From: Magnolia sinica
Taxonomy: Eukaryota > Streptophyta > Magnoliopsida > Magnoliales > Magnoliaceae
Length of the DNA: 64,000 nt
Assembly: GCF_029962835.1 (NCBI RefSeq)
Contig: NC_080589.1
Span: 22,930,586-22,994,585, forward strand
Reading direction: 5' to 3'
In this document: positions 1 through 64,000 of the stretch, piece by piece
How positions within the stretch are numbered: position 1 is the first letter of the stretch
Layout: every line of letters begins with the position of its first letter
Notes under the pieces: model-generated
What the model was told of the DNA's origin: nothing
Seen by the model: the letters and a program-made list of their open reading frames with translations, nothing else
Databases searched by the model: none
Position numbers and translations under genes: made by a program

Positions 1-599
1 CTCCTATCACCACAACCTATCGTTTGGGTGGGGGCTATAAAGATCAAGACGTGATTGATAACGACATACCCTCCATGTCCAAAATTCCATTCAACGAGAC
101 ATCTCAAGAGGCATTGGTACTCACTCATACTAGGATGTGTCCTTTATATAATTTAAGCAACTATTACACTGTATTTCTCTTAGGTCTTTAAATAGAATCC
201 AATGCCATACTCTCTACAATGAAATAACTCAGAGTGAAGATATTCAATCATATCATGAATAACATACAAGACAATTGTAGAAAGTAGAGAAAATAATGAA
301 GAATAATAACCAATCGAACAAATGATTCAAGCAACCATTTCATAAGGAAAGGATAATAAGATCTAGTGAAATCAAATCTCAAGACCAAATACATCGACTC
401 GAGTCATTGACCTTAAGCATAATTCTCTACTAGTGCTACTCTATTACCATATCATGTCTTACTAAGCTCTTCTACTCCTAGATGTTACATGCATACCCTT
501 TACTTCACTTTCCATCATGTCCTTTTTAATTTTCTATATCAGCAAATCAATAGACAGCCAGATATCCCATGGAACTATAAAAGTGAAAGGAGAGAGTTG
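1..599. other. No gene recognised
   Basis: AT-rich sequence with no convincing reading frame, RNA gene or terminal repeat. It lies next to a degraded copia gag fragment and may be more of the same element, but no protein similarity is visible. Confidence 0.4.
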
Positions 600-1010
600 T
601 ACTTACATGAACTTTTAGAGCAAGTTATTTCTTATAAGCAGTGCACTTAATTCTAAAGTGGCATTATTTTTCACAACACCAACATGCCTACTTTCTTTTT
701 CCCTTGCATTCCTCATGCCTTTGCTATCAGGAAGGTTACCTGCCCCTTTGGGATAACTATTCTTGCTATCATGATTGTTTTTTCCTTTATTGCTTGTAAG
801 AATTGAACTTGCCACTAGAGGAGCCCTCAGCTAGCCGCACTATATGTCCCTTTTTGAGGCATCATATTGTTGGTCTTATAAAGAACCAATTGTGGGTAGC
901 TTTTCCTTATTGTATTTGAGTTCACTCATGTTGTAGTTGTTAATGAAATTATCATACACATGTCAATAACATGAGGATAACATTTACAATGGTACCCTCT
1001 CATTTAGCAT
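600..1010 (-). pseudogene. Degraded copia gag fragment
   Basis: On the minus strand, about 895-960 reads YDNFINNYNMSELKY, which resembles the 'sYdqFi.nYnm..l' part of copia gag (UBN2-type) proteins. A stop follows, and a different frame continues from 815 down to 615 as a Lys/Asn/Ser-rich stretch like the gag region before the zinc knuckle. Gag forms the capsid-like particle of the retrotransposon. No zinc knuckle, protease or LTR pair was found with it. The fragment contains stops and frame changes and is clearly dead. The assignment rests on a short match. Confidence 0.45.
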
Positions 1011-1109
1011 GTTCAACGTGTTGTGCAAGATGCCTTGGATTTGACCAATCTGATATGTAGAGAAGTCCTGTCTTGATTCCACCTAGGTCATTTTCAGTCC
1101 CACTTAAAA

Positions 1110-1618
1110 TTGGGTGGTTTCTTAGGTTACACGCTGTGAAGATTTGTACATTTTCAATTCGACCAAAAAGTGTAGTCGGTTTGGTTCGGTCCGACTAATG
1201 CTTACATCTGATTCGACCAAACGGGCTATACAGATTAGAGCAAATCGGGGTATTTAAGTCCGATCGTGATTAGGGCATGTTAATACAAGCCTTTTCTCTT
1301 TAAGGGCAAGGGCTTTCGATGTGAGAGGGTTTCTAAACACTTGTAAGGGTTTGAAAAGGAATTTTCTTAAGGGGCTAGGGTTTTCCTAGGTGCACATCGT
1401 ATGGAGAGATCCGGGTTTTATCTGTAATCAAAGAAGGTGAGTTGTGTAAAAGGTTTTGATTATAGCAGATTTCTATCGCTTTGTATCACGGTTTTTTCCC
1501 ATAAGGGTTTTCTACGTTAAAAATCTTGTGTTCTATGGTTGCTTACTTTATTGTTTGGTTATTCTACTTTATTCAATTATTCTATCCTCGTTGAGCATGC
1601 TTCCGCAAAGCGCACAAA
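1110..1618 (+). repeat. LTR-like fragment, probably copia
   Basis: A TATA-like TATTTAAG lies near 1250. After it, 'ggttttttcccataagggttttctacgttaaaaatcttgtg' (about 1490-1530) looks like the U5 end of many plant copia LTRs. No matching second LTR or target duplication was seen, so this may be a solo or truncated LTR. It directly abuts the LINE relic that starts near 1620. Confidence 0.4.
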
Positions 1619-1619
1619 T

Positions 1620-3600
1620 TAACGATGGTATTGGATTTTAGGCCAATCAGTCTCTTGGGAGGTCCAAATAAAATTTTGGGAAAAGAATTAGCATATAGAT
1701 TTCATGAGGTTATTAAAGTTATTTCTACAACACAAGGGGATTTTGTGAAAGGGAGGAATATAGTGGACGGGGCATTGGTGGCTCAAGAATGTATTGACTC
1801 ATGTAATAGGAAAGGATTGAAAGGGGTTTTATGTAAACTTGATATATAAAAAGCTTTTGATCATGTAGCTTAGGATTTCTTGGATTATATGCTTGATAGG
1901 ATGGGGTGTGGGAAGAAATAGTGGTCTTAGATCCAAGCTTGTTAGTTCCGCAAAATTCTCGGTTTTGGTTAATGGATCCCCAAATGGTTTCTTCTCAACT
2001 TCTAGATGGTTGCAACAAGGAGACCCTCTATCCCCATATTTGTTTGTGATGGTTATGGTAAACTTAGTTGGATGATTGACAAAGGATCACCATGGGATTG
2101 GTGACAGGATTTCGGGTGGATAGATCAGAATTCCAGGTGACTCATTTACAATATGCGGATGACACATTACTATCATGCAAGAGAGTCAAAGAAAAGGTGG
2201 ATAACTTCTGAGTGATTAGAGTTTATCTTTGAGGTGGTGTTGGGAATAAAGGTGAACATGAGTAAAAGTGAGCTATTAGGGGTGGATGTTTCTAAAGAAG
2301 GGGTGGGAAATTTTGTGAGGATCTTCGGATGTAAGGAGGGTGTCTTTCCTACTACATATCTTGGTCTTCCTTCATGTATAGGAAAACCGGTGAAACACCT
2401 GTGGGACAAAGCAACAAAGAGATTCGAATGAACGCTATCTCAATGGGGAGTAACATATTTAACTTTAGGTGGAAGGCTAACTTTGATCAAGGCAACCATG
2501 CCCAACCTTCCAGTCTACTTTATGTCACTATTCAAATATCCAAAAACGGTATTGCTCAAGTTAGAAAATTAAGGTGGGGGTTTTATGTGGAGGGGAGTGG
2601 AAGAAAAGCACAAATTTCATCTCATGTAGTGGGAGGATGTTTGTAAGCCTTGGGACCAATGGGGAGCTAAGTCAAGAAGTTTGGAGTAGAAGAGGGGAAA
2701 TTAGGTTTTGGAAGGATACATGATTGGGGGATCAAAATTTTAGCAAAATATTCCCACAATTTGTAGGGATCACGCTAGAGGCAGATTTGAGTGTGGATAG
2801 ATGTTGTGAGAGGAAGTTATTTGGGTTCCACCATGTAGAAGAAATCTCGAGGAAGAGATTGAAGAATTCACAAGCCTAGTGGAGTTGCTATCTAAAGTGC
2901 ATCCAATGACTTCCAAGTCGAATTCACTCGTCTGGTTAAAAGATACGTTCGGAAAATTTTCAATAAAATCCTTTTACAATATGTTAAGCGGGAATGGTGT
3001 AGTGAAGAGATTAGCCCGACAACTTTCATGTGGCGATATGGTGCCCCTCCAAAGATAGCCACGCTAGCTTGCCTAGGGGGTAGAAGGAAGGTTCTTACTG
3101 TTAACAACCTTCGTAAGAGACAGATGATTCTCCCGAATGATTGCTTAACGTGGGTTCAGAATGAGAAATCGATAGACCATCTTTCAAATTTTTATACACT
3201 GATCGTTTTCCAGAATGATGTGGGATGGTTTCTTAAAACTTATCTGAAGTAGCATGGGTGATGCCAAGTTCTATTGAACAATTCTTTTTTATCTCGCATG
3301 GTGGGGGCAAATGGAATGTTGGGAAAAAAGTTTGGCGCATAGGTTTATTATCGGGTATTTGGTTCCTACGAAAGCAAAGGAATGATTGGTGCTTCAGGAA
3401 TTGGAAGGGACAAGAATTAGAGGTGTTTAGGAGTGATAAATTTCATGTAATGGAGTGGGCAATTGCATCGAAGGCAATTTGCTTAGTTTCCGGATAGTTG
3501 GTTAAGGTTGTAATTTCCTCCTTTTGCGTTCAGTGCGTTTTTCTTTCTCTTTTTTGCCAAGGCCTTTAATCAATAAAATTATCAAAGTTCAAGGAAAAAG
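1620..3600 (+). pseudogene. L1-type LINE ORF2 relic (reverse transcriptase)
   Basis: Several frames together spell an L1-type ORF2. DFRPISLLGGPNKILGKELA near 1630 is the RT entry motif. Then come QGDFVKGRNIVDGALVAQE, KLDI.KAFDHV, WLQQGDPLSPYLF near 2010, and YADDTLLS near 2155, which carries the catalytic YADD box. The zf-RVT region follows near 3028 (WRYGAPPKIATLACLGGRRK, then VNNLRKRQM). The plus-strand frame at 3258-3497 (WFLRKQRNDWCFRNW) is the C-terminal tail. Frame changes and stops break it throughout, and no endonuclease domain is present, so it is 5'-truncated. The 3' end near 3560-3600 is followed by an A-rich AATAAAATT. Confidence 0.85.
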
Positions 3601-4005
3601 CCATTCAACTAGTGAGTGACTTGGTTCAAGTCACGCCAATTCAAGTTAACTGAGTTTTCTAGTTAACTCAACAGGGACTCACTGAGTCTTGCTCTCTAGA
3701 GAGTTTCTTTGTGACTTGGCACGAAGTCTCATCGAGTCGAGTTTATTCAGTCGAGTTTCTGGTCAAGTCACCAAAATTTTCAGAAACTATGATTTGCACC
3801 ACTCTCTGCAGAATGTTCATGCTCAATGGTAATTATAATAGAGAAGTGGGTTGTGCCTGTTGCCATTAAAATCTAGGGAAGAGGAGAAAACAGTAGGTGT
3901 TATTGATTAATCTGAATAACAGTAGGTTCAAGTGCCAACTGAATAATCAATCTATTGCAAATGATGCCAAAATGCAAGCTTTAGACTTTCTACGCTAAAG
4001 TGGCC
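3601..4005. other. GAGTC-rich intergenic sequence
   Basis: No gene. From 3610 to 3780 there are many loose copies of GAGT, GAGTCGAGT and AGTTAACT in both orientations, a low-complexity block like one near 52.6-52.8 kb. The rest shows nothing recognisable. Confidence 0.4.
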
Positions 4006-4860
4006 TCATTGGCTCTGAAGAAGCTCGGTGGAACCATGCATCCAATGCCAATAAAGACAAATATTGACACGTCTTAGCAACCAGGAACCATATGATCCTC
4101 GCCCAAGGATACGCACACAATGCATAGCAACCAAGGATTTTGGCTTGTAGAAGCAGGACAGTGTTTTGTGGTCCAGACTATTTAGCTTAACTGAATTGTA
4201 TTTGTTACAGAAAGTTTTGTCATTATGCTCCTTCCATATCAACCATAAGCGTGCAAGCATCGAGATTCAAGAGGTGCCAGAGAGCCTTTCTACTTTTTTT
4301 CCTTTAGGTCCCCATTGCCTTGCTTGAAAAAAAGGCCTTGAATGGTCCCGGCATCACCCCATTGGTACTAAATAAACAGAGAATTTTCATCAAACTTTCA
4401 CGGTGAACCTGCAATGAGAAAAGAGATGATCCACTGTCTCCTCGTTCATAGGGATGGGTTACATACACATTGGGGATAATCATATTCCTGCTTCTGAGAT
4501 GAGTTATCGGTGGACCCAGATACTACCAGATATGCGCAATCCGAGACATCGACTGACTGGAAATATACCCTGATAACATGGCATAAAAGGAACTCACAAA
4601 GAAGAAGGCTTCATCCCACTCATCCCTCTCCCCGTGAAATAGGAATATCTGCTCAATCCACCCATCATGCTAACAAATTCATCAATTTCCTCATCCATTA
4701 GATTTTTGACAAATCCAAGGCCCCAAACAACTCATCCATCACATTTGTGAGACCATAACTTCTTTTTCCTGCTGCCACTTGGTACAATCTAGGGAATGCA
4801 TTACATAACACTACAGCAAACATTCCCCTAGAATAAAAAACTCGCCCCATCACAAAGTCT
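4006..4860 (-). pseudogene. L1-type LINE 3' relic
   Basis: The minus strand from about 4830 reads CNAFPRLYQVA, the 'FPRLY' signature downstream of RT. Near 4600 there is sequence like FYAMLSGYI. EETVDHLFSHC near 4430 is the zinc-binding zf-RVT motif (HLF.HC). From 4260, MLARLWLIWKEHNDKTF is the conserved 'WxIWkeRNdrtF' C-terminal segment. The frame is broken by many stops. It is the 3' third of an ORF2 copy, opposite in orientation to the relics on both sides, so it is a separate insertion. Confidence 0.7.
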
Positions 4861-5039
4861 CCCTTTTGGTGCCTTCAAAGATTCCTTTTCCATGGTCAGT
4901 GTTTGGAAGACTCCTTTTCCATGGGATGGACATTAGGAGAAATCATCTTTGTTTGGAGTTCAGATGGTTTGGTAAATGTGGATTTTGTGATTGGACTCTT
5001 CTCTGTAATGTATGATTTGTACGATCCAAGCATTTAGGA

Positions 5040-7290
5040 AAAATTGTATTCCCTTTGTGGTAGATCGAATGCGCCATGGTGTCTGGGCGGTGGCTTCAAC
5101 ATCATTAAATTCTCGCCAAACTTGGAGAATCGGTTTCTGGTGTGGTCTAGAGAAGATTCCCACATCCCGGGGGAAAATCATATCTGCCAACCAAAACGCT
5201 TTCATCCCGGGGAGGCAGATTATCGATGGGGCGCTCATCGTTAACGAGTGCCTCGACTCCTGCCATCGATAAGGTGCGAAGAGCATCCTGTGCAAGCTGG
5301 ACATCGAGAAGGCCTATGATCACATCGATTGGGATTTCCTCCAATATATGCTCAGAAGGATGGGGTTCGCTTCCAAGTGGAGAGGGTGGATCAACGAATG
5401 TTTAGGCTCGACCCACTTCTCAGTCCTCAACGAGGCGCCAAAAGGTTTCTTTAAAAGCTCTAGGGGGCTGCAGCAAGGCGACCCCCTATCCCCCTTTCTC
5501 TTTCTATTGGCGGGAGAGGCTCTGTCTAGCATGCTTCACAAAGGTCAAGCCGAAGGCATCCTCTTGGGAATAAGAATCCACGGTTTATAGAATCCAATTT
5601 CACACATTCAGTTCGCCGACGACACTCATCTTCTCAGAGGCTTCTCAGGTCAAGATCGAAAATATGCGCAACACGGTTAGATGTTTTGAAGTGGTGTCGG
5701 GATTGAGGGTGAATCTCGAAAAATCCAACATCTTCAGGGTGACCTTGGAAGAGGGGGAGATTGAAGCCTTTGCGGGAACCATGCACTGTGCCCCTGCCTC
5801 ACTCTCATCTTCGTTTGTCGGCCTCCCCCTATGTGTTGGAAAGCCCCCCATATCTCAATGGGATAAGATTATTGCCAGATTCGAGGTCTACCTCTCTAGA
5901 TGGAAAAGTCGATTCCTCTCCATGGGAGGCAGGCTAACACTAATCAAAGCGGCCCTCTCTAACCTTCCCCTCTATTTCATGTCTCTATTTAGATGTCCGG
6001 CTTCAGTCCGCAACTCTATTGATAAAATCAGACGCAACTTCCTTTGGTGCAATAAGGAAGGCTCGAAGAAATAACACCTATTGGAGTGGAAGGAAGTTTG
6101 CAAACTGCTCAGGGAGAGGGGAGCAGGGGTGAAAGACCTCAAGCAAATGAATCAAGCACCGTTGGGGAAATGGATTTGGAGGTTGGGGACAAAGGGCGAG
6201 AAGCTTTGGAATATTATCATCAAAAGTAAATACGGGTCCACAAGAGGGGGGCCAGTGGACTAAAGAATTCTCTCTTTACGGGGCGTCTCATATCTGGAGG
6301 GGCACCCTAAGTTCGAAGAAAGCGGTTCTTAAAGGGATCAGATTTGAAGTAGGCCACGGGGCTAAAATCAAATTCTAGGAGGACCTGTGGGAGGGGAGCG
6401 CTCCTCTCAACAAGCGTTTCCCAAAAAATTACAAACTGGAGCGCAACAAATTGGTTTCTGTTACCGATAGCTATTCTTGCTCTTCGAGAATTTTCGTCTG
6501 GAACGTGGTCTGCAGAAGGTATCTCCAAGATTGGTAAGTGTCTGAATTCATCGAGTTGTTTGCAGCTATCAACCGAACTACGCCCAACCCAGAAATCGAA
6601 GACTCGCTGGTGTGGAAATGAGAGAAAACGTGATCGTTTACAATTAAACCCCTCTACCGTCATTCCTTTCTCCCTCTCCCCTCAGCTCTTAATCAGACTT
6701 CCAATTTCATCTGAAAGTATCAGGCGCCTCCCAAGATTCTTCATTTTGCCTGGTTGGTTGTAAGAAAGAGAATCCTTACCGTCGACAATCTGAAAAAAAG
6801 GGGTATGCAGATCGTAAATGTTTGCCTCTGGTGCATGGAGGAAGAATTGATAGATCATTTGCTTATCCACTGCTAATTTGTTTCTAAAATCTCTGGCCTG
6901 AATTCTTCAAGCGGTTCAAGATCTCTTGGTGCATGGCGGGTTCCACGGGCAGTCTGCTCGCAACTTGGCAGGGGGTCAAATTGGAGAAAAAAAGGAAATG
7001 CATCTGGAGATTGTCCATCCTGGCAATCCGGTGGGCAGTTCGGGTTGAAAGAAATGCTAGGTGCTTTGAAATTTCCTCAAGATCTACAGAAGCAACTTCA
7101 ACTAAGGCTAGGGACCTTGTAATAGAATAGGCGATTAGCGTCCCCTCTCTCAAGGGGTTTGATTTTTCTTTTTTCAGAGCTTAGAGCGGCCTGCTACCTC
7201 AGCAGGAGCCCTCAACTTCCTATGTCTCTGTTTTTATCCTTTTTAATATTAATCCTCTTATCTTTCAAAAAAAAAGAAAGATTCTCACAT
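5040..7290 (+). pseudogene. L1-type LINE ORF2 relic with internal deletion
   Basis: Near 5070-5105 the sequence reads PWCLGGGFNIIKF, the 'W.LGGDFN' motif of the apurinic-type endonuclease. Only about 60 bp later, at 5165, it reads ISANQNAFIPGRQIIDGALI, the start of RT. The part of ORF2 between these domains, normally some hundreds of residues, is missing. RT continues with KLDIEKAYDHIDWDFLQ (5295), GLQQGDPLSPFLF (5467), IQFADDTHLL (5607, FADD in place of YADD), the long frame 5664-6074, and GKWIWRLG at 6157. The zf-RVT and C-terminal regions lie in 6800-7130. A short poly-A near 7268-7280 marks the 3' end. Only a few stops interrupt it, so it is younger than the copy at 1.6-3.6 kb. Confidence 0.87.
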
Positions 7291-7379
7291 CCATTGTCAG
7301 ATCATTATGATATTGTATTCAAATCTAAATATCTAATATGGAATTGTTGGGTGCATTACCTTTCAAGTTCAAGCTGATT

Positions 7380-7650
7380 TAGCGTGATACATGGATATAG
7401 TTAGATTGGTTGAGGTCCTTTAATGTTGAGGGTTGGATTATTGTTCGCCGGTAAATCTAAGGACGATTAAATTGAAATTAATGCAGTAAGGAGCACTTTG
7501 GGAAAGTTGAGGAGACTTAAGCAGCAAGTTTGGAAAATATTCAACAAATCAATAAGAGCAAGACGGAAGATTTTCAGAGGAAAGCACGGAGGTATGAGTT
7601 GAAGCCAGAATTCAAAGCGAAGGTAATGGATGAGTAGATTTGTCAAATGA
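7380..7650 (+). pseudogene. LINE ORF2 N-terminal linker fragment
   Basis: Plus-strand frames read DWLRSFNVEGWII and then LGKLRRLKQQVWKIFNKSI (about 7497-7555). This matches the 'KLk.LK..lk.Wnk' linker between endonuclease and RT in plant L1 elements. It is short and frame-broken, and no other domain is next to it. It may be a separate relic or a rearranged piece of the LINE just upstream. Confidence 0.45.
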
Positions 7651-7739
7651 CAAGAGACTATTGTGGGAACTGTAACTTGTCTATTTCATTGACAATAACA
7701 AGAACATATGAACAAGGTAAGATATTTGTAGAGATCTTA

Positions 7740-7741
<2 letters not shown>

Positions 7742-7774
<33 letters not shown>
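7742..7774. repeat. (AC)n microsatellite
   Basis: About 16 uninterrupted AC dinucleotides. Confidence 0.95.
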
Positions 7775-7775
<1 letters not shown>

Positions 7776-9200
7776 CTGAACAAAAAGAGGAAATATCCAA
7801 ATGTAGGAAGATCACCTTAATCTACTTTGGCATTCCCTCATAAATTTAAGATGCTCTTAAATAACTTGATTTTAAAAGGTACAATGAACATGTATTCAAA
7901 AGCAATGGGGGAAAAAATCATCCGTAACATGGCGAGGAAATGATAAGTAGCATGAATGGTGCAACCTGGTTATTGAGTCAATGAGATCTTGATACCCAAA
8001 TTGCAGAGAAATAAAAATTCTTTAAAAAATAATTTTAAAAAAAGAAAAAAAAAAGGAAAAGAAAAAAAGAAAAGAAAAGAAAAGTATACCCATAAGAATA
8101 TTGGAGTAGAGAGGGAAAGAACTTTATTGATATCAACCTTCTTCTCTTACAAAAACTTTACAAAAATTCACACTTAAAAAATTATTCGAATAACTTATTC
8201 CTACACCACCATTCCCTTTTCTAGATCCTAAATGAATCTCTAATTGAAATCTCCCCAACTAAGAGATTGATTTTAAATCAATCACAATTTATTATAAATT
8301 AATCTTCAATCTTATCAATTACATTTCCTTTATATGGTAAAAGCCTAATAAAAAGCAAACATAGAAAGTAATTCTATCTCTAAAACCAGCCCATATCTTC
8401 GATCTTATCAATTACATTTCCTTTATATCTTTAATCACATCAATTAGATCTTCAATCATATCTTTAAAATTAGCCCCCATATCTCCCAAAAATAGTAAAT
8501 TATAACCATTGATTTAGGCCCCCAAATCTGTAAATAATAGGCCAAAAAAGCAGCACATGTTGGACCCTTCTGTAAGCCATGGGCCTACGCCATTGCCCAG
8601 CCCTATGGTGGGCCTAGGTGGGCCATGGGCTTGCATCAATGAGGGAGTATGTGCTTTTGATGACTTCTAGGATATAAACCATTAGCACTTGCAACAACTG
8701 AAAAATGATCTAGAGGAATTCATTGACCAATCCCATGGTCAGTGCCATCAAGTTCGTTGGTCAATTGTCTAACACAAGCATCATGATCTAATGACAATAC
8801 CTTAAATTTTCAAATCTTGACATAAAATCACTTGCATCATGAGGCATAATTAATAGCTTACCTTCTCTATCTCCATAGATGCATTGTCATCAAAGTCAAT
8901 GGCACTGTTAGGCAACATTGATTAACACATCCTACGGCCAGTGCAATGTGAACCATTGGCTTGCAACCACTACCAAATGATCTTAGTGGCATTCATCGAC
9001 CCATCCCATAGTCAGTGCCATTGACTTTGTTGGTTTGTTGTCTAACATGAGCATCATTGGTCTAGTACAGTTCTTGGCCTTTGTTGCGCATAACCAAACC
9101 ATCTAAATTTACTTTCTCTCATCTTATTACCCATTGGTGCACTACTCTTAAGCTCCCATAGATGCATTCATTTCTAATTCTATCCTTCCTCATCATGACA
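7775..9200. other. No gene; A-rich tract and imperfect duplication
   Basis: The 8030-8090 stretch is almost pure A/G (A-rich). About 8685-8800 and 8945-9065 are imperfect copies of each other: both have 'ccattggcttgcaac'-like sequence, then 'cccatagtcagtgcca', then 'tgttgtctaacatgagcatc'. They form a diverged tandem duplication with a period near 260 bp. Shorter relatives ('gttgatggcactg') recur at 10,120 and 10,350. No coding potential seen. Confidence 0.45.
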
Positions 9201-9204
9201 CTCA

Positions 9205-9835
9205 TCCATCTCAGCATCTTCATTTCAGCTATCCTCAATCCTATAAACATCTTGTTCCTTAACTACCCAAAATTCTGCTCATAAAACATGGCCGGTCTTA
9301 TAGCTATCATATAAATTTCACCCTTTAGTTTGATTGGTACACGATGATCATATAAAACTACAAAGACACAACTCCATTTCTTCCACCCAGCTTGAATTCC
9401 ATGGACCGCATCCTTCTTAATCTCTCCACTCATGAATTAACGACCAAAGATATTGAAAACAGTCATTTTGGAATACTTCTTAGTCAACAATCTTAACTAA
9501 TTCCTTTTTTGCACTCCTATTGTTACTAAAATTGAAGTCCTTATACTCTAGTTTAGTCCAACCAATTTAAAATCCTATAGATTCTAAAGCACCCCCTCTA
9601 TAAATCTCCGTGTTTATGCCCTCCCTCGTCTTGCCAATCAACACTATGTATCTACAAACAAAATACACAATGGGATCTTTTCAAGAAAATGCCCTGTTAA
9701 CTCATCCATAACCAATGTAAAAATGTAATGGCTCAATGCCAACCCCTGGTGCAAGCCTATAATAATTGACGACTCACTTGTCTTTCCACTAGTGATCTAC
9801 AAATTTGATACCACTAGTGGTTGTCACAGGAATAT
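9205..9835 (-). pseudogene. RTE-type LINE reverse transcriptase relic
   Basis: Reading the minus strand from about 9790: GLHQGLALSHYIFTLVMDEL, which matches the RTE motif 'GLHQGSaLSPylFalVMDeLT'. It is followed by IPLCILFVD, equivalent to 'iPWCMLFADD'. Near 9300-9240, AEFWVVKEQDVYRIEDS and NEDAEMDE match the 'ECWavKkqhv.K..vaEMrML' region of plant RTE. Frame breaks and stops are frequent, so it is inactive. Confidence 0.65.
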
Positions 9836-12216
9836 ACAATCTAAATGGAACCATACATGCAACGTGAGGATGAGATTAGTCTTTCAAAATGCCCTTGACA
9901 ATATTTCTAATAGTGAAGATGACTTTCTACATGTTTATAATTCATAACTTATTTTCAGTCAAGATATAAAGTAGAGTTTAGTTGTTGGTTAGATGAATGC
10001 ATCAATGGATAAGGGAAAGAATATAACTTATAAGTACCTCTTATATATAATTTTTTTTTAAAAGAAATCGAGAAACAACAATGATACTCATGTTGGAGAC
10101 ATTGGACGGTAGAGTAATGAAGTTGATGGCACTGCCCATGGGACGAGTCGATTGATATCACCCAACAACACCATTAACATTAAAGACAATGCATTTGTGG
10201 GATGGAGAGGAAGGTAAATTATTAATTGTCTCACGATGCGAATGATGTTATGTTGAGATTTGACATTTCAAGGTATTCATAAGTACCTCTTGTACAAAAT
10301 TGTTTAAATAAAAATCGAGAAGTGACAATGAGCTCTTCTTAGCCCCAATAAAGTTGATGGCACTGACTATGGCATGGGTCAATATGCCTCATGACAACAC
10401 AATCCACTCAAATGATGATTTTCTACATTTGGTTCTACCATCCAAAATATCTACCCAGGTGAGTGAAGTCAGCAGAGTTGCCATTAAGAAGACGCCAACT
10501 AGAAAACGTAAAGTCACATCGATGAAAAAATCCCATTTTGCAGTCTCATGAGCTATGAGGGGAAAAAAAGCAACTAATCCAAGTAAGAGATGGTGCTGAT
10601 AGTGAGTAAATAGTTAGAAATTTTACTATTTTACTCTAATTATGCAAGTTGGACTTGTAGGGGAAATTGGGACCGACGCACATGTCAGTTGGCACGATAT
10701 GACATGGTCATTGTAAGATAGTTGTGTATTTAACTAATTCTACAATTAATTGCTTGCATTGTAATTTATTTGTTTGATCGTTTCTAAAATTTCTATTAGT
10801 CCTTTGATCGATAGAATGCATTGACACTGAAGCCCACTAGTTATAATTTACTGTGAATCCGTAAATTTGATTAAGTGATGAACAGTTACCTCCAAATATT
10901 TGTAGAGCGACGGAAACAGATTCATGAAGCAGCTTACCGTGCATAACTGCCAACATATTTTACAATAATCACCCTTACCTATAAAGAGACGATAAATTCC
11001 TGGTTTGGTGGTAGCGATTTGAGCAGTTGGTACAATTCAAATAAGTTAAAATATCGAGGATTTAGACTATGAGTGAGTAAGACCATTCTTCAGGTTCTTA
11101 ATACAAGGAATTCTGTTACGTTTCAGGAACAGACGACCTTATGTTGCTTACTTATGTTTATGCAACTGTATATCTTCTTCCTTTGAACATCGTTGATTTG
11201 GATATGTAGGTAGCACCTTTATATTGTTTTGAAGAATCGGACGTAGCTAGCACCTTTCATGAAGAGATTTACTATCTTGAGTCCCTTAAAAGTGGAAAAG
11301 AGCACATAAGTGGGTGAAAGTGGTTGTAATTGCCTATTTCAATAAACTGGAAAAGAAAAAAAAGAATTACAATTGTCTACCTTAGCATTCACAGCAAGCA
11401 AGGGGCTAGGCTTAATTTATATTGCTTTGAGTCAAGGAATATAATTGACACTGGAGGACCACTTCAATTTATGTTGGAATCTCATCATTTCCTCTCTGTA
11501 TAGAAATGATCGCTTTTCAATCCACCAGTGCATCCAAACAAATTAAAAAATATGGCACCATCCATTTGAGAACATCATCACCATTACCAAGCCTTCTACC
11601 AACTACATGTGGACAGCTTCTCGAATCCTGTTCCGACATTCCACTCCACCATTCACTTCAGAACAAAAGAGGTTCATTGAGCTATCTTGATTTACACTAT
11701 AGTGACAATGCACATATTCCTAATATTTTCCCCTTCCTTTTTGCCACAAGAATCCTAAAAACTCATGAAATCGGACAATGCTTGTTGTGGAGGAATGCTA
11801 CAATTATCCCGAACTGGTGGATGCTTTTACCTAATTCCCACAGTGCCAACAATTTAGAGTTTTGCACTACAACTCAATCTACAATCCATTCAATTTATCA
11901 TGGATGAGATGACCAATTTGGAGGTGGCTCTATAATGACAGAAACCCCCAATTGCAATTATGCACACTTCAAGTGGCACTTGAAACAATAGCATTTGCAA
12001 TTTCATCACTCGTCCTCATTGTGAATGGAGAGGGACTTGCCCCACTCTAGCCATTTTCCCTTCATTGTATTGGGTTATAGCAACTCGATTCAGTTGATCA
12101 TCCATCCTGAATCTTGCAGGCAGGTTATACAAGATCCTAGAATAAGGTCCTAGTTTTCCAACTTAAGCCTTCATCGATAGGCCACAAAGTGGTAGTAGAA
12201 GGGTCATGAAACTCTA
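9836..12216. other. No gene recognised
   Basis: AT-rich. Plus-strand frames at 10,354-10,551 and 11,506-11,907 (133 codons) have no recognisable domain, and their composition looks like chance open frame. Short relatives of the 8.7-9.1 kb duplication occur near 10,120 and 10,350. If mago nashi (13.9-14.4 kb, minus) is intact, its last exon could lie in or beyond this stretch, but I could not find it by eye. Confidence 0.35.
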
Positions 12217-12671
12217 AGGGCCTGTTTGGATGCCTGTAACTTTTCTAAAATGTAACAAAGTTACAGGTGACTTTGTTACAGTTGGTGTTTGGGGGAGGAA
12301 AGTCACAGACCTGTGACTTTCTTACAGGAGAAAAGAGGCGAAAATCTTACAGGCACTTGAGTCATTTTTCAAGTTACCTGTATCTTTGATACAAGTAACG
12401 ATTGGAAATTTTGAAATGAAAATCATCGGGAAGAATCGCACCTGCATTGAAGAAGCGTACCTACCTTCTCAAACTGAGTGAAGGCCTCTGTTTCCTTCTC
12501 TCAGTCTCATTCTCCCTCTCCCAGTCTCCTTCTCCCTCTCCGATCCCGGTTCAGCAGGGTTAGAAAACCCCTTTCTTTCTTTCTTTCTTCTTTTTTTTCC
12601 TTTCCTTTTTCTTATTTTTTATTTTATTTTACGGAGGTAGTTTGGCTAGAGGCGTAGGTAATGTCCGATGG

Positions 12672-12976
12672 TCTGTGGGGTCCACCATCCTGTATTTGTT
12701 TTATCCATACCATCCATTCATTATTTTGGATTGTTTTAGGGCTTGATTCCAAAAATGAGGCATATCTAAATCTCAAGTGGACCACACCACAAAAAATAGT
12801 AATGATTGAAAGTCCACATTAAAAAACTCCTTGAGCCACTGTAATGTTTGTTTCACATCCAACCTGTTGATTAGGTCAGAAAGACTTGGATGAAGGGAAC
12901 AAAACAAATATCAGTTTGATCCAAAACATCGGTGGCCTACCAAAAGTATTTAATGGTGAGCATTCAATCAATGCCC
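12672..12976. mobile_element. GGGCCCACC fold-back MITE, partial copy
   Basis: Contains the family landmarks in order: 'ggggtccaccat', 'tgttttatccataccatcc', 'tttagggcttgattcc', 'aagtggaccacacca', 'acatccaacctgttg', 'ttgatccaaaaca' and 'ttaatggtgagcattcaatc'. It stops abruptly where LINE-like sequence begins, so the right third is missing. It is nested inside the larger TIR element. Confidence 0.7.
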
Positions 12977-13240
12977 CAACAAGAATGTTTCTTCAACGAA
13001 AGATGTTCGAATGGGCAGTGGGGTCCAGTGCTAAAAGAATGTTCTTCGAATGGGCGTACAATGTAAAAGATCTGAAAAATTATGATCTTAGTTTTCTAGG
13101 TTGTTAGGGGCTTTCTGCTATCTCAGCAGATCTGCTCCTCTTTCATGTTTTTTGTTTTCCTGTTTTTTCTTTGTTTTGTTCCTTTTTCTGTTTAATGAAT
13201 TTTAGGTCGTTGCTTTTAAAAATTAAAAAAAAAAATCTAA
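12977..13240 (+). pseudogene. LINE 3'-end fragment
   Basis: The frame ending at 13,107 (FFEWAYNVKDLKNYDLSFLG) resembles the C-terminus of plant L1 ORF2. After the stop comes 'tttctgctatctcagcagatctgctcc', then T-rich sequence and an A-run at 13,225. That is the same 3' UTR layout as the LINE ending at 7,280. Confidence 0.5.
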
Positions 13241-13934
13241 GTGTTAAGATATCTGGTTTTAAACAGTCCCTTGATATTGGTCCATTTTAATAATGTCCCA
13301 CATAGAGATTTTAACTGCTAATGCAGAATTTGGTGGAAGCAGCTTCCTATGCTTGTGATTTCTCTTTAACTGATCCTTGCCAACAAGAGTCACTCCTGTG
13401 GGAAATTTTTGCTAGGATATCTTACCTCAAGTTTTTTTTCCTACATTACAAGCATTTTGAAAACTTGAGCCCACTTTTATGGCCACCTGTTGATTTGTTT
13501 AGCCTAAGAATTAACCAAACTATTCATTTACATGGGCTTGATAAAACGGAATAATTTTATCCAATCTTTTTTACGTGTTAATCTGATTTTTAAACGATTC
13601 CCTATTGCAAGCTCTACTCAGCGTGAATATGCAACTTATTACCTGTAATAAAGTTACAAGTTATCCAAACACAAAAAGTAAGTTACCTGTAAGTAAGTTA
13701 CAACTTACATCCAAACAGGATTACCTGTAACTTACTTACACCTGTAAGTAAGTTACATGTAACTTTCTTACAACTTAAAAAAGTTACAGGCATCCAAACA
13801 GGCCCTTAAAAAAGGAAAAGTTCAAAGAGAAGGAATCGAACATAACATAACCTGGCTCTGGAAATAATCACATGTATCAAACCAAAGAATACCTAAAAAA
13901 GCAGAGAAGGACATTTCGATCCTATTTCACCGAC

Positions 13935-14406
13935 CTGAACAAGGTAATAGAAGATGCGAAGCCCTTCAGGATCTTTGCTGCTCTGGACGTCGACAAGAGA
14001 TCCGATCTTCGAAGTGGTGAAGGAGATGTGCTCGTTCCCCATCACGATCTCGAGCTCCTGCCGGCCCACCCGGTCCGGCTCGGGCCAGTTGTTATCGTCT
14101 TCCTTCATTATCTGAAAACCCAAAATAAAATGAATAAAACCCAAGAAAAACCCTAGAAAAACCCTAGGGCTAGGAGAAAGGGCAGACCTCGCTCTCGGCG
14201 ATGATTCTTCGGCATTCTTTGAGGACGGCAGGAGTGAGGAAGACTTCCTTGCGAATCATTGTATCGTTCTTGTAGTTGGAGTTGTTGGCGTATCGGAGCT
14301 TCCCGTCGGGCCGAAACTCGAACTCTAGGAATTCGTGCCCGAATTTACCCTTATGCCCTACGTAGTATCTCAGATAGAACTCTCCTTGATCTTCCGCTCC
14401 TGACAT
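13935..14406 (-). CDS. MAGO: Mago nashi homologue (exon junction complex core), exons 1-2
   Basis: Mago nashi pairs with Y14 in the exon junction complex, which is laid on spliced mRNA in the nucleus and affects export, localisation and decay. Exon 1 is 14,188-14,406: ATG, then [20 protein letters not shown] and a beta-sheet core with [19 protein letters not shown], ending ...RRIIAESE before donor GT. A 76-bp intron (14,112-14,187) ends in TTTTCAG. Exon 2 is 13,935-14,111: [32 protein letters not shown] and [13 protein letters not shown], then donor GTCGGT. This gives 132 of the usual ~150 codons in a clean frame with conserved phase. The remaining ~19 codons (a DLKCFVFSLI...-type tail) should be a third exon at lower coordinates. 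I could not find one; a TIR element starts 130 bp downstream. It is either a gene with a long TE-filled last intron or a 3'-truncated copy. Confidence 0.93.
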
Positions 14407-14465
14407 TTTCCTTCTTCTTCTGTTTTCCTGCCAGCTTCTCGTCTCTTCCCGTTTTGATTTTTCTC

Positions 14466-14579
14466 GTGGGGAGAGTGAGAGATGTGGGTAATACCCCGGA
14501 CGGGCGCGGATTAGATACTGACGTGGGGAGAGTCAGAGATGTGGGTAATACCACGGACGGGTGCAGATTAGATACTTAC
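14466..14579. repeat. 57-bp tandem duplication
   Basis: Positions 14,466-14,522 and 14,523-14,579 are near-identical direct copies ('gtggggagagtgagagatgt...ttagatactgac'), differing at only a few bases. The second copy also forms the outer end of the MITE to its right. The block begins 60 bp upstream of the mago nashi start codon, so it lies in the promoter or 5' UTR. Confidence 0.9.
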
Positions 14580-15115
14580 AAGGTCACTATCCAGATTGCT
14601 ACTGAAGTGACGTCACCAAGCTCTGTGGACCCTACCATGATGCATGTGTTTTATCCATACCGTTCATCCATTTGGAGAGATCGTTTTATAACACGAGAAA
14701 AATAATGAGATAGTTCTAAAATTCGAGTGGACCCCACCATATAAAAAAGTGGGGACAGTGAATCCACCATTCAAAACTTCTTAGGGGCTACAGAAGTTTC
14801 TGATCAAGCTTATATTTATTTTTTCACTTCATCTATGTCCATGTTAACTTATGCATAAGTTGGATCTAAAAACTACATCATGGTGGGCCCTATACATGTT
14901 TCAACGGTGGGTGTGACTGATCTCACAATTTTCTGTGGTGGGTCCACATCTATCTCATTCTTTTTCTCATGCCATAAAATGATTTCTACAAATGGTTGGA
15001 CGGTATGGATACAAAACATGCATTATGGTGAGGCCCACAAAGCTTGGTCACGTCACTTCAGTAGCGATTTGGCTACCGACCTGGTCAGTATCTAATACGC
15101 GCCCAACCCCGGAAC
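14523..15115. mobile_element. GGGCCCACC fold-back MITE, complete copy with long TIRs
   Basis: Near-palindromic. Left 'gattagatactta...ttgctactgaagtgacgtcac' (14,562-14,612) and right 'gtgacgtcac'-type mirror (15,050-15,110) match as inverted repeats over about 75 bp: GCTACTGAAGTGACGTCACC on the left and its mirror 'ggtcacgtcacttcagtagc' on the right. The core carries 'tgttttatccataccgttcatcc' at 14,648 and its inverted form 'tggttggacggtatggatac' at 14,992. No coding sequence. Such copies can fold into a hairpin. It sits in the upstream region of mago nashi. Confidence 0.75.
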
Positions 15116-15139
15116 TAGCTAAACACGGACGCTTCTTGC

Positions 15140-15835
15140 AGGGGTTCCATGGGGCTCACCTTGATGTACTTGTTTTATCCGCACCGTCCATCCATTTGGA
15201 CAATCATTTTAGGGCATAATCCAAATCAACAGGAAGATTTAGTATTTAAATGGCATGCACAGTAGGTAGCAATGGGGATGGAAATCCTACGATTGAAAAC
15301 TTTGTGGCGGCCACAGCAACTTTGGATCAATCGACATTTATGTTTTCCATTCGAATCCAATAAAACCATATTTTTCACGTATCATGAATCACTTATGATG
15401 CAGTGGTGTGTGATGATGTGGCCCTATGATAATGCAACAATTGGGATTTTTCGACTCTTAGCAAAAAGAGATTTCGGATTCTTTCCATTCATCCAGGTTT
15501 GTTTGACATTATAACTATATTAGATAGTAAATAATGACACCCACCCTTGAAACCTTTCTAAGGGCTATAGTGATGTTTTTTTGCCATCCAACCTATTAAC
15601 AAGGTCATGTAGATGTGGATGAAGTTAAAAAACAAATATCAGCTTGATCCAAAACTTCTCTAGCTTTCAATAAAATTTTAATGGTGAACATTAAATCCCC
15701 ACTTTGTGGTCCGCTTAAGATTTATACCTACCTCGTTTTTTTGATAATACCTTAAAATTATTTGAGAAAAACAATTAACAACGTGGATAAAACACTTACA
15801 TCACGTTGGGCCCCATGGAGCCCTACCCGGACGGA
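15140..15835. mobile_element. GGGCCCACC fold-back MITE, interrupted copy
   Basis: Starts 'tggggctcaccttgatgtacttgttttatccgcaccgtcc' (15,150) and ends with the inverted form 'gtggataaaacacttacatcacgttgggcccc' (15,780-15,815). The middle also holds 'catccaacctattaacaaggtc' and 'cttgatccaaaacttc'. It is about 200 bp longer than a full copy, with extra sequence around 15,350-15,480 that does not belong to the family consensus seen in the neighbours. Confidence 0.65.
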
Positions 15836-15944
15836 TTACAGTCCGAGCGAGGGTAAGACCCAATCCATGTCCCAAGTATCTATCACCAAACTAAACGCCG
15901 ATTGGGTACAAACACCACCTGTCCCAAGCTCCCATAGGCAGGGG

Positions 15945-16265
15945 CTCTAAAGGACAATTGTGATGAATTTATTTTATCCATACTGTTCATTCATTTTTCC
16001 ATATCATTTTAGGGCTTTAAACCAACAATAAGGCAGATCGGTAGATTGCACAGTGGGGATGGAACCCCACCATTAAAAACTTCTCAATAGCGGCAAAAGT
16101 TTTAGATCAAGCTGATATTTTTGTTTTCCCTTCATCTAGGTCTACGTGACTTTTATAAGTAGGTTGGATGGCTAATAAACATCATAATGGGCCCTAGGAA
16201 GGTTTCAATGGTGGGCGTTATCATTACCCTTGTTTCCTATCATATGGTACACTTGAACCCGATGT
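15945..16265. mobile_element. GGGCCCACC fold-back MITE, partial copy
   Basis: Left part 'gtgatgaatttattttatccatactgttcattc' and middle 'aacttctcaatagcggcaaaagttttagatcaagctg' follow the family order to 'aaggtttcaatggtgggcgttatcatt'. It is then lost at a GC-rich block near 16,265. The right terminal repeat is missing. Confidence 0.6.
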
Positions 16266-18390
16266 GAAATGCGCATTAATCACCTTCGGTGAGGAGTCTC
16301 GAGCACGAGACCTCCCCCCGTGATCCTCAGATCACATGCGTCACTTACCCGAGTGTGTCCCCCGCATCCCACAGGCTACCCCACTCGAGCCCGGTGTGAA
16401 AATTCCTTTGCATTAAAGGGAGAAATACATCTTTCATTTGACAGGTCTTTTTGATTGGAAAGTATAGTAAAGTAACATACATTTCATTAAAAGACTCATC
16501 ATACGAGATGTACATCACCAACATCAGACGCAATGACGTATCGTTGGTGGCACTTGCAATGGGTTTAGTGGACCCACAGGCCAACCAACCTCTCCCATAA
16601 GAAATGTTCTATTTAAGGTAGTAGGTCAAGCTTAGGTTGATCGTAACGAACCGGTCAACCCGGTCCTCTTTATTATCTATAAACAATAAATTTCATTCAG
16701 CTGTCTACATTTACTATAGTGACAGAAATATATGGAATCATATTAAAAGTTTTGGATTATAGCTTGCTCAATACCTTTTCTTTTACAAATTACAAGTAGC
16801 TTGGGTTTAGGTTTGGGCCGGAGTTATCTCTTTGTTAAGAAGTGCAGAAGTGTGAGCCCTCAAAATTTGATGGTCTACACGATATGGAACCTTCCCGAAG
16901 TTAAAGATGAACAGTCCAGATCCAACAGCCCGCCTATTCACTACCGGGACAAATGGGTCTATTCACCCCTTTGATTATACGGTATAGATGGCCTCGGATC
17001 ACAATTTATGGTTTAAATTGTCCCAAAGACAAGCTAAATGGACAAATTACTATATACTATTATTCTTCCTTTTTACTCTCATTATTTTTCATATGTTTAG
17101 ACGATCAACTGAAAAGAATAAGCCAAAAGAGGCCTAAACACATGGGACCCACCCACTAGTGATTGCCACCAGTGGGCCCTACTGGCCCATGTCCAACACT
17201 CTTATCATATTAGGTCACAAGCCTGCCTTGGGCTGGAAAATTCAAAGTGAAAGAAAGCAACTTCAAGTCACATTGTGAAGTTGTTTTCTTTGGGTTGATA
17301 TTTTCTCGGCCAAAAGTAAAATCTAAGCTCATAGCTTATAGCTTGAGATAAATGCAATTTAAGCCTACATTTCTTTGGTGGTTATTCAATAAACCATGTT
17401 AGTCAATTGACTCCTACAACCTTCCAGCGGAGATTCTGTTTAGAGAATAACAGCCTAAAATACTGAAGATAGTAGGAGAAATCTGACAATGAAAAGTGGT
17501 TTGGAAATGTGAATTTGCAAGAGACAATATGAAAACTGAAATTGTGTAAAAGACCATCATGGATCCTTTGTTTATAAGGTTTAGGAGGGTGTTTGAATGG
17601 GTTATGTGTCAGCTGTGAACAGTCATGTGACTGTTCCAAGGGTGTTCTAGGCCAAGTTAAAAGAAGTGATCAAGGCTTCTAATGCTTCTGGGCCCCACAC
17701 AGAACTGCTGTCTTATCGGCTCATCGGTTGAGATTTTCTAGGCATATCAAGGTTTTTGGTTAGGGTGTAAATCTTCACTGGGCACTCCGATTTGGACAGT
17801 TTAATTTGAGTCACGCGTGTGTATCGTGTTCGATTTCATGTGCAAGCGTGTGGGAATGACAGGTGGTTCACACATGTCAACATGACGTACGACGAGATCC
17901 AGGCCATTAATCAGGTAGGTGCATTCAACCCGCCCTTGCACAAAAAGAAAAGAAAAGGTACCAAAAATAAAATTTAAAGGGCTAATCCACCCATTGATTG
18001 GTAGCTGAAAAATCGATGGTTAGAAAGAAATGACGGACAGTGCATACTCAACAGACGCTAGTGGCCGACCCTTCACGAACGTGTGGCCATATATTTTGAT
18101 CAGGGCACTTTCAGAATCACAGTGGGCTTCACTTGATGAATGGTAGAGATCTCTCACGTGCTATGCTGGCACGTGCTCCGTCTCTCTATACAAGTCTGCA
18201 GGCGATACATGAGTGGGCCCCACTGTTTCGTACAAAGGTAGCATGCGGAACCAACTATTTTTAATGGACCTTGAGAGACATTGTGATTGCATTTGAAATG
18301 GTTTCTCTAAATCATTTATAAAAAGCTCACAAAAAAAAAAAAAAACATTTAATGAATGTTTTTTGTGGCTTGGACTAGGTCGTATCATTA
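16266..18390. other. No gene recognised; possible short SINE-like block at its left edge
   Basis: At 16,266-16,420 a GC-rich block ('gtctcgagcacgagacctcccc') is bounded by the direct near-repeats 'ccgatgtgaaatgcgcattaa' and 'ccggtgtgaaaattcctttgcattaaa'. On the minus strand it has a B-box-like 'GTGCTCGAGACTCC', so it could be a short tRNA-derived element; I cannot show an A box. The rest of the stretch to the giant palindrome holds no supported gene. A 'gagtgggccccactg' element end occurs near 18,210. Confidence 0.35.
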
Positions 18391-18399
18391 AGAGAAAAT
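18391..18399 (+). repeat. 9-bp target site duplication, left (AGAGAAAAT)
   Basis: AGAGAAAAT immediately precedes the terminal GAGAAATTTGCGAC of the giant palindrome. The identical 9 bp follow the other end at 26,003-26,011. A 9-bp duplication is the hallmark of Mutator-like transposition. Confidence 0.85.
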
Positions 18400-19965
18400 G
18401 AGAAATTTGCGACTGTACGACCCATTTATGGCCCACTTAGGAAACTCCGCCCACCTCATTTTCCTTTGCGAGAATACGCCCGAACTGTACGGAAGGCTTG
18501 CCAAAGGTCGAAAATGCCACTGCTTGTTCCTTCGAGCGGATATGTGGCGCTCGAAGACCAGCGCTGACACTCCTCGAACTCCGAGTTGTACGAACGGTTC
18601 ACAATGTTCATCCATATTTCGAGATCATTTCAGAGTATTACCCAAAAAAAAAAAAATCATATCCAAAGATCAACTGGACCACACCACAAAGATCAACTGG
18701 ACCACACCACAAAGAGCAACGGGAAAATTGATTTTAACCGTTAAAAATTTTGTAGGGCCCACCATAACATTTATTTTCCATCCAATATATGCAAAATGTA
18801 ACAAAGACCTGAATGAAGAGGAAAAACAAATTTTGTAATGATCCAAAACTTCTGGGACCCCTAAAAAGGTTTCAATGGTAGACGTTCAATCTTCCACTGC
18901 CTTTTACAGTGTGGCCCACTTGATAGCTAAATCTGTCTTATTTTTCTTCCCAAGTGTTAGTACGAGTTCGCAAAATAGATGGACGGTTTGGATATAACAC
19001 ATACCTCATAAAAGGACCCACAAAGGCGGTGGGGATTACAACAGGGAAAAAAAAGAGCTAGTATTTTTGGCTACGGATTATAACCGTAGCGATAACCGCA
19101 GCCAATGCTTTTTCAATATGTCCTCTGCTATACATCGAAGGTCTTTCGATATATACTTCGATATATCGAATGTCTTTCGATTAGTCGGAAAAGGTCCAAA
19201 ACTGTCCAGCAACTTTGCATAAAAAATCTTACAATTTTCGATTAATCGAAGTGTATTCGATATGTATCGAAGATATAGCTACAGATTATAGCTGTAGCCA
19301 TAACTGTAGTCCGTAAAAGTCTTTGCAAATTTTTTTATTTTTTTATTTTTTATTTTTTAGTTTTTATTTTTTACATGGAGAACTTTATTCTACCTACAAT
19401 TTTCTCTAATACATATTTATATAAATATGTATATATAAGCATATAAAAAAAGATTTATTTCTTTTTTTCATTTATTTCTCTATTCATTCAACAAGAATAT
19501 CTTATAAACCAAAATTAGTAAATTGATGTACCCTATATAATTTTGGGGTAGGAGAAGATACTTTAGCCAACTAACCTAGTTATTTTCTAAGATTCCATCA
19601 GGTCGATGGTCGAAAATCCATTTCATTCACTTTGCGGTCAATTTCAATCAGTTCGTGGTCATTTCCATACATTTCACCGTCAATTCCCTCCACTTCACGG
19701 ACAATTCCATGCATTTCACGGTCATCCCAAACTATTTCGTGTTGATTCACGGTCGTTTCGAAGCATTTCGCGGTCAATTCCCTTCACTTCACGATCATTT
19801 GCATGCATTTCGCGCTCAAATCGCTTCAAACCATAATCATTCTCATGCACTTCATGGTCATCCCAAACAATTCCGTGTTGATTCACGGTCGTTTCGAGGC
19901 ATTTCGCGGTCAATTCCCTTCACTTCACGGTCAGTTGCATGCAATTGACCGCTGATCATGAATTG
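18400..19965 (+). repeat. Left arm of the giant palindrome
   Basis: Order from outside in: terminal repeat with 'gacccatttatggccca'; GC-rich 'gaatacgcccgaactgtacgg'; MITE remnant (18,590-19,040); 'ggctacggattataaccgtagc'; TCGATATATCGA motifs (19,140-19,270); an AT-rich segment; then about 340 bp of satellite in the C-rich orientation (19,606-19,945) that flips orientation at 'gttgcatgcaattgaccgctg' near 19,940. Compared with the right arm it lacks about 55 bp ('agagatatcagagttac...') near 18,600. Confidence 0.85.
18590..19040. mobile_element. GGGCCCACC MITE remnant inside the left arm
   Basis: 'gttcatccatatttcgagatcatttc', 'tgtagggcccaccataaca', 'cttctgggacccctaaaaagg' and 'gatggacggtttggatataacac' follow the family order. 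A 23-bp internal duplication ('aaagatcaactggaccacac') is present. A corresponding remnant occupies the right arm, so the MITE was already there when the arms became inverted copies, or it was later homogenised. Confidence 0.7.
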
Positions 19966-22012
19966 ATGCGATTTGAGCGCGAAATGCATGCAAATGACCG
20001 TAAAGTGAAGGGAATTGACCGCGAAATGCCTCGAAACGACTGTGAATCAATACGAAATTGTTTGGGACGACCGTGAAATGCATGGGAATGATCATGGTTT
20101 GAAGCGATTTGAGCGCGAAATGCATGCAACTGACCGTGAAGTGAAGGGAATTGACCGCGAAATGCCTCGAAATGACCGTGAATCAACACGGAATTGTTTG
20201 GGACGACCGTGAAATGCATGGGAATGATCATGGTTTGAAGTGATTTGACCGTAAAATGTATGCAAATGATCGTCAAGTGAAGGGAATTAACCGCGAAATG
20301 CCTCGAAACGACCGTGAATCAACACGGAATTGTTTGGGACAACCGTGAAATGCATGGGAATGATCATGGTTTGAAGCGAATTGATTGCGAAATGCATGCA
20401 AATGACCGTGAAGTGAAGCGAATTGACTGCGAAATGCCTCGAAACGACCGTGAATCAACACGGAATTGTTTGGGACGACCGTGAAGTGCATGGGAATGAT
20501 CATGGTTTGAAGCGATTTGACCGAGGGAATTGACCACGAAATGCCTCGAAACAACCGTGAATCAACACGGAATTGTTTGGGATGATAGGGAAATGCATGG
20601 GAATGATCATGGTTTGAAGCGAATTGACCGCGAAATGCATGCAATTGACCATGAAGTGAAGGGAATTAATCGCGAAATGCCTCGAAACGACCGTGAATCA
20701 ACACGGAATTGTTTGGAATGACCGCGAAATGCATGGGAATGATCATGGTTTGAAGCGAAATGACCGCGAAATGCATGTAAATGACCGTGGAGTGAAGCGA
20801 ATTGACCGCGAAATGCCTCGAAATGACCGTGAATCAACACGGAATTATTTCGGACGACCGTGAAGTGCATGGGAATGATCATGGTTTGAAGTGAATTGAC
20901 CGCGAAATGCATGCAACTGACCGTGAAGTGAGGCGAATTGACCGCGAAATGCCTCGAAACGACTGTGAATCAACACGGAATTGTTTGGGATGACAGTGAA
21001 ATGCATGGGAATGATCATGGTTTGAAGCGAATTGACCGCAAAATGCATGCAACTGACCGTGGAGTGAAGCGAATTGACCGCGAAATGCCTCGAAACAACC
21101 GTGAATCAACACGGAATTGTTTGGGATGACAGGGAAATGCATGGGAATGATCATGGTTTGAAGCGAATTGACCGCAAAATGCATGTAAATGACCGTGGAG
21201 TGAAGGGAATTGACCGCGAATTGCCTCGAAACAACCGTGAATCAACACGGATTTGTTTGGGACGACCGTGAAGTGCAAGGGAATGATCATGGTTTGAAGC
21301 GAATTGACCACAAAATGCATGCAAATGACCGTGCAGTGAAGGGAATTGACCGCGAAATGCCTCGAAACGACCGTGAATCAACACGGAATTGTTTGGAATG
21401 ACCGTGAAATGCATGGGAATGATCATGGTTTGAAGCGAATTGACCGCGAAATGCATGTAAATGACCGTGGAGTGAAGGGTTTTGACCGCAAAATGCCTCG
21501 AAACGACCGTGAATCAACACGGAATTGTTTGGGATGACCACGAAATGCATGGGAATGATCATGGTTTGAAGCGATTTGACCACGAAATGCATGCAAATGA
21601 CCGTGGAGTGAAGGGAATTGATCACGAAATGTCTCGAAACGACCGTGAATCAACACGGAATTGTTTGGGACGACCGTGAAGTGCATGGGAATGATCATGG
21701 TTTGAAGCGAATTGATCGTGAAATGCATACAAATGACCATGAAGTGAAGGGAATTGACTGCGAAATGCCTCGAAACGACCGTGAATCAACACGGAATTGT
21801 TTGGAATGACCGCGAAATGCATGGGAATGATCATGGTTTGAAGCGAATTGACCGCGAAATGCATGCAAATGACCGTGGAGTGAAGGGTATTGACCGCGAA
21901 ATGCCTCGAAACGACCGTGAATCAACACGGAATTGTTTGGGATGACTGTGAAATGCATGAGAATGATCATGGTTTGAAGCGATTTGACCGCAAAATGCAT
22001 GCAAATGACCAT
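19966..22012 (-). repeat. 136-bp satellite array, left half (about 15 units)
   Basis: Head-to-tail units repeat every 136 bp; for example 'gaatgatcatggtttgaagcg' recurs at 20,090, 20,222, 20,358 and onward. In the C-rich orientation each unit holds five copies of TTC(A/G)CGGTC, separated by short variable linkers, and the landmarks 'aaaccatgatcattcccatgc' and 'caattccgtgttgattcac'. Because 136 is not a multiple of three and stops are rare, open frames of 60-120 codons appear on both strands; these are not genes. Confidence 0.95.
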
Positions 22013-22671
22013 GCAACTTAAGAGACTAGAAGAAGCACACTATGAACACAACTTGAAAAACATGGAGTGTGTACCGACATGGATGTGTACTAACAAGCTA
22101 ACCTAAAAAAGGAAAACAAAAAAATATATAAAAAAATAAAAAAAAATACATTAGAAAAAAATAGAAAAATTACACTTCGATATATCGAATAGAACACGAT
22201 ATATCGAAACTCTTCGATATAATCGAAACCTAATCGATTAATGGTAGAGTAAGTTGTCGATTATATCGAAATCTAGTCGATATAATATTAGTAAGTCATC
22301 CTTACAACCGACCGATATATCGACTATTATTCGATTGATCGAAAATAGTCACACAATGTCCAGCGACAAAATACTTTTTAAATTGTATTATCGATATAAT
22401 CGAGTAGATGTCGATATATCGAGGTATTGATATATCGACTAGATTTCGATATATCAAAAATTGTCAGAAAATGTCCAGCGTCGAACTGCTTTTTTAGTGC
22501 AATTTTTTTATTTTTTTTCTAATGTGTTTTTTTTATTTATTATTATTTTTTTGTTTTACTTTTTTAGGTTAGCTTGTTAGTACACACCCATGTCGGTACA
22601 CACTCCATGTTTTCCAAGTTATGTTTATAATGTGCTTCTTCTAGTCTCTTAAGTTGTATGGTCATTTGCAT
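22013..22671. repeat. Central spacer (loop) of the palindrome
   Basis: The edges are inverted copies: 'gagactagaagaagcacac...ctaacaagctaacct' (22,022-22,105) and its mirror (22,565-22,655). Between them are A/T-rich runs, also mirrored, and a core (22,170-22,460) with about ten TCGATA/ATCGA motifs such as 'cgatatatcgaaactcttcg'. 'gtccagcg' occurs twice. No gene. Confidence 0.8.
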
Positions 22672-24411
22672 GTATTTTCATAACTCAAATCGCTCAAACC
22701 ATGATCATTCCCATGCATTTTATAGTCATCCAAACAACTGTTCATGTTTAGCAATTTTCTTTTCCTCTTTTCATGCATTTCGCGGTCAAATCGCTCAAAC
22801 CATGATCATTCCTATGCATTTCGTGGTCATCCAAAATCATCATCATCGCTTCGAGGCATTTCGTGGTCAATTCCCTTCACTTCACACGTCATTGCATGCA
22901 TTTCGCGGTCAAATTCGCTTCAAACTATGATCATTCCTATGCATTTCACACTCATCCCAAACAATTCCGTGTTGATTCACTCGCTTCGAGGCATTTCGTG
23001 GTCAATTCCTTCACTTCCTGGTCATTTACATGCATTTCGCATCAATTCACTTCAAACCATGATCATTCCCATGCATTTCGGTCATTCCAAACAATTCCGT
23101 GTTGATTCACGTCGTTTCGAGGCATTTCCGTCAATTCCCTTCACTCCAGGTCATTTGCATGCATTTCGCAAATCGCTTCAAACCATGATCATTCCTATGC
23201 ATTTCGCGTCATCCCAAACAATTCCGTGTTGATTCACGTCGTTTCGATACATTTCCGATCAATTCCCTTCACTTCACGGTCATTTGCATGCATTTCGCGG
23301 TCAATTCGCTTCAAACCATGATCATTCCCATGCACTTCACGGTCGTCCCAAACAATTCCGTGTTGATTCACGGTCGTTTCGAGGCATTTCGCGATCAATT
23401 CCCTTCACTCCACGGTCATTTGCATGCATTTCGCGGTCAAATCGCTTCAAACCATGATCATTCCCATGCATTTCGAGGTCATCCCAAACAATTCCGTGTT
23501 GATTCACAGTCATTTCGAGGCATTTCGCGGTCAATTCGCTTCATTCCATGGTCATTTACATGCATTTCACGATCAATTCGCTTCAAACCATGATCATTCC
23601 CATGCATTTCGTGGTCATTCCAAACATTTCCGTGTTGATTCACGGTCGTTTCGAGGCATTTCGTGGTCAATTCCCTTCACTCCATGGTCAGTTGCATGCT
23701 TTTCGCGGTCAATTTGCTTCAAACCATGATCATTCTCATGCATTTCGCGGTCATTCCAAACAATTCCGTGTTAATTCACGACCGTTTCGAGGCATTTCGC
23801 GGTCAATTCCCTTCACTCCACGGTCATTTGCATGCATTTCGCGGTCAAATCGCTTCAAACCATGATCATTCCTATGCATTTCGCGGTCATCCCAAACAAT
23901 TCCGTATTGATTCACGGTCGTTTCGAGGCATTTCGCGGTCAATTCCCTTCACTTCACGGTCATTTGCATGCATTTCGCGGTCAATTCGCTTCAAACCATG
24001 ATCATTCCCATGTACTTCACGGTCGTCCCAAACAATTCCGTGTTGATTCACGGTCGTTTCGAGGCATTTCGCGGTCAATTCCCTTCACTTGACGATCATT
24101 TGCATGCATTTTACGGTCAAATCACTTCAAACCATGATCATTCCCATGCATTTCACGGTCGTCCCAAACAATTCCGTGTTGATTCACGGTCATTTCGAGG
24201 CATTTCGCGGTCAATTCCCTTCACTTCACGGTCATTTGCATGCATTTCGCGCTCAAATCGCTTCAAACCATGATCATTCCCATGCATTTCGCGGTCGTCC
24301 CAAACAATTTCGTGTTGATTCACGGTCGTTTCGAGGCATTTCGCGGTCAATTCCCTTCACTTCACGGTCATTTGCATGCATTTCGCGCTCAAATCGCATC
24401 AATTCATGATC
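22672..24411 (+). repeat. 136-bp satellite array, right half (about 13 units)
   Basis: The same satellite as the left half in the opposite orientation. Units from about 23,280 to 24,400 are regular. Those from 22,672 to 23,275 are damaged by many deletions of one to a few bases, mostly at the CGGTC sites. The array ends at the orientation flip 'catgatcagcggtcagttgcatgc' (24,405-24,430). Confidence 0.95.
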
Positions 24412-26002
24412 AGCGGTCAGTTGCATGCAACTGACCGTGAAGTGAAGGGAATTGACCGCGAAATGCCTCGAAACGACCGTGAATCAACACGGAATTGTTT
24501 GGGATGACCGTGAAGTGCATGGGAATGATCATGGTTTGAAGCGATTTGAGCGCGAAATGCATGCAAATGATCGTGAAGTGAAGGGAATTGACCGCGAAAT
24601 GCCTCGAAACGACCGTGAATCAACACGAAATAGTTCAAGATGACCGTGAAATGCATGGAATTGTCCGTGAAGTGGAGGGAATTGACGGTGAAATGCATGG
24701 AAATGACCACGAACTGATTGAAATTGACCGCAAAGTGAATGAAATGGATTTTCGACCATCGACCTGATGGAATCTTAGAAAATAACTAGGTTAGTTGGCT
24801 AAAGTATCTTCTCCTACCCCAAAATCATATAGGGTACATCAAGTAACTAATTTTGGTTTATAAGATATTCTTGTTGAATGAATAGAGAAATAAATGAAAA
24901 AAAGAGAGAATTTTTTTTTATATGCTTATATATACATATTTATATAAATATGTATTAGAGAAAATTGTAGGTAGAATAAAGTTCTCCATGTAAAAAATAA
25001 AAAATAAAAAAATAAAAAAATTTGCATAGACTTTTACAGACTACAGTTATGGCTACAGCTATAATCTGTAGCTATATCTTCGATACATATCGAATACATT
25101 TCGATTAATCGAAAATTGTAAGATTTTTTATGCAAAGTTGTTGGACAGTTTTGGACCTTTTCCGATTAATCGAAATACATTCGATATATCGAAGTATATA
25201 TCGAAAGACCTTCGATGTATAGTAGAGGACATATTGAAAAAGCATTGGCTGCGGTTATCGCTACGGTTATAATCCGTAGCCAAAGATACCAGCTCTTTTT
25301 TTTCCTTGTTGTAATCCCCACCGCCTTTGTGGGTCCTTTTATGAGGTATGTGTTATATCTAAACCGTCCATCTATTTTGCGAACTCGTACTAACGCTTGG
25401 GAAGAAAAATAAGACAGATTTAGCTATCAAGTGGACTACACTGTAAAAGGCAGTGGAAGATTGAACGTCTACCATTGAAACCCTTTTAGGGGTCTTAGAA
25501 GTTTTGGATCATTACAAAATTTGTTTTTCCTCTTCATCCAGGTCTTTGTGACATTATGAATATATTGGATGGAAAATAAATGTTATGGTGGGCCCTACAA
25601 AATTTTTAACGGTTAAAATCAATTTTCCGTTGCTCTTTGTGGTGTGGTCCAATTGTTGCTCTTTGTGGTGTGGTCCAATTGATCTTTGGATAGGATTTTT
25701 TTTTTTTTGATAATGCTCCGAAATGATCTCGAACTAAGGATGAACGTTGTGGATATAATAAGTACGTAACTGTGGGGCCCATGTAACTCTGATATCTCTT
25801 GAACCGTTCGTACAACTCGGAGTTCGAGGAGTGTCAGCGCTTGTCTTCGAGCGCCACATGTCCACTTGAAGGAACAAGCAGGGGGCATTTTCGACCTTTG
25901 GCAAGCTTTCCGTACAGCTCGGGCGTATTCTCGCAAAGGAAAATGAGGTGGGCGTAATTTCCTAAATGGGCCATAAATGGGTCGTACAGTCGCAAATTTC
26001 TC
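24412..26002 (-). repeat. Right arm of the giant palindrome
   Basis: Inverted copy of the left arm: satellite block (24,430-24,760), AT-rich segment, TCGATA motifs (25,080-25,220), 'gctacggttataatccgtagcc', MITE remnant (25,320-25,800) and the GC-rich terminal part ending 'gtcgcaaatttctc'. Scattered substitutions and a few indels separate it from the left arm, so the arms are not freshly duplicated. Confidence 0.85.
25320..25800. mobile_element. GGGCCCACC MITE remnant inside the right arm
   Basis: Mirror of the remnant at 18,590-19,040. It keeps about 55 bp lost from the left copy, including 'gtggggcccatgtaactctg' near 25,772. Confidence 0.7.
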
Positions 26003-26011
26003 AGAGAAAAT
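26003..26011 (+). repeat. 9-bp target site duplication, right (AGAGAAAAT)
   Basis: Identical to 18,391-18,399 and directly adjoins the terminal '...GTCGCAAATTTCTC'. Confidence 0.85.
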
Positions 26012-26221
26012 TGAGATGGTTCGTGCTCATGCACCTCTAAATTGTACACGTGGCATATACGTAACTCAAATTTATTGTGGGCCCCAGTTTAGACGCATCA
26101 CAAATCAGTAATTGCAGTAAAAACGGACGTCTTGAATGGTTGAGTGGACATGATGGACGGTAAAAAGATAAAAATGGTTAACAGTCACAACCAAACAAAC
26201 ATGTATACTGATCGGTGGTTA

Positions 26222-26861
26222 AGGGCCTGTTTGGCCGGGCTTATTGGATGGGATTGGAAGGGATTGGGGTGGATAGGTTTTTTGAATCCAGGTATTGAGG
26301 TATGTTTGGGTGGCGCAGGAGTGAAGAAAGATGGGATTGGGGGGTGAATTCGGACGGGATTTCATGCTGGGTTTGGGATTTCCTTTCTGGATTTCTCGTG
26401 GGACGGGGGTATTTCGCTGCTACATGCGAAATCACGCGGAGGTGGGACCGGGTTATTTCGCTGCTACATGCAAAATCACGCGGAGATGCGCACTCCTGTT
26501 CTGGCTGATGATATAAAAACCATGTGAAGCCCACTGTATATATTTATGTAAATCTACTCCGTTTATCAGGTGCAAACCCGTATTTAAACCATAAATACTA
26601 AATATGAATCTGATCAAAGATTTTTATTGGTCACACCAATGGGAACGATTCTGGTGTATCATATGAGATATGTTGCAATCCCATACCCGTCCAAACACGA
26701 CAGGGGCTGGATAGGGCAAATCCCGTCCGCCCGTCCAAACATCCCAACAGGTGACTCGCTGGATATAGCAATCCACTGACGCAGTCATTAATTTCTTGAA
26801 AAGGGTGCAATCCACCAAAATACAATCCAATCCCATGGGATTTGCCTGTCCAAACAAGCCC
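26222..26861. mobile_element. TIR DNA element (PIF/Harbinger-like ends), 640 bp
   Basis: Left AGGGCCTGTTTGGCCGGGC and right 'gcctgtccaaacaagccc' are imperfect inverted repeats. TTA occurs directly on both sides (26,219-26,221 and 26,862-26,864). The ends are kin to those of the 12.2-13.8 kb element, but the interior differs. Inside is a 44-bp direct duplication ('atttcgctgctacatgc' at 26,411 and 26,455). 'gggattgg'-rich left and 'ccaatccc'-rich right subterminal parts pair with each other. Non-coding. Confidence 0.65.
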
Positions 26862-26864
26862 TTA

Positions 26865-28440
26865 GGATCGCTCAATCTGGTTTGGGATTGGGTAGTAAAA
26901 TATAGACCGTTTTATCCAAGTTACATGCATGTCACATGTACAAATCTAAGTGCACGAGTACCAACCATCACAATCTGCGCACAATTTGCTTGCATATCAA
27001 TTATCGAACATACACGCTTGATCAAGGCCACTATCTGCTTGAATATCAATTATCAAGGTCACTATCTGCTTGAATATCAATTATCAAACATATATGCGCT
27101 TGATCATGGCCAATCTCAGATGGGTCTTGCTATGGACTGAGGACGCTCCAAAATCTCTCAGATTGGGAGATCCTAACCATCAAATCTTTAGCCTTTTCTC
27201 AGCTGAATGTGGGTCGTTGGTATTGATGTATTCTTTCTCTTAACCATGTATTTGTATTTGCAGGCCACTAATGAAGGATTAGCATTGTCTTTTCTGGAGG
27301 ATTTTCTGGGACATGGGACATTTACACGAAGGCCCACTAGACCAAACATAGGATCACCGAACTATAATCACATTAATACAGACTGATGACCAATGCACAT
27401 CCTCGGATTGGGGATCCTATAGAAAATAATAGAAACTAAGATCATATTCATCAGCTATGTGTAGTTTCCAAAAACTGTACGTGTAGATTATGTATTTAGT
27501 AACCCAAACCGTTGGTCTGAACAAGAGAATGTAGATGGGGGATGCCCTGGAAATCTTCCAGAATGGAAGATCTCAACCGTTTCCATACGTTAGTCCATAT
27601 ATAAACGGTTAAGAGAAGGAAAAAGATCAGTAGACAATCCTAAATCCTGTGTTTTTTGGGTTATGACCCATCCAAAAGTGGGATACAGGTAGACGAGCTG
27701 TACGGAAGGCATGAGAAATGCCCAGATGGTCAAGTCACACATTCTTAAACCGTTGAATGATACCGGCTTAAACAATCATTTGCACACCAATCGTGAATAT
27801 TGGAATTTGGACGGGAGACGTCTCCATGTGGGAAAATCCACATGCAGGAATGAAGGACTTCTCCTGCGTGGACCATGCACCAAAGATGGAGAAAGACCCG
27901 GTCCACCCTCCTAAAATAGCATTAATAGAAGGCCCATTCTTGCAGTGTGCAAATTCGTAATGTGAAATCTGTATTGCACGCCATGGGCTCAAAGTGTTAC
28001 CTCTTCCAATCCCCATCCACGATTTCCAGATTTGAATCAGTCACACGAATGGTAAGATTTCAACCAATACAAGGGCCCCACCATTTAAAAAAAAAAAAAA
28101 AAGACACGGTAAGAAGAAAAGTAGCTTCCAGGTATTTTGAAGTTAACAGCATTTTAAGCCTGCATGTAAGTTCCCTATTAGTCATAGTTTGAAGAAAATG
28201 TATAGTCGGTGCCTAATTACTGGTTTTTGCTAATGCAACAAAAAACAAGAAGAAAATAGCCTCCCAATCCCACTTCTCTGATAAAGATCAAAGAACTCTA
28301 TAGAGCCTAAAAATCCTGATCCCATCCGCTAATTGCAGGATCATCTATATGCTAAACTTCTGCTTCTAGATTGTGCACGTAAAAACCAATGTATGGGTAC
28401 TCCACATAGTGTACAAGATCAATGAAGCGGACCTCACAGT
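26865..28440. other. No gene recognised; interspersed repeat
   Basis: From 27,000 to 27,090 a short direct repeat ('tatctgcttgaatatcaattatc') occurs twice. About 27,120-27,420 ('cctaaccatcaaatctttagcc', 'gaatgtgggtcgttggt', 'aatgaaggattagcattg') resembles 31,130-31,330 in order and wording, so an unnamed dispersed repeat is present twice. It leads into the 3' end of the BPP pseudogene. Confidence 0.4.
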
Positions 28441-29760
28441 TCACCTGCCAAGCTCACTGCCGAGATCATAATCTTCAATTTCACTACCATCCAAACAGAG
28501 GACATTGTTATTTATGCTCTGCTCAGAACTGGCATTACTGCTTGTGGCAATTGGTGAGTCCGAAACACTAACTACCCTGCTTCTTGCAGAACCTTACCTC
28601 ACGCTGTACATAGAAGACGCCGGGATGTTTGTCATTGATGGGCGTAGAGTACCTGAAATACTTTGCTTGATATCCTGCTCAACAAGGAATCCCTGGATTA
28701 AAATGTAGAGAACCACAAAAAGTTCATACAAATTTTCTGAAGGAAAAAGAAGAAAAAAAAGTATTAGAGGGATTCTAAAAACGAAATTTGGGCAAGCAAC
28801 AAAAGTAGAGGACATACCATGTGCCTCATAGCCATATCTAAAGATTTCTTTGAAAGATTTCTTCCAAAGCCTGTGCTCTCTGGAGATGGTTGCAATTTCC
28901 CTGCATGGTTATTATTGGAAGATTGATGGTCATCTTGCTTTGGGGGGGCTAACCTCCGCATGCTTATTACCCTTTCAACCATCTTGGTTCCAATAAGAAC
29001 TGGGTTCACGCCATCGGTGTTGTTGGAGTGTGATCGGCTCACTAGTGGAATAGAGCCTCTGCTATTGTGCATGCTGCCATTCAGAGCGCTTCCTCTCAAG
29101 GGAGAGCATGACTGTCGTCTTGGTCTACCATTTGAATTGGCCTCGACAGAAGAAGATTGAGCACTGAGTGCTCCAGGTCTGCCCCTAGAAGCTGATGTTG
29201 GCTTTTCAGACATTGGTCCTTAAATTTGGGGGAGCATCAAGTGAGAAACCTGGAATCTTCGAAGGCTTCCATGGCCTTGATTTTACTGTCGGAGAAGTGC
29301 CGCATGATGGAACTGGATTTCTTGATGTTGCAGGGGCTGACTTGGTAACAGAAGAAGACTGTCCAGGTGGGACAGAACTGCTAGGTGCAGTGGATGGGGT
29401 TGGTGGCCGTCCTATGGGTGTGGCCGACCTCTATTGTGACTTGGATGCTGGCACAGAGGGTCGTGTTGTTGGTGTAGAAGACCTTGCAGAAGGTGTTGAT
29501 GATCTTGCTGAAGGGACCACAGGCTTCAATGAGGGTAAGGTGGCCCTTGACGTAGGTGTGGAAGGTCTGGAAGGCTTGGCTGTGGCAGGTAATGTGGGGC
29601 GTCCAATTGGTGTGGAAGGCCGAGATGCAGCAGAACCTAGACCTCCTGAAGATGAGGGCCGGCGCGTTCCCACGTTGGAATGGTTCAAGCCAGAGGACAA
29701 CAATTGTTGCCTAGATACCATGTTTCCCCTAGAAACAGGTTCCATCTGAGGATTCGCTAG

Positions 29761-30551
29761 CTGCACACAGAATATACAAGAGAGACAAAAAAGCATATAT
29801 CAGCATGGTGGCTATCTATTACGATCAGAGGTCCTCCCAAAAAGAAAGAAAAATCATTCATCTGAACCATCCGAAATCCAGTGTCTGAAAATAATGAAAT
29901 CATTACTTCACTAACAACAGAACTTGAGGTGTCAGCGACTGTTAGGGAGCAGTTCTGTCAAATCTAAGATAACAAAATGATCTCTTCACAATATCAGTCC
30001 TGATGCTGAACCATTACGCAATCATGTACTCGACACACTCAAAAATGACAGATGACCAATCACATTAAGTGAAACTATTCAACTTATTTCCATTTAAAAG
30101 GAGGAAAGAAAGGAAAGTAACTCAACTTTCAGATTCATGGGAAAGAAAAGTGTTGTTGGTTTTCAAAAAAAAAAAAAAAAAAGTCTAAATTCAGCTCATC
30201 AAAAGAACAGATACCCATGTAGTTGGTTTTCAAAAAAAAATTGTTAATTTAGTTCATCAAAAGAACAGATACATGGAATCTGAGATATCTGAGGGTAAGC
30301 AGAGAGAATTGTGTGTGTGTGTGTGTGTGGCAAAACTGAACATTATGTTGAAAGAAATAAGATCCACTGGCTGGATTCATGGATCACAATGGCAAGTTGT
30401 GAAGCTGTGCCGCAGGAAACTGTTTCGTGCGGACAAATGGAGCTGGTTGTGGTGGGCCCCACCATGATGTATATGTGTGCAAGCAAATGGAGCTGACTTT
30501 GGTGGGAAATCCACTACAACCATCAGTTATGTCAGGCCCTTGATTTTCACA

Positions 30552-30588
<37 letters not shown>

Positions 30589-32630
30589 CCTCCCTCCCTC
30601 TCTCTCAATTTCTTCTATTGCTTTGTTTTTGCTCCAATATCCTTTTTAGCAAAGTTGTGGTTAGTGGCTACACTTCAAAACGATTAATGGCAATAATGAA
30701 AAGTTAAAGCATGCACATAAAAACCAGATATTCACGTGGCTAGTCAAAATATTAATATGACACACCAAACCCACTTTTTTCACTAGATTTTATATATGTT
30801 AACCAAATCTAATAAAAAAAGGTTATCACACTTACTATCCTGAAAATACCCCTCAAAATTCTAGATTGCAAGGGGTGCACATCCCAGGGCCCACCAATTG
30901 GGTGGGTGGAAGGTGGGCACATGTATAAGGTAAGACAGAATACAAGACAACTGCAAGCAATGCAGGATTGATCTGCAAATTTTAAAACAGAGAACAAAAC
31001 TAAAGAAACAGAGAGACATTATCCATTACTTGGACTGATAGTTTATATAGTACGTCTGATTATTCAATTAATATGAAATTGAATGGGGCCTACCACAGCT
31101 ACGTGATCCAAAACGGTTGACATGATGGGGCTCACTATAATGGTCAATGCACCCAAACTCCCTGAGCTTTCAAGATTGTAGGTATAATAAAATATTCGGC
31201 ATTTTCTTTGTTGAATGTGAACTGTTGATGTATTTTACACCACCTAATTGGCCACCTATTGAAGGATTAGGATTCGATTCATCTGGGAAATTCATGGTGC
31301 ATGCGCCATACCTGGATCACTGAACCTCCCACTCATACAAATTGAAAGCCTGAACAATACCGTATAAACATTCAGACCGACCATTTGTATGACACCTTAC
31401 AAAAATATATAGAGATATTATGTAGCATTATAGCCTGTATGCGAGGATTGCCATCAAGCTAAAACAGTCAGACTGAGAAGCAACCAGTTCACTGAAAAGA
31501 AAAAAAAAAAAGAAAAAAACAAAAAAGAAAAAAAAAAAACACAAAAAAAGTACTGCTAGCATATAATAGGGAACATTGTAAACCAGTTTCTCATTGATAC
31601 TTTGACCAAATCAAACAAATTATCTTAACATTGTTGACAAAAGCCTCAAACATTTGTGGCGTAAAATGAGCTCTCCTTCCCTCTTATTCATTAAATAAAC
31701 TAATGAATATTGAACACCTAACCCATTGCGTTAGACATAAGAAGCTACAAATCTGACTCTACTTGAAACATGTAGAATAAATATGAGGATATCATTCATC
31801 AGAATTCAGTACTTCATATTAAATATTTCGTAACGGATGCAAAAGAAAGAATAAGAACTCAAGTAGTGCCAACACAAATTGTGCGAATATCTTTGAAACG
31901 TCCACTCATAAAACAGGGATGGTGCAATTAACTAGAATTTTCTCTCTTTTTTCTCTCTTGTTTTGTCCTCTTTTTTTCTTTTTTCTCTAAATGGTGCCTT
32001 TTACTAAGATTATAGTCAGAAAAGCATATAAAACCTTATTATAATGGTAAGGTAAGGAAACCCACAAATAACTTTGAAAGTGGATAATAGAAAGTACCTA
32101 TGCTGGCCAAAAAAAAACTCTTCCTCGCAAACATAAAAAAAGATTTGGTAATTTTCCAAATACTATTTAGTTCCATTTGTTTGAATCAGTGGCTCAACAC
32201 AAATATTGAGTTTTTCCGCAGCTAATTTTTTCACCACATGATAAGGAAATTGATGGTTAAAACTAACCTTCCTTTGTAAGTGCATACTTTTATATTACTG
32301 GAAATACAATTGTACAGCTTTGTCCTATTGCATTACCAAACCTAGAAAAAAGGACGTTCAAAAAATGCAGGCATAAATAGTGTTAATTCCATATAATATA
32401 TCAAAGTGTTAAACTCTTAAGGTTTTCAGGACAAATTAGCAGCACGAGAAACAGTTGCACTAAAACTCTAAAATTAAACAAATCCAGAAATGACCTGGAA
32501 AAATGGCTTGCATCTATGCTTTGAAGGGGATATGATGTCTAACAGATACAGGGCACTCCAATAACAGCAATAAGAATTTAGATTACAAGGACCAATACAA
32601 AGCAATGAAAGTTACACTTAGAGTGCTCAC
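29761..32630. other. Intron 3 of the BPP pseudogene: simple and dispersed repeats
   Basis: Holds poly-A at 30,166, a second copy of 'ttcaaaaaaaaa...ttagttcatcaaaagaacag' (30,165-30,215 and 30,227-30,270), (TG)n at 30,310-30,329, (CT)n/(CCCT)n at 30,554-30,606, 'ggtgggccccaccatgatgtatatgtgtg' (a MITE end) at 30,452, and a dispersed repeat at 31,070-31,450. No gene. Confidence 0.5.
30554..30606. repeat. (CT)n-(CCCT)n microsatellite
   Basis: A pure CT run grading into CCCT units. Confidence 0.95.
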
Positions 32631-34089
32631 CTAGACTTCAGTGCAGTGGGACGAGCTTTGGGAGTCCCAGTCTGGCTGACAGGGGATTTGTGTGACTCCA
32701 TTTCCAGAGAAGGGAAAAGAGGGGTACCAGGTGGTGTGAGAAGCCTGCAAAGAGAAGAAAAATCAAACATGAGCCAAAAACAAAATCTCTATATATGACC
32801 CATACAGTTAGAGAAGATATTCAGATGTATTCTTTATGAGCATAAATGTTATGGACAAAAAAAGAACAGGTAACCACAACATAAATGAACTAAATCTTTG
32901 AAAAGGAAAAAATTCTTCTGCTTTAAGAAATAAATTGAACTTTGATTGCTCAATCAACTTCATAACAGTATCCACAGGAGCAAAAGCAGAAAAAATACCA
33001 TATGATTAAGAAGTGATATTAACATATTATCAAGTATGACAAAGCAAAGTCCCATAATTGTCTAATGCCGTGATGGATTGTCATCTCGTTTTTCATTGTT
33101 GTGAATATTTCCCCCTTTTTTTTTTTTAAAGGATAATTATTAAAGAAGCACGGAAAGGCTACAAATTACATTTTCCTTGTTACCAAATTTAAAATTAAAA
33201 AAAAAAAACAAAAAAAAAAAAAACACAGTCTTTAGAAAGAAATCGCTTTTTTTTTTTTTAAAAAAAAAGAGTTAGCATGCCATAGAATCACATAGTACAC
33301 ACCACTAACATTTTTTTCTTTTTTTGAAAGGCACACCACATACACTTTTCCTCCTAACGTCCCCTGCTAATCTGCCTCCCCCTTCAGACAACCATGGATG
33401 AAAAAAATCTTCTTGATGACATATCTCACCCAGAAATGGCTCAAATTTTAGCCCAGCAATATGTTTCATAAATTTGTATGCCATGCCCAACACAATGTCA
33501 ATTACAAATTTATGTGACAGTCAATAAGTTTCAATTTCAAAGCATTTGGATCTGACTAATACATGCTCCAAGAGAGGAATTTTTGCTCCTGTTGACAACA
33601 CATATAGATACTACAACCGTAACAGTTGTATCCAACACCATCAAACTCATCGGTATCTCTGCCATAGCCAAGAGAGAACTTAGCATCTCCATGTTCATCA
33701 AGCTCCATCAGAACAACTCTGACAGGCAGAACACCCAAGATTTCAGAGCCCTCATTTTTAAACAACTTTGCAACTTGCAAGAGTATCCCACATAGCTGAT
33801 ACCTGTGACCAAAATTTCAGTGTCTTCTTGCTCTACAAAATGGATCATCACAAAAAGGAAGAGGAAGCTAGCATGTAATTCGAATTTCTCCCTTTGGAGG
33901 GGTTTCATTGATCTGCAGTATCATAACTGGCCATGATATACCACAAGTCATTAATTACATTTTTATATGAAAATACCCTTCATTTTCATCTACATGTAAT
34001 GTTCACTGTGAGAGCATCTCATGAGCTGTTTTAGGCATCAAGTTCATCTCTTTAGGGTACTGGATAAATCTTATAGCCACAAGATATGG

Positions 34090-34332
34090 AGAGATCTATG
34101 GTGTTAAAGCTTGAAGTTCATGGTATTGCCATGAACCCCATGGAGTGTATCATCATGGACCTAGCCAAGTCCACAGTGTGAACATGAACCCATGGAATAT
34201 CCCTATGTTTAATCAAATAGGTTCACAATGCGGCCCTGAGTCTGGTGGAGTATCCCCTCATTAATCGGAAAAGCCCATAGCAAGACCATTGACTCTAGGG
34301 GATAACCCCATTGTTAGTCTCATTGCCTTCAA

Positions 34333-34365
<33 letters not shown>

Positions 34366-34720
34366 ATAAATAATTGTTGGTCTCATTGCTGCCAGATGCA
34401 ACCACAATTGATTTGGTTACAAACACAAAGAAGGATGCACAATGAGTTATTGTGCCTCTTCTAAGGTATTAACAGGGACGATCCCAGATAGGTGGGCGGG
34501 TCCATGGTATCATTGTGTTATAACATTGATATCATGGTGTTTCCATGAACCCATAGGGTTGGCCCCATCACTTTGCTGTTCACAGAGTTGCCATGAACCC
34601 ATAGGGTTGGCCCCATCACTTTGCTGTTCACAGAGTTGCCATGAACCCTTCGGTATCCCATGTCACTTTGTTGTCCATGGTGTTACCATGATCCCTATGG
34701 GGTATCCCATGTAGATCATT
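34090..34720. repeat. Degenerate ~48-bp minisatellite
   Basis: The core 'ccatgaacccatagggttgg' with 'tttgctgttcacagagttg' occurs as two perfect 48-bp units (about 34,553-34,648). Diverged relatives ('ccatgaaccccatggagtgtatc', 'ccatgatccctatggggtatc') lie on both sides. It contains (AAT)n at 34,333-34,361. Confidence 0.75.
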
Positions 34721-35334
34721 ATGCAGAAGCTAATGGTCTATGGGACAGTCTCCCACCCAATGTCATATTCAAAGAGGAAACCTCTCTACTTACTACGGAC
34801 AAAATTCATTCCAAGAATATTCTGTTGTGAGCATACTTATTGCGAGCACCAAAGAATCTCAAGGGAGCTTCCTGTTGGTGGCCCTTCTCCTAACATTGGA
34901 CGCATTCCGGAGTCCATTGTGCCTCAGGAGATACCTTCCCTCCTTTGAAAGGGAACGCAATAGGAATCCCCAGAGTATTCTAAAGCCCTTGTCTACCTTT
35001 GAAAGGAGTGGCAGGGGTATTACCCCTTGAGGAGAAAGTCACAGAGAGGATAGCCTCCCTAGAACCCCTGACCCTGAGCAAGGAATGTAGACAAAGAGTG
35101 TCTGTGTTTGTTGAGTGTGTTGCTTCAACCTAGCCATTTGGCACAGCAGCACACACTATTTCTATTTTCTCCTACATAAGCAGATACCCATGCGAACCTG
35201 GTCAGTAGTTAGTTTGCTCTATATTTCTCTACATTGCATGCAGTTTGTGATTTCTGATGAAATAAGAGAGAATAGATTAAACTAGCTGATTAATGTAACA
35301 GTGTGGGGGGTTCTGAAAAACTTCGTAATTATGT

Positions 35335-35690
35335 AAGGTTACACGTTAGCTGAGATAAGGTTACATGTTACGGGCTCATAACGTCTGTAACAACCATTAT
35401 GGAAAAAATGACCAGTAACTTCCATTAACGGCCCATTACGCCCCCTGTAAAGGCCGTAACAGCCCCGTAATGATTTGTTACGGGGTAGATGCAGGTTTTT
35501 TTTTCTAATGTTACAGGGCATATATAGGTTTTTTGAGGTTTTTTTTTTTTTTTCAATTAAAAAAAGAAAAGGAAAAAAGAAACCGTAACAGCTCTTATGG
35601 GAGCCGTAACAGCCGTTATAACCCATATCATAAAGGTAAAGGCGGTGGCCGTTATGACCACAGTTACCGTTACGGAATACCTTGGATCCT
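35335..35690. repeat. GTAACGG/CCGTTAC-rich repeat block
   Basis: 'ccgtaaca', 'gttacggg', 'gccgttat' and 'ccgttacgg' occur more than ten times in both orientations, around a T-rich/A-rich centre (35,497-35,580). The whole could fold into a cruciform, as MITEs do, but I see no clear target duplication. Confidence 0.5.
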
Positions 35691-37743
35691 TGAGACATTT
35701 AAAATGATAAATTGCCTTTCCTTTTAACAAACTTCTATTCCCACAAAAAAAAAAAAAAAAAACTTCTCTTCCCAACACAAAACCGCTCTATAACTGCACA
35801 AAACACTCATGTCGCCTACAACCATGCCAAAGTCACATTACAAACCCAGAACATGGGAACTACCAGACTTTTAACTCCTGACCCACCACATCATAGAATC
35901 ACGTAATCATTCACCCTACCTACTTGGAACTCTTAGAATTGATTCTCAACATATCTTCCCCAAAAGGTGGTTAGTTGGGTTCAGCAAATCTTCCACAAAT
36001 GCCTTTGAAAAAAGGAAATCTTCCACAAAAGGTTGTTATCAATGCTTAAACTATGTTTAGTAGGGAGAATTCCAGGGATTTTGAACTGTGGAGGCAATTT
36101 TTGTTATCGAGGAGACCCACTACTTTAGCATCTCATTTAATAACATGGGGAGAACTAAATAAAATCTACTGCTAATTGACAAGAAAAAAAATGCTCAAAT
36201 AAATGAGATGTTTCCATATTACAAGTCGTAATCATTTTTCTCTCCTTCAGAATTTAGAAAATCATCAGAAGCAGTCTTGCAATGTGTGGATGACACTATC
36301 TTGAATATGGGAGGACTCCCAGGTTTAGATCCTGTGGTGAAGAAATATCAGAAAGCTAGAAACAAGGGCGAAATAACAAAAAGACAATAATAAACTCTAG
36401 TTTTACAAGGATACTCTTGTTTTTGTCCAGATATCATATGAGAAAGAAATTTCCACAATCATAGTATGAAAAAGAAAAAAAGGGAAATGGGACAAAATAA
36501 ACCAAATTTTAAGATTCATTTGAATATCGGTAAGTTCAAAACAAATGAGAGAAACAGACTAAAATCTACTTGGCACAACTGCTACAACTTTACAGGGTTG
36601 CTATATCATCCATCATCATCAGATATGTCAAAATTGTTGGAAATACCTGAGAGGAAACATATAATGCTTGCCCAAGTAAACAAAAATGGTTATGGTTCAG
36701 CCAGAAACCTAAAGGTGGGCCCACTTCCATGATCCAGGCCGTTCATCTGGTGGGCCCTATTATGAATGAATCATGCCCCCAAAACTCCCCACTCATAGAA
36801 TCTTACCACAGGATCAGTGGAATTTTGCAGTTGAATAAAGATGATTGGGCAAACCATCCATTTGTAGGTCACAAATCAAACATCGAACATCACCCAATGG
36901 AGTTTTTTTTTACTTCCAACATGGCTGATCTAAGGGAACCCACTATATGGACCATTTGGATCACTGAAAGGTGGAATCCAGCTCTAAATGTGTGGGGTGA
37001 GCAAAAGAAGAACAGCCAAACATCATATAACACCAGAATTTCCAAATAACGAAGGAATTGCAGCAGTGCCATCACAAGTATAACTCTAATAGTATCTCAA
37101 TTTATTTTTATTTATTTATTATTATTATTATTTTATTTTTGAAATATATAGCGTCTCAAATTATCGCCATCCAGTAAACCAAAATATTCGCTATCTGAGA
37201 TTCGACTCATATAACAAATTTAAAAATACAAGCTTCTCAGCAATTCTAGGCCAAAAAAGACACCAGAGAAGTAGAACTAAATAATTAAAAAATCTGAAAT
37301 CACAATAGCAAGTCACTCGAAGGCGCACCTAAAGGAGGATCGAAATCATCCGGGCTGTGAAGAAGCAAGAGGCTGTTCTGCTCCTCCCGTTTCCGCATCT
37401 CCAGAAACAAAGCGAGCTCCTCTTCCTTCTCCTTCATCACCGTTCCAAGATTCCTCCCTTGCCTCTGCTACAGGGAGCCTTTCGTATGCAACTCCACTGC
37501 CCTAAAACTACGATTCATCGCTGAATCGGAGTGAAGGCGATCAAATCTATTAAAAAATCAAAGGAAAAAAAAAAATCAACGACCTAAAACCTAACTCCCA
37601 TCTAACTCCTCCAAGCCACCCCTTCTACACGAAAATGCCATTGGATCTGAAATCTAGCGGCATTTCGCGCTTTTTCACAGAGTATCTGAGATCCATGAAG
37701 AAAGGATTTAATTTTATTTTTTTTTTAAATGGCGATCTCCGAT

Positions 37744-37827
37744 TGTCAAACAACCATTTACTCTAAAAGTTTAAGCTGTCAGAGTGTGGTATATCAATTT
37801 ACATCAAGGGACTTTATCAGTCCAACA
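37744..37827 (-). repeat. Outer 3' LTR (84 bp)
   Basis: In plus orientation TGTCAAACAACC...TCAGTCCAACA. It matches 47,064-47,141 except for a six-base insertion and a few substitutions. Confidence 0.85.
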
Positions 37828-38018
37828 CCCTGCACGTGCAAGGTGGGAACTCCGCATGGGAACATACTAACAAGGGTGGAGGGACACTCACACCATAAAT
37901 AGGCCAGGCTTGATTTCTCAGTCCTTGGGCCGGACCTGATTTTCCTAACCCCCCGTGGGAGAATAATATATTAGCGAGACATATTTGCTACTCTCGAGAT
38001 TCGAACATAGGACCTTCC

Positions 38019-38030
38019 GCTCTAATACCA
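38019..38030 (-). promoter_or_regulatory. Second primer-binding-site-like motif
   Basis: Minus strand TGGTATTAGAGC, one base different from the tRNA-Met type site TGGTATCAGAGC at 47,052-47,063. It lies three bases beyond the inner LTR, in the position expected after a 5' LTR. Confidence 0.7.
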
Positions 38031-38033
38031 TAT

Positions 38034-38292
38034 TGCAAAGAAGAAAAAAATATGGCAAAGAAGAAAAAACACACGGATTTACGTGCTTCGGTCGCCAGTG
38101 TAGCAATCCTACGTGCATGGGAGATATTATTTTTCATGGTCTCAATAGAGATTACAACAGCAATATATAATTACAATGGACATAGGATGCTAATAATGGA
38201 GCAACCTATTTTAGAAATGGAGATATTTGCAGAGAATCAAATCAATCCATAAAAAGAAAAAATCCACCATAAATCTCTCTTCTCGACCAACA
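38034..38292 (-). repeat. Inner LTR (~259 bp), copia type
   Basis: Starts TGTTGGTCGAG right after the polypurine tract and ends CTTTGCA. Near its end it has 'cacgtaaatccgtgtg', a common feature of plant copia LTR ends. No second copy exists in the window. Confidence 0.8.
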
Positions 38293-38299
38293 CTCCCCC

Positions 38300-39884
38300 T
38301 CAAGTTGGGGCAAAAATATCGATAGAGCCCAACTTGGACAATATCTCTTAAAACTTGGTAGCAGGTAGTCCCTTGGTGAAAATATCTGCTAACTGTTGGT
38401 CGCCACGAACAAAAAGAGTACAAATAACATTGGCTTGTACATTTTCTCGAACGAAGTGACAATCCACCTCAATATGTTTAGTCCGCTCGTGATAAACTGG
38501 ATTTGAAGTAATGTGCATTGCAACTTGATTGTCACAGAACATTTTTGTTGATTGAGATGAACCAAAACCCAAATCCTGCAGTAAGGCCTGAAGCCAAATA
38601 ACTTCACTAGTGGTTGAAGCCATTGCTCGATATTCTACTTCTGCACTTGATCACGCACGCAACAACATTTTGTTTCTTACTCTTCCATGTTACCAAGTTG
38701 CCTCCAACAAATGTACAATACCCTGTTATAGATCTTCAATCAACTAGACACCCAACCCAATCGGCATCAGTATAAGCAATAATGAAACTGTGTCCATTTT
38801 TACGCATCCATATACCTCTTCCTGGAGAACCCTTCAAATATTGCAAAATTCTGTTGACAGCATTCATGTGATTAACTCTTGGTGCATGCATAAATCTACT
38901 GACCAAACTAACTACATATGAGATATCTAGCCGAGTAATAGTTAAATAAATTAGTCTACCAACTAATCTTTGAAATTGACCAATATCAAAAAATAATTCA
39001 CCATCATCACCAAGCTTACTGCCACTGTCAGTAGGAGTGTTTGACGGTCTTACTCCCAATTTTCTAGTTTCCTATAACAAGTCCAACACATACTTTCGTT
39101 GATTAAGAAATATGCCCTTTTTTCAATAGGCAATTTCTAATCCAAGAAAATACTTTAAAACTCCCAAGTCTTTGATAGCAAATTGCTTAAGTAAAAGAGT
39201 CTTGAGCTTTGATATTTCATATTGATTATCGCCTGTGATCACTATATCATCAACATACACCAAAACAATAATGGTACCTGAAATACCTTTCTTAACAAAT
39301 AGAGAAGGATCTGCAACACTCCTATGTAGGCCATTAATCATGAGGACAGAACTGAGCTTAGCATACCAAGCTTGTGGTGACTGTTTAAGCCCACATATAG
39401 CCTTTTTCAGTTTGCCCACTAAACCAAGTTTGGATTCTTGTGACTGACCAGGTGGTACACTCATATAAATTTCTTCTATGTCACCATGCAGGAATGCATT
39501 TTTTACATCCATTTGGAATAATTTCCAATCCTGATTTATTGCCAGGGATATAAGAACTCGAAATATGTTCATCTTTGCAAAGGGTGCAAATGTCTCTTTA
39601 TAATCTTCTCCATAAGTTTGAGTAAATCCTTTAGCAACCGGTCTCGCCTTATGTTGTTCCACGGTTCCATCGCTCTTATATTTTATTTTACATACCCAAC
39701 GACACCCAACTGTTTTCTTTCCTGGAGGCAATCTAACAATGTCCCACGTTTTATTCTCATCAAGTGCCTGCAATTCTTCTTTCATAGCATTTTTCCAATC
39801 TGGATTGGAATTAGCTTCTCGAAAAGTCTTTGGTTCTTGATCATTAGATACTGTACTCAAGAAAGTAGAATGAGATTGAGTAAC
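38300..39884 (-). pseudogene. Copia pol: reverse transcriptase and RNase H
   Basis: Copies the element RNA into DNA. The long frame down from about 39,884 to 39,123 holds EPKTFREANSNPDWKNAM, the RT entry WKLFQMDVKNAFLHGDIEE, and VYVDDIVITG with the catalytic YVDD box, up to FLGLEIAY. A stop splits it from 39,059-38,736 (NTPTDSG, GRLIYLTITRLDISY, ADWVGC). RNase H continues at 38,623-38,348 with EVIWLQALLQDLGF, CDNQVAMHI, KHIEVDCHFVRE and LADIFTKGLP. Frame breaks at about 39,120, 38,735 and 38,640 make it inactive. Confidence 0.9.
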
Positions 39885-41091
39885 TGAAGCAGGACATGGA
39901 AAATTAAATATGATCTGCAAGATTTCAGGCTTAGATCCTACCAACTCAGAAACAATCACACAAATTCCACGTCCCACATGAAAATCCAAACATTCAATTA
40001 AAAATGGGAATCTATGCGGGTCCAAGCCGACACAGGCTAGGACTGGACCAATAAAAATTATAAACCAAATGATGTCAAAGGGAAATAAAATCAACTACTC
40101 ATGCATAAAAATCAGTCCCTAATCCAAGGGATTCCCTAATTTCAATTCAAGGAAACCTAAGGTGATAAAAATGGGCAAATCAATTAGGGATTATTTAATT
40201 TAGGGTTAGGATTCATGAAAAATGGTTATGAGAGGATAAAAACCTAAGCCAAAAGATGATCCCGCGTGTGGACAACAACAATGGCCCCGGACGTGCGTGT
40301 GATCCCGGCCGCACGTGTGGGGCCCACTATTCAGAAAAAAGCCACCTTGGCCCTGGTCGGCCAGGGATGGACTCCAAAACCCCCAAATCTCAGCTCAATC
40401 CGATGTACGGTTTGTGCGTGGTGCTGCGCCGAAGTTTCAGCTCGCCTACGGGCCGAAATCTAGAAACCTGCTGTAATGAAGAAATTTGATGCAACAAAAG
40501 GACAAATTCGAAGTACGGATGGTGGGGGAAGATGGAAACAAAAAGATGATGGAAGATGGGGGTGAATTAGGATCGATGTGGCTTCGCACCACGGTAGTTA
40601 GCCCTTCGAAAAGGGAGGGCTTCACACCCACTTTTGAATTCTTCCACAACTCACGAAGAGAGCAAAAAAATAAAGCAGGAATTTTTTATTAACTTCAATG
40701 AATGAAAAGAACTACAAGGGGTGCCTATTTATAGGGAGAACTCTATACCCAAAAACTCGCACCATGTGCGACACCTATTACTTAGCGATGAAGTAAACTA
40801 AAATAAAAACCAAACAAGGAAATCTAAAGCATTCACGATGTTCTAAATAATAACAATAAGCAAAACTTAAAATATAAAACCAATCCGACGAGTGGGCCAC
40901 AATCATGAGATCCCATGGTGGGCTTTTCTTGACTATCGGGCCACTTTTCTGAACCAAAACTTGACTTCTAGCTAGGAGGTCATCCCTGGACGTCGTCATC
41001 GAGCCAGATCGATGGTAGGGTCCTCCTTCTACGTACGTATGTGCGTATGGGGGGCGGCGTGAGTGCGCGTGTGCCCTTGATGTCCCCATCA
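39885..41091 (-). repeat. Gypsy 3' LTR (1,207 bp)
   Basis: Minus strand TGATGGGGACATC ... to ...CTGCTTCA. It has a TATAAATAG promoter box (minus strand, 40,725-40,733). Near-identical to 43,178-44,387. Confidence 0.92.
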
Positions 41092-41099
41092 ATTCTCCC

Positions 41100-42640
41100 C
41101 GGCTGCAAAGATTTCGCCACTGGCGAAATAAAACTCCTGAACCGCTCCAGGATGTCAGGATTAAGTCTTTAAAGCTCCTCCTCCGTGAGCCACGTGCTGT
41201 CTGAAGCTGGGCATAACTTCCATTTAACCACGTACTTCTGAAACCCGCCGTTCGACGTTGAAACTATCTGATGGTCCAGGATATCCTCTATTTCCTTTTT
41301 GGGTGTGTGAAGGTTAGGTATGTGAGATAGAGGCTAGGAAAATGAGTCAGGAAGGATAGGTATGGGAGGTAGAGGCTGGAAAGATGGGTCGGGACGGGTA
41401 GGTATGGGAGGTAGAGGCTGAGAACATGGGTCGGGACGGGTAGGTATGAGACGTAGAGGCTAGAAAAATGGGTTGGGAAGGGTAGATATGAGAGGTAGAG
41501 GCTGAGAAAATGGGTCGGGACGAGTAGGTATGAGACGTAGAGGCTGGGAAAATGGGTCGGGAAGGGTAGGTATGGGAGGTAGAGGCTGGGAAGAAAGGTT
41601 AGGAAAAGTAGATATGAGAGATAGAGGCTGAGAAAATGGGTTGGGAAGGGGCCATGGTTCAAGGGATAAATATGGGGAATCAGGATGGGTGGGCGAAAGG
41701 CCGAACAAAGTATCAGTGGTCCCCCGAAAAGTAACTAAATCCTCCACATCGGATGTGAAACTAATTCCCATGGAAGGTGGAAGATCTACCTCATACACAT
41801 TGAGACCGTTTCGTTTTATAATTTTGACGAGTCCAGCGCTACACGCGTGTAACTTACGAACGGCCCTCGAAGGATACCGCTCGGGCCTAATGTAGACCAT
41901 CACAGAGTCCCCAATATTGAATCCTTTGAAACATTTATACTGATCTATAAAAAATGTGCAATGTTCATTATTAGTCATGATCTTCTGCCTGATTTCTTGA
42001 TGCCATGAATGAATGTGATGCGCAAAAGACTCTACAGACTCTGACGGCCTATGAGAGAGTGACATAGGGACAAGATCAATAAATTTCCTAGGTTTATAAT
42101 CAGTAACGACTTCACGAGAACTTAGACCAGTGGACCTATCGACAAAATTATTCAACGTAACTCGGTTGTAGGTATTACGGTGTCCCATGTTCTGGTGTGC
42201 TCTATATCCCTCCTAGGGGACTCATCCGATAGATCATTAGGACAAACATCACGAAACTCATCCACTACCGGAATGACCTCAGTGGGTAACTCTACACTAA
42301 TATCTGGTGCACTCTCTCCAGTCACAAGGCTGCACATGTTGTACTGGTCTTGATGTCCCTCATGGGGTGGGTACACGGGTGCACGCCCATAACTGATTCC
42401 TTGGCCAACTCCATTAATTGGTCTATCCTTCAGGCCACCTGCCTGAGATTGGGTGGGGTTTGTCCTGGCGATGGTCTTTAGTCGGGCAATGCGTTCATCA
42501 AGCTGCTCAAAGCATTGGTCCATTTCCAAGTGCTTAATCATAAACTCCAACTTCTGAGACAACTTGTTTAGTGACTCTTGCAATTGTTCCATGTTTAGTG
42601 TAGGGTGCCAACCAAAATTCAGCAATATAGTTGTCAAAAT
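41100..42640 (-). pseudogene. Gypsy deletion-derivative polyprotein
   Basis: Minus strand from about 42,592: MEQLQESLNKLSQKLEFMIK (gag start), GVGQGISYGRAPVYPP, then VVDEFRDVCPNDLSDE, which resembles the segment before gypsy RT. This runs straight into TWDTVIPTTEL, an integrase C-terminal segment, so the enzymes between are deleted. A second frame carries NNFVDRSTGLSSREVV, FNIGDSVMVYIRPERYPSRA, SAGLVKIIKRNGLNVYEVDL (GPY/F-like module), a 42-bp in-frame minisatellite, and EIEDILDHQIVSTSNGGF ... DSTWLTEEEL, a chromodomain-like tail with one stop. It is inactive as a polyprotein; it may still be copied in trans. Confidence 0.85.
41290..41645 (-). repeat. 42-bp in-frame minisatellite in gypsy interior
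   Basis: About eight copies of a unit encoding 14 residues such as DPFSQPLRLIPTRP. It lies between the integrase GPY/F module and the chromodomain-like tail. The homologous array in the other gypsy copy (62,030-62,255) has about five units. Confidence 0.85.
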
Positions 42641-42654
42641 ATAAGAGATTTTAT

Positions 42655-43015
42655 TTATTTATTTATTTATTTTTTTAAAGAATCGACCTAGTTTCTAAAA
42701 AACGAAAAAGGAAAGTTTCTAAAGAAACAAATTAGGAAAGCTTCTTAAAAAAAAAAAAAAACAAATTAGAAAAGTTTCTAAAAAAAACAACCTAGTTTCT
42801 AAAGATAAAGAAAATAGGAAATTTGCTAAAAATAGAAAGTAAGTTTCTAAAAAAGAAAAAGGAAAGTAAATTAGTTTCTAAAAAAGAAAAAGGAAAGGAA
42901 ATTAGTTTCTAAAAACAGATTAAGAAAGTTTCTAAAAAATTAGTTTATAAAAAAAAATAGAAAAGGAAAGTTTCTAAACCTAGAAATAGAAAACTAAGTT
43001 AATTTCTAAAATAAT
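42655..43015. repeat. 'GTTTCTAAAAAA' leader repeat
   Basis: About a dozen loose copies of '(t)agtttctaaaaaa(g)aaaaagg' in the gypsy 5' leader. The plus-strand relative at 60.8-61.1 kb lacks it, which explains much of its shorter interior. Confidence 0.75.
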
Positions 43016-43177
43016 TCAAATAAGGGGATAACAGAAAATTTCAGCAGCTTATTTCAGGGTTTATGGACCTCTAAACAACCATATATGATGAGAATTGATG
43101 CGTAATGGACATAAACAACCAAACCCTAAACATGTAATGAATTCCCCTACAAGAACCCTAGGCTTTGATACCAAATT

Positions 43178-44387
43178 TGATGCAGGACATGGAAAATTAA
43201 ATATGATATGCAAGATTTCAGGCTTAGATCCTACCAATTTAGAAGCAATCACACAAATTCCACGTCCCACATGAAAATCCAAACATTCAATTAAAAAGGG
43301 GAATCTATGCGGGTCCAAGTTGACACAGGCTAGGACTGGACCAATAAAAATTATAAACCAAATGATGTCAAAGGGAAATAAAATCAACTACTCATGCATA
43401 AAAATTAGTCCCTAATCCAAGGGATTCCCTAATTTCAATTCAAGGAACCCTAAGGTGATAAAAAGGGGCAAATCAATTAGGGATCATGTAATATAGGGTT
43501 AGGATTCATGAAAAACGGCTATGAGAGGATAAAAACCTGAGCCAAAAGATAATCCCGCGTGTGGACAACAACAATGGCCCAGACGGACGTGCGTGTGATC
43601 CCGACCGCATGTGTGTGGGGCCCACTATTCAGAAAAAAGCCACCTTGGCCCTGGTCGGCCAGGGATGGACTCCAAAACCCCAAAATCTCAGCTCGATCCG
43701 ATGTACAGTTTGTGCGTGGTGCTCCGCCGAAGTTTCAGCTCGCCTGCGGGCCGAAATCTGGAAACCTGCTGTAATGAAGAAATATGATGCAACAAAAGGA
43801 CAAATTCGAAGTACGAATGGTGGGGAAAGATGGAAAAAAAAGATGATGAAAGATGGGGGTGAATTGGGATTGATGTGGCTTCGCACCACGGTAGTTAGCC
43901 CTTCGAAAAGGGAGGGCTTCGCACCCACTTTTGAATTCTTCCACAACTCACGAAGAGAGAAGAAAAATAAAGCAGGAATTTTTTATAAACTTCAATGAAT
44001 GAAAGGAACTACAAGGGGTGCCTATTTATAGGGAGAACCCTATACCCAAAAACTCGCACCATGTGCGACACCTATTACTTGGCGATGAAGTAAACTAAAA
44101 TAAAAACCAAACAAGGAAATCTAAAGCGTTCACGATATTCTAAATAATAACAATAAGCAAAACCAAAAATATAAAACCAATCTGACGAGTGGGCCACGAT
44201 CATGAGATCCCATGGTGGGCTTTTCTTGACTATCGGGCTACTTTTCTGAACCAAAACTTGACTTCTAGCTAGGAGGTCCTCCCTAGATGTCGTCATCGAG
44301 CCAGATCGATGGTGGGGTTCTCCTTCTACGTACGTACGTGCGTAGGGGGGCGGCGTGAGTGCTCGTATGCGTGTGATGTCCCCATCA
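43178..44387 (-). repeat. Gypsy 5' LTR (1,210 bp)
   Basis: Partner of 39,885-41,091, with small differences such as 'gatcccggccgcacgtg' against 'gatcccgaccgcatgtg'. TATAAATAG at 44,022-44,030 (minus). Its end TGCATCA adjoins the primer site. Confidence 0.92.
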
Positions 44388-44392
44388 GTAAC

Positions 44393-45972
44393 ATTATCAT
44401 ATGTCAAATAAGCCTGCATATGATAAGAGACTATGGTAAGTAAAAAAATCTTTCATTCTTTCTGGAGGATGAGTCTCTCTACTTAATCTCCGTTGAGTTG
44501 GAGGTGCTGCTATTTGAGGTACTATTATTTCAATTGTAGGAGTTGCTTCATTTTCTCGAGGTATAGCTTGGGCAATGACATCATCAGTTATTGTTGGAAG
44601 CGGTACCAAATCATACAAGTACTCCCCCGGGACCGATTCCTGTAATCACTTTGTGCTTGGAAATAAGATTCAGATTCAACAAAGCATACATCACGAGAAA
44701 TAAAAATCTCTTGAGATGCCAAGTCGTAACATATGTACCCTTTCTTTGTGGAAGAATATCTAAAAAATACACACCGATTTGATCAAGCATCCAACTTATC
44801 ACGATGGATAGCTTGTTGGTGCACATAACAGACACAACCAAACACCCGTAAATGAGATATGTCAGGTTTCCGATTCTTCAAGACTTCCAATGGTGACTTA
44901 AAATTGATTACTCGACTAGGAAGTCGATTAATCAAATATGTTGCAGTCAAAACTCCATGGGACCAGTATCTTTTTGGAACATTCATTTGAAACATGAGAG
45001 CTCTTGCGGTCACTAAAATGTGCCGGTTTTTTCTCTCTGCCACCCCATTTTGTTGTCGTGTTCCCACACAACTAGTTTGGTGAATAATACCTTGGTTGCA
45101 ATATATTCAGAGAAAGGTCCTTTGGTATATTCTATACCATTGTCAGACTTAAAAACCTTAACTTTGGCATTGAATTGAGTAATCACCATATTATGAAAAT
45201 CTTTGAAAACAGATAACACCTCAATTTTTGATCTTAGCAAGTATAACCATGTAGCACGAGATTGATCATCAATAAATAACACAAAGTATTTATATCCATC
45301 ATATGAATCAATTGGAGCAGGACCCCATAAATCAGAATGAATCAGTTCAAAAGACTCAACAGACGTAGACAAAGAACTAACGAATGGTAAACGAGTTTAT
45401 TTAGAAAATTGACAGACATCACACACACTAGATTCAACTGAAATAGAAGGGAAAAGTCTCGCCAAGACATGATTGGAAGGATGTCCAAGCCGTTTATGTA
45501 AGATGTGACTTTCCACCAGGTCGCTGGTATAACCCGCCTTATCAGTGAGATTTAGCAAGTACAATCCATTTGAATAAGTTCCTTCACCAATTGTCTTCTT
45601 CAACTCTTGATCCTGAAAGATGACATAAGTAGGAGAGAAAATAGCATCACAGTTCAAAGAATTAGTAATTTTTCCAACAGAAAGGAGCTGAACTGGAAAA
45701 GACGGAACAACAAGGGCATCAGAAGTGGGACTGTTTGGAAAGAAGTCAATTTTTCCACTCCCTAATACAGGAATTGTAATCCCATTAGCAACGGAAACAT
45801 CATGCTTATCAGACTTAGGAATAAAATTATGCACAGATGAAGGACTATTGGCCATATGATCAGTGGCTCCAGAATCAATAATCCAAGAATTAATTTTGGA
45901 AGATGAAGTGAGGTAAGCTTGCAAATTACCTGAAGCATGGGTAGAGGCAGAATGACCTTGTTCAGAAGACAT
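44393..45972 (-). pseudogene. Copia protease and integrase
   Basis: From 45,972: INSWIIDSGATDHMAN (protease with the DSGA catalytic motif), QLLSVGKITNSLNC, then the integrase zinc region ILHKRLGHPS...VCDVCQFSK (HHCC). From 45,372: FELIHSDLWGPAP, FVLFIDDQSRATWLY and FKSDNGIEYTKG (the DD(E) core). From 45,067: [14 protein letters not shown], with the catalytic E, and [20 protein letters not shown]. Frame breaks lie near 45,395, 45,060 and 44,780. The remainder to 44,393 is the linker to RT, cut by the gypsy insertion at GTAAC. Confidence 0.9.
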
Positions 45973-46002
45973 GGACTTACTTTGTTGAAGAAGATGACTT
46001 AA

Positions 46003-46889
46003 CTAAATCATTGAGATCGATGTGTCGGCTTTTGCAACATGATCCTTCTTATTCTTGTCAACGTTCAATTTGAGATGAGGATATAATTCCCAACATCGAT
46101 CATTGGTGTGCCCATTTTTACCACAATGATCACAATTGTAAGGCTCTTTTCCGCCCTTATTTCGATAAGTATTTTTTCCTTTTTCAGTACCAGAAGGTTT
46201 TCTTCTATCTTCTTTCTCAGCCAAAAGAGCATTCGATTCAACTTTCTCAGATGAAGATTTTTGCTCAGAATTCATTGTCTTCTTCCGAGTTTCTTCACGT
46301 TGAATAATAGCACAAACACTGGAAAATGAAGGAAGCGTAACATCCATAAGAATATTACTCCTGATATTTTCATATTCAGGCTTTAGGCTACTGAGCAATG
46401 AGAAAATTTTATCTTCTTCATCTCTTTTCAGAAGATTTTTCACATTAGTAGTATGTAGGCGATACATGTTTAATTCGTCCCACATCCTTTTCAGATTCCC
46501 AAGATGTTCACTGAACATTTTTTCACCTTGTTGTGCTGCAGCAATCTCAAGTTTTAAGTTCAAAAATGTGAGCGGCATTATTTTGACTGCCATATAAATC
46601 TGCTATTGAATCCCATAACTCCTTTGCAGATTCAGAGAAGGTAAAAATTCCAGCAATATGGGGTTCCATTGAATTAAGAATCCAAGATCTGACAAGTTGA
46701 TCACTGGAGATCCAATCTTCATATCCTGTATCAGTAAGATGCAGGACAAACTTTCGTTCCATTGATGAAACCTAACTTTTTCTTGCCACTAAGAGATAAA
46801 GTTACAGCCCTTGACCAAGGTACATAGTTAATACCATTAAAGAGGACTGATGAAAGTTTCCAACCAGGATTTGCATCTGATTCACCCAT
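46003..46889 (-). pseudogene. Copia gag
   Basis: Structural protein of the particle. It begins MGESDANPGWKLSSVLFNG and continues YVPWSRAVTLSLSGKKKLGF (46,889 to about 46,770). Then, in another frame, come DWISSDQLVRSWILNSM and KELWDSIADLYGSQNN, then LGNLKRMWDELNMYR and EDKIFSLLSSLKPEYENIRS. It ends with zinc knuckle CDHCGKNGHTNDRC (CX2CX4HX4C) near 46,100. Two frame changes break it. Confidence 0.9.
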
Positions 46890-46911
46890 TGATAAAGGAG
46901 AAATGATCAGA

Positions 46912-46916
<5 letters not shown>

Positions 46917-46955
<39 letters not shown>
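46917..46955. repeat. (AG)n microsatellite in copia leader
   Basis: About 19 AG units just upstream of gag. Confidence 0.95.
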
Positions 46956-46956
<1 letters not shown>

Positions 46957-47051
46957 ATGCAAAAAAAAATTCTGCAGAAAAAGAAAAAAGGAGGCAGCAC
47001 ATTTCCTTCTTTCTTAGTGATGAATAAGATGACAACTACACAAGATCTTCT

Positions 47052-47063
47052 GCTCTGATACCA
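47052..47063 (-). promoter_or_regulatory. Primer binding site TGGTATCAGAGC
   Basis: Minus strand. It directly abuts the CA end of the outer 5' LTR and is complementary to the 3' end of initiator tRNA-Met, the usual plant copia primer. Confidence 0.85.
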
Positions 47064-47141
47064 TGTCAAACAACCATTTACTGCTTAAGCTGTCAGAGTG
47101 TGGTGTATGAATGTACATCAAGGGACTTTATCAGTCCAACA
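47064..47141 (-). repeat. Outer 5' LTR (78 bp)
   Basis: Partner of 37,744-37,827. Flanked by TCGAT at 47,142-47,146. Confidence 0.85.
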
Positions 47142-47146
47142 TCGAT

Positions 47147-50100
47147 CTTGACCTAACTCCTATCTAACACCTCCAAACCGTCTCCGTTTTGAAACAAAAA
47201 CTCTGTCAGATTTCATCAGGACCGTTCGATTGGATCGGCTGCCCCCTCACATAAGCGAGTGATAGAGTGGAAAAGACATGCTGGATCGAGATTTGAAGAG
47301 GCGAAAATGGGCAGAAACAAAGCGGCATTTGGATTTTTGGTCTTTTTATTTCTGCTTTTTCTTGCGGGAGTAGAAGCGAAGTATCAGAGAGAAACAAGAA
47401 GGGCGCTATTTTCTCTCGAGTTCGTTTTGCGTCAGTTGCGACTCAGAATACAGCGCGTCTCCTTGCCCTGGGGCCCACATGCTGAGTAATCAGATGATTG
47501 GACCCGTCCATTTTCTGAAATCTACGGTGAACGGACGGTTTTTTATCATCGATGTTAACAGAGAAACTTAGAATGATGAAAAGAAAAAAATTTCAATGGA
47601 TCGATTCATCTCTAAAGATCAAAGGCTAGGATTATTTGTGAAGCTTGTTTATTGGATAATAGATTAGTAATTGTGATGAAAAAAATATGGACTGTTAAAA
47701 TAATATTATCATCTTAGGATGTGGAACCTAGGGGTTGGCGACACAAAATGGATTCTGAGTCGCGAGAGAACAAAACGGACTCGCTTCTCTCTCGTAGATG
47801 CTACGTCTCAGGGTTCAAAAAGAAGGCACGTTGAGTTTGCTCGCTCGCGTAAAATGGATGGTAGGCTTCGCGTCGGACTTACGAACGGTGAAAACGTGTT
47901 CAAAATCCTGGCAGTTCATCAGCTATATATAGCAATTTGAACTTCGTTGTTTTCAAAACCAGGTAACTCCACTCATTAGATATGCGGCTTTGCATAACAA
48001 CCGTTGATGATCTCATCTAACTGCCCAATTTTCTTGTACGAGTTTGGCCCACCTGGAAAGAGTGGTACACTTGATTTTGAGCTGGTGAATTCTTATAGTG
48101 AGCAATTTTTGATCAACGACCTAGATTTCATTCACGTGTGCTGCGAGGATATTGAAGACTATACAAGTGCAACGAAGCCTCTCGTCATCTAACGCGGGTC
48201 GACATTACCGAAGACGATTGGTTGTGGTCGTAAATACCCATAATGGAGCAGATACTATGGAAATGCCATAGGGGTTCTTCGATGCAGTTTTAACTCACTG
48301 AGCTAGAAAATATACAGATAGTTAGTTACTAAAACAGTTTATACGATGGTCGGGTAACCTACGAGGCTTAACAGGCAGGCATTCGGCATACGCAACATAT
48401 GGACGTAGATTGCATGTTGACGCTGCCATTAGCGAGTGGCTACTTATTAGTGCTACGTGGCCCCACCATAATATATCCGTTGAAAAATATTACAAATTGA
48501 TCATTTAAATACCAAAAATAAAATTAAAAAATTAATTCAATCAAGCTGAAGAACATAGTAAATACGTTATCTTTAAAAAGTGATTCGCTCCTTCTCCTCT
48601 TGGATTAAAGATGGCTGATAGGTTGTAGGCAAATTACTTACATAATATAACGAAGTCTTCTTTAACCCTGCGTGCAATAATTATGAGGGGACCATCATAA
48701 GAACTCGACTAACACAAATACTCTCTTAGAGATTCATCGAGTTGTTGGACTTAGTAACTTAATGAGTTCCAGAATTCAATTTATTTCTTGCTTGTCAAAA
48801 AAAAAAAAAAAGGGTTGTGTTCGTGTAAAAGAGGATTGGTTTGTTTTTTTTTAATGCTATGGACCTAGAGAGGTCCTATTTATATAGATGAGGTGAGCGG
48901 ACTATTAACTTGAAGACATCAATGGTCAGAATGTTACAAGAGATGTCTCTGATCATAGCTCATTAATTCAGATTTTTTAGACCGTTGGATCAATGATCTT
49001 ACCATTTGGATCCATTGGCTCATTAATCTAACTATTTGAATTACTTAATGGCTAGCCGTTTTTGGACTATTAGCATTGACTAGTGTCAGTTTCTAACCAT
49101 TATCTGCAATAGATAGATTTAACCATTTGACAAAAAGTATATAAGTTGGTTTACTCACACTTCACACCTCTCACACCATCTTATGACGGTTCGCATAAGG
49201 TCATAAGGGAGTGATCACTTGTGAAGTGCAAAAGTATGCTGCTAACGCATTTACCGCCACACTACCTCACTACTCACGCCATTGCCTACGCCCTTGTCAG
49301 CGCACATGCCTGCGTTCTAGTGCTTCACACTAGAACACGCGACCCACATTCTCCCCATTTCTCAAAGTAAACCATGTAATGTGTTCGGCCATGCCATAAT
49401 TGATAGAGCAGCTCGATCCAAACCAATCAACTTTGACCCCAAGTGTCGAAATAAGCAGATACGTCCAATAATAAACATATATAACCAGAATATAGGAAGA
49501 TTGGTCACTTGCTTAGTTACTTGAAGAATTCTATAATGATCAAGGGATGGTCAGAAGGTGGGAGCTTTCCTCCGAAGGTGGGTTGTGCTTTGCCTTCCAT
49601 AAGAAAGGACTTTTCATAAAAACAGTGCAATCAAACAAAAGAGCCATCAACTGCAAGAGTGCGCCTTTTGAAAAAACTACGTGATATTGGATAGAGAAAA
49701 AATTCAACGTATGAGGGTAGATTTGTATTACAATTAAAGACTATAGTTAAGAATTACCGCTACTTGATTATTGCTACTCATAAAATAAGCTGAGATAAAG
49801 TAAATTGATAGGTTTGTTTGGCGTGAGACTTAAGTATTTTGTATTACTATTTATAGATCTCTCATATGTAGTTTATTCTTCCATATTCTTCGTCCATTAT
49901 TGTAAAAGTTATAATAGTTCAAAAGACTTTCTCTAAATCATTCCTTTTGTTACATTTTTCTTTTGTGATTGTTCATCTTTTATTGTCCAAACTTTGTTCA
50001 TCGCATTCATCTTTTGTATCTTGAAATATTCGACCGTGTTTTTCTCTTCATTTGTTAGACTTCTGGATAACTCGATCACATCACTACATTAACTATCTAT

Positions 50101-51328
50101 TGACGTGTAAAACTGAATTTACACTAGATACAATCCCATAAAAAGCACTCCAAGTATCTTGAAAATCTTTTCATCCACATCCCATTTTTCATGCAATGTC
50201 ACATGTCACTTTTCCATTAGTTTTTTTTTTTCTTCAGAATGGCCAAAAATAGAATATGAACAAAATGTACAGTGTACTTTAACTTTAATACCATAATAAA
50301 TTTAAGGAATATATTCTAAATTATAGAAATGTATCATATTAAGATAATTAAATTGTTTACAAGATCATCGTGCATAAACTATGTTCATGTGCAGCTAATG
50401 ATAATTTATATGTATGATTATACAATTATGCATGTGTATCTTTAGACCGTTGATATTTAGTGGGCCACCATTTGTGGGACTTGGATTGCATGGTGTAGCA
50501 AATAGCACCGACGAGGGTACCATATACTATTTAAAAACTCCATAGGCCAACCATAGTGTATGTGTTTTATCTGCATCATCTATTCATTTTACAGGCTCAT
50601 TCTAGGACAGACAAAACTAAGACAGTACCAATTATTAGGTGAAGTTAGACGATTTGGTGGTAGATAGCCATGAGTAGAGTACTTTTGGTAGAATCGACTA
50701 TTAATCTGAAGAATAAACAATACATCTGCCACATAGCAGCTAAAAGATCCAAGAGGACTCAAGTCGTATTTGTAGAGTGGTCTGACTGCTCAATTGAACC
50801 CATTACAAATAACAACTGAGGAGGCAGGATTAGACTGTTCCATCATTCCCGACCGACAGATCAAAATTTATACGCCGACATCAGTTCATGACAAATCCAA
50901 ATCATCCATCCACTTGTTGGATCGCTGTATGAATAAAATCCCATACCAATACGAATAGTAGGAGCCATCCTCATTGGCAACTCAAGAAAATCTAGCTGAC
51001 CATTTTGAATTCACAACCCTAGATCATGAAATCCACCGTTCACCAAGTTTACAACATCCCATGGGACGATCCATCATTTAAAAACACAGATCGGATTATC
51101 TAGTTTCATATCCAACTCCCAAATCACACCTAAACGTTCTTTAGGATCCCTAGGGTTATCAATAGCTAAGCTAGAGTCAATCCAACCGTCGGATTGTTGG
51201 AATGGCCAGGGGGCCGATAATTTATATCTAAACATTCATGTGATGTGGCCCATTCATAGTGGTTGATCTACCTTGAGGAAAATTCTGCCTAGAAGTAGGC
51301 CCTACAATCTTAATTTAAAATAACAATA

Positions 51329-51375
<47 letters not shown>

Positions 51376-52170
51376 AAAAGATAATAACAGTAATAATAAT
51401 TAATATTAATATTAGTATATGGTTAGTATTATGTTATAAGGATCTTACAAATGATTCACCAGGATCTTTTGACCGTTGACGTTCGATTTCGGGGTGATCC
51501 GACCATAAGATCGTCAGGTAGCACCATTTAGACGCTCAAGTCCAACACTATTGGGATCTACCTCATCATTGGCCAAAGGCCCTAATAGGACCCGTGAAAC
51601 CAAATGAACGGAGTGGATTTCATCCAAGCACCGCTGTGGACCCCACCTCGAGTGGTGAGTGCACTAGAGAGGTGTGCACTCGATGTGCACTGGACGGGGA
51701 TGCTCGGTCAAAGCTCCCTTGACCGATCTTTCTCTAAAAAGAGAGTTTCTCTCTCTCTCCCTCTTGTTTCCGCCCACACTCCTGACGAACCAACCGAATC
51801 CATCTTTTCTGATCGGTGGCCCACCATCTGTAGTCACGTGCATGATCTGGACCATCCATCTGGTGCGCAGCATGGCCCTAACCAAAACCATGTTTTCCAT
51901 ACGCATTCATGCAACCACACGTGCACACAATCCTTGGTGCAAACAGGTCCCACAAGCACACCACGTTTCCGAAAACGGAAACTGTTCTCCTTACCACAGT
52001 GGCAATCCGTGTGAGGGGGAAATCCTCCAATCCCAACCATTCTTCTGGGCAAATCTCAGCCATCTATCTTGCTTAGGGTTTTCCAAACGAAACCGTGGCC
52101 GGTTTCGGTTTTTACCCACCATATTTGAAGGCGGTTTCGGCCAGAGAAAATCCAAACCGTTTGCTATTGA
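47147..52170. other. No gene recognised; dispersed repeats
   Basis: 47,150-47,180 ('gacctaactcctatctaacacctccaaacc') echoes 37,580-37,620 on the other side of the copia. Short open frames at 47.7-48.2 kb match nothing I know. A partial MITE end ('tagtgtatgtgttttatctgc') is at 50,540-50,630. (AAT)n/(GAT)n lies at 51,321-51,420. 'cggtttcggccagag'-type repeats occur at 52,090-52,150. No RNA gene seen. Confidence 0.4.
51321..51420. repeat. (AAT)n microsatellite region
   Basis: AAT units with interspersed GATAAT, about 100 bp. Confidence 0.9.
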
Positions 52171-55100
52171 TCCGACGGTCTAGGAAGGGTTAGGGGATGC
52201 ATAAAAGGGTGCAAGGATCGAGAGATAGGGCACCCTCCATTTTTGCAGCCGCTCGAGAAAAAATCACCCATCTCCTTGCTCTAGCAAACCCATCACCTAA
52301 ACCTTCCTCAAGCTTTGAAAAAGCTTGTCTGGGAGCTTTCTAGGACCCAGCAGAAGCAAGAAAGAGAAGATAGAAAGGAAGAAAAGAAAGGTAAGGAGAG
52401 GAAGAAGAACCAGGGAGAGAGAGAGAGAGAAGGGTGGTGCGTTGTTGCACCAGCCGGAACCGGGGCGGAGTCTGACTCGTTGCCGTTGCAACTCGAGTCA
52501 GACTCAGCTCTGCTAAGTCCACTACTGGGCATCTTCCAGCAAAAATGGTAGGGAAAAGAAAGAAGAAGGAAAGAGAGGAGAGAGAAAGAAGAGGAGAGTC
52601 GAGTCCCGAGTCACTACCGAGTCGACTCGGCTGGAGCCCATCGAGTCTAGCTGGGCTTGAGTCTAGCCCAGGTGTGGCTGGACATTCCAGCAAAAGAAAG
52701 AGAAAGAGGAAAGGAGAAGAAAAAGGAGAGAGAAGGAAAAAGAGAATGTAAGGGTGGTGGTTGTGTTGAGCCGAGTCAACTCGACTCGAACCGAGTCGAC
52801 CGAGGTGAGTCCACGTCTTTCCTCCATATTGAACTTCTTTTGATTATCATTGTTGCCATTACTGCCATCATTAGGATTGTTAACATTATACATAAATGGC
52901 CATCAGTAAATTATCTATATTAATATTAGTTATTACATACGAATTATCATTATTAAATATTAGAGTTTTATTTTGTCAACCTTGAATATTATCATTGGTG
53001 ATTAGAGCATACTATTTATTTCATTACAATAACTATTAATGCATTATTAGCTAACATCAGGTATACTGTTAATATTAATGATCGTTTTGAAATTATTAAT
53101 ATTATTAACATTATGATCAACCATACATCATTAGCCATTATTGGATTACTATTTTTAATTAGCAGCGTTATTAATATTATTATTACATCCATTAGAAATT
53201 AAATCTAAAAATTTATCCTAGACCTAAACTTAAGGATGAAACCTTAAAACCTAGGTAATCCAAATTCTAAGTTAAGACCTTAACCCTAAATAGTGTTTTA
53301 GGATTGGATCTAGTTGTAGAATTTCATAACTCATGGTAGATCATAGTATCTATCATCAAGACTAAGTTCATTGTGGATCATATGACTTTCATCATTAGAA
53401 AATAATTATCATTTTCCTTATTGGATTAGTATGATACTTGTTAATATAATTATTAGTATGGGTCCTTATTACCTTATCATTAGTAAGTATCCTATTATCA
53501 TTACTTGTATTATTTAAGGGATTATTAGCCATTATAAGAATATTAGATAATGTCGGTACATTTAAATATGAACTTAAGGACCATCATTATTAATATTGAT
53601 GGATTAATACTCCTTTTATGAATATTATTCGATCCATTGTACAATAATAATAATAATATTATTATTATTAATAATAATAACTAGAATTCAAATCCTAAGA
53701 AATCTAAGCCTAGGACTAAACCTTAGGATAGAAACCCGAATCCTACATCAAAACCCTAAACAATCTAAACCCTAGGTCGACACTTTGAACATAAATAGTG
53801 AGTTAAGTATGGATCTAATGGTACAGTTTCCTAACTTATGATAGGATCCAAGTCTAACAACGTGCACACTTCCTAATAACACTAGAAGGCGAGTCGACAA
53901 ATAAGGTAATGATTCTTCTCCTTGAGCTTTCCATTTTCCCATTAGCTTAAGTTATAGTCTTTATTTTAATTTACAATTGATATCTCCCTCCTATAATCAC
54001 GTGTTAATTGTTGGAATTGAGTTGCTACATCACATGCTTAATGTTATCCTGTATATTTATTTCATGCTTGTGGATTATTTGTGGATTTGCTTGTGGGACT
54101 TAATCTAGTACATTAGTGGGAAACCCCCACTAATAAATGTACACCCATACTTGGGATGTAATTCGACTAGTTGTGATCGTAATGGACCTTCGACTTGGTG
54201 GTTATTGAGTGGTAGTTTATATTGATCATTGATGTGGGCCTACCATCCAGGGTGGTTGTGTCCAATGGTTTTTAAGGATGGTTTCTTATCGCATGGTTTT
54301 GATATTGGCCCTACGGGGCTTAGTTTTAATAATAGCCCTATATGGCTTAGTTTTGATATTCACCCTATGTAGCTTTGTTTGGTATTTTTCCTTATATGGG
54401 TTTGATGTTTTATTTGTGCAACCATGCGATGGTAAGCCCCATATACTATATGATTGACCACTAGTCAACGGGTTCCACTAAATATTCTAAGGTGGTAGCC
54501 TCATGGGCCGGGGATGGTGGTCATGGGACACTATGCCCGAGCCGTCGGCCTATGCTGGTGACGAGCCCCCGTAGTGACCTTGAGCTTATTTAAATTGGCT
54601 GATTGTAAATGGATTAATAACGGATGGACTAATCATGCATTCATAGCATACAGGTGATGACGGGTGGCTAATTCTGAATGTTGCAGCACGTGCCTAATAG
54701 AATTTAGTTGGGGTATCGTTTCGCTAGTTCCCAGACCACCGACTATCGGCCCACTTTTGGTGAGTTTGGCACTACGCATGTATTATGTACTTTCGCTGAT
54801 GACCGGGCACATTGCATGGGTTTTGCCCAAAAGCCAACTGGATGAGCATCCCTAGTTGATGTGCACTCACGCATCCATGCATCTAATAAGACTGCATCAT
54901 GTATTGTTTTGTATGCCTTGCTACGTTTTTATAACTATGCTTACCTAATGCGGCGGTGTGTAATCTTGAGGGGAATTCACACTGAGCTGGCCACTCATTC
55001 ATCGAATATATAACCGTACAGGCAGAGCAGGTGGCCTAGATGATATTTGTGTTCATATTGATGAGGAGCAGGGTACCATTGTCGAAGATGCATGATTCTA

Positions 55101-55419
55101 TTGCTAAGAGTTACTACAGGATTTTACAATTCAAGACTTGTTTTAATTCATCCTGTTTCACATGCTATGTTATCTCATCTTGTAATTGTAAGTATTAGGA
55201 CATTGGTTTGTATAAGTCATTATGGGCAACTTTTTGTATATTTTAAATGTGAATGAAATTTTCCTTTATGCTGACTTGTCCATTCTACGCTAATCTGCCA
55301 CCTCTGATAAAAAGGGAAAAAAAAAAAAACATACATGGAATTTGGTTCTCTTTAGGTTAACACTCGGGTTTTTGAGAAACGAGTCATGTACTCGCGTCCT
55401 GAAAACACGGGGTGTTACA
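52171..55419. mobile_element. Probable LTR-derived block (solo LTR or truncated element)
   Basis: On the minus strand the right edge reads TGTAACACCCCGTGTTTTCA, a very common terminus of plant retrotransposon LTRs. It begins exactly inside an IMP2 exon. In the plus direction 'gatgcataaaagggtgc' (52,198) could be a promoter box, followed by a polypurine-rich part with two related segments (about 52,527 and 52,685), GAGTCGACTCG repeats (52,590-52,800), an AT-rich part with (ATA)n at 53,640, and a possible polyadenylation region at 55,240. No retrotransposon protein is visible, and I could not find the left terminus or the GTCAC duplication. Left boundary and orientation are therefore open. Confidence 0.45.
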
Positions 55420-58416
55420 GTCACCCTCCCTTGAACTAAAGCCAAAGGAATCTGCAACCAAAGCAAGTAGAAGTCATCTAAGGTTGACATTGAGATCATC
55501 AAATGCCATTGAATTTCAGTTAAAGAGCACAAGCACATTCATCTCCACAGAAACGCAAAATTATTGTTTTTTTTATAAATTTTTTAATGAAGTAAATAGC
55601 TCAAACCTGATTTATCTTAGGAAATACAATTGAAATTTCTTTTTACCATTGCAAGTTGAATATGGTTTGTAATTTTCATCAAATGTGGTGAACATATTCC
55701 AATTGCAAACAGATTTTCTTTCACAATTTCTTTTATCATTAGAACATGTCCGGGGCAGTTATAGGCAATTTGCTTCTACTTTTGGGGGTGTTATTTGATA
55801 CTCCAGCAGAGTATGGTGGGCTGATGGTTGATACAGACGGGCACTCAGAAGTTGAAGGCATGGCATACATTATCTCATATTAAACCGTAAAATTTGTGGG
55901 GACCACAGTAGATAGGTCATCAGTCCATGATTAGATTGTTTTAACTATCTAAACCTTTGATACATAGCCACTTGTTTGCTGAATTTGAAACGTTGGATTT
56001 TTCCATCTCAGTTGCTGGATAAATGTCCTCTAATAACCTGGTTAAGAATAAAAATAGTGTTAATTTTGGTCTATGATCCATCTAAAGTGGGGTTTGCCAT
56101 TGTGGCAGTCTAGATTTAATTTGTATTATATGTGTACAATTTCTTAGTGCCGGCATATCAACCATTACACTCTGCCATAGTAACAAAGTTCTCTAACTTT
56201 TGTTTATGGTTTTTTTACTAACAAAAAAAGAAAAAGAAAAAGAAAAAGAAAAGAAACTATTAGCGCCATATTGTAATCAATTCATTAATTGTAATCAATC
56301 TATGTACTAGACTATTAGATAGCACTTCATTGCGATCAGCCTATGTAATGGTTAATCACATAGCGCCTGTGGGAGTTACTCTCATTGCCAGTCCCAAGGG
56401 CAGATAAAAGAGGGTTTTGTCCGGTCGGCAGCTGGCGTCAAACTTTTGTCATATGTTTGCCATAACTTTCATCATTAATATGGACAATATGACATTCCGA
56501 ACTCATTCTTGGGCATCTGACCTATGGTCTAACTGAAGTTATGGCCCTCGATAGAGTGGAATCGCAGAAAAAGATTCACGTAGCTGACCCCAATTAGCTG
56601 GGAAAAAGGCTTTGACGATGGTGGTGGTGGTGGTGGTGGTGATGATAATGTACATGTCTGTGGTGTGTCCCCATGTAACAGGACATGCAATGAGCATATT
56701 CCACTTTAAAAGAACAGTGCCACGTAAATATCCAAACAACTGTCTGGAGAAAAGAGAGTTTGTCTCCACGGGACTAGTCTGATCTTGTACATGTCTGACG
56801 TGTGTTCCCATGGGAGCTCATGTGCAATAAGATGGCCAGCAACTGGTTTGCAGTTAGTCCCGTTCTTTCTTTTGTTCAAGATTACAGTTAGGAAAATAAT
56901 CCTAAACAAAACTATACTGTTCAATGTGATGATGAGCTGATTAAAAAAAAGAAGGTATGCTTATAACCTTTACTTTTCTTTGTTTTTTATTTTTATTTTA
57001 TTGTTTGTGCAGGTGCATGCTGACAGCCCAGATGGGCTCTTGAGGATATTCTCAACTTCCTTCCAAGGGTTCAAATCATTTTGATCGGCCTTGTATTGGG
57101 TCACTTTTTCACAGTTTGTTCCTTACACAAATTCTTTTCTTCTATTAAATTGCCATATGTGTTTCTTCACCGTTTGGCATTTTCATCCATTTATTAATGT
57201 GCATTTGCATTCGCATGCACACACAAGAGCTCTGTATATTACTAACCATTGTTGAAATTGGATGGCAAATTTAGATGTCGGAATTGAAATGCCCAAAGTC
57301 AAAATTTCTATTGGTGATGGTTGTTGGTGTTAATCTTGATCCATGGGTGGCCCAACAAATCCCCATTGTAAGCAGGTCTCATGTACATTGTTCTGAATTG
57401 TCAGTGGATGGGCCACAGTCAAAACAATGATCATAACCATACAGGCATTGTTTAGTGCATTGTATAACATGGATATAGTTTTACTCTAATTTATCATAAA
57501 ACCACAATGGCCAGTCATCATATTAGGTTTGACAGGGTTGCAGCATTGGGTACCTTGTGCCAATGCCTGTGAAACAAGCCCATACCCCGGTCATGTAGGC
57601 ATGTGGCATTTGAGAAACTCACCGGGCCAAAAGATCTTGAATCCATGCTAAAAGCTGAGTTGTCACCCTCAACCCAGCAATGCCCTTCAGGGATCTTCAG
57701 TATCTCATATGATTCGGGGATTCTGATCCAGTCACCTGGTAAGGCAATTAATCTCTTCACCACTGTCTCCTTGTGGTTATTAGGGGACCTATAAATCAAT
57801 AGAAGGGGAGCAGACATAGCTAAAATCAGATGTCAAAGTATCCAGGTTACGTTTCACGAGTCATAGGATCTGAATCATCTACACCATCATATATCCAGAT
57901 GGGTGCCATTAAAAAAGTTAAAAAGAAAAACTATGGAGCTATTATTCTAAAAGACAGCTTAACTTGGTTAAGAAAGCACCACATGAAGGCATTAGGCATT
58001 AGGAAGCAGAGTTACCTAAAGACTACCACATCTCCATCTGTAAACTTATATTTTGTAAGGCAAAATTTATCCACCAGAACAAGGTCACCTGCAGCCAAAC
58101 AACTAATCAGTGCAGTAACTATTACACCATCAAGAAAAGGCCCGCTTGAATATTCTCAAACTTAAGTGTCACCTAATTCAACTCAAACATAGTATGAGCC
58201 TAAACCCTAATGTTAATCAACACAATAGATAATGAGATGAAAAAGGTAACCCGTGAATGACCCAGAAAAGGTATTGCTGTTCGGATTGAATGTAGGATGC
58301 ATGGAGACGCCCTGCACAGGAACAACACTGGCATACCGGTCTGAAATTGTGAGGCCTATTAGTGCACCTGTTACGGCCTTCTTTGTGATTAACCACAGAA
58401 AATTCAACGTTCCCAA
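55420..58416 (-). CDS. IMP2: Mitochondrial inner membrane protease subunit 2-like (IMP2), 3'-truncated
   Basis: A signal-peptidase-like serine protease (S26) of the mitochondrial inner membrane that trims sorting signals of intermembrane-space proteins. Exon 1 (58,251-58,416): MGTLNFLWLITKKAVTGALI (membrane anchor), then VVPVQGVSMHPTFNP, with the catalytic Ser in S-M-x-P. Exon 2 (58,016-58,088): DLVLVDKFCLTKYKF, GDVVVFR. Exon 3 (57,623-57,788): NNHKETVVKRLIALPGDW, with the catalytic Lys in KR, then PEGHCWVEGDNSAFSMDSRS ending FGP. Exon 4 begins at 55,451 after TTGCAG with IPLALVQGRVT. It stops at 55,420, where an LTR terminus starts. Splice phases agree throughout. About 137 plus a few codons are present of a usual ~165; the WPPQR-type C-terminal end is missing. 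The catalytic part is whole, so function is uncertain. Intron 3 is 2.2 kb and contains an RTE tail. Confidence 0.88.
56385..56655 (+). mobile_element. RTE-type LINE 3' end with (GGT)n tail
   Basis: 'agagggttttgtccggtcggc', 'ttgccataactttcatcat' and 'gattcacgtagctgaccccaattagctggg...aaggcttt' follow the known 3' end of plant RTE elements. That end finishes in a trinucleotide repeat, here GATGGTGGTGG... (56,617-56,648). It lies in IMP2 intron 3. Confidence 0.7.
56617..56648. repeat. (GGT)n microsatellite
   Basis: About eight GGT units forming the tail of the RTE fragment. Confidence 0.9.
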
Positions 58417-59129
58417 ATTCGAATCTACTCCTGGAAGAGTCGCGTGTCAAAGGAGAAATGTGTCCATCTGTACAACAATCATGACCATGAAAAACAACAG
58501 AAGGGAGGAAGTTTGGAGATTTAGCAACTGTGAAATCAACAACATCCAATTTCTTTGTCAACTAGGAAAAGACCACACGCACTGATAAAAGAAATTCAAC
58601 CTACGTAATTAATGTCTATGTTGCATTAGACTAACAACAATCAATTCTAAAGTAACTTCTGAATATGAAAACAATGAACAAGACAACAAGAAAAGTTGAC
58701 TGCTAAAAACTAGAATTCATTGTGATAATCCTGAATATGAATCTAATGACTATTCTAGCACATGCAAACCAGACTGAGAAGACAAAAATGTTAGAATAGG
58801 TAGGTTTCATTTAGGAAAGTGGTCATTCTCAGTTTGGTCACTTGTACAGTAAAAGCCACTTCCCCAAATCAAATCTTCCTACTCTTAACATTAAATAATT
58901 CTCCTCTATGTAACATGAAAGCAAGTTTGTTAGCATAAGACATGGAAAGTTCTAGAAGCCTGATATGTTGCCATGTGTGTATAAACAACATAAAACACCA
59001 AGAATACGTTGCTGTCGGCTTGTCCAAGCTATTTGGAGCCAGTTTATGGATTATGTTTTGCCAATAATTCGCTTCTAAGGCCCTATTCCTCAGTCCTTGA
59101 TCCAAGTCCCTTCAGGTCTCCCCCTAATC
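58417..59129. other. IMP2 upstream region; nothing else seen
   Basis: Presumed promoter and 5' UTR of IMP2. AT-rich, with no clear TATA box that I would defend and no other gene. Confidence 0.4.
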
Positions 59130-59545
59130 CATCTTTTAGATCCTTCAACCCAATCAAAGATTCTCTTTAGCCCTTACCGGGTCCATCTCTGCACATAGCT
59201 AACCATCTTGATGCGTTGGCCATCATTTTATCACCCACTGATGCTTACTCCTAGGCTGCTTTTGATGATCTTATTCTTGATTATATCCTTCCTAGCCATC
59301 CTACACATCAATCTCAACATCCCCATTCCAAAATACTTATTTTCTGCTCGCATTGCTTCCTAGTCGCACTCTGCCCCATCTAGAATAGCCAGTTTAATGT
59401 CGGGTTTATAAAAAAAAATTTCCCTTGATTTCCTAGGCATGCAGCTACAATACAAAACTACAGAGGCACATCTCCACTTCATTCACCTAGCTCTAATTCT
59501 AGTGAAAAAATCTACATGATGGTTATGAACATAACAAATATAATA
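59130..59545 (-). pseudogene. RTE-type LINE C-terminal relic
   Basis: Minus strand from about 59,370: AMRAENKYFGMGMLRLMCRM, then ARKDIIKNKIIKSSLGVSI. This matches the plant RTE segment 'm.vaEMrMLRWMCG.tRkDkIrNe.Ir..vGVa'. Upstream, MKWRCASVVLYCSCM matches the region before it. Stops interrupt it. The gypsy element at 59,563 inserted just beyond. Confidence 0.65.
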
Positions 59546-59562
59546 ATAAGAAAATGCCTTAA

Positions 59563-60777
59563 TGATGGGGACATCTCACGCACATGCACGCCCCCTTTCC
59601 CCCTTAAGCACGTACGTACGCAGAAGGAGGGCCCCACCATCGATCTGACTCGATGACGACGTCCAGGGAGGGCCTCCTATCTAGAAGACGAAGTTTTGGT
59701 TCAAAAGGGTGGGCCCAATAGTCAAGAAAAGCCCATCATGAGATCTCATAATCGTGGCCCACTCGTCGGATTGATTTCATATTTTAGGTTTTGCTTATTG
59801 TTATTATTTAGAACATCGTGAATGCTTTAAATTTCTTTGTTTGGTTTTTATTTTAGCTTACTTCATCGCCAAGTAATAGGTTGCGCACATGGTGCGAGTT
59901 TTTGGGGTATAGGGTTTTCCATATAAATAGGCACCCCTTGTAGTTCTTTTCATTCATTCAAGTTCAATAAAAAATTCCTGCTTTATTTTTTTGCTCTCTT
60001 CGTGAGTTGTGAAAGAATTCAAAAGTGGGTGCAAAGCCCTCCCTTTTCGAATGGCTAACTACCGTGGTGCGAAGCCACATCGATCCCGATTCACCCCTTC
60101 TTCCATCATCTTTTTTTTTTCATCTTCTACCATCATCCATATTTCGAATTCGTCCTTTGTTGCATCAGGTTTTTTTTTTTAAGCAGATATCCAGATTTCG
60201 GTTATGCAGGAGGTTAGAAACTTCGACGGAGTACTACGCACAAGCCGCAGCTTGGATCGACCCGAAACTTTGGGGTTTTGGAGCCTACCCCCAGCCGACC
60301 AGGGCCAAGGAGGGGTTTTTCGAAACTAACGCCCCCTCGCACGTGCGGCTAGGTACCTGCGCATGTGCGAGCGCCCCAGGCCCGCTGTCCACACGGGGGA
60401 ACTTTCTTTGGTTCAGGTTTTTGTCCTCTTTTACCTCCTCATACATGTTTTCTTCATAAACCCTAAACCTAGAGTGCGTTTTCCCTAATTTGTTTGTCGT
60501 TTTCCTCACTCTAGGATTCCTTGAATTGAAATTGGGTAATCCCTTAGAATAAAGACTAATTCTTATGCATGTGTTCTATTTCCCTTTAACATCGTTTGGC
60601 TTATAATTTTTATTGGTCTAGTCCTAGCCTGTGTTGTCTTGGACCCGCATAGATTCCTCTTTTAATTGAATGTTTGGACTGTCATGTGGGATGTGGAATT
60701 TATGTAATTGTTTTTGAATTGGTATGATCTAAGCCTGAATTCTTGCATCTCATATTTAAATTTCATCTCCTGCATCA
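59563..60777 (+). repeat. Gypsy 5' LTR (1,215 bp)
   Basis: TGATGGGGACATC...TGCATCA. TATAAATAG at 59,922-59,930. AATAAA near 59,965 is the likely polyadenylation signal. Homologous to the LTRs of the nested copy. Confidence 0.93.
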
Positions 60778-61074
60778 AATTTGGTATAAGAGCCTAGGGT
60801 TCTTATAGGGGAATACATTAATTGTTTAGGGTTAGATTGTTTGAGTCCTTCATGCATCCAGTTCATCACATGTAGCTTTTAGGAATCCATAGTCCCTTTT
60901 GTCGACTATATTGTTGAATTTTAGTAACACTGCGTAGTTTCCATCATATAGAGTCTCATAGCATCATTTAGTCCTATCTAGTTGCATATAATCGTCATAG
61001 AAAGTCCTTAAGTGGACTTAGCAAGTGTATGCCCACACGTACGGGTTATGATTTTGGCTTGCACCCTACACTAA

Positions 61075-62458
61075 ACATGGAGCAATTGCTAGAGTTACTA
61101 AACAAGCTGTTCCAGCAGATCGAGTCTGTGGGTTAGCGCTGTGAACAATATTAGACCAACGCTTTGATCAATTTGATGTGCGCATTGCTCAACTAAAGGC
61201 CTCTGCCGAGACAAACCCCACCAATGGGGTAGAGTCCAATCTCAGGCGGGTGGCCTAGAGGATAGACTAATGAATGGAGTTGGTCAAGGAATCAGTTATG
61301 AGCGTACATCCGTGCACCCACCCCATAAGGGACATCAAGACCACTATTTTGAGGAGTACAATATGCGCGGCCTTGTGACTGCAGAGAGTGCACCAGAGGC
61401 TAGTGTAGAGTTACCCACTGAGGCCATTTCGGTAGTGGATGAGTTTCGTGATGTCTTTCCTGATGATCTACTGGATGAGTCTTCCCCTAGGAGGGATGTA
61501 GAGCACACTAGAATATGGGACACCGTAATACCTATAGCCGAGTTTGCGTTTAATAGTTCTGTCGATAGGTCCACAGCTTATGAAGTCATTACTGGTTATA
61601 AACCTGGGAAACCTATTGATCTTGTCCATATCAGTCCTATAGGCCGTCAGAGCCTGCAGAGTCTTTTGCGCATCACATTCATTCATGACATCAAGAAATT
61701 AGGCAGAAGATCACTATTAATAATGAACATTACAAATTTTCTGCATACTAGCATAAGCGTTTCAAAGAATTCAATATTGGGAACTCTGTGATAGTCCGCA
61801 TCAAGCCCGAGCGGTATCCTCCGGGGGCCGTTTGTAAGTTAGAAGCGCGTAGCGCTGGACCCTTCAAAATTATAAAACGAAACAGTCTCAATGTGTATGA
61901 GGTAAATCTTCCACCTTCCATGGGAATTAGTTCCACATTCGATATGGAGGATCTAGTTACTTTTCAGGGGACCACTGATACTTTGTCCGGCCCTTTACCT
62001 ATCCATCCTGATTCCCAGATTTATCCCTTGATCCATGGCCCCCTCCCGACCCATTTTTCCAGCCTCTACGTCCCATACCTACCCGTCCCGACCAATTTTC
62101 TCAGCCTCTACCTCCCATACCTACCCGGTCCGACCCATTTTTTCAGCCTCTACATCCCATACCTACCCGTCTCGACCAATTTTTTCAGCCTCTACCTCCC
62201 ATATCTACTCTTCCCGACCTTTCTTCCCAGCCTCTACCTCCTATACCTAGCCTTCACACACCCAGAGAGAAAATAGAGGATATCCTGGACCATAAGATAG
62301 TTTCAACGTCGAACAGCAGGTTTCAGAAGTTCTTGGTCAAGTGGAAGTCACGTCCAGCTCCAGACAGTACGTGGCTCGCTGAGGAGCTTCAGAGACTTGA
62401 TCCTTGCATCTTGGAGCGGTTCAGGAGTTTTTTTACGCCAGTGGCAAAACCTTCGTAG
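61075..62458 (+). pseudogene. Gypsy deletion-derivative polyprotein, second copy
   Basis: MEQLLELLNKLFQQIESVG then stop (gag start, 61,077). GVGQGISYERTSVHPP; VVDEFRDVFPDDLLDE; then directly TRIWDTVIPIAEFAFNSSVD, which is the same RT-entry-to-integrase junction as the other copy. A frame change near 61,640-61,790 is followed by VRIKPERYPPGAVCKLEARS, AGPFKIIKRNSLNVYEVNL (GPY/F module), MEDLVTFQGTTD, the minisatellite, and EDILDHKIVSTSN...DSTWLAEELQRLDP, a chromodomain-like tail that is open here but has a stop in the other copy. Confidence 0.85.
62030..62255 (+). repeat. 42-bp minisatellite, second gypsy copy
   Basis: About five units ('ttctcagcctctacctcccatacctacccg'). Confidence 0.85.
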
Positions 62459-62469
62459 CCAGGGAGAAT

Positions 62470-63681
62470 TGATGGGGACATCTCGCTCACATGCACACCC
62501 CCTTGCCCTACGCACGTAAGTACGCAGGAGGAGGGCCCCACCATCGATTTGGCTCGATGACGACGTCCAGGGAGGGCCTCCTAGCTAGAAGACGAAGTTT
62601 TGGTTCAAAAGGGTGGGCCCGATAGTCAAGAAAAGTCCATCATGAGATCTTATGATTGTGGCTCACTCGTTGGATTGATTTCATATTTTAGGTTTTGCTT
62701 ATTGTTATTATTTAGAACATCGTGAACGCTTTAGATTTCTTTGTTTGGTTTTTATTTTAGTTTACTTCATCATCAAGTAATAGGTTGTGCACATGGTGTG
62801 AGTTTTGGAGGTATAGGGTTTTCCCTATAAATAGGCACCCCTTGTAGTTCTTTTCATTCATTCAAGTTCATAAAAAGTTCCTACTTTATTTTTCTGCTCT
62901 CTTCGTGAGTTGTGGAAGAATTCAAAAGTGGGTGCGAGGTCCTCCCTTTTCGAAAGGCTAACTACCGTGGTGCAAAGCCACATCGATCCCGATTCACCCC
63001 ATCTTCCATCATCTCTTTTTTTTTTTCATCTTCTACCACCATTTGTGCTTCAAATTCGTCCTTTGTTGCGTCAGTTTTTTTATTATAGCAGATTTCGGTC
63101 CTTCGGAAGGTCAGAAACTTTGACGAAATACTACGCACAAGCCGTAGCTCGTATCGACCCGAAACTCCGGGGTTTTGGAGCCTACCCCCAGCCGACCAGG
63201 GCCAAGGAGGGGTTTTCGAAACTGATGCCCCCTCGCACGTGCGGCCAGGTACCTGCGCATGTGTGAGCGCCCCAGGCCCGCTGTCCACACGCGGGAACTT
63301 TCTTTGGTTCAGGTTTTTGTCCTCTTTTACCTCCTCATATATGTTTTCTTCATAAACCCTAAACCTAGAGTGCGTTTTCCTTAATTTGTTTGCCGTTTTC
63401 CTCACCCTAGGATTCCTTGAATTGAAATTGGGGAATCCCTTCGAATAGGGACTGATTCTTATGCATGTGTGGTTGATTTTTATTTCCCTTTGACATCATT
63501 TGGCATATAATTTTTATTGGTCTAGTCCTGGCCCGTGTCGGCTTGGACCCGCATAGATTCCCCCTTTAATTGAATGTTTGGACTGTCATGTGGGATGTGG
63601 AATTTATGTAATTGTTTCTAAATTGGTATGATCTAAGCCTGAATTCTTGCATCTCATATTTAAATTTCATGTCCTGCATTA
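62470..63681 (+). repeat. Gypsy 3' LTR (1,212 bp)
   Basis: Partner of 59,563-60,777. TATAAATAG at 62,826-62,834. Differs from its partner by scattered substitutions and small indels. Confidence 0.93.
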
Positions 63682-63686
63682 CTTAA

Positions 63687-64000
63687 ATAGTGGAGAAGAA
63701 AGAAAAACAAAAAATTTGGAGATTCACAAAGAACTGTAGTGTCATGCCATCTCATCTTCTAGCAAATTGACACTTTTCCATGTCAAATGCATCTCAACAT
63801 TTGTTAAAAGTATACACTTGTCTTGACTTGTCCTTTTTACGTTGTTTTCCTTATGTATGAAACTATAACTAATCAACAACCTCACTATACACAAGGTGCT
63901 GCAGGTATAAGAAAAAGCGAATTATATGATATGTCACCTGCATCTACGCACTACATACACAGGTTTTTAATTCAGACAACTAGTGCACATGATTGTTAAA
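63687..64000. other. No gene recognised
   Basis: AT-rich sequence after the gypsy target duplication. Nothing supported. Confidence 0.4.

Follow-up and report, generated by a model that had tools for sequence, protein, structure and literature searches.

It has long been an open question, posed by the FB elements of Drosophila, why some transposons possess huge inverted ends full of internal repeats, and a 7.6-kb palindrome in Magnolia sinica raises it again. Here, we describe this locus within a 64,000-bp stretch of contig NC_080589.1 (the window), search for copies in the 1.84-Gb genome from which the window comes, and ask what kind of element it is and what its repetitive arms may be for. 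With a probability of about 0.9, the palindrome belongs to a multicopy family of giant foldback transposons that are non-autonomous and of the Mutator-like (MULE) kind.

Structure of the palindromic element

The element spans positions 18400-26002 (7,603 bp) and has mirror-image arms enclosed by two exact 9-bp copies of AGAGAAAAT, at 18391-18399 and 26003-26011, which confirms base for base the preliminary description of a near-complete palindrome with a perfect target duplication. It starts with GAGAAATTTGCGACTGTACGACC and closes with the inverse of this sequence; the arms first disagree at base 37, and the 14-bp left tip of the element, GAGAAATTTGCGAC (18400-18413, forward strand), is exactly inverted at the right (25989-26002, reverse strand). 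Each tip begins an outer arm, a terminal inverted repeat free of satellite, at 18400-19618 (forward) and 24747-26002 (reverse). Aligned with the reverse complement of its partner, the left outer arm shows 46 differences over 1,202 ungapped columns (96.2% identity) and a further 71 gap columns; the score of this 1.2-kb alignment is 1988, compared with at most 9.5 for 50 control stretches of equal length from 26.1-63.6 kb of the window. The two halves of the whole element agree at 94.6% of 3,462 ungapped columns, a further 679 columns being gaps, and the longest perfect run that they share is 129 bp. Self-comparison also relates one arm segment (18737-19025, forward; 69%) and its mirrored counterpart (25325-25613; 68%) to a palindromic MITE-like sequence at 14621-14908.

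Inwards of the outer arms lie satellite-like arrays of a 136-bp repeat. Self-comparison and a module map place short outer arrays at 19619-19949 (forward) and 24422-24746 (reverse), the left one oriented opposite to the main left array (19953-22013, reverse; 15 anchors, 14 intervals); the main right array occupies 22660-24412 (forward; 13 anchors, 12 intervals), and in each arm the array flips orientation about 330 bp from its own outer edge (near 19950 and 24417). The outermost monomers are 99.3% and 96.3% alike across the arms, inner monomers are not colinear, and the inner right array (22.66-23.26 kb) contains clustered small deletions, with intervals of 133, 126, 132, 125 and 101 bp. Pairing across the arms persists only in the outermost monomers, so the arrays appear to change separately in each arm, where slippage or unequal exchange would lengthen and shorten them.

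The inverted arms extend to a centre of 644 bp (22014-22657). Its two ends, of about 165 bp each, are again inverted, and TTCGATATATCGAA-like motifs abound in its middle. Reading frames wholly contained in this centre do not exceed 60 aa, five frames of the window copy gave no match in Pfam, and the remaining frames of that copy of at least 120 aa are array translations; Pfam identified no MULE transposase among the window frames, 14 outside the element and five inside.

A dispersed and mobile family

The 14-bp tip has 391 exact occurrences in the genome, against one for a reversed control. The first 201 bp of the left outer arm recur at 96-97% identity at 39 other places among the 40 candidates scored, of 2,119, while the centre has 39 further full-length or nearly full-length copies at 94-97% (among 40 scored, the window copy included, of 804 candidates), and the search for other copies that had been recommended thus succeeded. 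We fetched 18 elements, giving with the window copy a sample of 19 whose tips are identical by selection. Target duplications of 9-10 bp flank 17 of the 19, nine being exact at 9 bp, two exact at 10 bp and six of 9 bp with one mismatch; L011 and L013 have none. Outer-arm and array sequence is present in 16 of the 18 fetched elements (17 of 19 with the window copy), 11 of the 18 additionally having at least 150 bp of the centre. Two elements, L010 and L020, bear family tips without an array of 136-bp sequence, and in L009, L012 and L021 the array is continuous and the centre absent. A 548-bp block found in one arm only is shared by L017, L022 and L027, at three sites with three different duplications. 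No empty site was found within the window itself; on contig C4, at the level of alignment, the window's joined flanks match unbroken and without the element over 300/300 bp at 96% (G000:C4:115656975-115657277), which makes this locus a candidate empty site of the kind sought.

Inverted satellite-bearing structures assemble poorly, and the clustered deletions in the inner right array resemble possible consensus errors, so the palindrome might be thought an assembly artefact, or else a local inverted duplication without transposition. However, the outer-arm columns differ at 3.8%, the same anatomy stands at many sites with different duplications and the joined flanks are unbroken on another contig; this explanation is already largely refuted and we regard it as extremely improbable. 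The copies with their duplications, the flank match and the shared one-arm block argue instead for a mobile multicopy foldback family, and the earlier proposal of a giant foldback MULE-type element moving as a unit is borne out by the copies, the duplications at varied sites and the flank match.

A 14.1-kb tip pair on contig C4 was considered as a candidate autonomous element and rejected, its sequences (L063/L064) instead carrying array, centre and gene-related DNA. Adjoining the array there, L063:5300-5960 is a very high-copy sequence (40 scored of 3,684 candidates) and probably a retrotransposon LTR, because four pairs of its matches stand 8.5-9.1 kb apart.

Placement among MULEs and the presumed source of transposase

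Tips resembling GAGAAATTTGC are typical of MULEs. The family makes target duplications of 9-10 bp, where 9 (8-10) bp is the mark of this superfamily, and shares with it long terminal inverted repeats (outer arms of about 1.2 kb) whose tip is conserved. As in foldback elements, very long and internally repetitive inverted repeats make up most of the element. The genome abounds in MULE domains (1,104 candidates, 150 of them scored); of the 32 scored ones on contigs C1-C4, none is closer than 15 kb to a listed tip, which says little because only 0.15 were expected by chance. The family tip, with up to two mismatches allowed, was not found in the 3.3-kb surroundings of 30 MULE-domain matches, nor was a transposase found in any family element searched. 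We infer that a MULE transposase supplied in trans would cut and insert the element at its tips. The preliminary description had proposed movement in trans; what stands of this is that the frames of the window copy either lack a Pfam match or are array translations, and the movement itself may fairly be supposed.

Some copies additionally carry gene-related DNA. A 388-aa frame in L026 has one homolog, a Magnolia sinica GRF/CCHC zinc-finger protein, and DNA related to this predicted gene is present in L026 and L018 (about 1.16 kb) and in L014, L017 and L027 (237 bp); the centre of the window copy has no match to it. For a 142-aa piece, 22 of 39 matches lie near listed tips on contigs C1-C4, where 0.2 were expected. 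The fragment, which is new here, was probably captured from a host gene in the manner of a Pack-MULE, and a host gene fragment between MULE ends, the defining feature of that class, occurs in some copies, the window copy not being among them.

Arm history and possible signs of methylation

The family contains two subfamilies whose arms have different histories. In the young subfamily (A), partner arms are hardly closer to one another (identity 0.960) than non-partner arms (0.956), which points to a nearly perfect palindromic source; its two arms would have decayed independently of one another following every insertion. Within the older subfamily, a single clade (support 1.000) unites the a-arms and leaves out the b-arms, and since one arm type thus groups across elements, the arms diverged before the element spread. 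This clade, too, speaks for movement as a unit.

Mu killer is a silencing locus, and an element of this shape could likewise produce hairpin RNA and small RNAs against its own family. The arms of the window copy share 53 perfect runs of at least 21 bp, with 2,221 of 3,274 bases matched, so any transcript through it would be an excellent Dicer substrate, and the older subfamily has a clear excess of CG transitions (odds ratio (OR) 2.29, p = 0.0001) together with a clear CHG excess. Such a role is nevertheless improbable: the structure is shared by most fetched elements, and 40 centres were scored, which makes it the normal form of the family instead of an exceptional derivative; the mean CpG observed/expected ratio is 1.38 inside the element and 0.53 outside; and the CG excess is only mild in subfamily A (OR 1.41, p = 0.08) and absent from the window arm pair (OR 1.17 in the outer arms alone, 0.78 when the outer array is included). 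Two other repeat pairs in the same window give CG C-to-T ORs of 2.79 and 3.53. A clean reading of the element as unmethylated, suggested by the window arm pair, is weakened by the family counts, and the picture is mixed.

Possible roles of the 21-bp arrays

Each 136-bp repeat consists of five 21-bp units and one 31-bp unit, a substructure that is new here. A 17-base core of the monomer occurs 6,041 times in the genome (reversed control, 0), and some arrays on contig C1 are far from every listed exact tip. An origin of the repeat from the outer arm or tip, as in Tetris, was rejected, the similarity of the monomer to the outer arm (reached by 22/200 shuffles) and to the terminal 61 bp (490/500) being at shuffle level. 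L010 has the same tip as the foldback elements yet an unrelated 21-bp unit, with shuffle-level similarity to theirs (321/1000 and 752/1000), and the 21-bp period is thus common to two unrelated unit sequences on one tip.

One diverged relative has a family end and arm and, some 11 kb on, a 136-bp array beside a DUF1985 domain (the two ends of this interval were read). The DUF1985 match lies 10 kb from the tip and about 670 bp from the array, and a degenerate stretch beside it keeps the 21-bp period. Of 34 DUF1985 matches, this is the only one near a listed tip, with 0.18 expected by chance. This adjacency, also new here, suggests that the arrays could be binding platforms. The VANC anti-silencing proteins of Arabidopsis VANDAL MULEs carry DUF1985 (PMC5735166, PMC10398659). 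Our preferred, if tentative, reading of the arrays is that the 21-bp units, spaced at two helical turns, would serve as landing sites where a DNA-binding protein encoded by an element attaches, most likely one of the DUF1985/VANC anti-silencing type.

The repeats might alternatively be extra transposase-binding sites that strengthen synapsis of the ends, comparable to those of the THAP domain in the TIRs of Galileo, a foldback-like precedent described with two extra binding sites in a long, internally repetitive TIR (PMC3688188). The position of the arrays inside inverted arms and their 21-bp register would suit this role, which we nonetheless think unlikely: the outer arm, where the first transposase site is expected, has no similarity to the monomer beyond shuffles, L010 combines the same tip with an unrelated unit, and the family has no known transposase. 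A functionless origin is possible but doubtful. Foldback DNA would slip or switch template, arrays would accumulate and some would be freed as satellite, as has been proposed for Tetris (PMC4079207), and both the uninterrupted, centreless arrays of L009, L012 and L021 and the C1 arrays distant from listed exact tips fit such a process; the 21-bp period kept by two unrelated units and by the degenerate stretch beside DUF1985 argues against it by implying a spacing constraint, though slippage alone could suffice.

The preferred reading, of landing sites for a DNA-binding protein, can be taken further, with considerable doubt: the mirror-image satellite arms may be anti-silencing platforms, a VANC-type DUF1985 protein of the larger relative binding the phased units and keeping non-autonomous copies demethylated in trans. 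Against this, a single DUF1985 match of the 34 sits near a listed tip, the interval between that tip and the array was read at its two ends, both subfamilies lean to CG deamination, the older clearly, and VANDALs, in which VANC works, have degenerate TIRs unlike the arms of this family. If true, the satellite would have arisen in the regulatory sequence next to an anti-silencing gene; foldback elements would then have acquired it and dispersed it across the 1.8-Gb genome, where its more than 6,000 exact core copies would serve for self-protection.

Comparison with known foldback and MULE systems

SoFT is a foldback element of Solanum. Other plant foldback elements include FARE of Arabidopsis, Tnr8 of rice and RYS1 of rye (via PMC3169594, PMC4079207, PMC4486113), FARE1 now being classed with MULEs (PMC4486113). 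Tetris, Tm1 and FARE are likened to the Magnolia family by structure only, not by sequence homology. Titles and abstract openings found by literature search included no plant MULE with kilobase-scale inverted satellite arms, which is no proof of absence from print, and the earlier statement that an inverted satellite in the stem is unparalleled among described MULEs was too strong, Tetris (PMC4079207) and Tm1 (PMC3169594) being precedents.

Several systems share part of this anatomy. VANDALs, according to the passages cited, are plant MULEs whose non-coding DNA contains tandem repeats, which change quickly between related elements, but they have degenerate TIRs and encode their own proteins, whereas the Magnolia copies searched have very long mirror arms and no such gene (PMC5735166, PMC10398659); the window element is not filed with them because its arms are 96% identical. 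Tandem-TIR MULEs of tomato and Arabidopsis also have extra copies of terminal sequence, are still amplifying and in some cases carry gene fragments, yet they have one additional TIR per end (or a solo TIR) and no satellite array, and palindromy to the centre does not figure in the part of their description used here (PMC3310237). Foldback4 of Drosophila melanogaster is similarly non-autonomous, with palindromic ends forming most of the element, but has ten copies of 627-2,266 bp with ends of more than 400 bp (PMC2955051). Tm1, a Mutator/Foldback element of root-knot nematodes, has composite TIRs with variable numbers of tandem repeats, averaging 93% alike within an element, and 8-10-bp, mostly 9-bp, duplications; it differs in its unit of about 14 bp, in the size of the named elements (1,080 and 2,593 bp) and in having one form that codes for a Phantom/Mutator transposase, the others being non-coding, whereas none was found in the Magnolia family (PMC3169594).

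Tetris of Drosophila virilis, assigned to Mutator by duplication size and analogy with other foldback elements, is also non-autonomous, has TIRs built of an outer flanking domain, tandem repeats and an inner domain around a non-coding middle, makes 8-10-bp duplications and has its repeats also in longer satellite arrays (PMC4079207). Tetris is an animal element with TIRs of up to 1,735 bp, a repeat of about 220 bp sharing 37 bp with the outer TIR, and three structurally complete copies (PMC4079207), while the plant family has window arms of about 3.3-3.8 kb, a 21/136-bp hierarchy, hundreds of exact tips, a repeat without outer-arm similarity beyond shuffles and a gene fragment in some copies. 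With its many copies, two subfamilies and members with or without arrays or centre, to which the two unrelated 21-bp arrays on one tip and the candidate relative with its array-DUF1985 adjacency add value, the Magnolia family is unusual material for the question of repetitive ends, and makes transposase synapsis, anti-silencing and by-product directly testable ideas. It also looks as if foldback transposons had dispersed satellite DNA in a plant, as Tetris showed for Drosophila.

Structure of the foldback element

The evidence described below provides good support for a mobile, multicopy giant foldback family of the MULE type in a plant genome. The member in the window (18400-26002) is 7,603 bp long and is flanked by the 9-bp target duplication AGAGAAAAT; comparison within the window sequence bears out the preliminary description of this copy as a palindromic Mutator-like element in its arms, tips and target duplications. 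From either end to the centre it consists of an outer arm of ~1.2 kb, a short array (~0.3 kb), a switch in orientation, a main array of a 136-bp repeat, measuring 2.06 kb in the left arm versus 1.75 kb in the right, and a 644-bp centre (22014-22657) with its own ends inverted. The outer arms are 96.2% identical (1,202 ungapped columns, plus 71 gap columns), with an alignment score of 1988 versus at most 9.5 for 50 control stretches from the window.

A segment mirrored in both foldback arms (18737-19025 and 25325-25613) is kin to a separate palindromic MITE-like sequence at 14559-15104, self-inverted at 72%, and an older insertion of this type may have been doubled during palindrome formation. 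The mago nashi gene (13893-14532, minus strand; two reading frames match) lies ~3.9 kb from the foldback element, which is on its 5' side.

Copy number and anatomy of the family

The source genome (1.84 Gb, 127 contigs) contains 391 exact copies of the 14-bp tip, versus 1 for the reversed control. Among the first 100 of these places, 98 of them on the four contigs C1-C4, we chose 18 plus/minus tip pairs spaced by ≤10.3 kb, giving 19 elements with that of the window; there were also four longer pairs, one of which was partly read (L063 and L064). Target duplications are 9 bp and exact in nine of the 19, 10 bp and exact in two, 9 bp with one mismatch in six and absent in two. Outer-arm and array sequence are both present in 16 of the 18 fetched elements; the arrays of L015 and L021 are short and lack the 136-bp period, while L010 and L020 have the tip and no array of the family's sequence. 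With a 201-bp query from the element's end we obtained 43 matches, namely the query itself, 39 other places at 96-97% and three partial matches (40 of 2,119 candidates scored), and a centre query gave itself and 39 others at 94-97% (40 of 804 scored), both counts being lower bounds as only part of the candidates were scored. One 17.7-kb tip pair (G000:C1:22228614-22246343), with monomer matches in both orientations across >14 kb, may be a still larger or compound family member; some C1 arrays, for example 2989895-2993157, have no exact tip nearby among the tips listed.

Movement as a unit

Three observations establish that the element is mobile, as had been proposed. The first is an empty site: a 300-bp query consisting of the joined flanks and one copy of the duplication matches G000:C4:115656975-115657277 at 96% over bases 1-300, spanning the junction, which suggests an element-free site paralogous to the window flanks. 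The second is the pattern of arms within subfamilies. Of 38 outer arms considered, we kept the 30 that cover ≥75% of the reference (L009, L010, L015 and L020 drop out entirely), and these fall into two subfamilies, A and B, with L014 excluded from both sets in the comparisons of partner arms and private transitions. In subfamily A (nine elements, including that of the window), similarity is 0.960 for partner arms versus 0.956 for non-partners, a near-star pattern from which the source would have been a nearly perfect palindrome; the exception is L012, in which the arms pair with each other (98.4%, support 0.971). Subfamily B comprises L013, L018, L021, L025 and L026; here a single clade (support 1.000) unites the a-arms from four elements with the two arms of L013 and leaves out the remaining b-arms, so the arms diverged before the spread. 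Finally, a 548-bp block confined to one arm is common to L017, L022 and L027, at three sites with different duplications.

The 136-bp repeat

The monomer is itself hierarchical, comprising five 21-bp units and one 31-bp unit, each starting with GACC or GATC; as the DNA helix has 10.5 bp per turn, the 21-bp units keep the motif on one helix face. Its 17-base core occurs 6,041 times in the genome (reversed control, 0), and the arrays of the window element have 15 anchors (left) and 13 (right). Between the arms, pairing holds for the outermost whole monomers (99.3% and 96.3%), and the inner monomers are out of mirror order, suggesting that the arrays were first common to both arms and later turned over independently in each. 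Inner monomers at 22660-23260 are shortened by small deletions (133, 126, 132, 125 and 101 bp), as are those of one array in L011, L016 and L019 (periods of 126-132 bp), reflecting either decay or assembly consensus errors. The sequence TTTCGCGG occurs 35 times in the window element (both strands) and 0 times in the rest of the window, and the looser WTTSSCSS, which we take to be an E2F-like motif, has a density of 5.5 per kb versus 0.4 elsewhere in the window; both enrichments are possibly a mere by-product of the monomer sequence.

L010 (G000:C1:126330918-126338801) combines a tip identical to that of the family and a 124-bp TIR (78%) with 21-bp arrays of an unrelated unit, and L015 contains both this kind of array and one of the family's 21-bp unit. 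A constant 21-bp spacing with changed sequence could be expected of co-evolving binding sites, and slippage could also produce it.

Cargo

The window element has no Pfam match in the five frames scanned and no reading frame of >60 aa wholly within its centre. DNA at the centre of other copies is related to the final part of P0086, a predicted Magnolia sinica protein whose zinc fingers are of the GRF and CCHC types; no other protein reached E ≤ 0.001 (7,622 candidates from a collection of 5.77 billion). In L026 this DNA includes a 388-aa open frame, itself without a Pfam match. Capture probably ran from gene to element rather than the reverse, behaviour that would resemble that of Pack-MULEs.

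For a 142-aa piece of L063, searches of Pfam and of the protein collection gave neither a domain nor a homolog, but the genome gave 151 matches (150 scored of 653 candidates). Of those listed on C1-C4, 22 of 39 lie within 15 kb of a tip among the tips listed (expected 0.2). For full or near-full matches the figure is 3 of 17 (expected 0.08), which requires either a further carrier or elements whose tips have decayed. At G000:C15:23260138-23266595 and C14:34852619-34860747, three and four copies, respectively, with open frames follow one another in one orientation every 2.4-3.2 kb, perhaps through tandem amplification of array and centre.

Methylation history

The CpG observed/expected ratio averages 1.38 in the element (15 one-kb windows) versus 0.53 outside (109 windows; maximum 1.19). 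Transitions between its outer arms number 6/86 at CG and 18/298 at CHH sites (OR 1.17), or 9/189 and 29/484 with the outer array included (OR 0.78). As a control for the substitution spectrum we used two pairs of ~1.2-kb direct repeats in the window (39885-41091/43178-44387 and 59563-60775/62470-63679), which gave ORs of 2.79 (p = 0.01) and 3.53 (p = 0.00008). These pairs are mutually opposite in orientation, and the DNA between the repeats holds 42-bp tandem arrays and a Tf2-1-like SH3 domain; they probably represent two members of a single family of non-autonomous LTR elements.

Against the consensus, all 30 arms together have transitions at 156/2542 CG, 123/1759 CHG and 344/8998 CHH sites. 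Private transitions, those in ≤2 rows, number 40/1605, 26/1045 and 97/5447, respectively, in the 18 arms of subfamily A (CG OR 1.41, p = 0.08; CHG OR 1.41, p = 0.14) and 38/740, 27/553 and 67/2905 in the 10 arms of subfamily B (CG OR 2.29, p = 0.0001; CHG OR 2.17, p = 0.001). Long CG methylation has thus left little sign in the young subfamily A and a clear one in the older B, a pattern that fits, and does not prove, activity while weakly methylated followed by silencing.

Comparison with VANDAL elements and with known foldback elements

In Arabidopsis VANDAL MULEs, VANC proteins carry DUF1985, bind non-coding tandem repeats that diverge fast between related elements, and remove methylation (PMC5735166, PMC10398659). 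DUF1985 is common in the Magnolia genome (150 of 819 candidates scored, all 150 over the cut-off), and 1 of the 34 matches on C1-C4 lies ≤15 kb from a tip among the tips listed, where 0.18 would be expected, so the coincidence by itself means little. This tip heads a diverged outer arm (L065, 77%), and on the 5'-end side of the DUF1985 match the family's 136-bp array begins after ~670 bp (L066). In the 322 bp before the recognisable array the best three of 92 lags are 21, 63 and 42; the lag-21 value was reached by 0 of 2,000 block shuffles, compared with 796 of 2,000 for the first 290 bp of L066. The array therefore fades in gradually, as would be expected of repeats grown in place and not of a breakpoint. 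The locus, on C2 (120284700-120300000), with its tip, diverged arm, DUF1985 match and array, looks coherent, and we infer a single element, read at two ends with ~9 kb between L065 and DUF1985.

The most rewarding question concerns a possible role of the mirror-image satellite as an anti-silencing platform. The preliminary statement that MULEs with an inverted tandem array had not been described overstates the case, since Tetris in Drosophila virilis and Tm1 in root-knot nematodes already provide precedents in foldback elements with tandem repeats.
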